Shown: one piece after another, positions 1 to 64,000 of the stretch
Layout: the number at the start of each line of letters is the position of its first letter
Numbering within the stretch: the stretch's first letter is position 1
DNA from: Gluconobacter roseus NBRC 3990
GTDB taxonomy: Bacteria; Pseudomonadota; Alphaproteobacteria; Acetobacterales; Acetobacteraceae
DNA: 64,000 bases
Reading direction: 5' to 3'
Assembly (NCBI RefSeq): GCF_006538885.1
Contig: NZ_BJLY01000001.1
Span: 310,001 to 374,000, forward strand
Notes under the pieces: model-generated
Databases searched by the model: none
What the model saw: the letters and a program-made list of their open reading frames with translations, nothing else
Told to the model about the DNA's origin: nothing
Made by a program: the position numbers and the translations under genes

Positions 1-486
1 CGGTTCGCCGAAGGTGCGGAGCAGGGCGGCTTCGAGGAAGAAGCGGGCCCCACGGGTGACGATGCTGGCCGCGATGAATGGTAGCAGGGAGAAGTGGGCG
101 GCCCCGGCGGCGAGTGTGACGAATTTGTAGGGGAGTGGGGTCAGGCCCTTGGCGAGAATGATCCAGACGCCGTAATGGCGGAACATGGCTTCCAGATTCA
201 GGATGCGCTGGTCGGCATGATAGAAATGGGCGATCGGCATGCCGACATGCTCCATCAGGAATGCGCCGAGGATCCAGCCGATCAGCCCGCCTCCGACGCT
301 GGCCAGTGTGCAGACGAATGCCAGAAACCAGGCCCGTTCGCGGTTGGCGAGCAGCATGGGTACGAGCATCAGGTCTACGGGAAGCGGGAAGACGGACGCT
401 TCCGCCATGGCCACGACGATCAGCCACCATACGGCGCGCGGAGAGGCAGCCAGTTCGGTCACGCGGTTGTAAAGCAGTGTCAGCAT
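1..486 (-). CDS. DedA/YqaA-family inner membrane protein (C-terminus cut by window edge)
   Basis: This reading frame starts with ATG at 486 and runs leftward off the window, so about 162 N-terminal residues are visible. The protein begins MLTLLYNRVTEL and has several hydrophobic spans (around residues 20-45, 50-75, 105-135). The first includes EASVFPLPVDLMLVPML, the re-entrant type segment with an acidic residue and conserved prolines seen in YqaA/DedA (SNARE-associated) proteins. A later KGLTPLPYKFVTLAAG segment fits the second conserved family region. Members are inner membrane proteins linked to lipid or small-molecule transport; the substrate here cannot be told. The gene is divergent from the cytochrome b561 gene. 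The true C-terminus is not in the window. Confidence 0.75.
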   Translation of the reverse strand, partial: MLTLLYNRVTELAASPRAVWWLIVVAMAEASVFPLPVDLMLVPMLLANRERAWFLAFVCTLASVGGGLIGWILGAFLMEHVGMPIAHFYHADQRILNLEAMFRHYGVWIILAKGLTPLPYKFVTLAAGAAHFSLLPFIAASIVTRGARFFLEAALLRTFGEP

Positions 487-631
487 GGCGGTCGGGTATT
501 CCTGTAAGAGCCTGGGTGCTGTCCTACCCGCCTTGTGGGCGCTTGAAAATCCGTAACCCGGCGTCATGTGTGTTTCGTCGGGGGAACGGGTTATAGGAAA
601 CGGAACCGTTCTTCCGGAGTGCTGCCGTTTC

Positions 632-1180
632 ATGGACAAGACCCTTCCGCCGTTCCAGCGTTATTCCCTTGTGGCCAGGATGTTTCACTGGAGCATGGCG
701 GCGATCATCATTCCGCTGTGGCTGCTGGGGTTTTATGTCGGTCGGATCATGCCGCACGCGGCGACGCCGCAGAAGGCGCTTCTGCTGCTGATCCATAAGG
801 AGATCGGACCGTTCATCATTGTCCTCACGGTCCTGCGGCTTGTCTGGCGGGCGACGCATCGACCGCCCTCCATGTCATCGGATATTCCGGAAGAAGAGCG
901 TCTGGCGGTTCAGGCCGGGCATTTCGGGCTGTATGCGATGATGCTGATCGTGCCGCTGACGGGATGGGTACGGAGTTCCGTTCATGGGTTGCCGATCCCG
1001 ATGATGTGGGTCGTGAATCTGCCGCCACTGGCGCATAAGGCTCCGGTTTTCGTGCCGCTGGTGAATGTGCTGCACCAGTTCTCGTCATGGATTCTGGGCG
1101 TGCTGATTGCCGGGCATGTGATTGCGGCGCTGCTGCATCGTTATGGCCGCAGGGACAGGGTCATGGACCGGATGCTCTGA
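632..1180 (+). CDS. Cytochrome b561 family membrane protein
   Basis: A 182-residue four-helix membrane protein. Candidate haem-ligating histidines sit in or near helices: MFHWSMA (about residue 17), LLIHKEIG (about 55), QAGHFGLY (about 95), NVLHQFSSW (about 155) and AGHVIAALLHR (about 165). This spacing is that of the bacterial cytochrome b561 (CybB-like) family, which moves electrons between the quinone pool and periplasmic partners. I chose ATG 632 rather than an upstream ATG at 566, because the alignable family sequence begins here and GGAG lies about 12 bases upstream. It is convergent with ccmB, with a 29-base gap. Confidence 0.85.
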   Translation: MDKTLPPFQRYSLVARMFHWSMAAIIIPLWLLGFYVGRIMPHAATPQKALLLLIHKEIGPFIIVLTVLRLVWRATHRPPSMSSDIPEEERLAVQAGHFGLYAMMLIVPLTGWVRSSVHGLPIPMMWVVNLPPLAHKAPVFVPLVNVLHQFSSWILGVLIAGHVIAALLHRYGRRDRVMDRML

Positions 1181-1209
1181 AAGCTCCCGTATTGAATTGC
1201 AAAACCGGT

Positions 1210-1875
1210 TCAGCCCACGGCGGCTTTCAGGCCCTGTCCGGCGGCGAGGGGGCATAGCGGCAGGCAGGCGAACAAGCACGCTCCCAGCAGATCCAGACTG
1301 GCGGCAGGCGATGTTGCAAGCTGCCCGGCATAGGAGGAGGCCGCGCCGAAAATCAGCACAGGGGTTGCGAGTGGCAGAACCAGCAGCGGCAGAAGCACGC
1401 CACCCCGCCGCGCACCCAGGACGATCGAAGCTGCCATGCCGCCGAGGAGCGAGAGGGACATCGTACCCATCGCAAGGCCGAGCAGCAGGAGCGGAAGTTC
1501 CGAGCCTTTGACGCCGAGCATGATACCGAGCGGGATACTGGCGATCAGCAGCGGCAGGCCGGTCGTCAGCCAGTGGGCCGCCATCTTGGCAAAGGCTACG
1601 GCGGCCGGAGCCGGGCCGGTCAGCATCAGCAGGTCGAGGGAGCCGTCCTCAAGTTCTGCTCCGAACAGCCGATCCAAAGGCAGGAGGCAGGCGAGCAGGG
1701 CACAGACCCAGATGATGCCCGGCCCCATATGGCGCAGCAGGTCGGGCGAGGGGCCGAGCGCAAGCGGGAACAGGCTGCCGCATAAGATAAAGAACAGCAG
1801 TGACGCCAGCGTGTCGGCGCCGAAGCGGAACGCCAGACGGAGGTCACGGTCAATCAGGGCAAGAAAAGCGGTCAT
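1210..1875 (-). CDS. ccmB: Haem exporter membrane protein CcmB
   Basis: A 221-residue integral membrane protein with about six hydrophobic segments, starting MTAFLALIDRDLRLAFRFG. That opening, the length and the position directly after an ABC ATPase match CcmB, the permease of the CcmAB transporter in cytochrome c maturation system I. CcmAB works in the inner membrane; in current models its ATP hydrolysis releases holo-CcmE from CcmC. The start overlaps the ccmA stop by 4 bases, implying translational coupling. The other ccm genes (C to H) are not in the window. Confidence 0.9.
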   Translation of the reverse strand: MTAFLALIDRDLRLAFRFGADTLASLLFFILCGSLFPLALGPSPDLLRHMGPGIIWVCALLACLLPLDRLFGAELEDGSLDLLMLTGPAPAAVAFAKMAAHWLTTGLPLLIASIPLGIMLGVKGSELPLLLLGLAMGTMSLSLLGGMAASIVLGARRGGVLLPLLVLPLATPVLIFGAASSYAGQLATSPAASLDLLGACLFACLPLCPLAAGQGLKAAVG

Positions 1876-2510
1876 GACAGCCAGAAGGACTCTACATGTG
1901 CGAGCGAGGGCAGCTCGTGCGAACGGGTGTTGTCGAGGGGAAGCGGAACATGCGTCGTGACGATCATGGCGCCCCCCTTGGCGCGATGGGCTGCCATGAC
2001 GGCGCCGAGACGCTCGATACTGGCGACGTCCAGTCCGACGGTCGGCTCATCAAGCAGCCAGAGCGGCGCACCCGAGAGCATGACGCGGGCAAAAGCGGCG
2101 CGGCGTTTCTGCCCCGAGGACAGGAGGCGTGCTGGAAGATCGGTCAGATGGGTCAGGTCCAGCGCTTCAAGGGCGTCGGGCAGACTGTTGGTGCCGAGCT
2201 TTTCAGCCAGAGCCAGGTTCTGCGCCAGTGTCAGTCCGGGCTTGAGCGCATCCTGATGACCGAGCCAGGCCAGGTTGCCATAACGGATGACTTCCCCTGA
2301 ATCGGGCCGGCGCAGACCGGAAATCGTGCGCAGAAGCGTGGATTTCCCGGCTCCGTTCGGGCCTGTCAGGATCATGGCATCCCCGGCATCCAGCGTCAGG
2401 GACACGCCATCAAGAACCAGCCGGTCCCCGCGGAACACCGTGACGTCCTCGACGTCGAGCAGTCGTCCGGGGACGGGGGGCGTGGGGAAGTCAGACGGGC
2501 TGGTCATCAA
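1872..2510 (-). CDS. ccmA: Haem exporter ATP-binding protein CcmA
   Basis: A 212-residue ABC ATPase. Walker A is GPNGAGKST (about residue 51), a degenerate signature region reads LSSGQKRRAAFARVML (about 133), and Walker B with the catalytic Glu is LWLLDEPTVGLD (about 150). The LSSGQKRR form and short length are typical of CcmA. It powers the CcmAB complex in cytochrome c biogenesis. ATG 2510 is followed at once by another ATG, so the start could be one codon later. First gene of a leftward ccmA-ccmB pair, divergent from the amino acid importer. Confidence 0.92.
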   Translation of the reverse strand: MMTSPSDFPTPPVPGRLLDVEDVTVFRGDRLVLDGVSLTLDAGDAMILTGPNGAGKSTLLRTISGLRRPDSGEVIRYGNLAWLGHQDALKPGLTLAQNLALAEKLGTNSLPDALEALDLTHLTDLPARLLSSGQKRRAAFARVMLSGAPLWLLDEPTVGLDVASIERLGAVMAAHRAKGGAMIVTTHVPLPLDNTRSHELPSLAHVESFWLS

Positions 2511-2696
2511 AGGGTCTCATGCGCGGGTTCGGTTCTGTCCCGGTGTGTGTCTTTCTGTTTTAGAGACCCTGCGGACGTGCTTCGCAAGGGCCGGGCTCCG
2601 GATGGGCGGAATATGATGATCGTATGAATTGTGCCGTGGCCTGTATTAAGGTCTCGATACACTGGCGCAGGTCCGTTATGAGGGCTGCGCGGTCAT

Positions 2697-3491
2697 GTGA
2701 TCGTGCATCTCTTTTTTCGAGGGTTTCCGGAACTGGCTGATCTGGTGCTGCAGGCGAGTGGTATCGCCAAGTCCTTTGGTGGGAACGAGGTTCTGAAGGG
2801 CCTGTCGCTCGACGTGGAGCGCGGCGAGCTGATCTCGATGATCGGGCCTTCGGGATGTGGCAAGTCCACGTTCCTGCGCTGCCTCAATTTTCTGGAACAT
2901 CCGGATGCGGGCTCTGTCCGGATCGAGGATGTGATGGTCGCGTGCACGGGAAAGCACTGGAGCCGCGCCAATGAGGCTGAGGCCCATAAGCTGCGGTCAC
3001 ATGTTGGCATGGTGTTTCAGGCCTTTAACCTTTTTCCCCATCGCACGGTGCTGGACAACGTCATGATGGCGCCGATCCAGGTCAAGAAAATGTCGTGTGA
3101 CGAGGCGCAGTCCATTGCCTGCGAACTTCTGGCGAAGGTCGGGCTTGCAGGTGTGAAGGACCGCTATCCGGACAGTCTTTCGGGTGGTCAGAAGCAGCGC
3201 GCGGCCATTGCGCGCGCTCTGGCGATGAAGCCGTCCGTAATGCTGTATGATGAACCGACATCCGCGCTCGACCCTGAGCTTTCCGAGGAAGTGCTGTCCG
3301 TAATGCGGGCGCTGGATGACGAGGGCATGACGCAGCTTGTGGTGACGCATGACATGCGTTTCGCGCGCGCGGCGTCGGACCGTGTTCTGTTTGTTGAAGG
3401 CGGGGAAATCGTCGAGAGCGGTGATCCGGACCTGATGTTCGCCAACCCCCAGGAGGGACGGACGCGCCGGTTCCTGCGGACGCTGCTGTGA
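2697..3491 (+). CDS. Polar amino acid ABC transporter, ATP-binding protein (GlnQ/HisP type)
   Basis: A 264-residue ABC ATPase with Walker A GPSGCGKST (about residue 52), Q-loop GMVFQAFNLFPH, signature LSGGQKQRAAIARALAM and Walker B VMLYDEPTSALDPEL. The LFPH after the Q-loop and the SALDPEL sequence are characteristic of the polar amino acid uptake (PAAT) family. The assigned start is GTG 2697, a guess: the upstream region has only a weak GAGG about 13 bases away, and a GTG near 2742 is also possible. The stop overlaps the start of the fused binding-protein/permease gene by 4 bases, so the two genes form a complete importer. Confidence 0.9.
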   Translation: MIVHLFFRGFPELADLVLQASGIAKSFGGNEVLKGLSLDVERGELISMIGPSGCGKSTFLRCLNFLEHPDAGSVRIEDVMVACTGKHWSRANEAEAHKLRSHVGMVFQAFNLFPHRTVLDNVMMAPIQVKKMSCDEAQSIACELLAKVGLAGVKDRYPDSLSGGQKQRAAIARALAMKPSVMLYDEPTSALDPELSEEVLSVMRALDDEGMTQLVVTHDMRFARAASDRVLFVEGGEIVESGDPDLMFANPQEGRTRRFLRTLL

Positions 3492-5017
3492 TGAAAAAAC
3501 TTTTCGCACTCCTGCTGGCGCTTGCCATCAGTCCTGTTTCCGTCGCGCTGGCCGATGCACCTACTGCCTCACAGGACCTGCTCTGGGCATCGGATGGTGA
3601 GGCGAATGTGCCTTACGTCTTCCATGACCCGGCCCATGAATCCCAAATGACCGGTTTCGAGTACGAACTGGTCAACGAGATCGCCTCGCGGATGCACCGG
3701 CAGGCGAAGTTCATCCAGAATGACTGGGATGGGCTGATTCCCGGTCTGTCGCGCGGGCTGTACGGGATGGTGCTGGACGGCATCGAGATGACGCCGGAGC
3801 ACAAGGCGGCCGTGCTGTTCTCGCGCCCCTATTATGTGACGAGCGAGCGCATCATCGTCCGGCATGACCAGAACGGTCTGGATACGATGGATGCCCTCAA
3901 GGGGCATACGGTCGGGACGATCAAGGATACGACGGCCGAGCGGATGCTGCGCCGCCAGGGTGGCTCGAACGTGCGGTCATATGAAGAAGAGACGAATGCG
4001 TTCTCGGATCTGCGCAACGGGCGTCTGGATGCAATCCTGCTCGATGCGCCGATTGCGCTGTATTATGGCAGCATCTCCCCGGATATGAAGCTCGTGGGCG
4101 AACCAATCGGCAGCATGGAATATGGGATCGCCTTCTCGCCGGAGAACCGCGCGCTGCGTGATCAGGTGGATGCGGCGCTGGGCGAGATCATTCAGGACGG
4201 GACGCTGCACCGCATTCTGGCGCGCTGGAGCCTGTGGACGCCGCTGATGGCGAACTACACAGGCGATAACAGCCAGCCGGACATCACACCGACGGAATGG
4301 GACCATTACCGGCAGGCCATGGCGAACACGACTGGCAGCGGCTGGCATGTTCTGGTCCGGCGTTATGTGAGTTTCCTGCCGCTGATCGGGCAGGCGGCGC
4401 TCATGACGCTGGCGGTGTCGGCGCTGGCCATGGTTCTGGCCGTGGCACTCGGGCTTCTGCTGGCGCTGGCCCGGCATTACGGTGCGGCTCCGCTGCGTTT
4501 CGTGGCGGGCGTGTATGTTGAGGTGGTGCGCGGAACGCCGCTGCTGATCCAAGTGCTGTTCATCTTCTATGGACTGCCAGCTTTCGGCATCCGTTTGTCG
4601 CCGTTCATGGCGGGCATGCTGTCTCTGGGCCTGAATTATGCGGCCTATGAGGCGGAAAATTATCGCGCCGGTCTGCTGTCCGTGCCCCGCGGGCAGATGG
4701 AAGCGGCGATTGCGCTGAACATGACGCACTGGCAGGCGCTGCGGCTCGTGATTGTGCCGCAGGCTTTCCGCACCGTCGTGCCGGTCATGACTAACGACTT
4801 CATTTCGCTGCTCAAGGACAGTTCCCTCGTCTCCGTCATCACGCTGACGGAACTGAGCCAGACCTATGTGCGGCTGTCCTCCACCTATTACGATTATTTC
4901 GGAACGGGGATCATGGTCGGCCTGGCCTACCTGCTGCTCGGGCTGCCGTTCGTGCGGCTGGCAAGGATGGCGGAACGGCGGCTGGGTCGTGGGTTTTCAG
5001 GAACCGGGCACCACTGA
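3488..5017 (+). CDS. Fused periplasmic amino acid-binding protein and ABC permease
   Basis: A 509-residue protein joining two functions. Residues 1-22 form a Sec signal (MMKKLFALLLALAISPVSVALA). Residues about 30-250 are a type 3 solute-binding domain (PYVFHDPAHESQMTGFEYEL, TAERMLRRQGG, ILARWSLW). Residues about 285-500 are a PAAT permease with about five membrane spans and the ATPase-contact EAA region, VPRGQMEAAIALNMTHWQAL. It pairs with the ATPase gene it overlaps by 4 bases. Tethering the binding protein to the permease is known in some GlnP-like importers, mainly in Gram-positives. The substrate is probably a polar amino acid; its identity is not visible. Confidence 0.9.
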   Translation: MMKKLFALLLALAISPVSVALADAPTASQDLLWASDGEANVPYVFHDPAHESQMTGFEYELVNEIASRMHRQAKFIQNDWDGLIPGLSRGLYGMVLDGIEMTPEHKAAVLFSRPYYVTSERIIVRHDQNGLDTMDALKGHTVGTIKDTTAERMLRRQGGSNVRSYEEETNAFSDLRNGRLDAILLDAPIALYYGSISPDMKLVGEPIGSMEYGIAFSPENRALRDQVDAALGEIIQDGTLHRILARWSLWTPLMANYTGDNSQPDITPTEWDHYRQAMANTTGSGWHVLVRRYVSFLPLIGQAALMTLAVSALAMVLAVALGLLLALARHYGAAPLRFVAGVYVEVVRGTPLLIQVLFIFYGLPAFGIRLSPFMAGMLSLGLNYAAYEAENYRAGLLSVPRGQMEAAIALNMTHWQALRLVIVPQAFRTVVPVMTNDFISLLKDSSLVSVITLTELSQTYVRLSSTYYDYFGTGIMVGLAYLLLGLPFVRLARMAERRLGRGFSGTGHH

Positions 5018-5036
5018 ACAGGGTGCCCGGCGCGGT

Positions 5037-5966
5037 TTAGGCCGGACGGGGAGCGGAAGGGTCGTTGATCAGAGGCGGGACGAGAGTTGACGTGTCCAGC
5101 GTGCCGTCAAATCCCTGACGCAGGACGCGGGACCAGCCGATCATCCAGCGGTCCAGCGTGTCGATGAACTGGGCAGCGTCCGGGTTCTTGTGAACCGACG
5201 CCTTGTTCCAGTACTGCGGCGGGGCGAGCAACTGGCGTGAACCATGTTCGATCGGGGCGACGAGGGTTTCCACCGTTTCGATATGGGCAGTGTTCTTGCC
5301 GGCCACGGCCGCATGATACCAGCCGACATTGATCATCAGGCTCGGGATCGGGAAGCCGAGCGTGCGCATCCGGGAAAATGCGGCCGTGATGAACGGATCG
5401 GTGCTGACGCTCTGGTTTTCGAGGACGGCATTGCTGGTGTAGCTGCATTCCTGAGAGACACCGGGCTGTTCGGAAATATGGGCCGCGTAGTCGCGGTCAT
5501 CATGGCATGGCGTTTCGAGCTGTTCGGCGAGTTCGGCCGGGACGGGCTGCTGCGTGGCGCGCACCACGATCACGCCGGAGACGACGCCGCGATCGGTGCG
5601 GGCCAGGATCTGCTGGGACAGTTCACCATGCGCGCCGCTCCGGGCGGTCAGGATCGGGTGCCAGTCACCCGCCGGAAGCGGGAGGGTGCGGCCGGCGATC
5701 ATGATGCTTCCATGCTGGGCGATGCCCGGATCAGGGACGCCGATCTGGTCTCCTGCTCCGGGTGCGCCCCCCGGTCCGGCAGCAGTCTGGTCGGCCTGCT
5801 GCCCGGCTGACGGTGCTGCGCCAGGCAGGTGCCCCGGAAGCCACGGCATGGCTTTCTTGAGCGCCGGAGTGGGATAGAAGGCGGCCATACCGAGGGCGCC
5901 TACCGTTACGATCACGCTTGTGCGCCACAGGGGCGCGCGCCGCCAGAGCCGTCCGAATGCCGTCAT
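5037..5966 (-). CDS. Membrane-anchored protein of unknown function (third gene of the AAA+ operon)
   Basis: A 309-residue protein I do not recognise. It has one N-terminal hydrophobic segment (TSVIVTVGALGMAAF, about residues 16-30) after a basic stretch, so most of it is predicted periplasmic. Residues 45-80 are a Pro/Gly/Ala-rich linker, followed by a folded region with two cysteines (ETPCHDDRDY and GVSQECSYTS) that could form a disulfide. The last 100 residues include LGFPIPSLMINVGWYHAA and PPQYWNKASVHKNPD. It starts 3 bases after the AAA+ gene's stop, so the two are surely co-transcribed. It may be a periplasmic partner of that ATPase; this is inferred from gene order only. Confidence 0.6.
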   Translation of the reverse strand: MTAFGRLWRRAPLWRTSVIVTVGALGMAAFYPTPALKKAMPWLPGHLPGAAPSAGQQADQTAAGPGGAPGAGDQIGVPDPGIAQHGSIMIAGRTLPLPAGDWHPILTARSGAHGELSQQILARTDRGVVSGVIVVRATQQPVPAELAEQLETPCHDDRDYAAHISEQPGVSQECSYTSNAVLENQSVSTDPFITAAFSRMRTLGFPIPSLMINVGWYHAAVAGKNTAHIETVETLVAPIEHGSRQLLAPPQYWNKASVHKNPDAAQFIDTLDRWMIGWSRVLRQGFDGTLDTSTLVPPLINDPSAPRPA

Positions 5967-5969
5967 GGG

Positions 5970-7244
5970 TCAGTGGCTCATCCGGCCGAGCTGGGTTTCG
6001 GTATCGTTTGCGATTTCGGTGATAACGGTGCCGTCCTCCTGCGTGACGAGACGGACGCGCTTCGCACCCTGCTGACGGGCGACAATGAGGCTTTCGCTGA
6101 CCATGTCCTCGATGGAGCGGACAAGGTCACGTGCGCTGGCGCCGGTGCCGAGGTTCTTCTGCTTGACCATGACCTGGAACAGGACGCCGGCGTCGATGCC
6201 GCCGGTTTCGACATGCAGGCCGTAGCCTTCGATCATGGCTTCAATTTCGAGAGCTGCAACGCGGGCAAGATCCAGTCCGCGCAGGGGGCGGAAGACAAAG
6301 ATGCGGTCCAGACGGTTCAGCACTTCGGGCGCGAAGCCGGATTTGCGCAGGGCCTCGACCGACTCGGCACGCATCTTTTCAGGTTCGTTGGCGAGGCGGT
6401 CGGCGATTTCGGTCAGGGCCTCGGTCGCGACATTGGACGTCAGCATGAAGATCGCGCGGGTGGTCGAAACCTGCTCGCCCGTGGAGGCTTCCGTGACATG
6501 GCCATCGTTCCAGGCGGTGAGGAACTTCTTGAAGACGTCCGGATGGGCTTTTTCGATTTCGTCGAGCAGGACCACGGCATCCGGCTTGTCCTTGAGGCCG
6601 CCGGTTAGCTTGCCGAAGGTGTCCGATCCCACATAACCCTTGGGTGAGCCAAAAAGCTGGGTTGCGGCATGGGCGCTGGACATCTGCGTCATGTCGAAAT
6701 GCAGCAGGGGGCGTTCCATCTGTTTGGCCATCTGCTTGGCCAGATAGGTCTTGCCAGTGCCTGGAGGGCCGGCGAGCAGGAAGATGCCGACGGGCTTGCC
6801 GCGGACCTGAAGCGCCAGGCGGCGGCGCATCTGCTGGGCGATGTCTTCGCAGACCTGGTCCTGTCCGATGACACGGGCGCGCAGGGACGCGGCCAGTTCG
6901 TCGGCGTCGATGACGGTTTCGCGCTGTTCGCGGGCCATGAGCTCTTCAAGGGCTCCGCGGTTTGTCAGACGGCTGAGAACATCCATGATGAGACCTTTCC
7001 TGCGGCGCAGTCCGCGACGCGCCAGTTTTTCGGCTGACGTTTCATACGCCAGTCCCGTGACTGCCAGAAGTGCGCTGATGCCTGCCAGCGGAAGATAGAA
7101 ACGCCGTCCCCATTCGATGGCGGCCCACAGCCCGTTCAGCGACAGGTGTAGCATGACCGCGACCTGAATCACGGCCAGAATGAGGAAGGCCGCCATCATC
7201 AGCGGCATGGCCCGGTTGAGCATGGGTACGAGAGACTTGAACAC
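5970..7244 (-). CDS. Membrane-anchored single-module Clp-type AAA+ ATPase
   Basis: A 424-residue protein. Two hydrophobic segments (about residues 15-36 and 49-66) anchor it. The AAA+ module from about 120 resembles the second ATPase module of ClpA/ClpB: Walker A GPPGTGKT (159-166), substrate-pore motif GYVG (203-206), Walker B VVLLDEIEKAHPDV (Asp228-Glu229), sensor-1 FMLTSN, an arginine-finger region VLNRLDRIFVF, and sensor-2-like GASARDL near residue 370. No N-domain, first ATPase module or ClpP-binding IGF/IGL loop is visible, so partnership with ClpP is unlikely. The predicted job is ATP-driven threading or remodelling of proteins at the inner membrane. It lies 12 bases after one small membrane-protein gene and 3 before another. 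Confidence 0.8.
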   Translation of the reverse strand: MFKSLVPMLNRAMPLMMAAFLILAVIQVAVMLHLSLNGLWAAIEWGRRFYLPLAGISALLAVTGLAYETSAEKLARRGLRRRKGLIMDVLSRLTNRGALEELMAREQRETVIDADELAASLRARVIGQDQVCEDIAQQMRRRLALQVRGKPVGIFLLAGPPGTGKTYLAKQMAKQMERPLLHFDMTQMSSAHAATQLFGSPKGYVGSDTFGKLTGGLKDKPDAVVLLDEIEKAHPDVFKKFLTAWNDGHVTEASTGEQVSTTRAIFMLTSNVATEALTEIADRLANEPEKMRAESVEALRKSGFAPEVLNRLDRIFVFRPLRGLDLARVAALEIEAMIEGYGLHVETGGIDAGVLFQVMVKQKNLGTGASARDLVRSIEDMVSESLIVARQQGAKRVRLVTQEDGTVITEIANDTETQLGRMSH

Positions 7245-7256
7245 CGGGGCGGTTCC

Positions 7257-7868
7257 TTACTGGACGATCACGTTGAGCAGGACGCGCTGGTCAAGCGTCG
7301 TCAGGGCGGGCAGGGCCTGAGGGCCAAGTGCCGTCAGCGCGCCGATGGTCAGGGCCGGTGCGCGAGGCATGCTGACGGGAGCGATAAGGATCTGCCCGGC
7401 TTCGACGATGGGAATAACCAGATGCTGGAACTTGCCTGTCAGAATGACGCGCTGAGTCAGGCCCGAGACCGTAACATCGATTGTCTGTCCCACAGCGCCG
7501 GAAGCATCCAGCACCGGCATTTCCACCAGGCGCATCTTGCCGTCCTTGACTGCCGCAAGGATGCGGGCGCGGTCGGCAGGGCTGAAGCCGCTTTTGGCAA
7601 GGGCGGAAGGGGCTTTTGCGGGGGAGAGCATGGACAGCTGGACGGCGGCGGTCTGCGCGGCCGGAACGGCCGGGGTGTTCTGGGCCGGAGGGGCAATTGC
7701 CGGGGCAGGTGGTGTGGCCGTGTTGTGGGTATAGAAAAAGGCACCGGCCCCGACCGTCAGGGCCGCGATCAGTCCGCCTCCGCCCCACAGCGCCCGGCTT
7801 CTGGACGCGGGTTCGGATGGCAGGGGCTGCGGGCGCGGCTCTGGACGGGGCTCTGGCTGGACAGTCAT
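7257..7868 (-). CDS. Single-span membrane protein of unknown function (first gene of the AAA+ operon)
   Basis: A 203-residue protein not matching a family I know. It opens with a Pro/Glu/Arg-rich cytoplasmic segment (MTVQPEPRPEPRPQPLP), then one membrane span (about residues 30-47), a Pro/Ala linker and a compact C-terminal domain (FSPADRARILAAVKDGKMRL, MPVLDASGAVGQTIDVTVSG). The C-terminal half looks like a small beta-rich periplasmic domain; that is a guess. It begins the operon with the AAA+ ATPase and the 309-residue protein. The 5' region (7869-7992) faces the rimP promoter. Confidence 0.6.
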   Translation of the reverse strand: MTVQPEPRPEPRPQPLPSEPASRSRALWGGGGLIAALTVGAGAFFYTHNTATPPAPAIAPPAQNTPAVPAAQTAAVQLSMLSPAKAPSALAKSGFSPADRARILAAVKDGKMRLVEMPVLDASGAVGQTIDVTVSGLTQRVILTGKFQHLVIPIVEAGQILIAPVSMPRAPALTIGALTALGPQALPALTTLDQRVLLNVIVQ

Positions 7869-7992
7869 TTCGAAACCATCTCACTCCCGACGGCGTCCAA
7901 AGACAAGGGCTTTCGCGGCATGGGAATGTAAACAAATCTTTCGACTCGCCCAATGAATAAGAGCTTCCGGATCAAAGGGATTTGCGTTCCTC

Positions 7993-8021
7993 TTGCGTCT
8001 GGTGGGGAGGTGACTTACATA
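7993..8021 (+). promoter_or_regulatory. Predicted sigma-70-type promoter of the rimP-nusA-infB operon
   Basis: TTGCGT at 7993-7998 and TACATA at 8016-8021 are separated by exactly 17 bases, which fits a housekeeping promoter. Transcription would start near 8028, giving a leader of about 55 bases before the rimP start codon. Motif-based; not tested. Confidence 0.55.
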
Positions 8022-8055
8022 GGGCATATTCCATTCATCTTCCGCTCATTTGGGG

Positions 8056-8081
8056 GGTGGCCCTGACGGGCCGCCTTTTTT
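8056..8081 (+). terminator. Intrinsic-terminator hairpin in the rimP leader (candidate attenuator)
   Basis: GGTGGCCC (8056-8063) pairs with GGGCCGCC (8068-8075), with one G-U pair and a TGAC loop, followed by six T (8076-8081). This is a textbook intrinsic terminator lying between the predicted promoter and the TTG start of rimP at 8085. Attenuator-like leaders ending in a terminator have been described computationally upstream of rimP operons in proteobacteria (the Rfam 'rimP leader'); I recall this only in outline. NusA, encoded in the same operon, stimulates intrinsic termination, so autoregulation is plausible. Confidence 0.75.
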
Positions 8082-8084
8082 GTC

Positions 8085-8696
8085 TTGTCTCAGCAGAACG
8101 CCTCTTCCGACATCGAACTGCCCCATCTCACGGGGCTGGAAGCCCGCATTGCGGAGCGGATTGCGCCGACGCTCGCCGATCTGGGCTATGAGCTCGTGCG
8201 TCTGTCCGTGCTGGGACGTGATACCCCAACGATCCAGATCATGGCGGACCGTGCGAACGGCTCCCTGATCTCGGTGGAAGACTGCGAACAGATCAGCCAC
8301 GCCGTGGGTGCCATTCTGGACGTTGATGATCCGATCCCGGGTGCGTGGATGCTGGAGGTCTCGTCCTCGGGGATCGACCGGCCGCTGACGCGCGCCAAGG
8401 ACTGGGAACGATTCGCCGGTCATCTGGCGAAGGCCGAACTGGATGTTCCGCTCAATGGCCGTCGTCGTTTCTCGGGTACCGTCATGGGGGCTCGCGACGG
8501 CAATGCCATCATCCGGCTGGATGATGGAAGCGAGGCGGTTCTGCCGCTGGTGGATATCCGCAAGGCCCGTCTGGTCCTGACGGATGCGCTGATCGAGGCG
8601 AGTGCGGCCCTTGCAGGGCTGGACTCCGAAGGGGAAGATGGCGGGGAAGCGCGCCAGGCGCCCAAACTGAATCCGAAGAAGCCGGGAAAGAAGTGA
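8085..8696 (+). CDS. rimP: Ribosome maturation factor RimP
   Basis: A 203-residue protein with the RimP pattern: [20 protein letters not shown] at the N-terminus, [25 protein letters not shown] in the middle, and the diagnostic [12 protein letters not shown]. RimP helps assemble the 30S ribosomal subunit. The start is TTG 8085: an in-frame TGA at 8064 rules out earlier starts and the next ATG is about 50 codons in. No Shine-Dalgarno is visible, because the terminator's T-run is directly upstream. The C-terminal 30 residues are a charged tail ending KKPGKK. First gene of the nusA operon, 34 bases before nusA. Confidence 0.92.
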
Positions 8697-8730
8697 TGAC
8701 CCGTCTCATGCTGGCTGGAGGTCCGATCTG

Positions 8731-10284
8731 ATGGACACGTCTGTTACACGTCCCGAACTGCTGCTGGTTGCAGATGCAGTTTCCCGCGAGAAGAACATCG
8801 ACCGCGAGGAAGTGCTCGAAGCCATGGAGCAGGCCATCCAGAAGGCTGGCCGTGCGAAGTACGGACATGAAAAGGACATCCGCGCGACGATCGACCGCAA
8901 GAGCGGCGAAGTCCGTCTGAGCCGCTGGACCGAAGCGGTTGAGCATGTGGAGAACGAGGACACCCAGATCCCGCTACACATCGCCCGCAAGTTCCAGCCG
9001 GAAATCCAGGCCGGCGAGCATCTGGTCGATCCGCTGCCGCCGATCGATTTCGGTCGTATTGCAGCGCAGACGGCCAAGCAGGTCATCGTGCAGCGCGTGC
9101 GTGAATACGAGCGCAAGCGCCAGTACAACGAGTTCAAGGACCGCGTGGGCGAGATCGTCAACGGCACGGTCAAGCGCACCGAGTATGGCAACCTCATGGT
9201 CGAGATCGGTCATACGGAAGCCCTGCTGCGTCGCGACGAGCTGATCCCCCGCGAATCTTTCCGCAATTCCGACCGCGTCCGCGCTTACATTTATGATGTG
9301 CGTGACGAGCCGCGCGGCCCGCAGATCTTCCTGTCCCGCACGCATCCGGCCTTTCTGGCCAAGCTGTTCGCGCAGGAAGTGCCGGAAATCTATGACGGCA
9401 TCATCGAGATCAAGGCTGTGTCCCGTGATCCGGGATCGCGCGCCAAGATGGCCGTGATTTCCCGCGATGCGGCGATTGATCCGGTCGGTGCCTGCGTCGG
9501 TATGTGTGGTTCCCGCGTTCAGGCCGTCGTGGCCGAACTGCAGGGCGAAAAGATCGACATCATCCCCTGGAGCCCGCAGGCTGCGACATTCGTCGTCAAT
9601 GCGCTGGCCCCGGCTGAAGTCAGCAAGGTGGTGATGGATGAGGAAGCAGGCCGCGTTGAAGTCGTGGTGCCGGACGAGCAGCTTTCGCTTGCCATCGGTC
9701 GCCGCGGACAGAACGTGCGTCTGGCCAGCCAGCTGACGCGCTGGGACATCGACATTCTGACGGAGGCCGAGGAATCGGAGCGTCGTCAGGAAGAGTTCCG
9801 CAAGCGCTCCTCGCAGTTCGTTGAAGCGCTGGACGTCGATGACGTGATCGCGGGCCTGCTGGTAACGGAAGGCTTCCACACGATCGAGGAACTGGCCTAC
9901 ACCGATCCGGGCGAGCTGAACGATATCGAAGGCTTTGACGAGAGCGTGGCCGAAGAGCTCATGCATCGCGCCAACGACTATCTGGCCAGCAAGGAACAGG
10001 CCCTGGACGACCAGCGCAAGGCGCTGGGTGTCACGGATGATGTGGCCGAGCTGGGAACCTTCACGAACCAGATGCTGGTGACGCTGGGTGAGAAGGGCGT
10101 GAAGACGCTCGACGATCTGGCGGATCTGGCCGGTGACGAACTGGTGGAGATCCTCGGTGAGGATGCCATCGACGAGGATGCCGCCAACGAGATCATCATG
10201 GCAGCCCGTGCGCACTGGTTCGATGGTGAAGAAGCCGACTCGGCAAAGCCCGAAAATGGTGATGAGGAGTCGACCGACGTCTGA
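8731..10284 (+). CDS. nusA: Transcription termination/antitermination factor NusA
   Basis: A 517-residue protein with the full NusA layout: N-terminal RNA polymerase-binding domain (1-125), S1 domain (about 130-200, [20 protein letters not shown]), two KH domains (about 225-350, including [14 protein letters not shown]), and two C-terminal acidic helix-hairpin-helix repeats (about 365-500) as in proteobacterial NusA. It binds RNA polymerase and nascent RNA to modulate pausing, termination and antitermination. GGAGG at 8716-8720 supports ATG 8731. It lies between rimP and the ylxR-like gene, the usual order. Confidence 0.97.
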
Positions 10285-10936
10285 TATTTCTGATACTGAT
10301 AATGGTCCCGTTCGTGGTGCTTTAGGGCGTCGCGGCTCGGAGCGGCGATGCATCGTTACACGAGAGCAGAAGCCGCCTGAAGGCATGATCCGTTTCGTGG
10401 TCAGCCCGGATAACCGGGTTGTGCCCGACCTCGCCGGAAAGCTTCCGGGTCGGGGAATGTGGTTGAGTGCCAGCCGGGATGTGTTAGATAGCGCCCGCAC
10501 ACGACAGGCTTTTGCCAGAGCGGCAAAAGCCCAGGTGATCGTACCGGACGGCCTGGCCGATCTGGTCGAGGCCGCGCTGGTGCAGCGGATGCTGGACGCA
10601 GTCAGCCTGGCCCGGAGAGCGGGTCAGACGGTCTGCGGGTTTCAGAAATGCCGGGAGTGGCTCACTTCAGGCAGGGTAGGGGTGGTGATCCGTTCGGAAA
10701 GTGCAAGCCCGGACGAGTTCTCCAGACTGGTGTCGGGCCGGCGTTCTCTGCCGGTGGTGACAGTTCCCGATCGGGTCCTGGAATCGGCGTTCAGCCGGGA
10801 CCGGGCGGTCTATGCGGTGATGGCGCCAGGAGCGCTGGCACAGCGCCTGATCGCCGAACATGAGAGATTTTCGGGAGTGGCAGGACGTCCGCTCCCAGAC
10901 CCCGCAGGGGTCAGTAAGGAACAGGCGGAACTATGA
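10262..10936 (+). CDS. YlxR-domain RNA-binding protein with C-terminal L7Ae-like domain
   Basis: About 224 residues from ATG 10262. The N-terminal YlxR (DUF448) domain reads [20 protein letters not shown] with [17 protein letters not shown], the GRG-containing signature of the family. The C-terminal half (about residues 105-205, [18 protein letters not shown] onward) resembles the L7Ae-like YlxQ fold; this fusion is usual in alphaproteobacteria. The role is probably RNA binding linked to translation. The start is uncertain: ATG 10256, GTG 10259 and ATG 10262 all overlap the nusA end (by 29, 26 and 23 bases). The stop overlaps the infB start as ATGA. Confidence 0.88.
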
Positions 10937-13689
10937 GCGACGGCAACGAGCGCAACCAGGACGGAAACAACACCCCATCACAGGGCGGCGAACAGACCAG
11001 AAGCAGCCGCCTGTCGCTTCGCCCTGCTGGACGTCAGGAGGTCGGGCGTACTGTGGATGCCGGATCCGTACGTCAGAGCTTCAGCCATGGCCGTTCCAAG
11101 GTCGTGCAGGTTGAGGTCCGCAAGCCCAAGCGCAATGCGTCCGGTCCGGGTGCCGGTGCGGCGGCCCGTGGTGGCCGTGCGGGTGGACGTGCCCTGACGG
11201 CAGCCGAACTGGCAGCCCGCCAGCGCGCCCTTGAAGGGCAGCGCAAGGCCGCGGCTGAAGAGGCTGCGCGGCGCGAGGAAGAAAAGATCCAGATCATGTC
11301 GGCTGCCGAGGCTGCGCGTCGCGCTGCCGAGGAAGAGCGTCTGATCAGCGAGCAGAAGGCTGCGGAAATCGCCGCCCTGAAGGAAAGCGAGCAGCAGGCT
11401 GCCCGTGAGCAGGCTGCGGCTGAAGCTGCGGCACGCGCTGCCGAGCAGGCCGCTGCCGAAGCGGCAGCACGCGAAGCCGAGGAAGCTGCACGGGCGGCTC
11501 CGCTCGATCCGCGCAGCCACTCGACCGGTGGTGTTCAGTTGGCTGCTCCGGTGCAGCGTCTGCGTCCTCTGGCCGAGCGTGCGATCATGCCGCCTCGTCC
11601 GGTCCAGCCGTCGCGTCCGGCAGCGTCTTCCTCTGCGCCTGCCCGTAACAACGAAACGCTTCATCTGCGTTCCGGCGCCGCTGGTGGCGATGACGAGCGT
11701 CGTCCCGCACCGCGCCGCAGTGGTCCGGGGGCTGCTGCGGCACCGCAGCGCCGTCCGTCCGCACCGTCCCGCAAGGGTGGCGGCAGCGATCGCCGTGCAG
11801 GCCGTATCGACGTCCGTGCTGCGATCGAAGGTGATGACGACAAGACGCGTTCGCTGGCCTCGGTCCGCCGTCAGCGTGATCGTGAGCGTCGCCAGGCCGA
11901 ACTGGAGCGTCTGCGTTCCGATCAGGTCCGCGTTGTGCGTGACGTCATCGTGCCGGAAACCATCACGGTCGCCGAACTGGCCAACCGTATGGCCGCCCGT
12001 CAGGGTGAAGTCATCAAGGCACTCATGAAGATGGGCGTCATGGCGACGGCCGCGCAGAGCATTGATGGCGATACCGCCGAGCTCGTGGTCGAGGAATTCG
12101 GCCATCGCATCAAGCGTGTGTCCGAGAGCGACGTTGAAATCGGTATCGAGGGCGTTGAAGACAGCGAAGCCGATCTGAAGCCGCGTGCTCCGGTCGTCAC
12201 GGTCATGGGTCATGTCGATCATGGCAAGACCTCCCTGCTTGATGCGCTGCGCACCACGGATGTGGCTGCGAGCGAAGCCGGTGGCATCACCCAGCATATC
12301 GGCGCGTATCAGATCACGGCGCCGTCCGGGAAGAAGATCACCTTCATCGATACCCCGGGTCATGAGGCTTTCACCTCCATGCGTGCCCGTGGCGCTTCCG
12401 TGACGGATATCGTCGTACTGGTCGTGGCTGCCGATGACGGCGTGATGCCGCAGACGATCGAAGCCATCAAGCATGCCAAGGCTGCCAATGCTCCGATCAT
12501 CGTGGCGATCAACAAGATCGACAAGCCGGGCGCCAATCCGAACCGCGTGCGTCAGGAACTGCTGAGCCACGAGATCGTGGTCGAGGAAATGGGTGGTGAC
12601 ACCCAGGACGTCGAGGTTTCGGCCCTCAAGCGTACCGGTCTGGACAAGCTTGAGGAATGCATCCTGCTTCAGGCAGAGCTGCTGGATCTCAAGGCTAATC
12701 CGGACCGTGTGGCCGAAGGTGTCGTGATCGAAAGCCGTCTGGATCGTGGACGTGGCCCTGTTGCTGCTGTTCTCGTCCAGAAGGGTACGCTGCGTCGTGG
12801 CGATATCGTGGTGGCCGGTGCCGAATGGGGCCGTATCCGTGCGCTGCTCGACGACCGTGGCCGTCAGGTCAAGGAAGCCGGTCCGTCCCTGCCGGTCGAG
12901 GTTCTCGGCCTGACGGGTGTGCCGGGTGCGGGTGAGCCGTTCGTTGTCGTCGAGAACGATGCGCGGGCCCGTGAGATCAGCGAGTTCCGTCAGCGGAAGA
13001 TCAAGGAGAAGGAAGCAGCCTCGCAGGTTGCGGCCCGTGGTACCCTTGATCAGATGCTGGCCCGGATCCAGGCCGGTGTGCAGAAGGAAGTTGCCCTTCT
13101 CATCAAGGCTGACGTGCAGGGTTCGGCGGAAGCGATTTCCACGACCGTGCAGAAGCTGGCCCATGAGGAAGTGGCTGTCCGCGTCCTGAACGCCAGTGTT
13201 GGTCAGATCACGGAAAGCGACATCCAGCTTGCCAAGGCTTCTGACGCCATCATCGTGGCCTTCAATGTCCGTGCAACCACGCAGGCCCGTGAACTGGCCC
13301 AGCGCGAGGGTGTGGACATCCGCTACTACTCGATCATCTACCAGGTGGCGGATGACGTGGAGCAGTTGGTTAAGGGCAAGGTCGCACCGAAGCACCGCGA
13401 GAAGTTCCTCGGCTACGCAGAGGTCCGTCAGGTATTCAACATTACCAAGACCGGCAAGGTCGCGGGTTGCTATGTCACCGAAGGTCTCGTCAAGCGCGGC
13501 TGTGGCGTGCGTCTGCTGCGTGACAACGTGGTTATCCATGAGGGCGAGCTGAGCCAGCTCAAGCGCTTCAAGGATGACGTCAAGGAAGTGGCACGTGGTT
13601 ACGAGTGTGGTCTGTCGTTTGCGGGTTACAATGACTTGCGCGAAGGCGACATGGTCGAGTGCTATGAAATGGAAGTGATCCCGGCTTGA
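10933..13689 (+). CDS. infB: Translation initiation factor IF-2
   Basis: A 918-residue GTPase. Residues 1-330 form the long variable N-terminal region, with an Ala/Glu/Arg-rich coiled-coil stretch (about 100-190) and low-complexity basic segments. The IF2_N domain follows at about 340 ([20 protein letters not shown]). The G domain at about 420-590 has G1 GHVDHGKT, G3 DTPGHEAF, G4 NKID and G5 SALK. C-terminal domains II to IV end [12 protein letters not shown]-2 delivers initiator fMet-tRNA to the 30S subunit. The start overlaps the ylxR-like stop by 4 bases, and the end overlaps the rbfA start by 4 bases. Confidence 0.98.
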
Positions 13690-14114
13690 GTTCCCGTTCC
13701 AGACATGACGTGAAAGGTCCCGCGGGCGTCTCCGCTCACGGGCCCAGCACCCGTCAGCTCCGGGTGGCTGAAGAGGTTCGCCGGGTTCTGGCGGAGCTGT
13801 TTGCCCGGACCGAATTCCGTGATCCGGAACTGCTGGATGTGCGGATTACGGTGACGGAAGTCCGCATCTCTCCGGATTTCAGACATGCCACGGCTTTCGT
13901 GACGCGTCTGGGGCGGAGTGACGTGGAGGTTCTCCTGCCCGCCCTGAAGCGGGTAGCACCTTTCCTGAGAACGGGGCTTTCCAAGGCTCTCAATCTCCGG
14001 ACAGTGCCGGAAATCCACTTCCAGCCTGATACGGCGCTGGATAACGCCATGGAACTCGACGAGATCATGCGGTCTCCGGAAGTCCAGCGGGATCTGAACT
14101 CCAAGCCCGAGTGA
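13686..14114 (+). CDS. rbfA: Ribosome-binding factor A
   Basis: A 142-residue protein with the RbfA KH-like fold signature: [19 protein letters not shown], followed by [20 protein letters not shown] and [20 protein letters not shown]. RbfA binds the 30S subunit during 16S rRNA 5' end maturation and cold adaptation. The best start is TTG 13686, which overlaps the infB TGA as TTGA; no in-frame ATG is nearby, and the family motif starts about residue 23. A strong terminator follows 9 bases after the stop. Confidence 0.93.
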
Positions 14115-14122
14115 CTTTTTCA

Positions 14123-14157
14123 AAAAACGCCTCTCACTTCCGGTGAGGGGCGTTTTT
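14123..14157 (+). terminator. Intrinsic terminator after rbfA
   Basis: AAAAACGCCTCTCAC (14123-14137) pairs with GTGAGGGGCGTTTTT (14143-14157) over 15 bp with one G-U pair and a five-base loop. The stem ends in an A/T tract on each side, so it can work in either direction. It separates rimP-to-rbfA from truB. Confidence 0.9.
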
Positions 14158-14212
14158 GCATTCCGCCCCCCTGCTGGTCTATCAGCGGCCTTCAAAAGCA
14201 AGGACGGGATGT

Positions 14213-15214
14213 ATGGGCAGGAAACGTGGACGCGATATCGACGGGTGGCTAATTCTCGACAAGCCGCTGGGGCCGACCTCCACGGATATGGTCAACAAGC
14301 TGCGATGGGCTTTTGACGCGAAAAAGGCCGGTCATGGCGGAACGCTCGATCCGCTGGCTTCGGGCGTGCTGCCGATCGCGTTCGGCAAGGCCACGCGGAC
14401 CATTCCCTACATCATGGACGCGACAAAGCGTTACCGTTTCACCCTGACTTTCGGGGAAAGCCGGACGACGGATGATCTTGAAGGCGAGGTTCTGGCGACA
14501 TCTCCGAACCGCCCGACCGATGACCAGATCCGTGCCGTTCTGCCTGCGCTCACCGGCAATGTCATGCAGGTGCCGCCCGTCTTTTCGGCGCTGCGGGTCG
14601 GGGGCGAGCGGGCCTATGACATGGCGCGGGCCGGCCGTCCGCCTGAACTTCTACCCCGTCCGGCGCGGATCGATTCGATAACGCTGGTGGAACGTCCTAA
14701 TGCGGATACGGCCGTCTTTGACGTGCAGTCGGGCAAGGGCGTTTATATGCGTTCGCTCGCGCGTGACATCGCGCTGGCCTGCGGAACGGTCGGGCATATT
14801 TCGGTGCTGCGGCGAACGAAGTGCGGGCCGTTCGATCTGAGCCACGCACTGACGATCGATCAGATATCACTGGACAAATCGACTCAAACTGTGGACAACG
14901 CCGATGCTCTTCCGGCTCCTCTGCTGGATGCGGCGACCGCGCTGGTCGACATCCCGGCGCTGGCCGTCACCGATGCGGAGGGAAGGATGCTCGTCTGGGG
15001 GCAGTCGATAGACCCCGCGGACCTCGTGCATCCTCTGCCGGCATCGTCGCAGGGGGAAGACCATCTGTGGCGCGCGATGATCGGAGAGCACGTGCTGGGT
15101 CTGTGTCATGTCTGTCATGGGCGGCTCAGGGCAGCGCGGATGCTGGAAAACCACGAGTTTTTTGGAGAACACGATGTCGATTACCGCAGAACGCCGCACG
15201 GCACTGATTTCTGA
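14213..15214 (+). CDS. truB: tRNA pseudouridine(55) synthase TruB
   Basis: A 333-residue protein from ATG 14213 ([20 protein letters not shown]). It carries the TruB hallmarks: [19 protein letters not shown] with the catalytic Asp, the RYRFTLTFG strand, and the [13 protein letters not shown] motif near residue 175. It makes pseudouridine 55 in the T-loop of tRNAs. I preferred 14213 over an upstream ATG at 14156, which lies inside the rbfA terminator; AGGACGGG sits just upstream of 14213. The C-terminal PUA-like region runs on to overlap rpsO by 41 bases, a longer overlap than usual. Confidence 0.95.
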
Positions 15215-15443
15215 GTACAAGCAGAGCGAGACGGATACGGGTTCGCCGGAAGTGCAGGTTGCAATCCTGTCCGAGCGTATCGTCAACCTGACCGAGCACC
15301 TGAAGACCCACAAGAAGGACTTCCACTCCCGTCGTGGTCTTCTGATGATGGTCGGTCAGCGTCGTAGCCTGCTGGACTATCTGAAGCGCAAGGACCAGGC
15401 CCGCTACCAGAGCCTGATCGAGCGTCTCGGCCTGCGTCGCTGA
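15174..15443 (+). CDS. rpsO: 30S ribosomal protein S15
   Basis: An 89-residue protein, [20 protein letters not shown] onward, with the S15 signatures [31 protein letters not shown] and [13 protein letters not shown]15 binds 16S rRNA helices 20-22 early in 30S assembly. GGAG about nine bases upstream supports ATG 15174, which lies inside the truB coding end. S15 represses its own translation in E. coli through its leader; here that leader is truB coding sequence, and I see no clear pseudoknot. Confidence 0.98.
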
Positions 15444-15451
15444 GCTAGATC

Positions 15452-15475
15452 TGTCCGGGAGCCTGCTCCCGGACA
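15452..15475. ncRNA. Perfect stem-loop in the rpsO-pnp intergenic region
   Basis: TGTCCGGGAGC (15452-15462) and GCTCCCGGACA (15465-15475) form an 11-bp perfect stem with a CT loop, 9 bases after the rpsO stop. No T-run follows, so it is not a classical terminator. In E. coli the rpsO-pnp gap carries a terminator and RNase III/RNase E processing sites that control pnp; a similar role is an inference by position. The type 'ncRNA' here means an RNA structure, not a separate gene. Confidence 0.55.
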
Positions 15476-15639
15476 TCCCGCCATCGCCTGTCCGGCGGTG
15501 CGGGTGCGCGACCGGCGTTTCAGGCCACATGGTGTCATGTCGGGGGCTTCCCGCCATCACCGCCATGCCGTCCGAAACGCTGCTCCGCCACCTGCCGGAC
15601 GCCCGGGGATGGTTTCATCCTTAATTTGGGAAAACATGC

Positions 15640-17790
15640 ATGTTTGATTATTTCCGCAAGGAAATCGAATGGGCCGGACGCCCCCTGATCCTGGAGACCG
15701 GCAAGGTCGCACGCCAGGCAGACGGCGCGGTCATGATCACATATGGCGACACGGTCGTGCTCTGCACCGCCGTTGGTGCCAAGACCGTCAAGCCGGGACA
15801 GGACTTCTTCCCGCTGACGGTCAACTACCAGGAAAAGGCTTACGCCGCCGGCAAGATCCCGGGTGGGTTCTTCAAGCGTGAAGGCCGTCCGTCCGAAGCC
15901 GAAGTCCTGAACGCACGTCTGATCGATCGTCCGATCCGTCCGCTGTTCCCGGAGAACTTCCGCAACGAAGTCCAGATCACCGCAACGGTTCTGAGCTACG
16001 ACAACGAGAACGATCCGGCCCTCGTGTCGCTGATCGGCTGCTCGGCTGCACTGACGCTCTCTGGCATTCCGTTCTTCGGCCCGGTCGCCTGTGCGCGCAT
16101 CGGCCGCATCGACGGCAAACTGGTCGTGAACCCGACGCATGACGAGATCAAGGACAGCACGCTCGACCTGATGGTCGCCGGTACGGCCGAAGGCGTGCTG
16201 ATGGTTGAATCCGAAGCCAGCGAGCTTTCGGAAGAGACGATGCTCGAAGCCGTCACGCTGGGTCACACCTCCTTCCAGCCGGTCATCGACGCCATCATCG
16301 CGCTGGCTGAGCACGCTGCGAAGGCACCGTGGGATCTGCCGTCGCTGACGAAGGAAGAAATCGCCCTTCGCAAGCGCGTCGAGAAGGTCGGCAACAAGCT
16401 GATGGCGGACGCTTACAAGGAGCGTCAGAAGCAGGCCCGTTACAAGAAGGTCGCCGAAGCCAAGGACCGGATCAACGAGATCCTGGCCGAGGAAGGTCTG
16501 GACGTCGAACTGGCCAAGCCGATGCTCAAGGAGCTTGAGGCACAGGTCGTTCGCGGCTCCATCCTCAAGACGGGTATTCGTATCGATGGCCGTGACCTGA
16601 AGACGGTCCGTCCGATTCTGGCCGAAGTCGGCATCCTGCCGCGCGCCCATGGGTCTTCCCTGTTCACGCGTGGCGAGACGCAGGCCCTCGTGGTCGCAAC
16701 GCTCGGCACGGGTCAGGACGAGCAGATCATTGACGCGCTGGAAGGTGAATACCGTTCCAACTTCATGCTGCACTACAACTTCCCGCCGTATTCGGTTGGT
16801 GAGTGTGGCCGCATGGGCTCCCCGGGCCGTCGTGAAATCGGTCACGGCAAGCTGGCATGGCGCGCAATCCACCCGCTGCTGCCGACCAAGGAAGCCTTCC
16901 CCTACACGATGCGTGTGGTTTCCGAGATCACGGAAAGCAACGGTTCGTCTTCCATGGCAACCGTCTGCGGTTCCTCGCTCGCACTGATGGATGCCGGCGT
17001 TCCGCTGCCGCGTCCGGTTGCCGGTATTGCCATGGGCCTGATCAAGGAAGACCGTGGCTACGCCGTGCTGTCCGATATCCTGGGTGATGAAGATCACCTC
17101 GGCGACATGGACTTCAAGGTGGCCGGTACGGCTGACGGCGTGACCGCGCTGCAGATGGACATCAAGATTACGTCCATTACGCCGGAAATCATGAAGATCG
17201 CCCTGGAGCAGGCTCGTGAAGGCCGTATCCACATCCTTGGCGAAATGGCCAAGGCCCTGACGGAAGGCCGTTCGGACGTTTCGGGCAATGCTCCGAAGAT
17301 CACCACGATCTCCGTGCCGAAGGAAAAGATCCGTGATGTGATCGGTTCCGGTGGCAAGGTGATCCGCGAGATCGTCGAGTATTCGGGTGCGAAGGTCGAT
17401 ATCGGTGACGATGGCACCGTGACGATTGCTGCTTCCAATGACGAGCAGGCCCAGAAGGCCATTGCCCGCATCGAAGGCATCGTCGCTGAGCCGGAAATCG
17501 GCCGCATCTATGACGGCAAGGTCGTCAAGACCGCTGATTTCGGTGCATTCGTGAACTTCCTTGGTCCGCGTGACGGCCTGGTTCACATCTCCGAACTGGC
17601 TGAAGGCCGCGTTGCGAAGACGACCGATGTCGTCAAGCAGGGTGATGCCGTGAAGGTCAAGGTCATCGGTTTTGACGACCGCGGCAAGGTCAAGCTCTCC
17701 ATGAGGGTTGTCGATCAGGCCACGGGCGCCGATATTACGGAGAGCGTGGGGGCCAAGCCGGGCCGTCCGCCCCGTCGCGACGCCGAATGA
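15640..17790 (+). CDS. pnp: Polyribonucleotide nucleotidyltransferase (PNPase)
   Basis: A 716-residue enzyme with two RNase PH domains (about 10-225 and 300-540), an all-alpha linker between them, a KH domain (about 550-610, [20 protein letters not shown]) and an S1 domain (about 620-690, [20 protein letters not shown]). The core [10 protein letters not shown] and [17 protein letters not shown] motifs are intact, including the catalytic Asp residues of the second PH domain. It degrades RNA 3' to 5' using phosphate and is a degradosome component. It follows rpsO by 196 bases and is closed by a strong terminator. Confidence 0.98.
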
Positions 17791-17797
17791 GTGTTGG

Positions 17798-17828
17798 GGC
17801 GGGGCTCGCAAGGCCCCGCCTTTTTTTT
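17798..17828 (+). terminator. Intrinsic terminator after pnp
   Basis: GGCGGGGC (17798-17805) pairs with GCCCCGCC (17813-17820), with a seven-base loop, followed by eight T (17821-17828). It ends the rpsO-pnp transcript 26 bases before the next start codon. Confidence 0.92.
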
Positions 17829-17854
17829 CTGAGTATCGGAGACAGCCAGTCCCC

Positions 17855-19273
17855 ATGAAATCTATTGATACCCTCCGTTTTGGTGGTCAGGATGTGCTGC
17901 CTCTGATCGAAGGGGGCAAAGGTGTTTCCGTCTCCACGGGCGTTTCGGCCGGACACTGGGCTGCCGCCGGCGGAATCGGAACCATCTCGGCCGTCAATGC
18001 GGACAGCTACGATCAGGACGGCAAGCCCGTTCCGCAGATCTATCATGGCCGGACCCGTCGTGAGCGTCAGCAGGAACTGATCCGCTACGCCATTGATGGT
18101 GGTATCGCCCAGGCGAAGATCGCCCATGACATTTCGGGCGGCAAAGGCCGGATCAACGTCAATATCCTGTGGGAAATGGGCGGGGCCGAGGAAGTCATTA
18201 CGGGCATCCTCGAAGGCGCTCCGGGCCTTGTGCATGGTCTGACCTGTGGTGCGGGCATGCCGTATCGCCTGTCGGACATCGCGGTCCGTTTCGGAATTCC
18301 GTATTACCCGATCATCTCCTCGGGACGCGCGTTCAATGCCCTGTGGCGCCGTGCCTACAGCAAGGCGCCTGAACTGCTGGGTGGCGTGGTCTATGAGGAT
18401 CCGTGGCGTGCGGGCGGTCATAACGGCCTGTCCAACACGGAAAATCCGCTGTCTCCGGAAGATCCGTATCCGCGCGTTCTCGAACTGCGCCGCGTTATGC
18501 GCAATTATGGTCTGGACGAGACGCCGATCATCATGGCCGGTGGCGTTTGGCATCTTGAGGAATGGCAGGACTGGATCGGCAATCCGGAACTGGGGCCGAT
18601 CGCCTTCCAGTTCGGAACCCGTCCGTTGCTGACGCAGGAAAGCCCGATCCCCGATGCCTGGAAGCGTCGCCTTCTGACGATGAAGAAGGGGGATGTGTAT
18701 CTCAACCGCTTCTCCCCGACCGGGTTCTATTCCTCGGCCGTCAAGAACAGCTTCCTGAACGATCTGCGCGCGCGGTCCGAGCGTCAGGTGCCTTACAGTC
18801 AGGAAGCTGGTGACGGGTATGAAGCGTCCTATGGCGTCGGTGCCCGCAAGCGCGAGGTGTTCGTGCCGGCTGCTGATCGTCCGCGCATTGCGGAGTGGGA
18901 AGCCGCTGGTTTCACTGAAGCACTCCGGACCCCGGATGATACGCTGGTGTTTGTGACGCCGGAGAGCAGCCGCGAAATCCTGGCGGACCAGACGGCCTGC
19001 ATGGGCTGTCTGTCGCAGTGCCGCTTCTCCAACTGGATGCAGCGCGAGCCGTACACGACGGGTCAGAAGGCGGATCCGCGGTCTTTCTGCATCCAGAAGA
19101 CGCTCCAGACCATTTCCCACATTCCGCCCGGTGCGGATGAGGATGTGGTCATGGACCATAATCTGATGTTCGGCGGCACGAATGCGTGGCGCTTCGGCAC
19201 GGACCCGTTCTACGCGAATGGCTTTGTCCCGACGGTCGGCCAGCTCGTGGAGCGTATCCTGACCGGTCGCTGA
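17855..19273 (+). CDS. Nitronate monooxygenase-like flavoprotein with a Cys cluster
   Basis: A 472-residue protein of the 2-nitropropane dioxygenase/nitronate monooxygenase superfamily (FMN-binding TIM barrel). Family-type segments are GVSAGHWAAAGGIGTISAVN near the N-terminus, GLTCGAGMPYRLSDIA, YPIISSGRAFNALWRR, and IIMAGGVWHLEEWQDW with AFQFGTRPLL for phosphate binding. Cys382, Cys385 and Cys389 (ACMGCLSQCRF) plus Cys412 form a cluster that classical enzymes lack and that could bind metal or an iron-sulfur centre. It may therefore not act on nitronates. ATG 17855 was chosen because upstream in-frame sequence lies in pnp and its terminator. Four bases separate it from the FUSC gene. Confidence 0.75.
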   Translation: MKSIDTLRFGGQDVLPLIEGGKGVSVSTGVSAGHWAAAGGIGTISAVNADSYDQDGKPVPQIYHGRTRRERQQELIRYAIDGGIAQAKIAHDISGGKGRINVNILWEMGGAEEVITGILEGAPGLVHGLTCGAGMPYRLSDIAVRFGIPYYPIISSGRAFNALWRRAYSKAPELLGGVVYEDPWRAGGHNGLSNTENPLSPEDPYPRVLELRRVMRNYGLDETPIIMAGGVWHLEEWQDWIGNPELGPIAFQFGTRPLLTQESPIPDAWKRRLLTMKKGDVYLNRFSPTGFYSSAVKNSFLNDLRARSERQVPYSQEAGDGYEASYGVGARKREVFVPAADRPRIAEWEAAGFTEALRTPDDTLVFVTPESSREILADQTACMGCLSQCRFSNWMQREPYTTGQKADPRSFCIQKTLQTISHIPPGADEDVVMDHNLMFGGTNAWRFGTDPFYANGFVPTVGQLVERILTGR

Positions 19274-19277
19274 GGAC

Positions 19278-21277
19278 ATGGTCCGCGATCCTCTTGCTAC
19301 TGGTCCGTCGTCCCGGCCTGCCCCCAACAGGGGCAGGCCGTTCGACTTTCTGACGCAGTTTCTGGCGCGACATTCCGTGCCTGTCAGTCCGGAGCAGATT
19401 GCTCCGGCCGAGGGAAGCCGGGCTGCGGTGGCGACCGTCATGGCGCTGCTTCCTGCGCTTTACGAACAGCAGGCTGTGCTGGCCTGGGCTGCCTTTGCGG
19501 CGTTCTGGAGCTGCCTGATCGAGCCGGGCGGGACGGCGCGCGAACAGTTCCGCATTCTTGGACTTTTCACGGTGGGTGGCGCGATTCTGGGCGGGGTGAC
19601 CTCCCTTGTCGCAGATTATCCGCTCTGGGGCGTGCTACCCTGGCTGGTGCTGACAGGTCTGCTGACAGGCATGGCGCGGGCGCTCACGCCTTCCATGGCG
19701 CTGCTTTGCGCGCTTCTGGGATGCGTCATGCTGGCAGGGACGGGGTTCCCGGCGCATGGATTTCAGGACGCGGCCATCATTGGCTTGGCGTTCGGCGGGG
19801 GGGGGGGGGCGTCTGGGCCATGCTCCTGTGCCTCGTCATCTGGCCGCTGCATCCCTATGCGCCTGCAAGGCGGGCCGTGGGGAGCTGTTACCGGCTGCTT
19901 TCGGTCATGGCGGGCGAGATTGCGGCGGGGCGACTTCAGGAAACGATCCATCGGCAGAATGTACGCACCGCCATTGAGCGGGCGCGCGGTCTGGCGCTTC
20001 AGATTGATGCAGGGCACGCCAGCTATGGCATGCGCGGACGCCTGATTGCGTCCCTGGCCGGTGCGGAACGCCTGTTCACGGCCATGCTGGCGGTGGAGCA
20101 TCTGGTCGAGACGCGTGGGCTGGATTTCGAGGCGCGGGGCACGCTCGCGGCTTTTTCCGCGCTGTGTCAGCATGCCAGTGACGCGGCACTTGAGCCCACG
20201 CCTGATCTTGAACATCTGGCGGCGGAAGGACTTGCGCTGGCGGAGAGTATTCCTGCGACGGCTGGTCCGATCGGGGAGTTGGTGGCGACCAGTGCGCGGA
20301 CGCTGGGAACGCTGGCCGAAGGTCTGGCACAGAAGGCACGTCTGCCGCTTGATGCCGAACTGCCCCGGCATGTGGCGCGCCTGACGCCGGCGATCTGGCA
20401 GCATACGCTCCGGCTCGTGGTGGGGCTGCTGGCCACTTACATGACGAGCTGGTGGCTCGGGCTGGATTACGGGTTCTGGGCGCTGGTAGCAGTGCTGCTG
20501 GTGATCCAGCCTTCCGGGCAGACGACGCTGGTGCGGGCGCTGGAGCGTGTGCTCGGAACTGTGGGCGGTGGCGTGCTGGCGCTGTTGCTGACACCGTTCC
20601 TGCCGGGCTCGGCGCAGATGCTGGCGGCGGTGGCGGTGTTCGTGATCGGGGCGATCGCGATGCGGGCGGTAAATTACACCATGCTCGTTGTGTTCATCAG
20701 TGCGCAGTTCATTGTCGTGACGGAAATGATCATGCCGTCGCAGGGCGTGGCCTGGGTGCGGATGCTCGATAACACGCTTGGCAGTGTGATTGGGCTGCTC
20801 TGTGCCTTCACGGTCTGTCCGCAGCGGCGGGGGCAGGACATGGACGGTCTGTTGCGGACGGCGGTCATGGGCAACCTGCGCTATCTGGCGGCCGTGCTGA
20901 CCCGCGATGATCCGGTTGTCACGGACAGGATCCAGCGGCAGGCAGGGATCGACACGACACGGGCGGAATTTGCCCGGGGCTCGCTGCCCATCCTTGGTGG
21001 TGTCTCGGCTGTCGGGGAGCGTGCGACGCAGGCTCATGCGCTGTTGCGGGCCCTGCGGCGTCTGAGCGGAGAGGCGACGCTGCTGCGGTTCGATATTTCG
21101 GCCGCTCTGTGTGACGGTGATGCCGAGGCCGGGGAGCGGTGGCGTGCCACGGCGGCGTCGCTTGAGGCCGGGGCGTCACTGTCGGATATTGCCCGGAAGA
21201 TCGAGAATGGTGAGGTCATGGCTGAGATTGCGGCGCTGGAACGGGCGGGGCGTAATTCGGCTCCTTCAGGCAGCTAG
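19278..21277 (+). pseudogene. FUSC-family membrane exporter, frameshifted at a run of 13 G
   Basis: Two overlapping reading frames together give one FUSC (fusaric acid resistance/aromatic acid efflux) protein of about 666 residues. The first half starts at ATG 19278 with about six membrane spans and breaks after IIGLAFGGGG. The second half (frame open from 19706) carries on with VWAMLLCLVIWPLHPYAPA, a soluble helical region, and a second membrane half (LRLVVGLLATYMTSWWLG, VAVLLVIQPSGQTT). The break is at 13 consecutive G (19797-19809); one more G or two fewer joins the frames. This is either an error in the sequence, a real mutation or a slippage (phase-variation) site. It lies 4 bases after the nitronate monooxygenase-like gene. 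Confidence 0.85.
19797..19809 (+). repeat. Homopolymer G tract (13 G) within the FUSC gene
   Basis: Thirteen consecutive G lie in the middle of the coding region, where the FUSC frame is lost. Tracts of this length are prone to polymerase slippage in vivo and to miscalls in some sequencing methods. Confidence 0.95.
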
Positions 21278-21291
21278 GGCCTGAAAACAGG

Positions 21292-21328
21292 AAAAGCCGG
21301 AGACGGGGTGTCGTCTCCGGCTTTTTTT
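21292..21328 (+). terminator. Intrinsic terminator after the FUSC gene
   Basis: AAAAGCCGGAGACG (21292-21305) pairs with CGTCTCCGGCTTTT (21312-21325), a six-base loop, with T continuing to 21328. It can serve the FUSC transcript and, in reverse, the glycine-rich lipoprotein transcript that ends at 21352. Confidence 0.9.
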
Positions 21329-21351
21329 ATGTCGATAGGCCGGGAAGGGCG

Positions 21352-21792
21352 TCAGTGGTGGCCGCCGCCACCATGACCGCCGCCACCGCCATGGCCACCG
21401 CCACCCGGTCCGCCACCGTGGCCGCCCATTCCGCCCGGACCGCCATGGCCTCCACCGGGCCCGCCGCCCGGTCCACTATGTCCGCCCATGCCTCCGGGGC
21501 CGCCATGATCACCGGGTCCGCCACCGAACCCGTGTCCTCCCGGTCCACGTCCTCCGGGTCCGCGACCGCCGGGGCCACGTCCACGATAGGGGCCGACGCC
21601 GTAGCCGCCGCCCCAACCGCCGCCCCAGCCACCACCCCAACCGGTGTCATAACCGCCGTAATAGCCACCGCCGCCATAGCCGCCGTAACCATCATAACCA
21701 TATCCGTCATAGCCGACGCAACCGGACAGCATGCCGAGCAGGCAGAGCGCACCGCCGATGCGGGCGAAGGTCTTTGTTGTCCGACGGGTCAT
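21352..21792 (-). CDS. Glycine-rich lipoprotein of low complexity
   Basis: A 146-residue protein with an N-terminal basic stretch, a hydrophobic core and a lipobox (IGGALCLLGMLSGC, Cys about residue 25), so it is probably a lipoprotein. The mature part is almost only Gly with Tyr, Trp, Pro, Arg and His: first GYDGYGYDGYGGYGGGG, then GWGGGWGGGWGGG, then GPGGRGPGGRGPGG, and finally His/Gly repeats ending GGGGHH. The His-rich tail might bind metal. No function can be assigned. Its ATG overlaps the stop of the VOC protein gene as ATGA, suggesting co-expression. Confidence 0.7.
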   Translation of the reverse strand: MTRRTTKTFARIGGALCLLGMLSGCVGYDGYGYDGYGGYGGGGYYGGYDTGWGGGWGGGWGGGYGVGPYRGRGPGGRGPGGRGPGGHGFGGGPGDHGGPGGMGGHSGPGGGPGGGHGGPGGMGGHGGGPGGGGHGGGGGHGGGGHH

Positions 21793-22772
21793 TTCGCGTC
21801 TCCTGCCGCGATGGGATCATGCCATTCCATAACGCCGAAAGCGGCGCCTGCCGGATCGGCGAGGATGGCAATCATGCTGTTCTGGTGATCGAGATGCGGT
21901 TCGACCAGAACGCGGCCGCCGAGTTGCACGGCTTTTTCGGCGGCACTGCCCACACTGTCCACCTGCACGAAGCTGAGCCAGCGGGCCCGTGCGTTGGGTG
22001 GAAGGCGTGGGGGCAGGGGATTGACGGTTGCGCGCGCCACGGACTGGGATTCAAGGATGTAGCGCTGATTGGTGTCGGGAGCCGGTGCGGCCTCGACCTG
22101 ATAGCCGAAGAGTTTCTGGTAGAACCCGGCGCTGGCCGAGGGCGTGGACGTCAGGAGGGCGTTCCAGATCCAGTCACCCTGTGCGGTGGTATCCGTATCG
22201 TTCGGATCACCCTGCGGCGCGCGTAAGGTGGCGAACAGGGCGCCCTGTGGATCGGCGATGATGGCCTGCTCGCCGCGGCCCTGGATCATCGTCGGGCGAA
22301 AGACGACCTTGGCGCCCCACTGACGGGATGATTTTGCCAGAGCCGGCACGTCAGGCGCCGAAATGAAGGGGAGCCAGATCGGGTGGGGTGGATTGGCGGT
22401 ATCGGGCAGGGGACGCTCGACAAGCCCGGCGACGACATGGCCGTTCACGAAAGCTTCGGCGTAATGGCCGCGGGAGACGGGGCGGTCCTGAAAGGTCCAG
22501 CCCAGAAGGCTGCCATAGAACGTCTTGGCCTTGCTTAAATCGGGCGTCGTGAGCTGGGCGTAGACGATCTTGCCCGGCAGGACGGGCGCGCTGGTGGCCG
22601 CTGCGGGCTGGGTATCGGTCGTCTGGGCATGGGCGGCGGGTGCGGCCGCCGTCAGGCCGAGGCCGATGGAAAGGGCCGCCGAGAGCGTGACGGCAGCCGT
22701 GCCTGCTCGGGAAGGACGGTGAAAGGGGGGCAAGGCGGCACTCCTTCTGTTCAGGCCTGCGCGGAGCACCAT
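21789..22772 (-). CDS. Exported VOC (glyoxalase/bleomycin resistance) superfamily protein, two domains
   Basis: About 327 residues. A Sec signal (AALSIGLGLTAAAPAAHA) precedes two VOC-type units: GKIVYAQLTTPDLSKAKTFY with LLGWTF, and GDWIWNALLTSTPSASAGFY with LFGYQVE, ending near AAEKAVQLGGRVLVEPHLD and DPAGAAFGVMEW. Such two-domain proteins resemble the Mycobacterium 27-kDa antigen CFP30B group. Substrate and activity are unknown, and metal ligands are not obvious. The longest frame starts at 22844; the internal ATG near 22772 gives a more normal signal peptide. It overlaps the lipoprotein gene by 4 bases. Confidence 0.7.
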   Translation of the reverse strand: MVLRAGLNRRSAALPPFHRPSRAGTAAVTLSAALSIGLGLTAAAPAAHAQTTDTQPAAATSAPVLPGKIVYAQLTTPDLSKAKTFYGSLLGWTFQDRPVSRGHYAEAFVNGHVVAGLVERPLPDTANPPHPIWLPFISAPDVPALAKSSRQWGAKVVFRPTMIQGRGEQAIIADPQGALFATLRAPQGDPNDTDTTAQGDWIWNALLTSTPSASAGFYQKLFGYQVEAAPAPDTNQRYILESQSVARATVNPLPPRLPPNARARWLSFVQVDSVGSAAEKAVQLGGRVLVEPHLDHQNSMIAILADPAGAAFGVMEWHDPIAAGDAK

Positions 22773-22893
22773 TCGGGCGTTGGCAGGGCGGAGGGGAACG
22801 TCATGTGGTTCCCCGGAATAGGAGCATGACGTTTCATGTCCCATACCGTTCCCGGAATGCAGCGAAAATGAGGCCGGCTGGGTCCGGAAGGCT

Positions 22894-23313
22894 TTAGATC
22901 AGGGCAAGTTCGGCCAGCTCGCGACGGAGCTGGGGTGGAAGCTCGGCAATGCCATCGTCACCGAAACTGTTGCCGAGATCAGGCGGGGCGTCTTTGGGTT
23001 CCAGATAGCGCCAGCCCTGAAACGGGCGCATGGGGCGCGGCTGGACGGGGATGATTTCGTCGGACACGACGATCAGCGTGCCCGTGCTGCCATCCATGCG
23101 CTGGCAGCTTTCCAGCCCGATGATCGGCTGGCGGCACAGGATCATGCCGTCCATCACGCGGTACAGCGAGCCACCGTCCAGTACCTCTTCGGCCCGTTTG
23201 GGCATGGTGCGGGTCTGGACGGTGGCGTGGCCGTTGACGCGGTAGTTGTTCAACCGCTCGCGCAGGACTTCAAGGCTCGGGCAGCCGACGGCCAGCTTGA
23301 TGATGTTCAGCAT
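22894..23313 (-). CDS. DUF1489 family protein
   Basis: A 139-residue protein beginning MLNIIKLAVGCPSLEVLRER. It contains TRTMPKRAEEVLDGGSLYRV, then MILCRQPIIGLE and FQGWRYLEPKDAPPDL. This pattern matches DUF1489, a conserved alphaproteobacterial family of unknown function. There is no signal peptide or membrane span, so it is predicted cytoplasmic. It lies 23 bases after the nucleoside hydrolase-like gene and is probably the last gene of that leftward operon. Confidence 0.8.
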   Translation of the reverse strand: MLNIIKLAVGCPSLEVLRERLNNYRVNGHATVQTRTMPKRAEEVLDGGSLYRVMDGMILCRQPIIGLESCQRMDGSTGTLIVVSDEIIPVQPRPMRPFQGWRYLEPKDAPPDLGNSFGDDGIAELPPQLRRELAELALI

Positions 23314-23336
23314 GTGTGTCGGGTGCCCTCCTTGGG

Positions 23337-24425
23337 TTAGTGCACGCCCAGAGCGTTCTGGGACTGTGAGACGAAATCGTTGATGAAGCGCGTCTTGTCG
23401 ATGGACTGCACGATCTTCACCTTGCGCAGGCCCATGGCTTTCGGCGCCGTGGAGTCCGGCCAGATATGGGCGTGGCCGTAATCCATGCCATGTTCGATGT
23501 TGATGTCCATGACGGCCGTGACGGACTTCGTGACCAGTGTGGGATCAACGGCGATGGCAGAAGTCAGTTCATCCCATAGCGGCAGGGGGGCCTGATACTT
23601 TTTCAGATAGTCCGTAACGGTGTTGTGCTTCTCATCAATGCGGCTGGCAAGCTCAGGCGTCATCATGATGTCGTTCGAGACATTGCCGACGCAGGTGATG
23701 GAGGCCCAGGGCGCGGTCAGGGTGATGCGGGCGGCTTCGGGGTCCATGATCATGTTGAAATCGGACGCGAAATCGGCATTGCCGGTGACGGACATCATGC
23801 TGGCATCAAGCAGACCGCCCATGAAGACAAGCTGTTTGGCGGTTGCGGCGAAGGTCGGGTCGATGCGGATGGCAAGCGCAAGATTCGTCAGTGGACCGGC
23901 GGCAATGACCGTGACCTGATGCGGATGGGCGTGAACTTCGCGGATCAGGAACATGGCGGCCGGGAGCGGATCGGCCGCGATATGTGGCGCATTTTCCGGT
24001 AGCTTGGCGACGGCAGGTTGTGTGGCCGGGACGTGCTCGATGGAGCCGAGACCGCCCCAGGCGCCCTTCCACGGAATGACACCGAACTGCTGTTCGCGCA
24101 GCTTCGTCTCGGCCACCGTGTTGACCAGCGGCGTGGTGGCACCGTCAGCCACCGGGATCTGCGTCTGGCGGGCGATTTCCAGAAAGCGGAGGGCATGCGC
24201 CGTGCCCGCGTTTTCCCAGTCATCGCCGATGACAGAGGTCAGGCCCAGCAGCGTCACGCCGGGGCGGTTGAGCAGCGGAATAATGGACTGGATGTTGGAG
24301 CCGCCCGGGCCGAGGAAGTCGTTATCGAGTACGACATAGTTCGGAGCGGGGGCAGCGTTCGCAGCGGCAAACGGGGCCAGCACGGTGCAGGCGGCCAGAA
24401 GGGCAGAGAGAATGGGTCGGCGCAT
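23337..24425 (-). CDS. Exported nucleoside hydrolase-like protein
   Basis: A 362-residue protein with a cleavable signal (MRRPILSALLAACTVLAPFA to the NAA region). It has the nucleoside hydrolase fold landmarks: VVLDNDFLGPGGSNIQSI, GLTSVIGDDWENAGTAHALR, TVIAAGPLTNLALAIR, FMGG, DFNMIMDPEAAR and LWDELTSAIAVDP. Classical enzymes begin with DxDxGxDD for the calcium site; here the same place reads DNDFLGPGG, so two Asp ligands are missing. It may be a variant that cleaves another N-glycoside, or an inactive relative. It lies between hemW (36 bases upstream) and the DUF1489 gene. Confidence 0.75.
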   Translation of the reverse strand: MRRPILSALLAACTVLAPFAAANAAPAPNYVVLDNDFLGPGGSNIQSIIPLLNRPGVTLLGLTSVIGDDWENAGTAHALRFLEIARQTQIPVADGATTPLVNTVAETKLREQQFGVIPWKGAWGGLGSIEHVPATQPAVAKLPENAPHIAADPLPAAMFLIREVHAHPHQVTVIAAGPLTNLALAIRIDPTFAATAKQLVFMGGLLDASMMSVTGNADFASDFNMIMDPEAARITLTAPWASITCVGNVSNDIMMTPELASRIDEKHNTVTDYLKKYQAPLPLWDELTSAIAVDPTLVTKSVTAVMDINIEHGMDYGHAHIWPDSTAPKAMGLRKVKIVQSIDKTRFINDFVSQSQNALGVH

Positions 24426-24461
24426 GGTCTCTTCCAGATGGATTAAGACCGGATCATGCCT

Positions 24462-25640
24462 TCAAGTGACGAGACGCGCCAGTATTGCTTCAAGCCGGAG
24501 CCGTCCTTCGCCCGTCGCGCGCAGAATGCCGTTGTCCCGCTCAAGGTAGTTTTCCTCGATGCAGGCTTCGAGCATGGCGGGGTCCACGCAGTCCATGAGC
24601 GTGCGGCCCGTGCGGGCTGCGAAGGTGGCCTCGTTGATGCCTTCGGACAGGCGCAGACCCATCAGCAGGGCTTCGCGGCCTTTTTCTTCCGGTGTGAGGA
24701 GTGTCTCTTCTGTACTGCCGGAGCCTGTTTTTTCAACGCGCTCCGCCCAGGGTTCCGGCGCTCGATGGCGGCGCGTGGCGTAGAGTTCGCCATCCAGCGT
24801 AAGGCGGCCATGGGCGCCGGGGCCGATGCCGATATAGTCCGCATAGCGCCAGTAGGTCAGGTTATGCCGGCTTTCCGCGCCGGGGCGGGCATAGTTCGAG
24901 ACTTCGTAGGGGAGCAGACCGTGACGGGCGGCGATTTCGCCGGTCAGGTCATAGAGGCGGGCGGCGGTGTCTTCATCGGGCAGGGTGAGTTCACCACGGC
25001 GGTGCATGGCTTCGAACTTCGTGCCGGGCTCGATGGTGAGCTGATACAGCGACAGGTGATCGGCCACGAGATCGAGTGCGGTGGTGAGTTCGTCCGTCCA
25101 GTCGGCACCGCTCTGGCCCGGGCGGGCGTAGATCAGGTCGAAGGAAATGCGCGGGAACAGGGTGCGGGCGGTTTCGAGCGCGCGGATGGCCTGTGTGGCG
25201 GAGTGTTCGCGGCCCAGCTTGTGCAGGGCGTCGTCACGCAGGCTCTGTACGCCGAGCGAGACGCGGTTGACGCCCGCCTGTCGGAAGGCCGCGAATTTTC
25301 CGGCCTCGACGCTGGTCGGGTTGGCTTCGAGTGTGATTTCGAGATCGTCTTCCGCGTCGAACAGGAGATGCGCGTCCTCGATCAGGGCGGCGACCGTTTC
25401 GGGCGCCATGAGCGAGGGCGTACCCCCGCCGAAAAAGATCGAGCGCAGGGGGCGTTTGACGCCATCGTGGGTCAGGCGGGCAGCGTCATGCGCCAGTTCG
25501 CGGCGCAGGGCTGCGGCGAAGCGCTGCTGCGGGATCACCTCCCGGACATGGGAATTGAAATCGCAGTAGGGGCACTTCGCCAGACAGAAGGGCCAGTGGA
25601 TGTAGAGGGAGAGCGGCCCGGGTTGTGATGTGGTTGTCAA
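24462..25640 (-). CDS. hemW: Radical SAM haem chaperone HemW
   Basis: A 392-residue radical SAM protein. The 4Fe-4S motif is CLAKCPYCDF (CxxxCxxC followed by Phe) near residue 18, as in HemW/HemN relatives. FFGGGTPSLM (GGGTP SAM-binding motif), TLEANPTSVE, GVNRVSLGVQSL and PYEVSNYARPG complete the signature. HemW lacks the extra N-terminal part of HemN and is known as a haem chaperone rather than a coproporphyrinogen oxidase. The start overlaps the kup stop by 4 bases. Confidence 0.9.
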   Translation of the reverse strand: MTTTSQPGPLSLYIHWPFCLAKCPYCDFNSHVREVIPQQRFAAALRRELAHDAARLTHDGVKRPLRSIFFGGGTPSLMAPETVAALIEDAHLLFDAEDDLEITLEANPTSVEAGKFAAFRQAGVNRVSLGVQSLRDDALHKLGREHSATQAIRALETARTLFPRISFDLIYARPGQSGADWTDELTTALDLVADHLSLYQLTIEPGTKFEAMHRRGELTLPDEDTAARLYDLTGEIAARHGLLPYEVSNYARPGAESRHNLTYWRYADYIGIGPGAHGRLTLDGELYATRRHRAPEPWAERVEKTGSGSTEETLLTPEEKGREALLMGLRLSEGINEATFAARTGRTLMDCVDPAMLEACIEENYLERDNGILRATGEGRLRLEAILARLVT

Positions 25641-27664
25641 ATGGCGATCCGGACGCCGAACTCCACCACGCGGTCAGGCGGGATGCGCAGGAACTCTGTC
25701 GTGGAGGCGGCATTGCGCAGGAGGAGAAGGAAGATCCACATCCGCCAGAGCTGCATCTTCGGCACGCGGGAGCGGACAACGAGCTCATGCGATGTGAAAT
25801 AGGATGCCTGGATGGCGTCGAAGGCCACGCCCAATGCGTTCAGTTCCAGCAGGGCGCGGGGAAGATTGGGCATCTCCATGAAGCCGTAGCGGACGATGAC
25901 GCGGTGGATGTTGGGTGCGAGTTCCTGAACGATGGCGCGGTGGCCGCGCTCGGCTTCCGGCTTGTCGAGGTTTTCGACCGTTACGAACAGAATGTGGTCG
26001 TGCAGGACCTTGTTGTGCTTGAGGTTATGCAGCAGCGAATTCGGCACGACATCTGGGTTGGCGGTCAGGAAGACGGCCAGACCGGGGACGCGGATCGTGC
26101 GGGACTGTGGCAGGCGGGCGAGGAAAGAGCCCATCGGCATGGAATCCGCCTGCTGGCGGGCGGCGATGAGGCTGCGTCCGCGCTTCCAGGTGGTCATGAT
26201 GATGGTGCTGATGATGCCGATTGCCAGCGGGACCCAGCCGCCATCGGGGATCTTAAGCACGTTCGCGGAGAAGAAAATGCTGTCCACGATGAAGAAAAAG
26301 CCGAAGACGATGCCGACCGTGGCGGATTTCCAGCCGAAGACGCGGCGGAACACCACCATGGCCAGAACGCAGGTGCACAGGAACGTGCCGGTCACGGCGA
26401 TGCCATAGGCTGCGGCCAGGGCTGAGGACGAGCGGAAGGCCAGAACCAGAACCAGCGCGCCGAAGGCGAGGATCCAGTTGAGGGAGGGCAGGTAGATCTG
26501 CGCTTCCTCGGAGGCGTTGGTGTGCATGATGCGGGTGCGGGGCAGGTAGCCGAGCTGGATGAGCTGGCGGCACAGGGAGAAGCTGCCCGAGATGCCAGCC
26601 TGCGATGCGATCACGGTCGCGAAGGTTGCGAGGATCAGCATCGGGATCTGCGCCCAGTGCGGTACCAGCAGGTAGAACGGGTTGGACAGGGCGTGCGGAT
26701 CGCGGATCAGCAGGGCGGCCTGTCCGAAATAGTTCAGCGTGAGCGATGGCAGGACGAAGAACAGCCATGCCTTGCGGATCGGAGCACGGCCGAAATGGCC
26801 CATATCGGCATAGAGCGCTTCTGCACCCGTCACGGAGAGCACGACCGAACCCAGCGCGATGAACGACAGGTAGCCGTGCATGATGATGAATTCGAGTGCG
26901 AAGGTCGGGGACAGGGCGAGCAGGATATGCGGATAAAGGAAGATACCCTTGATGCCGAGAATGGCGAGCACGCTGAACCAGCAGACCATGATCGGCCCGA
27001 AAGCCTTGCCGATCTTACCCGTTCCCAGCACCTGCACCGAAAACAGGGCGACCAGCACGACCATCGCCAGTGGGATGATGATGTGGCTGGCCGAGGGGAC
27101 GGAAGTTTCAATGCCTTCCACCGCCGAAAGTACGGAAATGGCGGGGGTGATGATGCTGTCGCCGAAGAACAGGCAGGTGCCTGCGATGCCTACGAGGCCG
27201 AAGAGCCATCGGAAATGTTGTGATTTGCAGACGCGCTGGGCCAGGGACATAAGCGCGATGATGCCGCCCTCGCCATCATGATCGGCCCTCATGATGAGGA
27301 TGACGTATTTGATGGTGACGATGAGCATCAGTGCCCAGAAGGTCAGGCTGGCAAGTCCCATGACTTCCCAAGGCTGGGCCGGGGCCTTCGGAGAACTGAC
27401 TATGCTGACCGAGGATTGCAGCGCGTAGAGCGGGCTTGTGCCGATATCGCCGTAAACCACGCCCAGAACCGCGAGCAGTGCGCCCATCCCTGCGGGACGT
27501 TGATGGCTGGTGCTGTCCTCTTCGCCACCGATCTCATGGGTATGTCCCTCCGAGCGGGCCTGCTCGATCGTCTGGACGACTTCACCGGAGTCGCTGGGAA
27601 TCCCTACGCCATGAGGCGGGTTGGAGGCGTGGTCACCGTCATGTTCAGGCATCGCTGGTTCCAT
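25637..27664 (-). CDS. kup: Low-affinity potassium/proton symporter Kup
   Basis: A 675-residue membrane protein with about 12 spans after a cytoplasmic N-terminus. Kup hallmarks are LAVLGVVYGDIGTSPLYALQ, GEGGIIALMSLAQR, FFGDSIITPAISVLSAVEG, GAEALYADMGHFGR and QAGISGSFSLCRQLIQLGYLP (shortened here in description). The C-terminal 130 residues are hydrophilic and carry the conserved LHNLKHNKVLHD region. It takes up K+ with H+, useful in acid conditions such as those made by acetic acid bacteria. The gene probably leads a leftward operon with hemW. Confidence 0.95.
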   Translation of the reverse strand: MEPAMPEHDGDHASNPPHGVGIPSDSGEVVQTIEQARSEGHTHEIGGEEDSTSHQRPAGMGALLAVLGVVYGDIGTSPLYALQSSVSIVSSPKAPAQPWEVMGLASLTFWALMLIVTIKYVILIMRADHDGEGGIIALMSLAQRVCKSQHFRWLFGLVGIAGTCLFFGDSIITPAISVLSAVEGIETSVPSASHIIIPLAMVVLVALFSVQVLGTGKIGKAFGPIMVCWFSVLAILGIKGIFLYPHILLALSPTFALEFIIMHGYLSFIALGSVVLSVTGAEALYADMGHFGRAPIRKAWLFFVLPSLTLNYFGQAALLIRDPHALSNPFYLLVPHWAQIPMLILATFATVIASQAGISGSFSLCRQLIQLGYLPRTRIMHTNASEEAQIYLPSLNWILAFGALVLVLAFRSSSALAAAYGIAVTGTFLCTCVLAMVVFRRVFGWKSATVGIVFGFFFIVDSIFFSANVLKIPDGGWVPLAIGIISTIIMTTWKRGRSLIAARQQADSMPMGSFLARLPQSRTIRVPGLAVFLTANPDVVPNSLLHNLKHNKVLHDHILFVTVENLDKPEAERGHRAIVQELAPNIHRVIVRYGFMEMPNLPRALLELNALGVAFDAIQASYFTSHELVVRSRVPKMQLWRMWIFLLLLRNAASTTEFLRIPPDRVVEFGVRIAI

Positions 27665-27779
27665 TTACGGGCGTCAATAGAGTGCCGCTGTCTACTGTCA
27701 CAGCGCTTCTCAAGCGCGGCTCCGCATCAGGGCAACTGTCCCTCATGACAAGATTTCTGCGGCGGACGCAAGCCGCGTG

Positions 27780-28494
27780 TCAGGATTGTGGCGCGGGGCG
27801 GGCTCCGAAAATGGCGGTCCCGACCCGGACCAGCGTCGCATTTTCGGCAATGGCGGTTTCAAAATCCGCGGACATTCCCATCGAGAGCACCGGCAGGCCG
27901 TGCTGCTGGCTCATGTCGCGCAGCAGACGGAAATGCGGTGCAGGGTCTTCGTCTTCGGGGGGGGATGCACATCAGGCCGCGGACCTTGGGTCCGAATCTT
28001 TCGAGCGAGGCTTCGATGAAAGCATTGGCTTCTTCGCGCGGAACGCCGGATTTCTGCGGTTCGTCGCCCGTATTGACCTGCACGAGAAGCTCGGGGAGGC
28101 GGCCGGCTTTCTGTGCGCCCTTTTCGATGGCGTCGGACAGGGACGGACGGTCGGGGCTCTCGATCATGTCGGCGATCTGGCAGGCTTCAGCCGCCTTGTT
28201 GGTCTGAAGTCCGCCGATGATGTGCAGCCGCAGGTCCGGGAAGGTCTTGCGGAGTTCCGGAAACTTGGAGGCCGCTTCCTGCACGCGGTTCTCGCCGAAC
28301 AGGCGCTGGCCGGCTTTCAGGGCGGCTTCGATGCTCCCGATCGGGTGGAACTTGCTGACGGCGACGAGGGAGACATCCGCCTCTGCGCGTCCGGCCTTTT
28401 CGCAGGCCTGGGCGATGCGGTGACGGATGGCGGCGAGGTTCCCGCTGATAAGGTTCTGGGCAATAAGATCGGACATGTCTGGAGAAGACGCCAT
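27780..28494 (-). pseudogene. YggS/PLPBP-type pyridoxal phosphate homeostasis protein, frameshifted at 8 G
   Basis: The open frame from ATG 28494 gives a YggS-type N-terminal part (AQACEKAGRAEADVSLVAVS with the PLP lysine in SKFHPIGS, RLFGENRVQEA, HIIGGLQTNKA, NTGDEPQKSGV) and then GLMCIPP before going out of frame. In the next frame the family C-terminus continues: EDPAPHFRLLRDMSQQ, LSMGMSADFETAIAEN and VRVGTAIFGARP, ending at 27780. The break lies at eight G (27957-27964); seven would restore one protein of about 237 residues. The family controls free PLP levels. It is either a sequence error or an inactivated gene. It is divergent from rsmB. Confidence 0.85.
27957..27964 (+). repeat. Homopolymer G tract (8 G) at the yggS frameshift
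   Basis: Eight G on the plus strand (eight C in the coding strand) mark the point where the YggS frame is lost. Removing one base gives a continuous family-like protein. Confidence 0.9.
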
Positions 28495-28551
28495 TGCGTC
28501 CGTGGCCGCAAGATGCGATTTCGGCAGGATGCGAGAGACCGATAGCCAGTC

Positions 28552-29904
28552 ATGACCCAGAAGCCTTCCAATCCGTCGCCCCGTAATCCAGCCTCCGGAA
28601 ACCGGAACGGTGGTTCACGCCGTTCGCGGGGTCCTGCGCAGGGCAGGACGCAGGAGCGCCGTCCCGCGCCGGATCCGACGCGCGATCTGGCGTTCGATAT
28701 CGTCTGCGGTGTGGTCGAGCATCGCCGGATGCTGGAGACGACGCTGGATCGCGCCGGGCCGATGGATCCGCGTGACCGTGCGTCCGCGCATCGTCTGGCG
28801 GCGACCACCCTGCGTCATCTGGGCAGCATGACCGAACTGCTTCAGCCCATGCTGCGCCGCGAGCCGCCCGAGCCGGTGCGCTGTGCGCTGCTCATGGGCG
28901 TGGCGCAGCTGCTGCATCTGGAAACGCCGCCTCATGCGGCAGTCGGCACGATTGTGGATCTGCTGCGTCGTCGTGGTCTGGCACCGTTTGCGGGGCTGGC
29001 CAATGCGGTGCTGCGGCGTGTGTCGCGGGAAGGGCATGATCTGCTGGAAGGTCTGGACGAGGACCGGCTGGATGTGCCGCCCTGGCTGTGGAGTGCGTGG
29101 GGCAAGCGGGCGCGGGCGATTTCGCGTGGTCTGCATCGTGAGGCGCCGCTGGATCTGACGCTGCGTCCGGGGGCTGTTGCACCGGAGGGCGGCGAGGTTC
29201 TGCCAACCGGCTCCGTCCGCTATCCGGCCGGGACGCGGATTACGGCTCTGGAAGGGTTCGAGGACGGGGCGTTCTGGGCGCAGGACGTGGCGGCGACGAT
29301 GCCGGTGAAGCTGATGGGAGACGTGGCGGGCAAGACCGTCGTGGATCTCTGTGCAGCACCCGGCGGCAAGACGGCGCAGCTTGCGACGGCGGGTGCGCAT
29401 GTCGTGGCGGTCGAGCGTGAGGACGCGCGGGCGAAGCGGCTTGAGGAAAATATCGCGCGTCTCAAGCTTACGGCAAAGACGGTCGTGGCGGATGCCGCGA
29501 CATGGCGTCCGGATGCGCCGGTGGACATGGTTCTGCTGGATGCGCCGTGTTCTGCAACGGGGACGCTGCGCCGCCATCCGGATGTGCTGTGGATCAAGCG
29601 GCCGAGGGATGTAACGGCGCTGGCGGAAGGTCAGGATGCGCTGATCGACGCGGCACATGAGATGCTCAAACCGGGTGGCGTGCTGCTTTATGCCGTGTGT
29701 TCGCTGCAGGACGAGGAAGGTCCGGAGCGGATCAAGGCTGCGATTGCGCGTGGTGGCTGGAAGTTCGATCCGTTCTCGGAAGCCGAACTGGCCGACATGG
29801 CTGTCGCGCGGACCTGGGATGGGATGTTCCGCACCCATCCGGGCCTGTGGAGCGAGCTTGGCGGCATGGACGGGTTCTTTGCCGCGCGTCTGATCAAGGT
29901 CTGA
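28552..29904 (+). CDS. rsmB: 16S rRNA m5C967 methyltransferase RsmB-like
   Basis: A 450-residue protein. A basic tail (residues 1-40) precedes a NusB-like RNA-binding domain (about 45-175) and a Rossmann methyltransferase domain (about 235-450). SAM motif I is VVDLCAAPGGKTAQLA. The two catalytic-cysteine regions are DAPCSATGTLRRHPDVLW (motif IV) and LYAVCSLQDEEG (motif VI), both intact. RsmB methylates C967 of 16S rRNA in E. coli. In-frame family sequence supports the N-terminal extension, though the exact start is uncertain. Confidence 0.85.
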   Translation: MTQKPSNPSPRNPASGNRNGGSRRSRGPAQGRTQERRPAPDPTRDLAFDIVCGVVEHRRMLETTLDRAGPMDPRDRASAHRLAATTLRHLGSMTELLQPMLRREPPEPVRCALLMGVAQLLHLETPPHAAVGTIVDLLRRRGLAPFAGLANAVLRRVSREGHDLLEGLDEDRLDVPPWLWSAWGKRARAISRGLHREAPLDLTLRPGAVAPEGGEVLPTGSVRYPAGTRITALEGFEDGAFWAQDVAATMPVKLMGDVAGKTVVDLCAAPGGKTAQLATAGAHVVAVEREDARAKRLEENIARLKLTAKTVVADAATWRPDAPVDMVLLDAPCSATGTLRRHPDVLWIKRPRDVTALAEGQDALIDAAHEMLKPGGVLLYAVCSLQDEEGPERIKAAIARGGWKFDPFSEAELADMAVARTWDGMFRTHPGLWSELGGMDGFFAARLIKV

Positions 29905-29910
29905 TCCCGT

Positions 29911-29943
29911 CCGGCATCGGGGACGCATAAGCCCCGATGCCGG
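29911..29943. terminator. Stem-loop between convergent rsmB and aldo/keto reductase genes
   Basis: CCGGCATCGGGG (29911-29922) and CCCCGATGCCGG (29932-29943) form a perfect 12-bp stem with a nine-base loop. It lies between the two converging stops. There is no T-run on either strand, so termination efficiency is uncertain. Confidence 0.6.
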
Positions 29944-29953
29944 ATGCTCCGCC

Positions 29954-31000
29954 TCAGGGAGCCGGGTTGGAGTGGACCTGATGGATGGCGTTGATCTTTT
30001 CTTCCAGTTCAGGGGTGATGGTCACGTCTTCCGCTCCGAGAATGGTGCGGAGCTGGTCGAGGCTGGTGGCGCCAATGATGTTGGCTGTCACGAAGGGCCG
30101 TGAGGTCACGAAAGCGATGGCGAGCTGAACGGGGTCGATCCCTTCCTCGCGGGCGAGGACATGATAGGCGGTAACAGCCTCATCAACGCCGGGCTTCTGG
30201 TAGCGCTGGCCACGATCGAACAGCGTGGTGCGTGCCCCGGCGGGACGCGCGCCGTTGAGATACTTCCCGGTCAGATAGCCCTGAGCCAGCGGCGAGTAGG
30301 CCAGTAGTCCGACCTTCTCCTGAAGCGCCATTTCCGCCAGACCAATCTCGAATGTCCGGTTGATGAGGTTGTAGGCGTTTTGGATGGACGCCACGCGGGG
30401 CAGGCCGGTGCGGGAGGCCTCCAGAAACTTCGAGACACCCCAGGCGGTCTCGTTGGAGAGGCCGACATGGCGGATTTTGCCTTCATTCACGAGGTCGCCG
30501 AGGACACCGAGCGTTTCTTTGATGGGGACGGATGTTTCCTCCGGCAGGTCACGGAATGTCGTGCCGCCTGCGCCGAACAGGCCGATTTTCCGGTCCGGCC
30601 AGTGGAGCTGGTAGAGGTCGATATAGTCCGTGCCGAGGCGCCGCAGGGAGCCTTCGAGGGCGTAGCGGATCTGGCGCGGGGTCAGGCGTGCTTCCTCGCC
30701 ATCGGGCCGGAACCACGGCATGGCGGTGCGTCCGACGACCTTGCTGGCGATGACGAGGCGGTCCCGGCCACCGCGGGCTTTCAGCCAGCTTCCGATGATC
30801 GTTTCGGTTGAGCCCTGCGTCTCGGCGCGGGGCGGGATGGAATAGAGTTCGGCTGTGTCGATGAAATTGATGCCGTGGTCCAGCGCCATGTCGAGTTGGG
30901 CGTGGCCTTCGGCTTCGGTGTTCTGCTGACCGAAGGTCATGGTGCCGAGGCAGATTTCGCTGACAGCAATGCCGGTGCGGCCAAGTTCACGCTGTTTCAT
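29954..31000 (-). CDS. Aldo/keto reductase (Tas-like)
   Basis: A 348-residue NADP(H)-dependent reductase from ATG 31000 (MKQRELGRTGIAVSEICLGT). The catalytic tetrad is visible: Asp and Tyr in NFIDTAELYS, Lys in VIASKVVG and His in LYQLHWPD. The C-terminal cofactor region ends VTANIIGATSLDQLRTIL. Length and motifs match the Tas/YajO-type group. The physiological substrate is unknown. The longest frame starts at 31057, but the family alignment begins at 31000. Confidence 0.88.
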   Translation of the reverse strand: MKQRELGRTGIAVSEICLGTMTFGQQNTEAEGHAQLDMALDHGINFIDTAELYSIPPRAETQGSTETIIGSWLKARGGRDRLVIASKVVGRTAMPWFRPDGEEARLTPRQIRYALEGSLRRLGTDYIDLYQLHWPDRKIGLFGAGGTTFRDLPEETSVPIKETLGVLGDLVNEGKIRHVGLSNETAWGVSKFLEASRTGLPRVASIQNAYNLINRTFEIGLAEMALQEKVGLLAYSPLAQGYLTGKYLNGARPAGARTTLFDRGQRYQKPGVDEAVTAYHVLAREEGIDPVQLAIAFVTSRPFVTANIIGATSLDQLRTILGAEDVTITPELEEKINAIHQVHSNPAP

Positions 31001-31088
31001 GGAAAAGACCTGATCAGAAAATGGGGGAGGCCCCCAGCATGGAAGGCCCGGCACCATTGATCAAGGTGCGGGCCTGTCCGGACCGGGG

Positions 31089-32684
31089 TTACGGGGCCAG
31101 TGTTACGATAACGCGCAGACCGCCGCTCGGCCGGTTTTCGAGGCGGACATTGCCGCCCTGGCCATGCAGGATGGTGCGGGCGATCGAGAGGCCCAGGCCG
31201 CTGCCGCCGGTTTCGCGGTTGCGGCTGCTCTCGATGCGGACGAAGGGCTCGAACACGCGGTCCAGCTCACTTTCGGGCAGGCCGGGGCCGTTATCCTCGA
31301 TCAGGATCTTGACCACATTGCCCTTCTCGCCCGGGTGGGTGGCGGGAATGAGCGTGACATGCGCGTTGCCACCATATTTCAGGGCATTGAGGATCAGGTT
31401 GTTCAGGGCCCGTTTGAGCGCCACCGAGCGGGCCTTGATCCGGACGGGAACATTGGGCGGCTCATAAAACAGGTCGTCGGCCTTGTCTGGCAGGCTTTCG
31501 GCTGCCTCGTCCATGATGGTCTGGAGCAGGGCGCGCAGGTCGAGCGAGACGATGGGTTCGGCGGACGCGCTGTCCCGCCCGAAGGCCAGCGTGGCCGAGA
31601 CCATGGCTTCCATTTCGTCCAGATCGGCCAGGACCTTGTTGCGCAGTTCTTCGTCGTCAATGAATTCGGCACGCAGTTTCAGGCGCGTGATGGGCGTGCG
31701 CAGGTCATGGCCGATGGCAGTCAACATGAGCGTGCGGTCTGTTACGAAACGGCGGATGCGCAGGGCCATCGTGTTGAAGGCGATGGCGGCGCGGCGGATC
31801 TCGGATGGACCATTTTCGGGCAGGGCCGCCGTGTGGACGTCCCGGCCAAGAGCTTCGGCGGCATTGGCCAGCGTTCTGACAGGCGCGATCAGGCGCTGTG
31901 TGGCCCAGACGATCATCGCACTTCCGGCAATCGACATGACGAGGAAGGCGATCATGAAGGTCGGGGAGCCGAACGGATTAGGCAGGGGGGTGACGAAACG
32001 TACCACGAGCCAGCAGTCTCGGTCCGGCAGGAGGATCGAGGTCGAATGCGTGCGCATTTTCTGCCCGATCAGGACCTTGCGCGGATAGAGCGAGGACGGC
32101 AGGAGCGCCCAGCGCATGAAGGGCGGCATGTCGCGGCGGCGTATGGTGCCGGGAAAGCGGGGATCGCCGTTCAGGTGCTCGGCGTCCGGATGCTCAGCAT
32201 CGGGGTGTTCGGGAGGAAAGTGAAACTCCGGTCCGCCGGGTGGTCCCATCGGGCCGGGGAAGCCCGGACCACCCATATCGGGGCCGGGATGCGGCATGCC
32301 CGGATCCATCGGACCGGGAGGCGGAAAGCCCTCATGGCCTGATGGATCGTCATGCAGGCGGTGCAGGAAAGACGGCGATGCCATCGCCGGGAACGGGATT
32401 TCATGCCCCTCGATCAGCGGGTCCGGCTCCTTGATCAGCAGCACCGTGACGTTGGAGGGGATATGCAGGTCGTCGATCGCATCGTGTCGGTCGGCGGGTT
32501 TGGCTTCCGCGACCGTGCGATAGATCGAAAAGACCTGAACCTGTTCCTCATGGACCTGACTGCGCTTTTCCAGATCGAAGCGGTCCAGCGCGTGGATTCC
32601 GAGCCCCGCCGCTTCCACGACCGCAAGGCCCACGATCAGCAGCAGGCTGGTCCGGGCGACGAGAGACCGTGGCAGGATGTGCAT
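31089..32684 (-). CDS. Sensor histidine kinase (EnvZ-type) with Pro/His-rich periplasmic loop
   Basis: A 531-residue kinase. One N-terminal span (about 12-28) and a second (about 240-260) enclose a long periplasmic region. Inside it, residues 125-180 are rich in Pro, Gly, Met and His (GMPHPGPDMGGPGFPGPMGP, then HPDAEHPDAEH). HAMP follows, then an H-box IGHDLRTPITRLKLRAEF (His about 328), an N-box NNLILNALKYGG, and G-boxes IEDNGPGLPE and GGSGLGLSIA. It should sense a periplasmic signal and phosphorylate the response regulator encoded 5 bases upstream. The His/Met-rich loop hints at metal or acid sensing, which is inference. Confidence 0.9.
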   Translation of the reverse strand: MHILPRSLVARTSLLLIVGLAVVEAAGLGIHALDRFDLEKRSQVHEEQVQVFSIYRTVAEAKPADRHDAIDDLHIPSNVTVLLIKEPDPLIEGHEIPFPAMASPSFLHRLHDDPSGHEGFPPPGPMDPGMPHPGPDMGGPGFPGPMGPPGGPEFHFPPEHPDAEHPDAEHLNGDPRFPGTIRRRDMPPFMRWALLPSSLYPRKVLIGQKMRTHSTSILLPDRDCWLVVRFVTPLPNPFGSPTFMIAFLVMSIAGSAMIVWATQRLIAPVRTLANAAEALGRDVHTAALPENGPSEIRRAAIAFNTMALRIRRFVTDRTLMLTAIGHDLRTPITRLKLRAEFIDDEELRNKVLADLDEMEAMVSATLAFGRDSASAEPIVSLDLRALLQTIMDEAAESLPDKADDLFYEPPNVPVRIKARSVALKRALNNLILNALKYGGNAHVTLIPATHPGEKGNVVKILIEDNGPGLPESELDRVFEPFVRIESSRNRETGGSGLGLSIARTILHGQGGNVRLENRPSGGLRVIVTLAP

Positions 32685-32689
32685 CGGGT

Positions 32690-33415
32690 TCAGAGACGCT
32701 CCACTTCCGCTGCGAGCACGTAGCCACCGCCACGGACCGTCTTGATGACCTGTGCGTTGCGGCCGTCGTCCTCGAGCTTGCGGCGCAGGCGGCTGATGGC
32801 CACGTCGATGGCGCGGTCGAACGGTCCGGCCTGACGGCCGCGCAGCAGTTCGAGCAGCATGTCACGCGTCAGGACGCGATTGGCGCGCTCGAGCAGGGCC
32901 ATGAGCAGATCGTATTCGCCGCCCGTAAGGGAGACTTCTGCGCCGTCCGGGTTCAGCAGGCGACGGCGCACGGGGTCGAGGCACCAGCCGGCGAAATGGA
33001 TCTTGCGGGTATCGGAAGCCTGACGCTTGTCCTCGACATCGACCGTCCGGCGCAGGACGGCGCGGATGCGGGCGAGGAGTTCGCGAGGGTTGAACGGCTT
33101 GGCGACATAGTCGTCCGCGCCGAATTCGAGGCCGATGATGCGGTCCGTCTCATCGCTCATGGCGGTGAGCATGATGATGGGGACATTGTCCTGCGAGCGC
33201 AGCCAGCGCGCGACTTCAAGGCCGCTTTCGCCGGGCAGCATCAGGTCCAGCACCACGAGCTGGTAATGCCCGTTGGCCCAGGCCTTACGGGCCTCGCGGG
33301 CATCACGGGCGGCCGTGACGCGGAAGTGGTTGCGTTCGAGGAACTGGCTCAGCAGTTCGCGGATTTCGCGGTCATCATCCACGACCAGAAGATGGGGCAG
33401 GGTTTCCGTGCTCAT
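32690..33415 (-). CDS. OmpR-family response regulator
   Basis: A 241-residue regulator. The receiver domain (1-120) has VVDDDREIRELL, the phosphoacceptor Asp in LVVLDLMLPGESG (about residue 57), the Thr in IMLTAMSD and the Lys in VAKPFNPREL. The C-terminal winged helix (about 140-237) has LTGGEYDLLMALLERANRVL and RAIDVAISRLRRKLEDDG, typical of OmpR/PhoB DNA-binding domains. It is transcribed before its kinase, with a 5-base gap. Target genes cannot be read from this window. Confidence 0.93.
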   Translation of the reverse strand: MSTETLPHLLVVDDDREIRELLSQFLERNHFRVTAARDAREARKAWANGHYQLVVLDLMLPGESGLEVARWLRSQDNVPIIMLTAMSDETDRIIGLEFGADDYVAKPFNPRELLARIRAVLRRTVDVEDKRQASDTRKIHFAGWCLDPVRRRLLNPDGAEVSLTGGEYDLLMALLERANRVLTRDMLLELLRGRQAGPFDRAIDVAISRLRRKLEDDGRNAQVIKTVRGGGYVLAAEVERL

Positions 33416-33466
33416 GACCAGAGGCCTTTCGGGAATGCTGTGACCGCGTTCGGACTGCTCATGCCG

Positions 33467-33496
33467 CCTGTCCGGAAAACGGTATTTCCGGACAGG
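33467..33496. terminator. Perfect stem-loop downstream of the cysteine synthase gene
   Basis: CCTGTCCGGAAA (33467-33478) and TTTCCGGACAGG (33485-33496) form a 12-bp stem with a six-base loop, 18 bases after the cysteine synthase stop. No T-run follows on the minus strand, so this may be a weak terminator or an mRNA-stabilising stem. Confidence 0.6.
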
Positions 33497-33514
33497 GTGT
33501 GGATGGGAGCGATG

Positions 33515-34570
33515 TTATGCCAGCCAAGGGGGAACAGGCAGGTTTTTCGCACACAGGAACTCCGGGTTGAACAGCTTGGACTGATATCGGGCACCACCGT
33601 CGCACAGAATTGTAACAATCGTATGTCCGGGACCGAGCCGGCGTGCTGTTCTGATCGCGGCGGCGACATTGATGCCTGACGAGCCGCCGACGGAGAGGCC
33701 TTCCTCCGATGTCAGGGAGAAAATCTGCTCCAGCGCTTCGACGTCGGGGATGCGTTCGGCGTCGTCGGGGTGAGAGCCTTCGAGATTCGCCGTCACACGG
33801 CCCTGACCGATGCCCTCGGTGATGGAGTTGCCGGTGGCGGTGAGGTCGTTGGACTTGACCCAGCCATACAGCGCGGAGCCTTCCGGATCGGCGAGGACAA
33901 TGCGCGGGGCCATCTTGCCAGCGGCTTTGGCCTGATCGCGCAGGCCGAGCGCGGTGCCGGCCAGCGTGCCGCCGGTGCCGCAGGCGCAGGTGAAGGCATC
34001 GACCTTGCCGCCCGTCTGCTCCCAGATCTCGCGCGCCGTGGTGGTGCGGTGGCCTTCACGGTTGGCGGTATTGTCGAACTGGTTGGCCCAGAATCCGCCG
34101 ATCTCTTCGGCCAGACGGCGCGAGACATGGACGTAATTGCCCGGATCGCGATACGGCTTGGCGGGCACAAGACGCAGATCTGCGCCGATCATGCGCAGGA
34201 AGTCCAGTTTCTCGCGGCTCTGTGTTTCCGGCACGACGATCACGGCCTTGCAGCCAACGGCATGGGCGACCAGTGTGAGGCCGATACCCGTATTGCCGGC
34301 TGTGCCTTCCACGACGGTTCCGCCGGGCTTGAGGGCGCCGGTCTTCAGGGCGTTCTCGATGATGGCCAGGGCTGCACGGTCCTTGACCGAGCCGCCCGGG
34401 TTCATGAACTCGGCCTTGCCGTAGATGTCGCAGCCCGTTTCCTCGGAGGCGCGTCTGAGGCGGATCAGGGGTGTGCCCCCGATTGCGGCGGTCATGCCCG
34501 GGGAAGTGGTCTGCCATCCAGGCGTGGTGGCCGGGGAGACGGTTTGGCGGTTCGGGGAGATGTCAGTCAT
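33515..34570 (-). CDS. Cysteine synthase (O-acetylserine sulfhydrylase) family
   Basis: A 351-residue fold-type II PLP enzyme. The PLP lysine lies in FMNPGGSVKDRAAL, and the phosphate-cradle motif is VGGSSGINVAA. The substrate loop reads EGTAGNTGIGL where E. coli CysK has EATSGNTG. This version is common in an alphaproteobacterial CysK-like branch, so I name the family and not a gene. AGGAG lies just before ATG 34570. It is divergent from the rhodanese gene, which fits shared sulfur metabolism; the link is by position only. Confidence 0.85.
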   Translation of the reverse strand: MTDISPNRQTVSPATTPGWQTTSPGMTAAIGGTPLIRLRRASEETGCDIYGKAEFMNPGGSVKDRAALAIIENALKTGALKPGGTVVEGTAGNTGIGLTLVAHAVGCKAVIVVPETQSREKLDFLRMIGADLRLVPAKPYRDPGNYVHVSRRLAEEIGGFWANQFDNTANREGHRTTTAREIWEQTGGKVDAFTCACGTGGTLAGTALGLRDQAKAAGKMAPRIVLADPEGSALYGWVKSNDLTATGNSITEGIGQGRVTANLEGSHPDDAERIPDVEALEQIFSLTSEEGLSVGGSSGINVAAAIRTARRLGPGHTIVTILCDGGARYQSKLFNPEFLCAKNLPVPPWLA

Positions 34571-34627
34571 AGTTCACTCCTGTGCTGGGTGAATTATAGA
34601 ACGCGTTTTGGAAGGATGAGGAAGAGC

Positions 34628-35044
34628 ATGAAGGTTCTGACGGCAAGACAGGCATGGGACATGCTTGAAAAAGAACCCGAAAATCAGGCTCCGGAAGCGC
34701 CCGTTCCCATTCTCGTGGATGTCCGGACCCGGCCGGAATGGGTACATGTGGGGCTGCCGGACGCGTCGGCAATGACGGCGCCGCTCCTGTGCCTGACCTG
34801 GCAGCCGGACCGGCAGCGGGAGTTCGTGGAGGCTCTGGTCGAGGCCGTTCCCGACCAGCAGACTCCGCTGCTGTTCCTGTGCCGGTCGGGGATGCGGTCA
34901 CATCATGCTGCACTTCTGGCGGAAAATGCCGGTTATGCGGATGTCAGCAATATTGTGGACGGATTCGAGGACCAGCATGGTCCGGACAAGGGCTGGCGTG
35001 CCAGCGGCCTGCCGTCCACTCACATGCCGCTGTCGGGTTCCTGA
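34628..35044 (+). CDS. Rhodanese-like domain protein
   Basis: A 138-residue single-domain protein starting MKVLTARQAWDMLEKEPE. It has VDVRTRPEWVHVGLPD at the N-terminal half and the active-site loop LFLCRSGMRSHHAALL with the catalytic Cys, followed by NIVDGFEDQHG. It may transfer sulfane sulfur. ATG 34628 was chosen; the frame is open far upstream (from 33770) only because it lies antisense to the cysteine synthase gene. Its end overlaps the convergent DUF2272 gene by 25 bases. Confidence 0.88.
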   Translation: MKVLTARQAWDMLEKEPENQAPEAPVPILVDVRTRPEWVHVGLPDASAMTAPLLCLTWQPDRQREFVEALVEAVPDQQTPLLFLCRSGMRSHHAALLAENAGYADVSNIVDGFEDQHGPDKGWRASGLPSTHMPLSGS

Positions 35045-35934
35045 TCCGCGTCGTAATGGACTTCCAGCACGGCGCACCAGGGATAGCGGCTGTCATAGCT
35101 GTGGCCTGAACCATCGGCGATCATGCCGTTGGCGTCCGTGGGAACATGGGTGAGGGCCACGGCATCATCCACGTTACCGCCGACGATGCTCAGCTCATGC
35201 CCGAAGGGCTGGGCGTTCTGGTTCGTCGCGGAGACGATGCCGCAATGGGCCGGAAAGCCGTAGCTGGTGGGCAGCATGGAGAAGGTGACGGTCTTGCTGC
35301 GGCCGCGGCCGACGCAGATCAAGTCGCCGATCTTCGGAGCATAGGTGCCCGGATCATGCGCCGTGACGCCGCTGGACTGTCCGCTGGCGGCGGCGTTGAT
35401 GTAGGTCGAGTGATTGGGCGAGTACGGGAAGCGGTTATTGGCTCCGGCGACCCGCATCACATAGGAAATGAAAGCTGCGGACCAGGCGTAATGGCCGTCA
35501 TGCTCGATCTCGAAACGGGTGCCCTGGGAGTCCGTCTTGCCCGTCCAGCCGACTTCCGTTTCATAAGGGTCCTGCCCGATCCACCAGTACTCGCCAACGC
35601 GCTGCCACAGGCCGGGAAGGCGTTCGGGCTTCAATGCGGCGTCGGTGGGTTCGGGGCGGTCTTCGGGATCATCGTCCGAGACGGGTGAGCCGAACATCCG
35701 CCATTCGCGCAGGGCGATGGCGGCGACGTCCTGACGGTTGAACGGTTCGAAATTGCGGGTGGCGAAATCCGGGACGTGGCTGTCATAGCCAACCGGACCA
35801 GTGGTTCCGTTCGCATACTGGGCGTTCGGCGTGCGGGCCGGGTACGGGCGGACACTCTGCTGGCTGGAACATGCAGCCAGTGCGAGCAGGGCGGCCGTAG
35901 CAGCTGCTCGCCTGAAAATATGCGAATCTGGCAC
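35020..35934 (-). CDS. DUF2272 family lipoprotein
   Basis: A 304-residue protein from GTG 35934, backed by GAGG six bases upstream. The first residues hold a lipoprotein signal, RAAATAALLALAACSSQ, with the acceptor Cys about residue 20. The DUF2272 body includes YAWSAAFISYVMRVAG, FPYSPNHSTYIN, PKIGDLICVGRG and FPAHCGIVSA. These place possible catalytic Cys and His residues in a CHAP/NlpC-like arrangement, so a cell wall or peptide hydrolase role is possible but unproven. The ATG of the longest frame (36060) would put 42 non-conserved residues before the signal. Confidence 0.8.
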   Translation of the reverse strand: MPDSHIFRRAAATAALLALAACSSQQSVRPYPARTPNAQYANGTTGPVGYDSHVPDFATRNFEPFNRQDVAAIALREWRMFGSPVSDDDPEDRPEPTDAALKPERLPGLWQRVGEYWWIGQDPYETEVGWTGKTDSQGTRFEIEHDGHYAWSAAFISYVMRVAGANNRFPYSPNHSTYINAAASGQSSGVTAHDPGTYAPKIGDLICVGRGRSKTVTFSMLPTSYGFPAHCGIVSATNQNAQPFGHELSIVGGNVDDAVALTHVPTDANGMIADGSGHSYDSRYPWCAVLEVHYDADQEPDSGM

Positions 35935-35995
35935 TGTTATCCTCGTTGGGGGATCTGTTTCCCAAGCTGAATGAAGGGCCAAGACGACCGGGGCG

Positions 35996-37099
35996 TCAAG
36001 AAGCGCCCTGATCCGGAAAGAGACCCGCAAGACCCGCCTCGCTCGCATCGCAGCGGCCACGTTCGGTGATAAGGCCCGTCACGAGGCGTGCGGGAGTTAC
36101 GTCAAAGGCCGGGTTTGCCGCCGGGCTGTTGAGTGGTGCGATCCGGACGCGGCCGGCTTCCCCGTTGCTGTCCAGCCCCGTCATGAACAGGACTTCGTCC
36201 GCGCTGCGCTCCTCGATCGGGATGTCCTTCACGCCATCGCGGACGCGCCAGTCGATCGTCGAGGAGGGCAGGGCCACCCAGAACGGAACATTGTTGTCAT
36301 GGGCGGCCAGCGCCTTGAGATACGTGCCGATCTTGTTGGCCACGTCGCCCTGTGCGGTGACACGGTCCGTACCCACGACGACCATGTCCACGCGTCCGGC
36401 CTGCATATAATGGCCGCCCGCATTGTCGGCGATGACGGTATGCGGCACGCCATGGCTGCCAAGCTCCCGTGCGGTCAGGAGGCTGCCCTGGTTGCGCGGG
36501 CGGGTCTCGTCCACCCAGATATGCACGGGGATGCCCTCGTCATGCGCCATGTAGATCGGGGCGAGGGCGGTGCCCCAGTCCACGGTCGCGATCCAGCCGG
36601 CATTGCAGTGCGTCAGCAGGTTCACCTGTCCCTGTTTGCCTTTGCGCTCCCAGATTTCGCGGATCAGCTCCAGCCCGTGACGGCCGATGGCCTCGTTGGT
36701 CTGTACGTCCTCGTCACAGATCGCATCGGCTTCAGCGTAACCTGCGGCGACGCGTTCATCTGTGGGAACGGTCTTGAGGCGTGCGACCATGCGCTCGATG
36801 GCCCAGCGGAGGTTGATCGCAGTCGGACGAGTGGCGATCAGGAAGGCGGCTGCCTTGTCCAGTGCTTCGTCGGAGGCATCGTCCTGCAACGCGAAAACCA
36901 GACCATAGGCCGCAACGGCTCCGATCAGCGGCGCTCCACGAACCTGCATGGTGGTGATGGCTTCAGCGACGGCATCTGCGTCCCGGAGTTCCAGGATCTC
37001 CACGTTCCAGGGAAAGCGGGTCTGGTCGAAAATCCGGATGCTGCGATTGTCATCGGACGGGCGCCAGAGGCTGCGATAGGGAATGCCGTTGATTTTCAA
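35996..37099 (-). CDS. mtnA: Methylthioribose-1-phosphate isomerase MtnA
   Basis: A 367-residue enzyme of the eIF2B-alpha-like isomerase family. Key regions are TTMQVRGAPLIGAVAAYG, LLTHCNAGWIATVDWGTAL (catalytic Cys), VWVDETRPRNQGSLL-type, and VVGTDRVTAQGDVANKIGTY with the catalytic Asp. It converts 5-methylthioribose 1-phosphate to the ribulose form in methionine salvage. The start is TTG 37099 (GGAG seven bases upstream), because the upstream part of the longest frame (to 37186) is Pro/Leu-rich and not family-like. No other mtn gene is seen nearby. Confidence 0.92.
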   Translation of the reverse strand: MKINGIPYRSLWRPSDDNRSIRIFDQTRFPWNVEILELRDADAVAEAITTMQVRGAPLIGAVAAYGLVFALQDDASDEALDKAAAFLIATRPTAINLRWAIERMVARLKTVPTDERVAAGYAEADAICDEDVQTNEAIGRHGLELIREIWERKGKQGQVNLLTHCNAGWIATVDWGTALAPIYMAHDEGIPVHIWVDETRPRNQGSLLTARELGSHGVPHTVIADNAGGHYMQAGRVDMVVVGTDRVTAQGDVANKIGTYLKALAAHDNNVPFWVALPSSTIDWRVRDGVKDIPIEERSADEVLFMTGLDSNGEAGRVRIAPLNSPAANPAFDVTPARLVTGLITERGRCDASEAGLAGLFPDQGAS

Positions 37100-37212
37100 G
37101 GGAACGCTCCTTGGGATGCCGGAAAGGAGAGGGAGCGGCAACAGGGCCGGGAAAGGGCCGGCGCACGCTGAACCGGGGCCCTGCATGTGCGCGATCTGTG
37201 GGCCTGACTCAA

Positions 37213-37245
37213 GACCCTGTGCGTGAAACTTTTACACACAGGGTC
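37213..37245. terminator. Stem-loop after the glycosyltransferase pair
   Basis: GACCCTGTG (37213-37221) and CACAGGGTC (37237-37245) form a 9-bp stem with a 15-base A/T-rich loop, 12 bases past the glycosyltransferase stop. The downstream sequence on the minus strand (TTGAG) has only a short T stretch, so it is a weak terminator candidate. Confidence 0.5.
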
Positions 37246-37256
37246 CGAGGAAGCAG

Positions 37257-38630
37257 TCAGCGCAGAACGTTTTCAAGGATAACCTTTGCCCCGTCGGTCC
37301 AGGGCACAGGTTTGAAATTGGTTCGGACCTTCTGCGTCCATGCAGCCAGACCTTCAGGATCTTCAATGGTGCCGCGGATCAGGGTGTAGGCTTCCTTGAG
37401 GTTTCGGGGGTTGAAGTAACGCCCCAGCGCGCCACCGGCCTCGGGAATGGATGTCGTGTTTGAAGCAATGCAGGGGCGGCCCATCGCCAGCCCTTCGGTG
37501 ACAGGCAGACCCCAGCCTTCAAAGAAAGATGGAAAGACGGTGAAGCTGCAATCGGCATAAAGGCGTCGCAGTTCGGCGTCAGACGGGTTCTGGATGAAGC
37601 GGATTTTTCCATCCAGCCAGCGGGTGTTCTCGAGCTGCTGCATGAGGTCAGAAACAAGCCAGCCCGGACGGCCGGCAAAGACGAGGAGCGGAACCTTCTC
37701 GGCAGGCATGTCCTCGAGCATCTGACGCCAGATGCGGAAGAGGAGCATATGATTTTTGCGGGCCTCGATGGTGGAGACGAACAGGACATAAGGCTCATTC
37801 ACCAGAGGTTCGGGAGCCATGGTTGTGTCGGTCAGTCCGAACTCCGTGCCCATGGGGACATGCTGGACGGTGATATCCGTGCCGATGCCTTCCTCGGCCA
37901 GATAGGACTGGACGTCCTGCGCCGTGGCCCTGCTGTTGGCGAAGATCATGTCTGCCAGCGGCAGGACGGCATGATGCCAGGCCCGGAAGGTCGTGATGAT
38001 GCCGAGATCGCACCATTCCGGACAGCGGATGGGAACAAGATCGTGCATCAGAAGCGCAAAGGACATGCGCAGTTCGTCCCGCATCCACCGGACGCTCTGC
38101 GCATAGTTTTCATGATGCCAGGGAGAGCCGAGCGTCAGGAAGACATCACCGGGCTGAGCGATGTCAGCCAGTGCTGTTCCTTCGACATACTGTGCGGATG
38201 TTGACTGCTGACGGCGCTTTCTGATGATCGCACGGCTTTCACTGACGGCCAGTCGTGCGAGACCGGCCCACAGATTGGCCAGGCCGCCCAGAACCTGTCC
38301 TTCCATGTGCAGGAATGTGGAGAACATTTTTCGGGGCGTTTCGTGCTCGGTCTGCTGCATGGCGGAGAACAGGGACATGGCAGGTTTTTTTGTCCCTGCA
38401 TTTTTGTCCTTCATGATCTGCCGCAGGAGCGTGTCGATAACCGTCCAGTCAACAGTCTGAAAATCGCGTGGATCTTTTTTGTCGAACCCGCGGCGGACAA
38501 ACTGCACGTTGTCTCCATGCAGTGCGCGCAGGGCTGCGCTGAGTTCGAACATCACCCGCTGGATGCCGCTGGGCATACCGTGGTGAATGAGGTGAAAGAG
38601 CAGGTCGTCGACGTCGATCCAGAGGGTCAT
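37257..38630 (-). CDS. Glycosyltransferase family 4 enzyme (PSGIQR-type), second copy
   Basis: A 457-residue enzyme. The N-terminal segment MTLWIDVDDLLFHLIHHGMP followed by SGIQRVMFEL is shared with the upstream gene and marks a subgroup of GT4 enzymes. The C-terminal GT-B half has YVLFVSTIEARKNHMLLFRI, VFAGRPGWLVSDLMQQLENT, and EGWGLPVTEGLAMGRPCIAS with the E-x7-E donor site. It likely adds a sugar to a surface polysaccharide; donor and acceptor are unknown. It overlaps the upstream paralog by 4 bases. There is no signal peptide, so it acts at the inner face of the membrane. Confidence 0.88.
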   Translation of the reverse strand: MTLWIDVDDLLFHLIHHGMPSGIQRVMFELSAALRALHGDNVQFVRRGFDKKDPRDFQTVDWTVIDTLLRQIMKDKNAGTKKPAMSLFSAMQQTEHETPRKMFSTFLHMEGQVLGGLANLWAGLARLAVSESRAIIRKRRQQSTSAQYVEGTALADIAQPGDVFLTLGSPWHHENYAQSVRWMRDELRMSFALLMHDLVPIRCPEWCDLGIITTFRAWHHAVLPLADMIFANSRATAQDVQSYLAEEGIGTDITVQHVPMGTEFGLTDTTMAPEPLVNEPYVLFVSTIEARKNHMLLFRIWRQMLEDMPAEKVPLLVFAGRPGWLVSDLMQQLENTRWLDGKIRFIQNPSDAELRRLYADCSFTVFPSFFEGWGLPVTEGLAMGRPCIASNTTSIPEAGGALGRYFNPRNLKEAYTLIRGTIEDPEGLAAWTQKVRTNFKPVPWTDGAKVILENVLR

Positions 38631-40081
38631 GACGTCCTCCCGGCCACGTGCGCCGCATGGCAGGCATCAAGAATGGCGTCAGCAGTATCTTCCCAAGGGG
38701 TAGGTTTGAACTGTGTCTGAACCTCTTCCTGCCATTTCTTCAGGCCTTCACGATCCTCAATTGTCTCGCGGACGACGCGATAGGCCTCATCAATGTTTTC
38801 GGGATCGAAGTAGCGCGACAGCGGGCCGCCGGCTTCCGGAACGGAAGTCGCATTCGAGGCGACGCATGGACGTCCGTTCACGAGGCTTTCCGTTACTGGC
38901 AGGCCCCAGCCTTCGAACAGTGAGGGGAAGAGCGTAAACATGCAGCCATCATAAAGATGCGCCAGTTCATGGTCCGACGGATCTCTGAGGAGACGGATCT
39001 TGCCGCGCAGCCATTCGGTGTTTTCAAGCTGCTGCATGAGATCGGAAACGAGCCAGCCGACCCGTCCTGCGAAAACGAGCGTCGGAACCTGTTCGGGAGG
39101 CAGATCGGCAACGAGACGGCGCCAGATCCGAAATGCCAGAATATGGTTCTTGCGCGCCTCGATCGTGGAGACAAACAGGACATAGGTCTCCGGTGCGGGC
39201 AGACCCTTCGGGCGTTCCCCTTCGACCTTGCGGGGAGGGCCGAAGCCGCTACCGATTGGAACGGTCTGTACGGGAGCCAGCAGCTTGAGGCGATGCTTGC
39301 GGGTATAGTGCTCGATGGTCTTGGCCGTAGCATGGCTGATGGCCAGCAGGCGGCCGCACTGGGGCAGTGTCGTATCCAGCCAGTGCTTGAAGTCCCGGAT
39401 CAGGGACAGCGCGCACCATTCCGGCCGGATCGCCGGAATGAGATCGGACAGAAGCAGGACAGGCTGGATCCCGTAGGCCTTGCGCATGCCGGCCAGTCTT
39501 TCGCCGAAACCGGGCTCCGACCATGCGGCACCGAGGATCAGGAAGATATCGCCAGGCTTCGGAACACCATTCAGGGAAGTGGCCTGGGAACGGACAGGGA
39601 CAGCAGTCTGAGCCGGTGGTGCCGCGGAGTGACGTGTACGGCGGAACTGCTTTGCCGCAAAACTGCGTAGCAGGCGCAGGGCCCGCAGCTGATTGACCGC
39701 CATGATCAGAAGCGGGCGGGCCAGTTCGGGTGGCAGGCTCTCGATACGCCTGATAACCGTATGGCGCAGCCGTCGTACCAGTGCACGTGGTGTCGGGCGC
39801 GACCGGGGTACCGGGCGGCTGTCATGCACGACTTTTTCATCTGCGCTGGCCTCAAAGAGAGATTCGAGGTCATCGAAGGAAACGGGAGAGAAAAGCTGTG
39901 TCTCGTCCTGTCCACGCCGGATCAGGGTAATGTTGCCAATCCCTGGTTTTGTGGCCGCCTGCTTACGGATAACGTGCAGTATTTCGTAGACAAGCCGCTG
40001 GATGCCGCTGGGCCGCGAGTTGTTTTCAAAATACTGGAAGATGTCTTCTACGTCGATCCAGATGGTATAATCTGTGTTCAT
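38627..40081 (-). CDS. Glycosyltransferase family 4 enzyme (PSGIQR-type), first copy
   Basis: A 484-residue enzyme starting MNTDYTIWIDVEDIFQYFEN with PSGIQRLVYEILH next. It then has a divergent linker (residues 90-180) with an Arg-rich stretch and the GT4 half, including YVLFVSTIEARKNHILAFRI, VFAGRVGWLVSDLMQQLENT and EGWGLPVTESLVNGRPCVAS. Similarity to the next gene is strong at both ends, so the pair arose by tandem duplication or joint transfer. It is divergent from the nucleotidyltransferase-like/HAD gene (162 bases between starts). It probably takes part in exopolysaccharide or lipopolysaccharide synthesis. Confidence 0.88.
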   Translation of the reverse strand: MNTDYTIWIDVEDIFQYFENNSRPSGIQRLVYEILHVIRKQAATKPGIGNITLIRRGQDETQLFSPVSFDDLESLFEASADEKVVHDSRPVPRSRPTPRALVRRLRHTVIRRIESLPPELARPLLIMAVNQLRALRLLRSFAAKQFRRTRHSAAPPAQTAVPVRSQATSLNGVPKPGDIFLILGAAWSEPGFGERLAGMRKAYGIQPVLLLSDLIPAIRPEWCALSLIRDFKHWLDTTLPQCGRLLAISHATAKTIEHYTRKHRLKLLAPVQTVPIGSGFGPPRKVEGERPKGLPAPETYVLFVSTIEARKNHILAFRIWRRLVADLPPEQVPTLVFAGRVGWLVSDLMQQLENTEWLRGKIRLLRDPSDHELAHLYDGCMFTLFPSLFEGWGLPVTESLVNGRPCVASNATSVPEAGGPLSRYFDPENIDEAYRVVRETIEDREGLKKWQEEVQTQFKPTPWEDTADAILDACHAAHVAGRTS

Positions 40082-40243
40082 ATGTCCGGACTAGCTTTGT
40101 GGCGACCGAGGGCAAGGCCGGTCTGTCAAACAATAGTGGTTCAAAGTGTAGGTAAGCCCTGACGGATGAGCAAGGGGAGGGCCAAGGCTCCGACCTTGTG
40201 GATGACAACGGTTTGCAAAGCACTGATAACGGAGATTACCGGT

Positions 40244-41443
40244 ATGCGCAGGGTTACGGTCTGTCAGTGTGTTATTCTGCTTGAACGTCCTGTGGCCTCG
40301 GCATTGCCTGTTTCGCTCATGTCCTGTGCGGGCAGACCATTTCTTGCATGGCTCCTGAGAGAGCTGCAGCGCTTCGGCGTGAAGGAATTCGTTTTTCTCA
40401 CTGAAGCCCATTCGTCGGAGATTGTGGCGGCAATCGAAGGCCTTCTGGTTTTTCTCCCCAAACCGGCAGGTATGCTGATCTCATATACGCCTTGTGGCTA
40501 TGGTACAGGCGGTGCACTGCTTCATGCCCGGCAGCATCTGCAAGAGCGTTTTCTTTTCTGTCATGCCAACGTTCTGTTTTCCTGCAATCTGTCTCATTTT
40601 CTGCGTTCCGCTGGGCAGGGGCACTGGCTTTTGCTGAGCACAGTCAGGCAGGCGGATGTCGATGTGACTGCGGCAGATAAGGTGTCTCTTAATTCCGAGA
40701 ATGGAAAAGATCGGGAGATAGCACCAGGCATGACGGGGGTTTGTCTTTTCGAGGCGTCAATTCTCGAAACCCTCACAAAAAACTGCAGCCTACAGGATGA
40801 TGTGCTGCCCGGCCTTGCACGGCATGGTGATCTGAATGGAGTGAGACTGGCTGGAACATGTCATCAGGTCAGCGACTTACATGACCTTGAGAAGGTCGGA
40901 CGACAGTTGCCGAGGATCCTGCATCGCCCGGCAGTTTTTCTTGACCGTGACGGGGTTATCAACCGGGATTTCGGATGGGTCGGAACGCGCGAGCGGTTCG
41001 AGTGGGAGCCAGGAGCTCTGGATGCCATCGCACGTATTACCGAGGCGGGATATCACGTCTTTATCGTAACCAATCAGTCTGGCATCGCCCGTGGGTTTTA
41101 CTCCGAGGAAGATCTCCAGCAGCTCATGGTCTGGGTCATTGACACCATTCGCCAACACGGGGGAACCGTGGATGACTGGCGCTACTGCCCAATGCATCCT
41201 GAAGCACGGGTCGAAGAATATTGTGGAGCCAGTGAGGATCGCAAGCCGGCACCTGGCATGATTGTTGATCTGCTGAACCGGTGGGAGCTTGATCCGGATC
41301 GCTGTGTTCTGTTTGGCGATCAACCGTCTGACATGCAGGCTGCGAGAGCTGCAGGAATTGAAGGTATGCCTGTGGGTGTGCGCAGTCTGTCAGATTTGAT
41401 TGTTGGGAAAGATATTCTCGAAATAGAGGCTTTCTCAGAATAA
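40244..41443 (+). CDS. Nucleotidyltransferase-like domain fused to HAD (GmhB-type) phosphatase
   Basis: A 399-residue two-domain protein from ATG 40244 (GGAG ten bases upstream). Residues about 1-230 align by pattern with sugar-1-phosphate nucleotidyltransferases (CAGRPFLAWLLRELQRFGVK, GYGTGGALLHARQHLQERFL). The GGxGTRL/K site is missing (CVILLERPVASALPVS), and the metal-binding Asp place reads FCHANVLFS. Residues about 235-395 are an intact HAD-IIIA GmhB-like phosphatase: VFLDRDGVINRDFGW, IVTNQSGIARGFYSEEDL, YCPMHPE, RKPAPGM and FGDQPSDMQAA. GmhB dephosphorylates heptose 1,7-bisphosphate in ADP/GDP-heptose synthesis. The first domain may be inactive and regulatory. Confidence 0.82.
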   Translation: MRRVTVCQCVILLERPVASALPVSLMSCAGRPFLAWLLRELQRFGVKEFVFLTEAHSSEIVAAIEGLLVFLPKPAGMLISYTPCGYGTGGALLHARQHLQERFLFCHANVLFSCNLSHFLRSAGQGHWLLLSTVRQADVDVTAADKVSLNSENGKDREIAPGMTGVCLFEASILETLTKNCSLQDDVLPGLARHGDLNGVRLAGTCHQVSDLHDLEKVGRQLPRILHRPAVFLDRDGVINRDFGWVGTRERFEWEPGALDAIARITEAGYHVFIVTNQSGIARGFYSEEDLQQLMVWVIDTIRQHGGTVDDWRYCPMHPEARVEEYCGASEDRKPAPGMIVDLLNRWELDPDRCVLFGDQPSDMQAARAAGIEGMPVGVRSLSDLIVGKDILEIEAFSE

Positions 41444-41593
41444 ATTTTCAATATTGGATTCTATATTATCATTTGGCATCATGATTTTTTGAATTCATTT
41501 CATTAAAATTTTAAAATACTAAATTAAGCTTCACTCAATACGACATAGAGTCTATGTAAAATTGTTCTGATGTGATTTAAGATCTGTAGCTAG
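41444..41593. other. AT-rich gene-free stretch at the left edge of the insertion-sequence island
   Basis: About 150 bases with no coding frame I can support. The base composition changes abruptly to AT-rich after the nucleotidyltransferase/HAD gene. It ends with CTAG at 41590-41593, the presumed target core of the IS481-type element. Confidence 0.6.
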
Positions 41594-42606
41594 GTGTTTA
41601 GTCCCGGGGTTTGATGGTGTGGTATTTCCACGTGAGTGGAAGGAAGCATTATGGGACAGATACGTCGTGGCAACGCCACGACCACGCACGCCGTGCGAGC
41701 AGCAATACAGCGATCGCAGGCTTCGCTCGCAGCGCTGAGCGAGGAGTTCGGGATCAACCCGAAAACAGTTGCAAAATGGCGCAAGCGCCAGACTGTCGAA
41801 GATCAGAAAACTGGCCCTAAAGAGCCTCGCTCAACGAGCCTGACAGAAACCGAAGAAGCAATGGCAGTCGCTTTTCGCCGGCATACTTTACTGCCGCTGG
41901 ATGACTGCCTTTATGCCCTGCAGGCCAGCATTCCTCATCTGACACGTTCGGCCCTGCATCGCTGCTTTCAGCGTCACGAGATCTCACGGTTGCCGGACAT
42001 CGAGGGAGACAAGCCCAAACGCCAGCGCTTCAAACGCTATCCCATCGGCTTTTTTCACATCGATATTGCCGAAGTCCAGACTGCTGAGGGCAAGCTGCAC
42101 CTCTTCGTTGCTATCGACCGGACAAGCAAATTCGCTGTCACACAACTCGTCGGGAAAGCCGATCGGAAGACAGCCTGGGAATTCCTCGAACATCTCCTGA
42201 GCATCATCCCTTACCGGATCCACACCATCCTGACCGACAATGGGATCCAGTTCGCTGACCAACCCCGTAATCGCAATACGGCCTGGTCGCGTCCCGTGCG
42301 CTTCGACATGATCTGCGAAGCCCACGGGATCGAACATCGTCTGACGAAACCCAATCATCCCTGGACGAACGGTCAGGTTGAGTGGATGAACCGGACAATC
42401 AAGGAAGCAACCGTCAAACGCTTCCATTACGACAGTCATAAGCAGTTGAGGACACACCTCAACGACTTCATGGCAGCCTATAATTTCGGGCGAAGGTTCA
42501 AGACCCTCAGTGGCCTCACACCTTACGAATATGTCTGCAAAATATGGACTTCAGAGCCAGAAAGATTCATCATCAATCCAACCCATCAAACCCTGGGACT
42601 AAACAC
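41594..42606 (+). mobile_element. IS481-family insertion sequence, apparently complete
   Basis: An element of 1,013 bp. The left end GTGTTTAGTCCCGGGGTTTG (41594 onward) and the reverse complement of the right end (ending 42606) match over at least 23 bases with one mismatch, and the tips carry TGT/ACA. It is flanked on both sides by CTAG (41590-41593 and 42607-42610), as expected for IS481 elements that prefer an NCTAGN target. It carries one intact transposase gene. The element could be active. Confidence 0.9.
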
Positions 42607-42610
42607 CTAG
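41651..42610 (+). CDS. IS481-family transposase
   Basis: A 319-residue DDE transposase. The N-terminus (about 5-55) has a helix-turn-helix (AALSEEFGINPKTVAKWRKR). The rve-type catalytic core has Asp in GFFHIDIAEVQTAEGK, Asp in ILTDNGIQFAD and Glu in TNGQVEWMNRTIKEA. ATG 41651 follows GGAAGGAAG at suitable spacing. The reading frame leaves the element: its stop TAG (42608-42610) lies in the flanking CTAG, so the target sequence provides the stop codon. Length and intact triad suggest a functional enzyme. Confidence 0.93.
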   Translation: MGQIRRGNATTTHAVRAAIQRSQASLAALSEEFGINPKTVAKWRKRQTVEDQKTGPKEPRSTSLTETEEAMAVAFRRHTLLPLDDCLYALQASIPHLTRSALHRCFQRHEISRLPDIEGDKPKRQRFKRYPIGFFHIDIAEVQTAEGKLHLFVAIDRTSKFAVTQLVGKADRKTAWEFLEHLLSIIPYRIHTILTDNGIQFADQPRNRNTAWSRPVRFDMICEAHGIEHRLTKPNHPWTNGQVEWMNRTIKEATVKRFHYDSHKQLRTHLNDFMAAYNFGRRFKTLSGLTPYEYVCKIWTSEPERFIINPTHQTLGLNT

Positions 42611-42977
42611 ATATGATCTGTAAGCGTTGAGCATGAGTGAGTATTTGTGCACTTATGGCGCCTATGACTGCCTGAAATTAATAAACAAGACAATTCATCT
42701 GGTTTTTATCGTCGAAATCGTCCAACGGAGCAAAGGAGATTAAAAGGGTGCCGCGATGCTGGATGGTCAAGAGGACTCTTGGATGGAGGAGCCCCATAGC
42801 AGCGGTTCGTGAGTGATTACGAACGCCGCGTCGATGTGGCACAGGTCATGATCTTCGTCGCCATGGGGCTAACCTCATGTACAGAAATATTTGCTCCCAG
42901 TCTTCCAAGCGTTATTTGAGTATTAATTAGCATAATGAAAAAAAATTACAATATTTATCAAAATTGTATTAAATATC
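42611..42977. pseudogene. Remnant of an IS5/IS4-type transposase 3' end in a gene-poor stretch
   Basis: In 42711-42880 several short plus-strand frames spell pieces of an IS5-like transposase C-terminus: VEIVQRSK, then PRCWMVKRTLGWMEEPH, then VSDYERRVDVAQVMIFVAMG. Intact relatives have RRWVVERTxxW...DYExxxxxAxxMIxxAM in one frame. Here the pieces are in different frames with stops between, so the gene is decayed. The rest of the stretch is AT-rich and shows no gene. Confidence 0.65.
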
Positions 42978-44552
42978 CTATAATTTTCTAATTTTTGTCC
43001 ATAAATTTTCAGCCAGGCACTTCAATCCTTTAGAATATTCAGGATAAGTATCAGTGTTATTTTTATCATTTCCTAGTCTGGGTAGGTTTTCCAACAAATA
43101 TAGAAAATAATTTTCGTTGGATTTATAATCTATTAATGAAAATTCCTCCCAGCCCATTTTGTTCTTTCGATCGCATGATAGTATTCGTCTGCTTTTGGAG
43201 TCTTTTATAGACATATACAGATCACTATCTATATCTCTAAATGAATATTTGTTATTCGATAAGTCTTTGATGGCGCTGAAGAATTTACCTCCATATATAA
43301 AGCTTTTATTATTTTCGTGACAAAAAAATGCTATATCACCATATAAAAAAACTATAATTTTTTCTTTGCCTTCAATATTAAATTCGATTTCTTTCCCAGT
43401 TTCCGAAAAAAAAGCTATTTCTCCAAGAAAATTTTCCAAGAGAAATGGTCCATTTTTCTTGTTATCATAAAAATATTTGTTTTTATTCCTTTCGTAGCTT
43501 ACTACATCTTCCATAATATTATTTTTATACGCAATTAGTGTGGCTTCTAATCTGTCTAAGGAAACTACCTTTGTACATACATAGAATTCAGGGTCGTTTT
43601 CTGTGTTGATATTTGGAGTATCTACATATATTATTTTAGAATTTGATGAACTATCAAATAGAGAAAACGATCTATTTATATTCTTTTCTAAAGAAAAACA
43701 TAATCCCTCTGAATTTTTTGAAAATGCGCTATTGTGGAACGCTGAACTAAGAAAACCATATACACGGGCACGCCTAAAAATAGCTATCTGTTCATATACG
43801 GTCATTTCTTCAGGGTATAAAATTTCAATGCCATTTCTTATCATTATCTCTTCTATTTCAGATTCATTGACAATTTTTCTTGTCCCATGTCGTAATTTTT
43901 TTCTAGATAAGTAATATTCCCCATTAAATTTATAAGAAGGAATTAATTTTTCTACCTTTTCTCCAATACTATTAAAAAATAAAGAAAGTTTCTCGTGATA
44001 GTATGCTCTATCCATAATGAGGGAGTAGGGCACACATAAATTTTCTACTAAGGTTGTATATTTAAATATATGAATATCTTCTAATGATATATCCATAATA
44101 CTTAAAAATTGTCGAAACCAATCAGTGGAAAAAATTTCAGATTCGGTGCAGTCGTTTATATTTATTCCTAATTTATATCCAAGTTTTTTATATTCACCGT
44201 AAGCCCACCATCTTGGTAAAACGTCCATTATGAAATGTCCATAATGGCCTACGATGCATCCACCCCAATAAATGTTTTTTGTTTTCGCTGGGCAAAAGTT
44301 AATATTCACATCTGATGCATAAGAAGGATTAACATGACCCAGATGTTTTTCTTTGCCATTTATAAGGGCAGCAGAAAGAATTGCATTTCCATATATATCA
44401 AAAACCCCGGATTGTGGGGAATGGTTTATTGTTGGAATAATTATTGCTGATCCATATTGTATTATTTCTGGATATTTGGATATTATATCTTCTGTTATGT
44501 TGTGAGAATTGCAATAACCAAGTAAATCTACATTAATATTTTTCTCTATCAT
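42978..44552 (-). CDS. Glycosyltransferase family 61-like protein (AT-rich, probably acquired)
   Basis: A 524-residue protein. The GT61 (DUF563) signature is clear near residue 100: GGCIVGHYGHFIMDVLPRWW, followed later by YYLSRKKLRHGTRKIVNESE, ILYPEEMTVYEQIAIFRRAR and GFLSSAFHNSAFSKN. The last 200 residues are variable. Codon use is strikingly AT-rich (many AAT, ATA, TTT, AAA), unlike all neighbours, so it was probably acquired by transfer. It lies between insertion-sequence remnants inside a polysaccharide locus, so it likely adds a sugar to a surface glycan. No signal peptide is evident. The start ATG 44552 has AGGAAG-type sequence upstream. Confidence 0.85.
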   Translation of the reverse strand: MIEKNINVDLLGYCNSHNITEDIISKYPEIIQYGSAIIIPTINHSPQSGVFDIYGNAILSAALINGKEKHLGHVNPSYASDVNINFCPAKTKNIYWGGCIVGHYGHFIMDVLPRWWAYGEYKKLGYKLGININDCTESEIFSTDWFRQFLSIMDISLEDIHIFKYTTLVENLCVPYSLIMDRAYYHEKLSLFFNSIGEKVEKLIPSYKFNGEYYLSRKKLRHGTRKIVNESEIEEIMIRNGIEILYPEEMTVYEQIAIFRRARVYGFLSSAFHNSAFSKNSEGLCFSLEKNINRSFSLFDSSSNSKIIYVDTPNINTENDPEFYVCTKVVSLDRLEATLIAYKNNIMEDVVSYERNKNKYFYDNKKNGPFLLENFLGEIAFFSETGKEIEFNIEGKEKIIVFLYGDIAFFCHENNKSFIYGGKFFSAIKDLSNNKYSFRDIDSDLYMSIKDSKSRRILSCDRKNKMGWEEFSLIDYKSNENYFLYLLENLPRLGNDKNNTDTYPEYSKGLKCLAENLWTKIRKL

Positions 44553-44749
44553 CTTATCTTCCTTTACAATAAGGGCAATTACGTATTGGTTTTAAGTATC
44601 ATTTTCGTTTTATGTTGTATATTTGATTCCTATCATGGAGTATCATTATAAATTCCTTCTGTAGTTTTAGCCCTAATCGAGATCAAAATGCCGTGCTGTC
44701 ATTGTATCTCGCTTTATAAAGATAGTTAAGTTTTTACCTTTTCAATAAG
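44553..44749. other. AT-rich intergenic stretch upstream of the GT61 gene
   Basis: About 200 bases, AT-rich, with no supportable coding frame. It should hold the promoter for the leftward GT61 gene; many AT hexamers could serve as -10 boxes and none stands out. Confidence 0.5.
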
Positions 44750-44898
44750 CTAGATCACCTTGGCAAAAGACCTGATCCGGAGCCTTACGGCGGCGAGATT
44801 GAGAAAGTTCAAGAAAGACAGGGCGCCTTTGTCATAACGGGTGGGGATGCGGCGCATCTGCTTGAAGTGGTTAAGTATCTGTTCGTCATCGACCAGAC
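44750..44898 (-). pseudogene. 3' fragment of an IS5-family transposase
   Basis: Reading leftward, the sequence spells FKQMRRIPTRYDKGALSFLN, then NLAAVRLRIRSFAKVI and TAG at 44752-44750. RRIxTRYDKxxxxFL is the typical C-terminus of IS5-group transposases. The 5' part is missing: just upstream (44911) begins another IS5-like element, which probably interrupted it. Confidence 0.7.
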
Positions 44899-44910
44899 CC
44901 AGATACCCTA

Positions 44911-45748
44911 GGCTCAGGACTCTTAGTCAGAACATGACGGTTGCGGCGAGGCAGATTGCCGAGAAGAATGAAGAAGACTGTTGGGCATCTGTCATAGCGT
45001 GTTGCGACCCGTCTCCAGTCCTTGAGTCTCCCGAACATGATCTCGATACGGTTGCGTCTTTTGTATTTCCGCTTGTCGTATTTTATGGGTTTCCCTCGGG
45101 ATTTCCGGCCCGGAATACAGGATGTGATCCCTTTTTCCTCCAAGGCCTCCCTGAACCAGTCAGCATCATAGCCCCGGTCTGCCAGCATTCATTCGGCTGA
45201 GGGGAGACCCTTTAGAAGGGCAGCCGCACCGGTGTAATTACTGATCTGGCCTGCTGTCATGAAGAAGTCGAACGGACGTCCGCTCCGGTGGGTGACGACA
45301 TGCAGCTTCGTATTCATCGCGCCTTCGGTGCGCCCGATCAGACGGCCTGGAGCCCCTTTTTTAACCGCAGGCTCGAAGCTGTGCGATGTTCCTTGAGAGA
45401 GGCCACATCAATCATGATCGTCTGAGGCTCTACCGTGCCGGTAGCCAGTCCATCCATCATGTGGATGAATATCCTCAGAGCACTCCAGCGCTTCCAGCGG
45501 TTGTAGAGCGTCTTGTGTGGACCGTATTTGCAGGGTGCATCACGCCAGCGCAGACCATTTTTTGTTCACGAAAATGATCCCACTCAACACACGACAATCA
45601 TCAACGCGAGGTTTGCCATGGCTCTTCGGGATAAAAGGGCTGCAGATGATCCATCTGCTCGTCCGTCAGCCAGTGCAGCTCACTCATCTTCAGTCTCCTC
45701 AAGGAGCCTGAATCACATCCGACCGCCTATATCAATGGGGCCTGAGCC
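44911..45748 (-). mobile_element. IS5-family (IS427-like) insertion sequence, decayed
   Basis: An element of 838 bp with short inverted ends: GGCTCAGGAC from 44911, and GGCTCAGGCC as the reverse complement of the right end at 45748. It is flanked by TA on both sides (44909-44910 and 45749-45750), as expected for this group. It carries one transposase gene on the minus strand, disrupted by frameshifts and a nonsense codon. It probably inserted into an older IS5-type element, whose 3' end survives to its left. Confidence 0.75.
44927..45687 (-). pseudogene. IS5-family transposase, disrupted
   Basis: The gene starts MSELHWLTDEQMDHLQPF at 45687. Pieces in different frames continue: KNGLRWRDAPCKYGPHKTLY, RWSALRIFIHMMDGLA, TIMIDVASLKEHRTA, GRTEGAMNTKLHVVTHRSGR, GAAALLKGLPSAE, then TGA where the family has Trp, then MLADRGYDADWFREALEEKG and KRRNRIEIMFGRLKDWRR, ending AICLAATVMF. 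At least three frame changes and one nonsense codon show it cannot make a full transposase from one frame. The homologous DDE motifs (IDVASLK region, GYDADWF, RIEIMFGRLK) are otherwise recognisable. Confidence 0.85.
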
Positions 45749-45750
45749 TA

Positions 45751-46222
45751 GCTAGACGAACCCAACATTTTGGGCTCAAGAGTAAGAAGGAACTCGATTA
45801 TCACCCGTCCCTGATGCGTTGGATTGACATGTATCCGCAGGTCCTTGCAAAGACCAACGTTGAATTACGTTCGCCCCAACCTGTAAAGACCTTATGTCAA
45901 CAGTACCTAATAGATCTTTTGCTAACGTAACCAAGAAATGCTCGACAGAGCAGATTTCAAAATTTGCAATTTGTATCAAAAGCGCTGATGGAAAGGCAAT
46001 GGCATCTTATAGGAGACCAGTGGAATCTTAGTGTCATGTTTCCCCGTTGCATGAAAGGGGGGTTTTCATTTGATGAAGAGCATAAAGTGCCTTTTACGGC
46101 AGTTGAGAAATATCGTCGGCTGCGAGAGGTGCGGCGTGTTGTGAGGCGGGTGCGGCTTACACGGGAGCACAAGTCTGGACTCTGTTAGGGATAGGTGATC
46201 GAAGGAAATTTTCGTGGTCTCT
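45751..46222 (+). pseudogene. Unrecognised coding remnant right of the IS5-like element
   Basis: One plus-strand frame runs from the IS edge to TAG at 46186-46188, with a single stop TAA at 45928-45930. Before it: FGLKSKKELDYHPSLMRWID and YPQVLAKTNVELRSPQP. After it: LQFVSKALMERQWHLIGDQW and NLSVMFPRCMKGGFSF, then a basic tail EKYRRLREVRRVVRRVRL. The middle part distantly recalls the region around the conserved RW..D..WN of family 8 glycosyltransferases, which would suit the locus, but this is a guess. It may be a gene truncated by the insertion. No other gene is supported in this stretch. Confidence 0.35.
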
Positions 46223-47914
46223 TTATTCGTCTATTCCGGGATATGACGCTAGATTGACCAGAGGAGCAGGGCGACCCATCAGAAAGCCTTGGGCTGTGCT
46301 ACAGGATGTATGGCGCAGCATGTCGAGTTGTGCAGTCGTTTCAACGCCTTCGGCCACGACTTCCATCGACAGGGCATGACCCAGTGTCATGATGGCGCTG
46401 ACAATGCTTTCGGCCTGGGGATCATTCAGCATGTCCCGTATGAAAGACCGGTCGATCTTGATCCGGTCGAACGGGAAGCTTCGTAGGTAATTGAGGCTTG
46501 AGAAGCCAATCCCGAAATCATCCATGACGATCTTTACGCCCAGGGTACGGATCTTGCTCATGGTGTCCAGATTGCGCTGGACAGCTTCCAGGAAAATGCT
46601 TTCGGTCAATTCGAGTTCGAGCCGGTCCGCAGCCAGACCTGTCTGAAACAGGGTCTGGATTACAGCGGCGTACATGTCATCATGCAGGAACTGGACGGCA
46701 GAAATATTGACGGCGATCCTGATATGGGCGGGTAGTCTGCTTGCCTGAGCGCATGCTTCAAGCGGAACCCAACGGCCGATCGGAACGATGAGGCCGCTCT
46801 CTTCTGCAATGGGGATGAACTCGTTTGGGGAGATCACGCCTTTCACGGGGTGCTGCCAGCGCAGAAGAGCTTCAACGCATTCGACTGTATTGGTTTTGAG
46901 GCAGATGAGCGGCTGAAACTCCAGAAAGAACTGGTTCGTCTCGAGTGCGTGTTGCAGGTCATGCTCCAGTTCGGAGCGATGCTGGATGTCTGCCTGCATG
47001 ACCGGGTTGAATCTTACCCAGTCCGGTGACTGGAGACGGCGAGCCTCGTTCAGGGCCAGTTCGGCGTAATGACATGCCGTTTCGAAGCGATAGGTATCAA
47101 ACGGAATGACACAGCAGCCGATACTGGCGGTCAGATGAATCCTGTGCCCCGCAACTGAAAGCGTTGTGTGAAAAACGTCACGGATGATCTGGGCCCAGCG
47201 GGTCGCCTGAGCCGGATGCTCATAGGGAAAAGGGCAGAAGATGGCGAATTCATCCCCAGCCGGGCGCGCGATGATGCAGTCCTCGGTCAGAAATGTTTTC
47301 AGGCGCTGTCCGACCTCGGTCAGGACACGGTTGGCGACCTGGGTGCCGTAACGCTCGTTGATGGTACGAAAACGGTTGATGTTGGCGTGCAAGAGAATGC
47401 CTGCAGGCTGCTGGGTTGTCCCGTTTCCGAAAAAGGCTGCAAGACTTTTCTGGAACTTGTCCTTTCCGTACAGTCCTGTCGCAGTGTCCGGAGCAGAAGT
47501 ATCGAAGGCGATGGACATGGAATGGGGGAACATGATCGCCAGGGCCAGACAGTCCCGGTCCCGACGGCGCAGGGGCGTCAGTCTGAACTGGACATGCAGG
47601 ACCTGTCCTTCCAGTGTTCGGAACATGCCGGGACGATAACTGTTGTCTGGCGGGGCCTTGAGCGCACCGGACAGAATGTCGCGCAGGGTAGGAAAATTTT
47701 GCAGATCGGTTCCGACGCAGGAAAGGAGCGGCCTGTTGGCTTCGATAATCCGGCCCTGATACAGAATGGCCAGTCCTTCGCTGGCGGCATCGGCGAGATG
47801 ATGGATGGGAAAGAGGGCCATGACGTTTTTCCCGAGCGCAGGCTCTGGAGGGTGGCCATCCGTACATTGTCGGCCTCCTTCCCCGCTGCTTTCTCTAGGA
47901 ATATTCACGATCAT
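46223..47914 (-). CDS. PAS-GGDEF-EAL protein, probable c-di-GMP phosphodiesterase
   Basis: A 563-residue cytoplasmic protein. A PAS-like segment (about 35-140, GLAILYQGRIIEANRPLLSC) precedes a GGDEF domain (about 150-300) whose signature reads RPAGDEFAIF, so the first Gly is Ala. An EAL domain (about 310-555) follows with all main catalytic parts: VECVEALLRW, AVNISAVQFL, LELELTESIF, VMDDFGIGFSSLNYL, KIDRSFI and VVAEGVET. The EAL site looks complete, so it should hydrolyse c-di-GMP; the GGDEF part may bind GTP as a regulator or keep some cyclase activity. ATG 47914 has AGGGA upstream. It is divergent from a glycosyltransferase gene, suggesting control of polysaccharide or motility. Confidence 0.9.
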   Translation of the reverse strand: MIVNIPRESSGEGGRQCTDGHPPEPALGKNVMALFPIHHLADAASEGLAILYQGRIIEANRPLLSCVGTDLQNFPTLRDILSGALKAPPDNSYRPGMFRTLEGQVLHVQFRLTPLRRRDRDCLALAIMFPHSMSIAFDTSAPDTATGLYGKDKFQKSLAAFFGNGTTQQPAGILLHANINRFRTINERYGTQVANRVLTEVGQRLKTFLTEDCIIARPAGDEFAIFCPFPYEHPAQATRWAQIIRDVFHTTLSVAGHRIHLTASIGCCVIPFDTYRFETACHYAELALNEARRLQSPDWVRFNPVMQADIQHRSELEHDLQHALETNQFFLEFQPLICLKTNTVECVEALLRWQHPVKGVISPNEFIPIAEESGLIVPIGRWVPLEACAQASRLPAHIRIAVNISAVQFLHDDMYAAVIQTLFQTGLAADRLELELTESIFLEAVQRNLDTMSKIRTLGVKIVMDDFGIGFSSLNYLRSFPFDRIKIDRSFIRDMLNDPQAESIVSAIMTLGHALSMEVVAEGVETTAQLDMLRHTSCSTAQGFLMGRPAPLVNLASYPGIDE

Positions 47915-48032
47915 TTCCGTCCCTTTGTCCTCCAGGAAGATGACCCGGTTTCTGTTAAGAAACTGGAAATGTCAGACAGTCAGGAAACACTCTAACTGAA
48001 ACAAAATGTTTCAATTAAGAGAACGAGATACA

Positions 48033-49121
48033 ATGAGTTACAAAGTGCTGACCATTTTACCGCCTCGTGAGCGGTATGAAGCGGGACGGGCAGGGGCGAT
48101 TTCCCTGCTTGTCAGCCGGATTGCGGGCATTTCGGACGTCGTGGCTGGCCTGGGACAGATCAGGATGCCTTTACCGGGTGGTCAGTATTTTCCGTTAATC
48201 CTGCCTCGTGTTCCCCTGCCGTCAGGGTGGCGTCTGCGTCTGGCATGTATGTCAATGGTGCGCTCCTGCCAGCCGGCTTTGACGGAAATTCACAACCGGC
48301 CTGATCTGGCGCGTTTTCTGGCGCGATTCGGGCCTGTCAGGCTGGTTTTGCACAATGATCCCTGCACGATGCGCGGCGCGCGCTCGGTACGGCAGCGGGA
48401 GGAACTAGCGCGGCATGTTCTGGTCTGTGGTGTTTCAGAGTGGGTCATCCAGCGTTTTCGTGAGAACTGCGGTTCGATCCGGACTGAAATGCAGCCCAAC
48501 TGTATCGATCTGTCTGCCTTGCCATACAGTCCTTTTGCCCAGAGGCAGAAGACGATCCTGTTTGCAGGCCGGGTCGTCGCGGACAAGGGCGTGGATGCGT
48601 TTGTAAGGGCCTGGGGGGCAGTCCGTGCGGCTCATCCGGAGTGGCGGGCCATTATTATGGGAGCAGACCGTTTTGGGCCTGAGTCGCCAGAAACGCCTTA
48701 TCTGGAAAAGCTGCGGCCTCTTGCTGCGACCGCAGGGGTCATGATGACGGGATATGTGCCTCATGACGGGGTGCTGAAAGCCATGGCCGAGGCTGCCATC
48801 GTTATGGTGCCCAGTCGCTGGCAGGAACCGTTCGGTATGACGGCACTGGAAGCCATGGGATGTGGTGCGGCGGTCGTGGCGTCGCCTAAGGGAGCATTGC
48901 CGGATCTGGTTGGGGATGCGGCGCTCTTGGCGGACCCTGATGAGCCGGGTGCGCTGGAGCAGGCTTTGAGCCGTCTGATGGATGACGATCATCTGAGAGA
49001 ACAGCTGGGAATAAAAGGCCGGGAGCGGGCTGCCCTGTTTGATGTCGGGGCAGCCCGGACGCGACTTGGGGAATTGCGGCGGGAGGCAATTGCGTTTGCT
49101 CACCGCGCGCCGCAGCCCTGA
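48033..49121 (+). CDS. Glycosyltransferase family 4 enzyme
   Basis: A 362-residue GT-B enzyme from ATG 48033 (MSYKVLTILPPRERYEAGRA). N-terminal acceptor part: AGAISLLVSRIA and LVLHNDPCTMRGARSVRQRE. Donor part: KTILFAGRVVADKGVDAFVR, GYVPHDGVLKAMAEAAIVMV, and the E-x7-E motif in EPFGMTALEAMGCGAAVVAS. This layout is of the WaaG/RfaB-like GT4 branch, so lipopolysaccharide core or capsule synthesis is likely. The in-frame ATG at 48006 is a possible alternative start. It converges on the AKR gene with a 5-base gap. Confidence 0.9.
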   Translation: MSYKVLTILPPRERYEAGRAGAISLLVSRIAGISDVVAGLGQIRMPLPGGQYFPLILPRVPLPSGWRLRLACMSMVRSCQPALTEIHNRPDLARFLARFGPVRLVLHNDPCTMRGARSVRQREELARHVLVCGVSEWVIQRFRENCGSIRTEMQPNCIDLSALPYSPFAQRQKTILFAGRVVADKGVDAFVRAWGAVRAAHPEWRAIIMGADRFGPESPETPYLEKLRPLAATAGVMMTGYVPHDGVLKAMAEAAIVMVPSRWQEPFGMTALEAMGCGAAVVASPKGALPDLVGDAALLADPDEPGALEQALSRLMDDDHLREQLGIKGRERAALFDVGAARTRLGELRREAIAFAHRAPQP

Positions 49122-49126
49122 TGGCT

Positions 49127-50125
49127 TCAGTCCCGGGCGGGAGGGGCCATGAAGGTGGGGTCGATGGGGTTCGGGACGTGACGGGCCAGGATTTCGTCAA
49201 CGGCCTTCTTTTCCTCATCGGTCAGGGACCAGCCGAACACATCCTTTACGCCTGAGACCTGCTCTGGCTTGCGGGCACCCCACAGGGCGATGACAGGGCC
49301 CTGATCCAGAACCCAGCGAACGGCAAAGGCCATGACGGACTTGCCGCGCTTCTGGGCCAGCTTTTCGAAGTCCTCGACAGCAGCGAGGTATCTCTCGAAA
49401 TTCGGCTTCTGGAACTTCGGATCGTTCGAGCGCAGGTCGTCTTTCGGGAAGGTTGTGTCGCGGTTCATCTTGCCCGTCAGCAGGCCGCGGCACAGCGAGC
49501 CATAGGCGAGAATGACGGCGTTGTGCTTCTCGGCGTAGGGCAGGATGTCCTTTTCGATGGTGCGTTCGAAAAGATTCAGCGGCGGCTGGATCGTGGCGAG
49601 GGGAGCGACTTCGCGGAAAATGTCCATCTGCTCAGGCGAGAAGTTGCTCACGCCGAGGGCGCGGATCTTGCCTTCCTGATGGAGTTTCTGGAGTTCGCGG
49701 GCGCTCTCGTCGATCGGGGTTTTGTCGTCGGGCCAATGGATCTGCTCGAGATCGATTGTCTCAACGCGCAGACGGCGAAGCGAATCCTCGACTTCCTTGC
49801 GGATGCGGGCCGGGCGGGAATCCCGGAAAACTTTCATGTTCTTTTCGTCTTCGCCGACCCAGTGCAGCCCGAGTTTCGTGGCGACATGCGCCTTGTTGGG
49901 CTTCTCTGCGAGCGCCCGACCAACGATTTCCTCGGAATGGCCGAAGCCGTAAACCGGGGCGGTGTCGATCAGGTTGATGCCTTCATCAATGGCGGCGTGG
50001 ATGGTGCGGACGCCATTGTCATCATCGGGGCCGCCCCACATCCAGCCGCCAATGGCCCATGTGCCGAGTGCAACACGGGAAAGGGAGGTGTCGATGCCGG
50101 GGATGCGGATGGTGTCGGAAGCCAT
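49127..50125 (-). CDS. Aldo/keto reductase of the AKR11B type
   Basis: A 332-residue reductase starting MASDTIRIPGIDTSLSRVAL. The catalytic residues are visible: Asp and Tyr in NLIDTAPVYGFGHSEE, Lys in VATKLGLHWV and His in LEQIHWPDDK. The C-terminal cofactor-binding part is VIALWGARKPEQVSGVKDVF. As I recall it, the sequence is very close to the structurally characterised Gluconobacter oxydans AKR11B4, an NADPH-dependent glycerol dehydrogenase/glyceraldehyde reductase. That comparison is from memory. A much longer frame (to 51481) is an antisense artefact of the next gene. Confidence 0.93.
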   Translation of the reverse strand: MASDTIRIPGIDTSLSRVALGTWAIGGWMWGGPDDDNGVRTIHAAIDEGINLIDTAPVYGFGHSEEIVGRALAEKPNKAHVATKLGLHWVGEDEKNMKVFRDSRPARIRKEVEDSLRRLRVETIDLEQIHWPDDKTPIDESARELQKLHQEGKIRALGVSNFSPEQMDIFREVAPLATIQPPLNLFERTIEKDILPYAEKHNAVILAYGSLCRGLLTGKMNRDTTFPKDDLRSNDPKFQKPNFERYLAAVEDFEKLAQKRGKSVMAFAVRWVLDQGPVIALWGARKPEQVSGVKDVFGWSLTDEEKKAVDEILARHVPNPIDPTFMAPPARD

Positions 50126-50215
50126 GAGTGTCTCCACTTGAAATGGACAGTAACGAAAAAGCGTATCGCGCTGGAAGTGGTTGCATGAAATCGTGAAACC
50201 TTCCATCCACGCCAG

Positions 50216-51508
50216 ATGCGTTTCTCTCCTTCCGTCCTGACCCGGATCGGCCGCTGGGCTGCCGTGGTCCTGCCTCTGGCCCTGACGCATGTGCGTGTGG
50301 CAGGTGAGGCCGATCTTGATCTTCTGGCCGTTTTGCTTCTGCTGCATTCGGGCCTGACCGGGCGGCGTCAGGGCGGATGGGACTGGTTCCGGGAGCCTTG
50401 GGTCGTAGCCACGTTCTGCTGGTGGGGCTGGCAGGTTCTGTGCACGCTGTGGGTGGCGCCAGGGCATGGGGCGCTGACGCAGTCTTTGCTGGCGATCCGT
50501 TTTCCACTCGCAGCCGCCGCTTTGGGCTGCTGGGTGCTGAAGGATGCGGTCTGGCGCCGGCGTGTGCTGTGGCTGACCTGTGCGTGCGGGATTTATATCG
50601 CGTTGCAGATGCTGATCCAAGCGGTATTCGGGCGCAATCTGTTCGGGATTCCGCGCTTTCATGATGGAACGCTGACGGGGCCGTATGCGCATCCGCGGGC
50701 TGCAGCACCTCTGTCCCGGCTGATTTTGCCGCTGCTGATGGTCGGATGTGCTGCGGCCGAAGGGGCTCGCAGCCGTCTGGTGCGGACACTGGGGCTGTGC
50801 ATGGCCACGGTTCTGGCAGTTGGAATTATGGTTCTGGCCGGGCAGCGGATGCCGCTTGCACTGTCCCTGCTGGGGATCGGGGTGTGTGCGCTGCTCTATC
50901 GGCCAATGCGTCCGGCAGCACTGGCGGCGGCGGCGATGCTGCCGGTTCTGGTGCTGGTGGCGCGGGTGTTCTCGCCGGGCAGCTTCTTCCATCTCGTAAC
51001 GCTGGCGCGGCAGCAGCTGACGCATTTTGGCCAATCGCCCTACGGGGAAATCTACACCCATGCGGTCGTGATGGCACAAGCGCATCCCTGGATCGGACAG
51101 GGGTATGACGCTTACCGACATTTCTGTTCGGATCCGGCCACGTTCCATGGGCTGGCGTGGCTGTCCAACGCCGTGCCGGAGAAGGGATGGCTGGATCTGT
51201 GTGTGCAGCATCCGCACAACCATTACCTTCAGGCGCTGGTCAATGCCGGGGTGCCGGGGCTTATCCTGTTCATATTGATGATCGCGACCTGGCTGAAGGC
51301 GATCTGGCCGGGGCGGAATGGTGCGGCCATTTCGATCGGCCTGTTTGCGGCGGTGTTTATCCAGGAATGGCCGATCGCGTCGTCGTCGGACTTCTTGAAC
51401 CTGCCCCTGAGCGGCTGGGGCTTCCTGCTTCTGGGGCTGGCGCTGGCCTATCGGACATTCCGGGATGGGGACGGGTTTCAAGCGGGCAAGGACCGGCCTA
51501 TATCGTAA
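50216..51508 (+). CDS. O-antigen ligase/polymerase-like membrane protein
   Basis: A 430-residue protein with about ten hydrophobic segments and a large periplasmic loop near residues 255-335. It has the Wzy_C/WaaL-type pattern: the loop includes FGQSPYGEIYTHAVVMAQAH, PWIGQGYDAYRHF and HPHNHYLQALVNAGVPGLIL, whose H-x-x-N-x-x-L motif is typical of O-antigen ligases. It likely joins or polymerises a surface glycan on a lipid carrier. It lies 90 bases from the AKR gene start (divergent) and 19 bases before the COG0523 GTPase gene. Confidence 0.85.
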   Translation: MRFSPSVLTRIGRWAAVVLPLALTHVRVAGEADLDLLAVLLLLHSGLTGRRQGGWDWFREPWVVATFCWWGWQVLCTLWVAPGHGALTQSLLAIRFPLAAAALGCWVLKDAVWRRRVLWLTCACGIYIALQMLIQAVFGRNLFGIPRFHDGTLTGPYAHPRAAAPLSRLILPLLMVGCAAAEGARSRLVRTLGLCMATVLAVGIMVLAGQRMPLALSLLGIGVCALLYRPMRPAALAAAAMLPVLVLVARVFSPGSFFHLVTLARQQLTHFGQSPYGEIYTHAVVMAQAHPWIGQGYDAYRHFCSDPATFHGLAWLSNAVPEKGWLDLCVQHPHNHYLQALVNAGVPGLILFILMIATWLKAIWPGRNGAAISIGLFAAVFIQEWPIASSSDFLNLPLSGWGFLLLGLALAYRTFRDGDGFQAGKDRPIS

Positions 51509-51527
51509 GGCAGATTACGGAGGCCTT

Positions 51528-52526
51528 ATGTCCAGCACCCCTGACACAACTGCGACCCCGGCACGGACCGGAACCGTTCCCGTGACGGTTCTCACCGGCT
51601 TTCTCGGCGCCGGCAAGACGACGCTTCTCAATCATATCCTGACGGCCGAGCATGGCCGCAAATATGCGGTTGTCGTGAACGAGTTCGGCGAACTCGGGAT
51701 CGATAATGACCTCGTGGTGGATGCCGACGAGGAAGTGTTCGAAATGAACAATGGCTGCATCTGCTGCACGGTGCGCGGGGATCTGATCCGCATTCTGGGC
51801 AGTCTGCTGCGCCGGCGGAATCGCTTTGACGGTATCATTGTCGAGACGACCGGACTGGCCGATCCGGCTCCGGTCGCGCAGACGTTCTTCGTGGACGAGA
51901 ACCTGCGGGAGAAGGCGCGCCTGGACGCGGTTGTGACGGTTGTGGATGCGTTCAACGTCATGGAAACGCTGGATGAAAGCCCCGAGGCTGTGAACCAGAT
52001 CGCGTTTGCGGATGTGATCGTGCTCAACAAGGTTGATCTTGCGGATGAAGAACGCCGCAAGGAGATCGTGGCCCGTCTGCGCAAGATTAATGCGGTGGCG
52101 CAGATCCATGAGGCGCAGCATGGCGGCGTGAAGCTGACGGATATTCTTGGTCGTGGCGGCTTCGATCTGACGCGTGCGCTCAAGACGATGCCGGACTTTC
52201 TGGAGAACGAGCATCACTCGCACGAAGAGGGCATCACCAGCATTTCTCTGAGTATCAAGGACCTGATCGACCAGCGCCGTTTTCAGGCCTGGATCGGGGC
52301 GATTCTTCAGGAGCAGGGCGCGGACATTCTGCGGGCCAAGGGCATCCTGCATTTCAAGGGTGAGAAGGACCGCTTTGCGTTTCAGGCCGTGCATATGATG
52401 GCGGATGGCGATTTCATCGGTCCGTTCCGTGAGGGTGAGAGCCGGGAATCTCGTCTGGTGTTCATCGGCCGCAATCTCAACCGTCCGCAGCTTCGTCGCG
52501 GTTTTGAAAGCTGCATTGCGGAATGA
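51528..52526 (+). CDS. COG0523 (CobW/ZNG1-like) metal-chaperone GTPase
   Basis: A 332-residue GTPase from ATG 51528. It has Walker A GFLGAGKTTLLNHI, the metal-binding GCICCTVRGDL motif (CxCC) near residue 80, VETTGLADPAPV, and the base-recognition VLNKVDLAD. A short His-rich part (ENEHHSHEEG) occurs around residue 228, and the CobW C-terminal domain follows (AFQAVHMMADGD). Such proteins deliver zinc, cobalt or other metals. The exact metal cannot be told. It overlaps the WD40 gene by 4 bases. Confidence 0.9.
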   Translation: MSSTPDTTATPARTGTVPVTVLTGFLGAGKTTLLNHILTAEHGRKYAVVVNEFGELGIDNDLVVDADEEVFEMNNGCICCTVRGDLIRILGSLLRRRNRFDGIIVETTGLADPAPVAQTFFVDENLREKARLDAVVTVVDAFNVMETLDESPEAVNQIAFADVIVLNKVDLADEERRKEIVARLRKINAVAQIHEAQHGGVKLTDILGRGGFDLTRALKTMPDFLENEHHSHEEGITSISLSIKDLIDQRRFQAWIGAILQEQGADILRAKGILHFKGEKDRFAFQAVHMMADGDFIGPFREGESRESRLVFIGRNLNRPQLRRGFESCIAE

Positions 52527-53563
52527 TGGGTGATCTTCTGACGGACCGGGGCGGAGAGCGCCGGTTCGAGAGCCCCGTCGTGCATGTGGTCTCCGCACGG
52601 GATGGCAACAGCTTTGCGGCGCTGACGGCGGACGGGGAGCTTGTGCTTATCCCGCGGGACCGTCTGCGTGATCCGGAAAGCTGGACCGTTGTAGCTGCGC
52701 ATGATGGCGGGCTGTGTCTGGCGCAGGATTGCGCTCCGGATGCGTTCCTGTCGGGCGGCGAGGACGGAAAGCTCGTCCGGACTTTCGCTGACGGGCGGAG
52801 CGAAACCCTGCATGAGGGCCGGCGCTGGATCGACTGCGTGGCGAGCACGCTGGACCATCTGGCGTTCTCGATGGGCAAGCAGATCGAGGTCCGCAAGGCG
52901 GAAGGACGGGAAACGCTCAAGGTTCTGGAGCATCCCTCGACCGTGACCGGCATCGTGTTCGATGCGAAGGGCAAGCGGATCGCAGCGTCACATTATAATG
53001 GCGCGTCGATGTGGTTCGTGCAGGCCAAGGTCGATACCGTGCGGCCGTTTGAATGGAAGGGCAGCCATATCGCGATTGCTATCCATCCGGGCGGCGAGGC
53101 GCTGGTGACATCCATGCAGGAAAATGACCTGCATGGCTGGCGTCTGTCGGACGGGCATAACATGCGCATGAGCGGCTATCCGAAGCAGGTGAAATCGCTG
53201 GCGTTTACGCGCAATGGCCGCTGGCTGGCAACGGCCGGTGCGGATGCGATCATCCTGTGGCCGTTCTTTGGCGGCGGGCCGATGGGTAAGGCGCCGGCCG
53301 AACTGGCGCGTCTGCCGGGGCTGTTCGTCAGTGCGGTCTGTCCGAACCCGAAGGAAGACATCATCGCGGCGGGCTATGAAGACGGGACGGTCGTGCTCGC
53401 GGAAATCGGTGGCAATAACCAGCGCGTCCTGCCGCTGTGCTCCGGACAGGATACGAAGCGTGGAAAGGTCACGTCGCTGGCCTTCACGCCTCAGGGCGGG
53501 TCTCTGGTTTTCGGGACGGAAGACGGCGTTCTGGCCGCGATCGATCTGTCCAGCGGGGACTGA
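52523..53563 (+). CDS. WD40-repeat protein paired with the COG0523 GTPase
   Basis: A 346-residue beta-propeller. About six or seven weak WD40-type repeats are seen, for example FLSGGEDGKLVRTFADGR, TGIVFDAKGKRIAASHYNGA, SLAFTRNGRWLATAGADAII and VTSLAFTPQGGSLVFGTEDG. There is no signal or membrane span, so it is cytoplasmic. It is translationally coupled to the COG0523 gene (4-base overlap), a pairing I believe is common in alphaproteobacteria. It may act as a scaffold for metal insertion; this is an inference. Confidence 0.88.
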   Translation: MMGDLLTDRGGERRFESPVVHVVSARDGNSFAALTADGELVLIPRDRLRDPESWTVVAAHDGGLCLAQDCAPDAFLSGGEDGKLVRTFADGRSETLHEGRRWIDCVASTLDHLAFSMGKQIEVRKAEGRETLKVLEHPSTVTGIVFDAKGKRIAASHYNGASMWFVQAKVDTVRPFEWKGSHIAIAIHPGGEALVTSMQENDLHGWRLSDGHNMRMSGYPKQVKSLAFTRNGRWLATAGADAIILWPFFGGGPMGKAPAELARLPGLFVSAVCPNPKEDIIAAGYEDGTVVLAEIGGNNQRVLPLCSGQDTKRGKVTSLAFTPQGGSLVFGTEDGVLAAIDLSSGD

Positions 53564-53590
53564 TTGTCGGAACTGATGTTACAGGGGAAC

Positions 53591-53623
53591 GGGCCGGTCT
53601 GATTGTTCAGGCCGGCCCATTTT
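53591..53623. terminator. Bidirectional intrinsic terminator between the WD40 and MIP genes
   Basis: GGGCCGGTCTGA (53591-53602) pairs with TCAGGCCGGCCC (53607-53618) over 12 bp with one wobble and a TTGT loop. ATTTTCT follows on the plus strand. The right arm includes the last codons and stop of the leftward MIP channel gene. Confidence 0.8.
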
Positions 53624-54707
53624 CTATGTCGCCGGGCTGGAGATCGCCTGTGGCGTCAGGGGCCTGTTTGCGTGCGAGGGATTCCAGATGGGCACGATAG
53701 GCATCGTAATGTTCGGGGGCGGCGTGTCTGAAATCGGGGTCTTCGAGATGGGGGACGCGTCCGTGATGGCCGAAATTGACCAGACGCGCCTCAAGCAGAT
53801 GCACCTTGCCCAGAATGTCGGACTGGATCAGCAGGACGGCGAGGGATGAGCCGATGAATGGTCCGAAAAGATAGATCCACAATCCGTTCCAGTTACCGGC
53901 AAACAGGTCCGGGCCGAAGCTGCGGGCGAAATTGGCACTGTTGCCGGACATCCAGGCGGTGATCGGGTTCATGACGAAGAAGAACAGGCCGCCAATCCAG
54001 GGCGTGATCCACTTGTAACGGGGATGGGCTGCCAGCCAGTACAGCATCATGATGAGCAGACCGGTCACGAGGATTTCGGAGCCGAGCGCATACCAGATCG
54101 AGATATCGGTATAGGGGACGGTCGCGCCGTAATGCACTTCCGTCGAGAACAGGTGCCAGGGCTTGAAGATGATCCCGAAAGCATAGACGGCGCCGGTGCC
54201 GAGTGCAGCGCCCAGGATCTGCGCGATAATGTAGCCCAGTGCGTCGATCCAGACGATTTTCTTCGACAGCATGAAGGCGAGGGTGACGGAGGGGTTAAGA
54301 TGGGCGCCGCTGACTTTTCCGAACGGCGTCATGGCGGCGACCGTGCCCGCGAGACCGAAGCAGAGGCCGCACAGGGCGGTCTGCAAGGTAGGATAAGGGG
54401 CGAGCAGGGTGCTGAAGAATGTGCCCGGTGCAGACAGGAAGATCACGCAGGTCAGGCCCGCAATCATCAGGATGGCGGTGGCGAGTGTCTCGCATCCGTA
54501 AAGATTCCAGTGGAACGGCCGTTCAGGATGGGGATCACCGGCAAGGGGGCGGTCGTGGAAGTGGATATGGAAATGTGGCCAGTGGATCTGGGGGATCTTG
54601 ATGTGTGGAAGATGGAAGTGGGGAAGGTGCAGATGGGGGTGATGTGTCTCCCGAGTGCTTTCTTCCTCTTCCGGAACGGATTTCTGTTCTGACATGACCT
54701 CGTCCAT
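53607..54707 (-). CDS. MIP/aquaporin-family channel with His-rich N-terminal extension
   Basis: About 366 residues. The N-terminus (about 10-60) is very rich in His and Pro: ETHHPHLHLPHFHLPHIKIP, then QIHWPHFHIHFHDRP. Six membrane spans follow, with the two MIP half-helices changed: SGAHLNPSVTLAF (NPS, not NPA) and SGNSANFARSFGPDL (NSA, not NPA). The second still has the aromatic/arginine-filter Arg. A hydrophilic 60-residue tail ends GDIENGPA. Substrate may be water, glycerol or another small solute. The start is uncertain: 54707, 54695 or the frame start 54809. Neither internal ATG has an ideal ribosome site. Confidence 0.85.
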   Translation of the reverse strand: MDEVMSEQKSVPEEEESTRETHHPHLHLPHFHLPHIKIPQIHWPHFHIHFHDRPLAGDPHPERPFHWNLYGCETLATAILMIAGLTCVIFLSAPGTFFSTLLAPYPTLQTALCGLCFGLAGTVAAMTPFGKVSGAHLNPSVTLAFMLSKKIVWIDALGYIIAQILGAALGTGAVYAFGIIFKPWHLFSTEVHYGATVPYTDISIWYALGSEILVTGLLIMMLYWLAAHPRYKWITPWIGGLFFFVMNPITAWMSGNSANFARSFGPDLFAGNWNGLWIYLFGPFIGSSLAVLLIQSDILGKVHLLEARLVNFGHHGRVPHLEDPDFRHAAPEHYDAYRAHLESLARKQAPDATGDLQPGDIENGPA

Positions 54708-54945
54708 GTATTCGTGGCGGTACGATGCGCGAAACACATGACATCCATTGCGGAACTCTTCGCGGCGTCTCTCTAATATGTAGGAGCACTTTGCGTCTAC
54801 TGGGGTCACGATGCCGTGACGATGTCCGGGATTGAGTCGTCATACGGGCCGATTGATGATGGTTATATGTTATGATTCCGGAACATATTTCGCTGACCGG
54901 TTCACGCTGGATTGTGCAAGGATGAAATAACGCTATGTTCGTGCC

Positions 54946-57009
54946 ATGCAGAGCACGGATTCCATTCAGAAAAAGAATTTGAAGACAGTGCTTTCATCGG
55001 ACGTTCCGGCTGATCCGACTGCATACGGGGATCTGCAGGCATTTTCGGATCTCGATCTCGACGATATTGCCGTTGCCGCAGCGGCGCTCTGCCGGGCGCC
55101 GATTGCGCTCGTCAGTATTCTGGACGGGGACCAGCTCTGGTTTTCCGCGCGGTTCGGAACGGACCAGCCAAGGGGCGCGCTTGCCAATTCCGGCTGTGCT
55201 GCGGTGATTGCGCTCAGGGCGCCGGTTGTGATCCCGGACATGATGGCGGATCCTGACACGCGGAAGAACGGTCTTGTCTGCGGCGTGCCGGGTCTGCGGT
55301 TCTATGCCGGATATCCGCTGTTTACGGCCGAGAACGAGATTTTTGGCACGCTGTGTGTCGTGGATCTTGAGACACGCCCCGAAGGTCTTTCGCCGCAGGA
55401 GCATAACGGGCTGGGGGCTCTGGCACGGCAGGCCATGCGTCTTATGGGGATGCGCCGGGAGACGGTGGCGCAGGAGCGGCGTCTGGCCGCCCAGCAGATC
55501 CGCCGCGAACGCGCCACGCGACAGGCACGGCAGGCCGATGCGGAACGGCGCCGGGCCGTCGAAAAATACGCCATCCAGCAGGCTGCGGGCGCAGCCGGGG
55601 GCGTGGGAATTTTTGAATATGATCTGGGCAGCGGGGATATTGCCGTCTCCCCGGAAGTTTGCCGGATCATCGGTGTGCCCGTCAGGGAGATCGTGACGGC
55701 GGCTGAGTGGGTCATGTGCGTGCATGAGGAGGACAGAGCGCAGATTCCGGTTCTGGCACAGCTGCTGGACGGGTCCGCGCCTCTGAAGCTGGAATACCGC
55801 ATCATCCGCGCGGACGATCTGAAGGAACGCTGGATCCTGCGTCAGGGCGTGCTGGACCGTGACGAGGACGGCCGCCCCATCCGGCTGATCGGCACGATTC
55901 AGGACATCACGCCCGAACGGAATGCGATCAGCCGTTTGACAACGCTTCTGGCCGTCGGAGACGCTTTGCGGACGGCCACGACGCGACAGCAGGCGCTCGA
56001 TGAAGCGTGCCAGCTTCTGGGCAACCGGCTTGATGTTCAGCGGGTTGGGTTTTCAGCGGTTTCGGTGCGTGACGAACTCTTTACTGTCGAGCGGGGATGG
56101 TGCGCGCCCGATGTGCCGCCGATCGCGGGGAGCTTTTCGTTTCAGTCCTTCCGCCGGGTCTCGAATTTCCTGCGCAGCGGGGCGGTGCTCATTCTTGATG
56201 ATCTCTCCAATCCGTCCTGGATGCATGAGGAGCAGGAAGCGTGCCGTGCGGTGCAGGTCGAGGCCCAGATTGTCGTACCGAAAATGGACCATGGCGAGCT
56301 GACGGGATGTCTGTTCGTTCACAGCGCAACGCCCAGGGAGTGGACGCTGGATGAGACGTCCTTCATCCGCATGGCTGCAGACCGGGTTTTCACGGCGCTT
56401 GACGAATGGGACGCCGAGGCGCGTCAGGAGATCGTCAATCATGAGATCCTGCATCGTCTGAAGAACACGCTGAGCATCGTGCAGAGCCTGGCCCATCAGG
56501 GCTTTCGGGGCGTGGACGATCAGGGGCCGCTGACGACCTTCACGTCCCGGCTGGTCGCGCTCAGTGCGGCGCATGACCTGCTGATGCGCCGGAACTGGCA
56601 GTCCACGGATCTCGCCAGTCTGGTCTGCGGGGTGCTGACGCCGCTGGGTGTGGAGAGCCGGGTTCTGGTGTCGGGGCCGTTTCTCAAGCTGGGGCCGGAT
56701 ACGGCGACGTCTTTTTCGATGCTGCTGCATGAACTGGCGACGAACGCCATGAAATACGGGGCGCTGAGCGTGCCGGAAGGCAAGGTCTCACTGGACTGGA
56801 CGATTGCGGATACGGATGGCGGAACTGTCATGGCGCTGTGCTGGCGGGAGACGGGTGGTCCGGCCGTCACACCGCCGCAGCGGACGGGGTTTGGCGTGCG
56901 TCTTCTCAAGGCCGGACTGGGTCGATACGGAAAAACGGAACTTCGTTATGCTTCGACGGGTTTATGTGCAGATCTGACCGCCCCGACCCTGTCGCTCGCA
57001 ACGATCTGA
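54946..57009 (+). CDS. HWE-family sensor histidine kinase (GAF-PAS-GAF-HWE)
   Basis: A 687-residue soluble kinase. The first GAF domain (about 30-165) has RAPIALVSILDGDQLWFSAR and YPLFTAENEIFGTLCVVD. A coiled coil follows (170-210), then a PAS domain (about 215-325), ending WILRQGVLDRDEDGRPIRLI. A second GAF domain (about 335-480) precedes the HWE dimerisation/phosphoacceptor domain, NHEILHRLKNTLSIVQSLAH (His about residue 502), and an ATPase domain with LHELATNAMKYGAL. HWE kinases in alphaproteobacteria often sense light or stress; no chromophore cysteine is evident. The receiver gene 17 bases downstream is the probable partner. Confidence 0.9.
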   Translation: MQSTDSIQKKNLKTVLSSDVPADPTAYGDLQAFSDLDLDDIAVAAAALCRAPIALVSILDGDQLWFSARFGTDQPRGALANSGCAAVIALRAPVVIPDMMADPDTRKNGLVCGVPGLRFYAGYPLFTAENEIFGTLCVVDLETRPEGLSPQEHNGLGALARQAMRLMGMRRETVAQERRLAAQQIRRERATRQARQADAERRRAVEKYAIQQAAGAAGGVGIFEYDLGSGDIAVSPEVCRIIGVPVREIVTAAEWVMCVHEEDRAQIPVLAQLLDGSAPLKLEYRIIRADDLKERWILRQGVLDRDEDGRPIRLIGTIQDITPERNAISRLTTLLAVGDALRTATTRQQALDEACQLLGNRLDVQRVGFSAVSVRDELFTVERGWCAPDVPPIAGSFSFQSFRRVSNFLRSGAVLILDDLSNPSWMHEEQEACRAVQVEAQIVVPKMDHGELTGCLFVHSATPREWTLDETSFIRMAADRVFTALDEWDAEARQEIVNHEILHRLKNTLSIVQSLAHQGFRGVDDQGPLTTFTSRLVALSAAHDLLMRRNWQSTDLASLVCGVLTPLGVESRVLVSGPFLKLGPDTATSFSMLLHELATNAMKYGALSVPEGKVSLDWTIADTDGGTVMALCWRETGGPAVTPPQRTGFGVRLLKAGLGRYGKTELRYASTGLCADLTAPTLSLATI

Positions 57010-57025
57010 TACTGACTGGAGACCC

Positions 57026-57406
57026 GTGATTTTTATGCCGGAGGACCCTGACACACGGCCAACGATCCTGATTGTTGAAGATATCGTGTTTATTCGCATG
57101 ATGTCCGAGGACTATTTCGAGGATGCCGGCTTCAGGACTCTGAGCGCCCGGACGGCAGCGGAAGCAATTGCGTTTCTCGAAACGGATCCGTCGATCCGCT
57201 ACCTGTTTGCTGACATCCATCTGCCGGATGGTGATGACGGGCAGAAACTCGCCGCCATCGCCCGCAAACGCTGGCCTCCGGTGAAAATCATCCTGACCTC
57301 GGCGGACATGCCGGCAGATCAGGTGCGCCTGCCGGTCCGTGGTATGTTTGTTCCCAAGCCTTACAGCCTCGACCGGATCAGGCAGACATTCGAGACGATG
57401 CCCTGA
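57026..57406 (+). CDS. Single-domain response regulator
   Basis: A 126-residue receiver with no output domain. It has TILIVEDIVFIRMMSEDYFE (acidic pocket), the phosphoacceptor Asp in LFADIHLPDGDDG, the Ser in ILTSADMP and Lys in VPKPYS. It is likely phosphorylated by the HWE kinase encoded just upstream. Start: GTG 57026, with GGAG five bases upstream, suits better than the ATG at 57035. The stop lies in a small hairpin shared with the converging SelW-like gene. Confidence 0.88.
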   Translation: MIFMPEDPDTRPTILIVEDIVFIRMMSEDYFEDAGFRTLSARTAAEAIAFLETDPSIRYLFADIHLPDGDDGQKLAAIARKRWPPVKIILTSADMPADQVRLPVRGMFVPKPYSLDRIRQTFETMP

Positions 57407-57420
57407 TCCATCGGATCAGG
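57402..57420. terminator. Compact hairpin between convergent genes
   Basis: CCTGATCC (57402-57409) and GGATCAGG (57413-57420) form an 8-bp stem with an ATC loop, followed by TTT. It contains the receiver gene's stop and the last codons of the SelW-like gene on the other strand. A weak bidirectional terminator is possible. Confidence 0.5.
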
Positions 57421-57718
57421 TTTCGGGCTGGGATGCAGGGCGATCCGTATGGCCGAGGTCACGGTCAGGATCGATAACGTCCCGGACGCGCTGTTTCAGT
57501 TCCTTCGGGCCCGGAAAACCGCCGTCGCGCTTGCGCTCCCAGATCAGGGTGTCATTGACGTGGATTTCAAAGCGTCCTCCGGTATCGGGGATCAGGGCAA
57601 CCTCACCCAGTGCCTGCCCGAAGGTGGACAGCAGTTCCTGTGCCATCCAGCCTGAACGGAGCAGCCAGTTGCACTGGGTGCAGTAGCGGATGGAAATGCG
57701 GGGCAGCGGCGTTGTCAT
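57416..57718 (-). CDS. SelT/SelW/SelH-family (Rdx) protein
   Basis: A 100-residue thioredoxin-like protein. The redox motif CTQC (about residues 13-16, RISIRYCTQCNWLLRSGW) has Cys where eukaryotic homologues have selenocysteine. It then has AQELLSTFGQALGEVALIPD, GGRFEIHVNDTLIWERKRDG and FPGPKELKQRVRDVI, the usual end of the family. The precise role is unknown; a redox function is likely. Confidence 0.9.
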   Translation of the reverse strand: MTTPLPRISIRYCTQCNWLLRSGWMAQELLSTFGQALGEVALIPDTGGRFEIHVNDTLIWERKRDGGFPGPKELKQRVRDVIDPDRDLGHTDRPASQPET

Positions 57719-57875
57719 GAGTGGCTCCTGTTGAGGCTGTAGGATGTTCCGGTGACACAGACTGTCATGAGGTTTTCACGCGTCAAAGTCTTCGCGAGGC
57801 GGGCAGTGAACGTTAAGGATACGGATTGTTCTTTCCTTACTTCCTTCCTTTGTCCTGACTGGAACTTGCTGGCCC

Positions 57876-58685
57876 ATGCATTCTGCCTTTCGTCTGCCCG
57901 TTGCGTTTGTCCTGTGTGCGACTGCTCTCTCCGGCTGTGCGTCTTCAACGCATGAAACTGCTTCGGTTCAGGCTGGGATCCTGCCGGACAGCGCTGCTCC
58001 GGACGAACGCCTTGTTCTTGCCCCGCCTCCTGCGCCTGACAGTGCTGCGCAGCTGGATGATGACCGGGTGTTCCGTGTGACGCGTGCGCTGAAGGACACG
58101 CCGCGCTGGACACTTGCGCAGAGCGATGCGGATCTGTCGCCAGACCATTTGGTCCGGGATTTTTCCTGTGCGGCGGGTTTTGACATTGATCTGGCCAAGG
58201 CGCCGCATCTGGCCCGCGTATTGGAGCGGATCCGTCATGTCGTTGGTCACCGGACGTCTGAGGTCAAGAAATACTGGCATCGCACCCGGCCTTTCGTGGG
58301 CACGAACCTGCCGATCTGTACGTCGCCTGAAGGGCTGGGGCTGCATGCCTCCTATCCGTCCGGTCATACGACAGCGGGATATGGGATGGCGCTGCTTCTG
58401 GCGCATCTGATGCCAGAACATGCTTCTGCCATTCTTCAGCGCGGGCGTGTGTTTGGAGAAAGCCGGATCGTTTGTGGCGCGCACTGGAAGTCTGACGTTC
58501 AGGCCGGGTATCTGAACGCTTCAGCACTGATGGATACGCTGCTGGCCAATCCGGAGCTTCAGGACGATCTGGCTGCGGCGCGTCGCGAACTGCTCGCGAT
58601 GCAGGGGGACGCTGCGGCTCCTGACGCCGGCCGATGCGCCGTAGAGCATGATGCTGCGGTGCACTCGCTGCTGACAGAGCCATAA
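57876..58685 (+). CDS. Class A nonspecific acid phosphatase (PAP2 family), lipoprotein
   Basis: A 269-residue protein. A lipoprotein signal, AFVLCATALSGC (Cys about residue 21), leads to a PAP2 domain with the full catalytic set: KKYWHRTRPF, YPSGHTTAGYGMALLLA and GESRIVCGAHWKSDVQAG. These match the KX6RP-PSGH-SRX5HX3D consensus of vanadate-type acid phosphatases (PhoN/PhoC). It should hydrolyse phosphomonoesters in the periplasm or at the outer membrane. It is divergent from the SelW-like gene. Confidence 0.92.
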   Translation: MHSAFRLPVAFVLCATALSGCASSTHETASVQAGILPDSAAPDERLVLAPPPAPDSAAQLDDDRVFRVTRALKDTPRWTLAQSDADLSPDHLVRDFSCAAGFDIDLAKAPHLARVLERIRHVVGHRTSEVKKYWHRTRPFVGTNLPICTSPEGLGLHASYPSGHTTAGYGMALLLAHLMPEHASAILQRGRVFGESRIVCGAHWKSDVQAGYLNASALMDTLLANPELQDDLAAARRELLAMQGDAAAPDAGRCAVEHDAAVHSLLTEP

Positions 58686-58712
58686 GAGGCTGCAGAGTAG
58701 CGTGCTAAAAGA

Positions 58713-60182
58713 TCAGGACGCCGCTTTTTCACTTTCGGAAGGTGTTAGCGCGGGCTGGACAGATGGTGGGGAATGGTTGTGGTGACGCCCGCGGTCATTG
58801 GCTTCCATGAACCGGTCGGCCAGACTGCTGTAGAGCGAATGTGGGCAGATCATTTTTGACACGCCGAACGCCAGGAAGGAGGTGGCCAGCAGGGCCAGCG
58901 TGACCTGCTGGTTGTCGCACATTTCCATGACGATGATCGTCGCTGTCAGAGGCGACTGCGACATGCCGCAGAAATACGCGACGGTGCCGAGAAGTACGAC
59001 AGCACCAGGCGTGGTGTGGGGGAGGAACTGTTCCACCCAGCCGCCGATCCCCGCACCAATGGCGAGGGATGGTGCGAACATACCGCCCGGAATGCCGGAG
59101 CAGTATGAGACGATCATCGCCAGATATTTCAGGATGAAGAATGAAGCCGGGTAATGCTCGGTGCCGTTGAAAATGGCACGGGCCTGATCATAGCCCGTGC
59201 CGTAAGTTGCGCCCTTGGAGACGAGACCGATCAGGGCGAGCACGAAGCCGCAGGCGGCGGCAAAAGCGATCGGGCGTGTGGCGGCAAACTGACCCATGCG
59301 GCCGGGAATGCCACGCGATGCCTTGATGAGAATGGCCGAGAAGCTGCCACCCGCGAGGCCGCCAAGAATGCCGCAGGTCAGGACCGCGATCCACGCCGTA
59401 CCGACCGGCACGTCCACATCTGCATGGCCGAAATAGGTGTAGTTTCCGATCAGTGCGATGGCGGTGACGCCGGATAGAACCACAACCGTCAGGGTGCGGC
59501 CCGAGGTCTTCTGTTCGAAGGAGTGGGACAGCTCCTCAATGGCGAACATGATGCCCGCTAGCGGCGTGTTGAACGCGGCCGCCATGCCGGCAGCGCCACC
59601 GGCGAGGATCATGCTGCGTCGGGCGGCGATGTTGGATTGTCCCAGCAGGCGGGAAAAAGCGTGCATGATGGACGCGCCGACCTGAACGCTGGGGCCTTCA
59701 CGGCCAATGGAGGCGCCGCAGATCAGTCCGAAAGACGTCAGCAGGATCTTGCCGAGGGACGTCTTGAGGGACAGCACGCGGTCCACGACAGTGACGTTCT
59801 CGATATGCAGGGTCGCGATCGTCTGGGGGATGCCGGAGCCCTGCGCGCCTTTGAAGATGGTGCGCGTGGCCCATGTTATGAGGGCCAGCCCTGCAGGGGC
59901 GACGACCAGCATGGCGGTGGGATGCCAGGCCACGATGTGATGACGTACGCCAGCCGCCCAGTCACCCAGCCGGGCGAACAGGACAGCCACGATGCCGACC
60001 AGAACCGCGCCTACCCAGTAAACCGCCGTGCGGCGCCACTGGTTTGTCGTCACCTTGGCCGAGCGACGCAGATGCAGGATGCGGTCCTTGCGGCGCATGG
60101 CATGCTGCGAAGAGCGGGTGTCCGTCACCGGAGGCTCGGGAGGAACAGCGGCGACGGGAGAAGGAGGCGGTGTATCGGCCAA
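58713..60182 (-). CDS. ClC-family chloride/proton transporter
   Basis: A 489-residue membrane protein with the ClC landmarks: GSGIPQTIA (for GSGIP), GREGPSVQVGASIMH with the gating Glu, FAIEELSHSF with the internal proton Glu, and GMSQSPLTATIIVMEMC near the end. Having both glutamates suggests a Cl-/H+ antiporter and not a channel. Such antiporters help Enterobacteria survive extreme acid, which would fit an acid-making organism. N- and C-termini are Pro/Ser-rich and cytoplasmic. Confidence 0.92.
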   Translation of the reverse strand: MADTPPPSPVAAVPPEPPVTDTRSSQHAMRRKDRILHLRRSAKVTTNQWRRTAVYWVGAVLVGIVAVLFARLGDWAAGVRHHIVAWHPTAMLVVAPAGLALITWATRTIFKGAQGSGIPQTIATLHIENVTVVDRVLSLKTSLGKILLTSFGLICGASIGREGPSVQVGASIMHAFSRLLGQSNIAARRSMILAGGAAGMAAAFNTPLAGIMFAIEELSHSFEQKTSGRTLTVVVLSGVTAIALIGNYTYFGHADVDVPVGTAWIAVLTCGILGGLAGGSFSAILIKASRGIPGRMGQFAATRPIAFAAACGFVLALIGLVSKGATYGTGYDQARAIFNGTEHYPASFFILKYLAMIVSYCSGIPGGMFAPSLAIGAGIGGWVEQFLPHTTPGAVVLLGTVAYFCGMSQSPLTATIIVMEMCDNQQVTLALLATSFLAFGVSKMICPHSLYSSLADRFMEANDRGRHHNHSPPSVQPALTPSESEKAAS

Positions 60183-60382
60183 TATTCGGACGTCCGGGAG
60201 GGAGGGTCAGGCTGTGGAGGATACGCCCGGTTCAGGCCCGTGCGCTGATAATCTGCACCTGCCACCAACGCGGGAGGAGGGTCAAGGGTTCTCGACCGAT
60301 GGGGCGCAGAAGGGCCAATCCGCCTCCAACTGTGTCATAAACCGCACGGTCAGGGCGGATTCGCCACGGTTCTGAACGGGCG

Positions 60383-61276
60383 TCAGCTCAGGACCAGAGC
60401 GCCGGAATGCTTGGCCTTGTCTTCGGGCTCGACATGGATGTGGATGGAGGCGCGGCCAAGTTCCGAGCGGATGGCGGCCTCGATCTGGTCGCAGATCTCG
60501 TGGGCATCGTGGACCGTAAGCGTGCTCGGGACCACGAGATGGAACTCCACGAAGGAAAGGGCGCCGACCTTGCGGATGCGCAGGTCATGGGCCTCGAGCG
60601 CACCCGTGGCGCTTTCGGAAATCACGGCCTTGACCGCATCCATCTGTTCGGGCGAGGGCGCTTCGTCCATCAGCCCGGACAGGGAGTGCTTCATCATGGA
60701 GAAGCCCGCGCGCATGACGTTCAGCGCCACCAGAGCGGACAGCACGGCATCGAGCCGGTCCCATTTGAACAGCGGGATCAGCGACACGCCGATAACGAGT
60801 GCTACCGTCGCCCAGACATCCGAGACCACATGCTCGCCCGCAGCCTGAAGGGCCTGTGAGGACTGTTTGCGGCCGACCGTGATCAGGGTGCGGCCCCAGG
60901 CGAGATTGACCAGTCCGGCCAGCGCATTAAGCGCGACACCGGAGAAGGGCGCGTTGACCGGTTCGGGGTGGCGCCAGTCATGGATGGCGATGACCAGAAT
61001 GCCGATGGCGGTGAGGACGACCAGCACGCCTTCGATGACGGCGGAGAGATACTCCGCCTTGCCGTGGCCATAGGGGTGGTTATCGTCGGCGGGAAGGGCT
61101 GCAACGGACATGGCCCAAAGCGTTCCGACGGCTGCGACGACATTCAGGATGGTCTCGATCGCGTCAGACAGCAGGGCTTCCGAGCCCGAGACCAGATAGG
61201 CCGCGTATTTGATGGCCAGCACCACCACACTCAGCACGATAGAGGCGCGGGCGACCTTGATGCGGGTGGATGTCAT
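60383..61276 (-). CDS. Cation diffusion facilitator (CDF) transporter, FieF-like
   Basis: A 297-residue protein with six predicted spans. Metal-site parts are SEALLSDAIETILNVVAAVG (span 2) and DDNHPYGHGKAEYLSAVIEG. The C-terminal cytoplasmic ZT-dimer domain (about 205-290) includes AHDLRIRKVGALSFVEFHLV and HEICDQIEAAIRSELG. It should export Zn2+, Fe2+ or Mn2+ with proton antiport. It lies 9 bases after a second CDF gene. The region 60183-60382 between it and the ClC gene shows no further gene. Confidence 0.92.
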   Translation of the reverse strand: MTSTRIKVARASIVLSVVVLAIKYAAYLVSGSEALLSDAIETILNVVAAVGTLWAMSVAALPADDNHPYGHGKAEYLSAVIEGVLVVLTAIGILVIAIHDWRHPEPVNAPFSGVALNALAGLVNLAWGRTLITVGRKQSSQALQAAGEHVVSDVWATVALVIGVSLIPLFKWDRLDAVLSALVALNVMRAGFSMMKHSLSGLMDEAPSPEQMDAVKAVISESATGALEAHDLRIRKVGALSFVEFHLVVPSTLTVHDAHEICDQIEAAIRSELGRASIHIHVEPEDKAKHSGALVLS

Positions 61277-61285
61277 GACATGTCC

Positions 61286-62341
61286 TCAGCAGCAGGGCTG
61301 GTGCGTGTCGCAGACTGAAGGCCGGGTTTCAAGCTGGAAAGTAGGATGGGCGATGTCAAAACGCGTCCGGATGAGTTCGGCAGCGCGGGCGATGACCAGA
61401 TCCGTGCTGACGGGTTTCGTGGGATCGCAGACGAGGTGAACGGTCAGGGCGGTCTCGGTCGTGCTCATGGCCCAGATATGCAGGTGATGCAGTCCGGAGA
61501 CGCCATCAAGCGACAGGAGCGCGGCCTGCACGGCGTCAGGATCGATTCCCGCCGGGACGGCATCGAGCGCCAGGTTCAGCGAGCTCCGCAGTAGCGACCA
61601 TGTTCCGATCACGATGGAAACCGATACGATCAGGCTCATGATCGGGTCGATGATCGTATAGCCCGTGAACGCGATCAGCAGCCCCGCGATGACGACCGAA
61701 AACGCCATGACGGCATCGGCCGCCATGTGCATGAAGGCACCACGGATGTTGAGGTCGCTCGATGCGCCTTTCATGAAGAGCAGGGCTGTCACGGCATTGA
61801 CGGCAATCCCGACCAGCGCCACCCAGCTGATGACCTCGCCCTGGACAGTCTGGTGCGAGAACAGGCGCAGGACGGATTCCCAGACGATGCCACCGGTGAC
61901 GAGCAGCAGGATCGTGGCGTTCGCAAGGGCCGAAAGGATTGTCGAGCGGCGCAGGCCGTAGGTAAAGCGCGCGCTGGACGGGCGCGTGGCCAGAACCTGC
62001 GCCAGCCAGGCCCCGGCGAGGCCAAGCACGTCTGACAGATTGTGTCCCGCATCCGCCAGCAGAGACATGGAGTGGGCCCAGACGCCCCACAGGGCCTCCC
62101 CCGCGACATAGGCCGTGTTTAAAAAAATGCCGACGGCAAAGGCCGTGCCAAAACTCGCAGGGGCATGAACATGGGCATGCCCGAAGCCGAACCCATGACT
62201 GTGCCCGTCACAATGGTCGTGATCATGGTGATGGTCATCATGATCATGGTCCACATGATCATGCGCGTGATGCTCATGAGGAAGGGTGGTGCCATGATGA
62301 TCGTGATCGCAGGCGCAGTCGTGATGGGGATCTGAGGTCAT
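61286..62341 (-). CDS. CDF transporter with His-rich N-terminus (CzcD/ZitB-like)
   Basis: A 351-residue protein. Residues 4-60 are extremely His/Asp-rich (HDCACDHDHHGTTLPHEHHA, DHDDHHHDHDHCDGHSHGFG) and form a metal-buffering tail. Six spans follow, with LLADAGHNLSDVLGLAGAWL in span 2 and MHMAADAVMAFSVVIAGLLI in span 5. A small C-terminal domain ends CDTHQPCC, giving more possible metal ligands. This is the CzcD/ZnT-like branch, a likely Zn2+/Co2+/Cd2+ exporter. It is transcribed before the FieF-like gene (9-base gap), giving a two-exporter operon. Confidence 0.93.
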   Translation of the reverse strand: MTSDPHHDCACDHDHHGTTLPHEHHAHDHVDHDHDDHHHDHDHCDGHSHGFGFGHAHVHAPASFGTAFAVGIFLNTAYVAGEALWGVWAHSMSLLADAGHNLSDVLGLAGAWLAQVLATRPSSARFTYGLRRSTILSALANATILLLVTGGIVWESVLRLFSHQTVQGEVISWVALVGIAVNAVTALLFMKGASSDLNIRGAFMHMAADAVMAFSVVIAGLLIAFTGYTIIDPIMSLIVSVSIVIGTWSLLRSSLNLALDAVPAGIDPDAVQAALLSLDGVSGLHHLHIWAMSTTETALTVHLVCDPTKPVSTDLVIARAAELIRTRFDIAHPTFQLETRPSVCDTHQPCC

Positions 62342-62501
62342 GGAGGCCAGTGCTGTGAGAATTGAGGGACGACCTTACTGCATGTGAGGCGGTCGTCCCA
62401 TATCTATTGCCGAACCGTGCGCGGCATGGTGTCGTGACTGATATGAACGGCAGCGCTCCTGATGCGTCAGGGGTGTGAACACGAAGAAGGATAAAGAGAC
62501 G

Positions 62502-63083
62502 ATGGCTGAAAAGCGTATTCTCATGATCGCGGGTGATTTCGTCGAGGATTATGAAATCATGGTGCCGTTCCAGATGCTGCTTCTGGTCGGGCACAAGGTC
62601 GATGTCGTCTCGCCGGGCAAGAAGGCCGGGGAGCAGGTCGCAACGGCCATTCATGATTTCGAGGGGCACCAGACCTATACCGAAAAGCGCGGCCATAACT
62701 TCACGCTGAACGCGACCTATGCGGGTGTGACGGCCGACGCCTATGACGCGCTGGTCATTCCGGGCGGTCGCGCGCCGGAACAGCTCAGCACCGATGAGAG
62801 TGTGCTGGATCTGGTCCGCGCTTTCGTCGAGAGCGGCAAGCCGGTCGCGGCTGTCTGTCACGGTCCGCAGCTTCTGGCGGCGGCAGGCGTTATCAAGGGG
62901 AAGAAGATCTCGGCCTATCCGGCCTGCCGGGCGGAAGTGCTGCTCGCCGGTGCCGAATACCAGTCCGTTCCGATGGATGGTGCGGTGACGGACGGCCAGT
63001 TCGTGACGGGACCGGCCTGGCCCGCGCATCCCGCCTGGATCGGGCAGTTCCTCAAGGTTCTGGGCACGCAGATCACGCCGTAA
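62502..63083 (+). CDS. DJ-1/PfpI family protein
   Basis: A 193-residue protein from ATG 62502 (MAEKRILMIAGDFVEDYEIM). It has the PfpI features: a Glu in VEDYEIMVPFQML, YDALVIPGGRAPEQL, and the nucleophile elbow KPVAAVCHGPQLLAAAG with the Cys-His pair. It may act as a glyoxalase/deglycase or chaperone-like protein; PfpI-type protease activity is also described. A longer start at 62475 is possible, but AAGGA lies before 62502 and the shorter form is family-like. It is divergent from the His-rich CDF gene. Confidence 0.88.
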   Translation: MAEKRILMIAGDFVEDYEIMVPFQMLLLVGHKVDVVSPGKKAGEQVATAIHDFEGHQTYTEKRGHNFTLNATYAGVTADAYDALVIPGGRAPEQLSTDESVLDLVRAFVESGKPVAAVCHGPQLLAAAGVIKGKKISAYPACRAEVLLAGAEYQSVPMDGAVTDGQFVTGPAWPAHPAWIGQFLKVLGTQITP

Positions 63084-63147
63084 GGGATTTGCGCTAAGCG
63101 TTCACAACACTGTGGCGAAACGTAGCCTGAAATCGTAGAGAGGGAGC

Positions 63148-63765
63148 ATGACGACTTCCTCTCATTCTCCCGATCCGCAGCCCAGACAACGCAGCGGCAG
63201 TTTTGGCCGTGCGGAAGGCCTCATGGAGCGCGCGTTTTTCGCGACACGCTGGATTGCGGCGCCGCTCTATTTTGGTCTGACGGTTGGCCTGCTTCTGGTG
63301 GCCTTCAAGTTCTTCCAGCAGCTGCTCGGGCTGGTACTGAAAGCCTCAGGGCTGGATTTCGACGACGTGTTCGTCGGCGTTCTGGACCTGATCGATCTGG
63401 TTCTGCTGGCCAACCTGCTGCTGATCGTCATGTTCTCGGGGTACGAAAATTTCGTCTCGCGCCTCGATATCCGCAGCCATGAGGATTATCCGAGCTGGAT
63501 CGGGCATGTCACGTTCGGGGACATCAAGATCAAGCTTATGGCCTCGATCGTGGCCATGTCCGCGATCCATGTGCTGGCAGACTTCATCCGCGTGGACGAG
63601 ACCTCGACGCGGGCTCTGGAATGGAGCGTAGGTATCCATCTCGCCTTTGTCGTTTCCGGCGTGCTGATGGCCATTATGGACCGGATCATGGAAGGCTCCC
63701 CGGACACGCATCATGCTGATCCGGCGCCGGCTGTCTCGAAAACGGCAGGGGACGGGCACCACTGA
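63148..63765 (+). CDS. UPF0114 (YqhA-like) membrane protein
   Basis: A 205-residue protein with three or four spans. It has the family segments MERAFFATRWIAAPLYFGLT, VGVLDLIDLVLLANLLLIVM and FSGYENFVSRLDI, then GDIKIKLMASIVAMSAIHVL. GAGGGAG precedes the ATG. The function of UPF0114 is unknown. The TGA overlaps the next gene's ATG by one base (TGATG), so the two are translationally coupled. Confidence 0.88.
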   Translation: MTTSSHSPDPQPRQRSGSFGRAEGLMERAFFATRWIAAPLYFGLTVGLLLVAFKFFQQLLGLVLKASGLDFDDVFVGVLDLIDLVLLANLLLIVMFSGYENFVSRLDIRSHEDYPSWIGHVTFGDIKIKLMASIVAMSAIHVLADFIRVDETSTRALEWSVGIHLAFVVSGVLMAIMDRIMEGSPDTHHADPAPAVSKTAGDGHH

Positions 63766-64000
63766 TGATCCGTATTACCGAACTGCGCCTGCCCCTGGAT
63801 CATCCGGAAGAGGCGCTGCGTGAGGCTGTGCTTGCGCGTCTGAATATTGCCCCGGAAGGCCTGAAGGCCCTGCATGTGGCGCGTCGTGGATATGATGCCC
63901 GCAAGCGTGGCCATATCGTGCTGGTCTATAATGTGGACTGCGATGTTGCCGATGAAGCCACGGTACTGGCGGCGCATGAAGGCGACCAGCATGTGCGGCC
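63765..64000 (+). CDS. FAD-dependent oxidoreductase, COG2509-like (N-terminus only)
   Basis: The gene begins ATG 63765 and runs off the window; 78 complete codons are seen. MIRITELRLPLDHPEEALRE followed by LHVARRGYDARKRGHIVLVY matches, by memory, the N-terminal domain of uncharacterised FAD-dependent dehydrogenases (COG2509), which precedes the FAD-binding fold. The nucleotide-binding motif itself would lie beyond the window. It is coupled to the UPF0114 gene by TGATG. Confidence 0.7.
   Translation, partial: MIRITELRLPLDHPEEALREAVLARLNIAPEGLKALHVARRGYDARKRGHIVLVYNVDCDVADEATVLAAHEGDQHVR

Follow-up and report, generated by a model that had tools for sequence, protein, structure and literature searches.

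Does a compact trio of genes built around a Clp-type ATPase with hydrophobic segments encode one machine of the bacterial inner membrane, or is the ATPase a relative of known chaperones with two unrelated neighbours? The question is raised by three genes, here called A, B and C, in the window (the whole stretch of 64,000 nucleotides that was analysed, part of contig 1 of a genome of 2.88 Mb). An earlier note on this DNA had described them as a tight leftward operon, and the open reading frames bear this out, with intergenic gaps of 12 and 3 bases as calculated from their coordinates (Table 1). An Rfam scan gave no match at the operon and a simple scan found no sigma-70-like site upstream of A. 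The closest database proteins bear Gluconobacter names and are labelled "AAA family ATPase", "chaperone-like protein", "Clp protease ATP-binding subunit" or hypothetical; many of the entries for B are of 417 aa, seven residues shorter than the 424 aa of the window copy.

The same note had called the system a candidate undescribed one. No named system is matched by all three proteins in profile searches (Pfam, NCBIfam, PADLOC, PHROGs and PDB), and text searches of the open-access literature found no published description. The term "Clp" is absent from the main texts of the Gluconobacter knockout papers PMC8602642 and PMC12041372, and the AAA term was likewise not found in them. The set is apparently undescribed.

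Table 1. Features of the A-B-C operon and its flanks (window coordinates)
Feature	Residues	Coordinates	Strand	Basis or remark
Gene A		7257-7868	(-)	ORF, 203 aa, ATG start
Gene B		5970-7244	(-)	ORF, 424 aa, GTG start
Gene C		5037-5966	(-)	ORF, 309 aa, ATG start
ABC transporter operon, flanking A-B-C		ends 5017	(+)	glutamine-type look by eye
rimP, nusA, infB, other flank of A-B-C		from 8085	(+)	read by eye
A, part conserved with the distant A of L034 and L218	112-203	7260..7535	(-)	hhalign, 89 and 121 columns
B, hydrophobic pair, predicted membrane hairpin	15-67	7044..7202	(-)	hydropathy
B, Walker A GPPGTGKT	159-166	6747..6770	(-)	motif
B, pore loop GYVG	203-206	6627..6638	(-)	motif
B, Walker B LLDE	226-229	6558..6569	(-)	E229 lost in 3/3 A-less homologues
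B, arginine finger	R311	6312..6314	(-)	lost in 3/3 A-less homologues
C, LWRRAPLWR, predicted cytoplasmic side beside membrane helix	7-15	5922..5948	(-)	highly conserved
C, LPLPAGDW motif, periplasmic domain	95-102	5661..5684	(-)	alignment
C, stretch between two cysteines	154-174	5445..5507	(-)	possible disulfide

Anatomy of the three proteins

B had been taken for a membrane-anchored, single-module Clp-type ATPase, and its sequence agrees with both parts of this description. It consists of two hydrophobic segments (peaks at residues 15-33 and 49-67), predicted to anchor it in the membrane, and one Clp-type AAA+ module. Pfam AAA_2 matches residues 150-314 (E 2.3e-37), and the best NCBIfam rows correspond to the second modules of ClpB and ClpA, both far below the cut-offs (173 of 1232 bits for the ClpB model, 165 of 993 for the ClpA model); the ClpB model aligns through positions 533-843 of its 853 only. 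Among 59 B homologues, at a looser cut, two hydrophobic peaks are seen in 48, three in seven, one in two, four in one and five in one. The motifs that we take to be Walker A, Walker B, the pore loop, the sensors (N271 for sensor 1 and R372 for sensor 2) and the arginine finger are present, as had been stated of all but the last. Most homologues (56/59) carry the motif set of the Clp clade (NBD2 type) and three have lost most of it; nine motif positions are constant in all 56 live homologues, bar one Y-to-F change at 204. The claims that B lacks a ClpP loop and that no protease is visible also stand: the ClpP-binding tripeptide was not seen by eye in B, no peptidase family appears among the 25 of 40 Pfam rows inspected for B, and no protease domain is visible in A, B or C.

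B has the Walker motifs, GYVG pore loop, sensors and arginine finger in common with the second nucleotide-binding domain of ClpB, ClpA and ClpC, but differs from these proteins in its single module, its N-terminal hydrophobic hairpin and its separate clade. ClpB has two AAA+ modules, an N-domain and a middle domain, whereas B has one module in its 424 aa. ClpA and ClpC have two modules and a loop with the tripeptide IGL or IGF that binds ClpP; this tripeptide is the one for which B was inspected. The window genome has two long Clp-type frames besides (891 and 793 aa), 39% and 35% identical to B. A quick, midpoint-rooted tree in which 20 rows of the B family were compared with 20 Clp second modules (picked from 82), with three long branches flagged, leaves each group on one side of a branch with an SH-aLRT of 100, and B is placed by it in its own clade beside the Clp second modules.

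Other AAA+ proteins provide further points of comparison. FtsH and Lon-B are rings tethered to the inner membrane that carry their own protease domain. B resembles them in its predicted membrane tethering but has no visible protease domain, and the Lon and FtsH models match it only over residues 142-234 and 151-179, respectively. SKD3 (human CLPB), a disaggregase with one module that resides in the mitochondrial intermembrane space, works without a protease; it carries ankyrin repeats, and no A or C partners are known for it. Like B, it has one ClpB-type module. The nearest solved chains to B are those of ClpE, ClpB and ClpC, and SKD3 chains (PDB 7ttr, 7us2 and 8zrs) are aligned further down. 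This alignment would suit the alternative that B alone is a membrane-tethered disaggregase like SKD3, A and C being mere co-transcribed neighbours, a proposal on which the gene-order data given below bear.

A and C had both been described as bitopic. A single hydrophobic segment is indeed present in each, but it is weak in the window copies: 1.52 for A and 1.57 for C in a 19-residue Kyte-Doolittle window, against medians of 1.76 over 24 A homologues and 1.67 over 59 C homologues. In A this segment is N-terminal (around residues 27-45) and the remainder is predicted to be periplasmic. C begins with a short tail predicted to be cytoplasmic, followed by a single hydrophobic helix near the N-terminus and a large domain predicted to be periplasmic, the last as had been proposed. 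The LWRRAPLWR pattern of the tail is present in 56 of 59 C homologues. In an alignment of 35 rows, positions P96, L97, P98, G100 and W102 are invariant. The two cysteines previously noted are the only ones in C (154 and 174) and are nearly invariant in the same rows, two cysteines being found after residue 40 in 56/59 homologues; the pair could form a disulfide.

Neither A nor C has any match in Pfam, NCBIfam or PADLOC; C has none in PHROGs, where A gives one weak row (E 0.014). Profile searches of the PDB with A and C yielded nothing convincing, the only rows being FAM155A over the N-terminal part (E 0.04 or worse). The AlphaFold model of A alone is unusable (pLDDT 46.8). The periplasmic domain of C gives a good model, which may bear a modest resemblance to the Mog1/PsbP fold. 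From known Mog1/PsbP-like proteins (DcrB and the T6SS Eag chaperones of DUF1795) C differs in the lack of a sequence match in the PDB search and in its linkage to an AAA+ gene. Eag chaperones, which are of this Mog1-like kind, are reported to handle transmembrane segments, and by analogy such a likeness would fit C as a holder of extracted segments.

Paralogues of the C periplasmic domain occur in four operon-bearing genomes (L255:8630-9685, L252:8124-9068, L253:7275-8267 and L254:2145-3452). One genome in which no B was found, G062, has several C-like domains (L250:6077-8811 and L251:4927-6918), arranged as two adjacent genes and one two-copy protein, with an efflux-type gene near, as judged by eye. 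Neither A nor B lies beside the C paralogues L250-L255 in the fetched stretches.

Gene order and distribution

The conservation of the trio was studied in 100 genomes of the window's order, belonging to 34 genera. B was detected at E 1e-60 or better in 58 genomes (18/34 genera) and C at E 1e-5 or better in 60 (20/34 genera); because the profiles drew in part on these very loci, the rows concerned are not independent detections. Of the two genomes with C beyond the 58, G038 proved to have a diverged B next to C, and in G062 the fetched stretches contain C paralogues only. B totals 59 genomes and was not found in the remaining 41. C adjoins B in 59/59 carriers and A does so in 56/59, always on the same strand and in the order A-B-C (56/56 loci with A). 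Gene-order analysis, which the earlier note had proposed as a check, therefore finds both neighbours conserved with the ATPase, and again at two remote loci (L034 and L218). Since all three genes are conserved together with their order, the association is not due to chance: the three genes make up a genuine conserved system, and its Clp-clade ATPase is a distinct one.

In 53 of the 59 carriers rimP lies within the fetched stretch. It is missing from the stretch in six, namely G049 and the five of L039-L043; of four flanking window genes, none was found at these five loci except for a weak ABC match in L043. A-B-C is thus kept in five genomes that have the operon elsewhere, so that the linkage is not just frozen synteny. 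The linkage at usual, relocated and remote loci (C in 59/59 cases, A in all 56 live ones) argues against a B that works alone. One relative of B, on a Microvirga plasmid (L131:11499-13122), for which neither A nor C could be recognised and which is directly preceded by a small gene that is ASCH-like by eye, speaks for it, as does the alignment with SKD3 chains; on balance we find this alternative quite unlikely. In two other genomes, G021 and G071, the C coding sequence is distributed over more than one frame although the B motifs are kept (L037:10759-11788 and L265:7022-7965), and the beginning of B is likewise shifted to a different frame in G021; the split C frames represent either decay or sequencing error.

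The locus L034 carries a second-type A-B-C, with a B 48% identical to that of the window and A-like and C-like neighbours, and is found in 1/35 genomes of its genus. At L218, in the same phylum, A, B and C occur in the same order in 1/25 genomes of the genus and 1/248 of the family; as its B was retrieved with a Pseudomonas-named protein, we regard this genome as a relative of Pseudomonas. The A of the acetic acid bacteria aligns with the A of L218 (hhalign, E 4.9e-8, 121 columns) and of L034 (E 9.8e-7, 89 columns), and C with those of L034 and L218 (profile alignment, E 8.1e-13 and 2e-6, 205 columns each), all these E-values being those of single pairwise runs and not of a database search. 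The A proteins of L034 and L218 are 41% identical over 165 columns. Compared with known families, the distant A and C of both loci gave only weak rows (best E 0.0061). A-B-C is therefore present in acetic acid bacteria and in at least one other bacterium. At L034:4597-8006, beside the second-type operon, there is an HlyC-family acyltransferase gene (PF02794, E 1.4e-30), together with a gene with phosphoribosyltransferase-like and PQQ-type propeller domains and one gene of no assigned family. HlyC had no match in the window's own genome, where the control was likewise unmatched.

Among the best 120 of 1683 relatives of B, Burkholderia, Paraburkholderia, Trinickia, Caballeronia, Pseudomonas and Smithella names are found; these proteins are mostly of about 416 aa and 54-59% identical to the B of L034. 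This sequence comparison places B in a wider family that extends to other Proteobacteria. The best 80 loci of a genome-contig scan with the B alignment were Clp-type modules (32-39% identity). Scans of plasmids for B relatives gave one good place, the Microvirga one, and nothing was found on plasmids with the distant C of L034 or the distant A of L218. In the class sample 1/289 genomes was positive, the window's own, and in the phylum sample 2/398, both of the window's own family, in both cases with strict cut-offs and few candidates scored per genome, so that absence there counts for little. For a family assumed to be Burkholderiaceae (chosen via a Burkholderia multivorans gene), the result was 0/198 and 0/392, despite the Burkholderia-named relatives of B.

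This sporadic occurrence elsewhere (1/35 genomes of a genus for the L034 type, 1/248 in another family of the phylum) is what would be expected of a mobile conflict or defence module that was later fixed in acetic acid bacteria, and the HlyC-family and phosphoribosyltransferase-propeller genes next to L034 point the same way. The AAA core of B also matches PADLOC models (PDC-M37B, 1e-24; DolB, 2e-20; and others). However, PADLOC matches neither A nor C and so provides no known anti-phage system, the usual place of the operon is fixed, as rimP indicates, none of 147 matches in phage records covers 80% of the query and all are below 60% identity, and the best 80 loci in viral contigs are all Clp-type, none above 40% identity. 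A defence origin is consequently the least probable of the alternatives, and we consider it very improbable.

Joint loss of A and of the catalytic residues of B

Three genomes, G099, G091 and G038, all of them small (1.9-2.2 Mb), carry B and C where the operon usually lies and lack A at the locus, since the space between B and rimP (about 164, 238 and 202 bases, respectively) is too short for it. These A-less genomes are exactly the three in which B lacks the catalytic glutamate, sensor 1 and the arginine finger. In the same order of genomes, E229 is replaced by G, N and G, N271 by S, P and I, R311 by H, Q and L, and R372 by H, H and K, whereas the four residues are kept in all 56 A-bearing B. 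Two of these dead B proteins have lost the pore loop and the third has a changed one; the Walker A lysine is kept in all three.

Fisher's test for loss of A against loss of motifs gives 3e-5, a value that ignores kinship. A NusA tree of 26 genomes needs at least two changes. Between G099 and its genus-mate G080, dS is 2.4 for B and 3.2 for C (near saturation) versus 0.63 for nusA, and the C tree places G099 outside its genus-mates (the B tree is unsafe owing to long branches); the B-C stretch of G099 (L035:8167-10394) may therefore have come from another lineage. Although the NusA tree would allow for it, repeated independent loss is not claimed in view of this possible transfer. That the losses coincide is a firm observation, but the number of events behind it is uncertain.

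The frames of B and C stay open in the A-less genomes, and the cytoplasmic tail of C is kept. The dead B genes contain no internal stops, against 10.1, 12.7 and 9.0 expected neutrally at the same distance, and 0 of 2000 neutral simulations were stop-free for each of them. Such persistence after the loss of E229, sensor 1, R311 and, at the locus, A suggests that the core of the system might be an ATP-independent B-C membrane scaffold, to which ATP-driven work was added with A and from which it was dropped in some lineages. However, the dead B proteins change very fast (end branches of 3.75, 9.53 and 10 versus a median of 0.028) and may be disappearing, and the catalytic residues checked are kept in 56/59 homologues, so that we regard the scaffold as a rather doubtful account of the whole.

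A candidate inner-membrane machine and its meaning

The best explanation of the data as a whole is that the three proteins make up a single machine of the inner membrane, a reading in which our confidence and our doubt are evenly balanced. From the anatomy and conservation of the three proteins we infer ring assembly, topology, docking, pulling, a client and all activity, along the following lines. Motors of the Clp clade are hexameric rings that thread proteins at the expense of ATP. B would form an AAA+ ring on the cytoplasmic face of the membrane, held there by its two-helix hairpin, and would pull proteins with its aromatic pore loop; having no protease of its own, it would release its clients remodelled or extracted. 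The extraction or remodelling of membrane or periplasmic proteins by B, as suggested in the earlier note, is consistent with this predicted anatomy.

C would dock to B via its conserved LWRRAPLWR tail. The tail lies on the predicted side of B and is kept beside dead B, which favours docking rather than a tag to be threaded. On the other side of the membrane, C would put its Mog1/PsbP-like domain and cysteine pair in the periplasm, where it could hold or sense the client. A would likewise be a periplasmic protein anchored in the membrane, serving as a client receptor or an activator and required only when the motor runs; it is probably tied to ATP-driven activity. A bolder form of this proposal is a trans-envelope AAA+ machine of an undescribed kind, with a cytoplasmic Clp ring and two periplasmic subunits, in which A would be obligate for catalysis and the B-C pseudo-ATPase complex of the three small genomes would have a second, ATP-independent life. 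We put this form forward tentatively, as a possibility on the unlikely side.

Membrane proteases are generally held responsible for protein quality control in the inner membrane of bacteria. If the inner-membrane machine proposed here is correct, a protease-less Clp-type motor with two periplasmic partners would represent another route by which ATP-driven work is done on proteins of the membrane or the periplasm, in bacteria of industrial use that have oxidases in that inner membrane. The natural copies with a dead motor offer a ready comparison between the role of A and what B and C may do without ATP.
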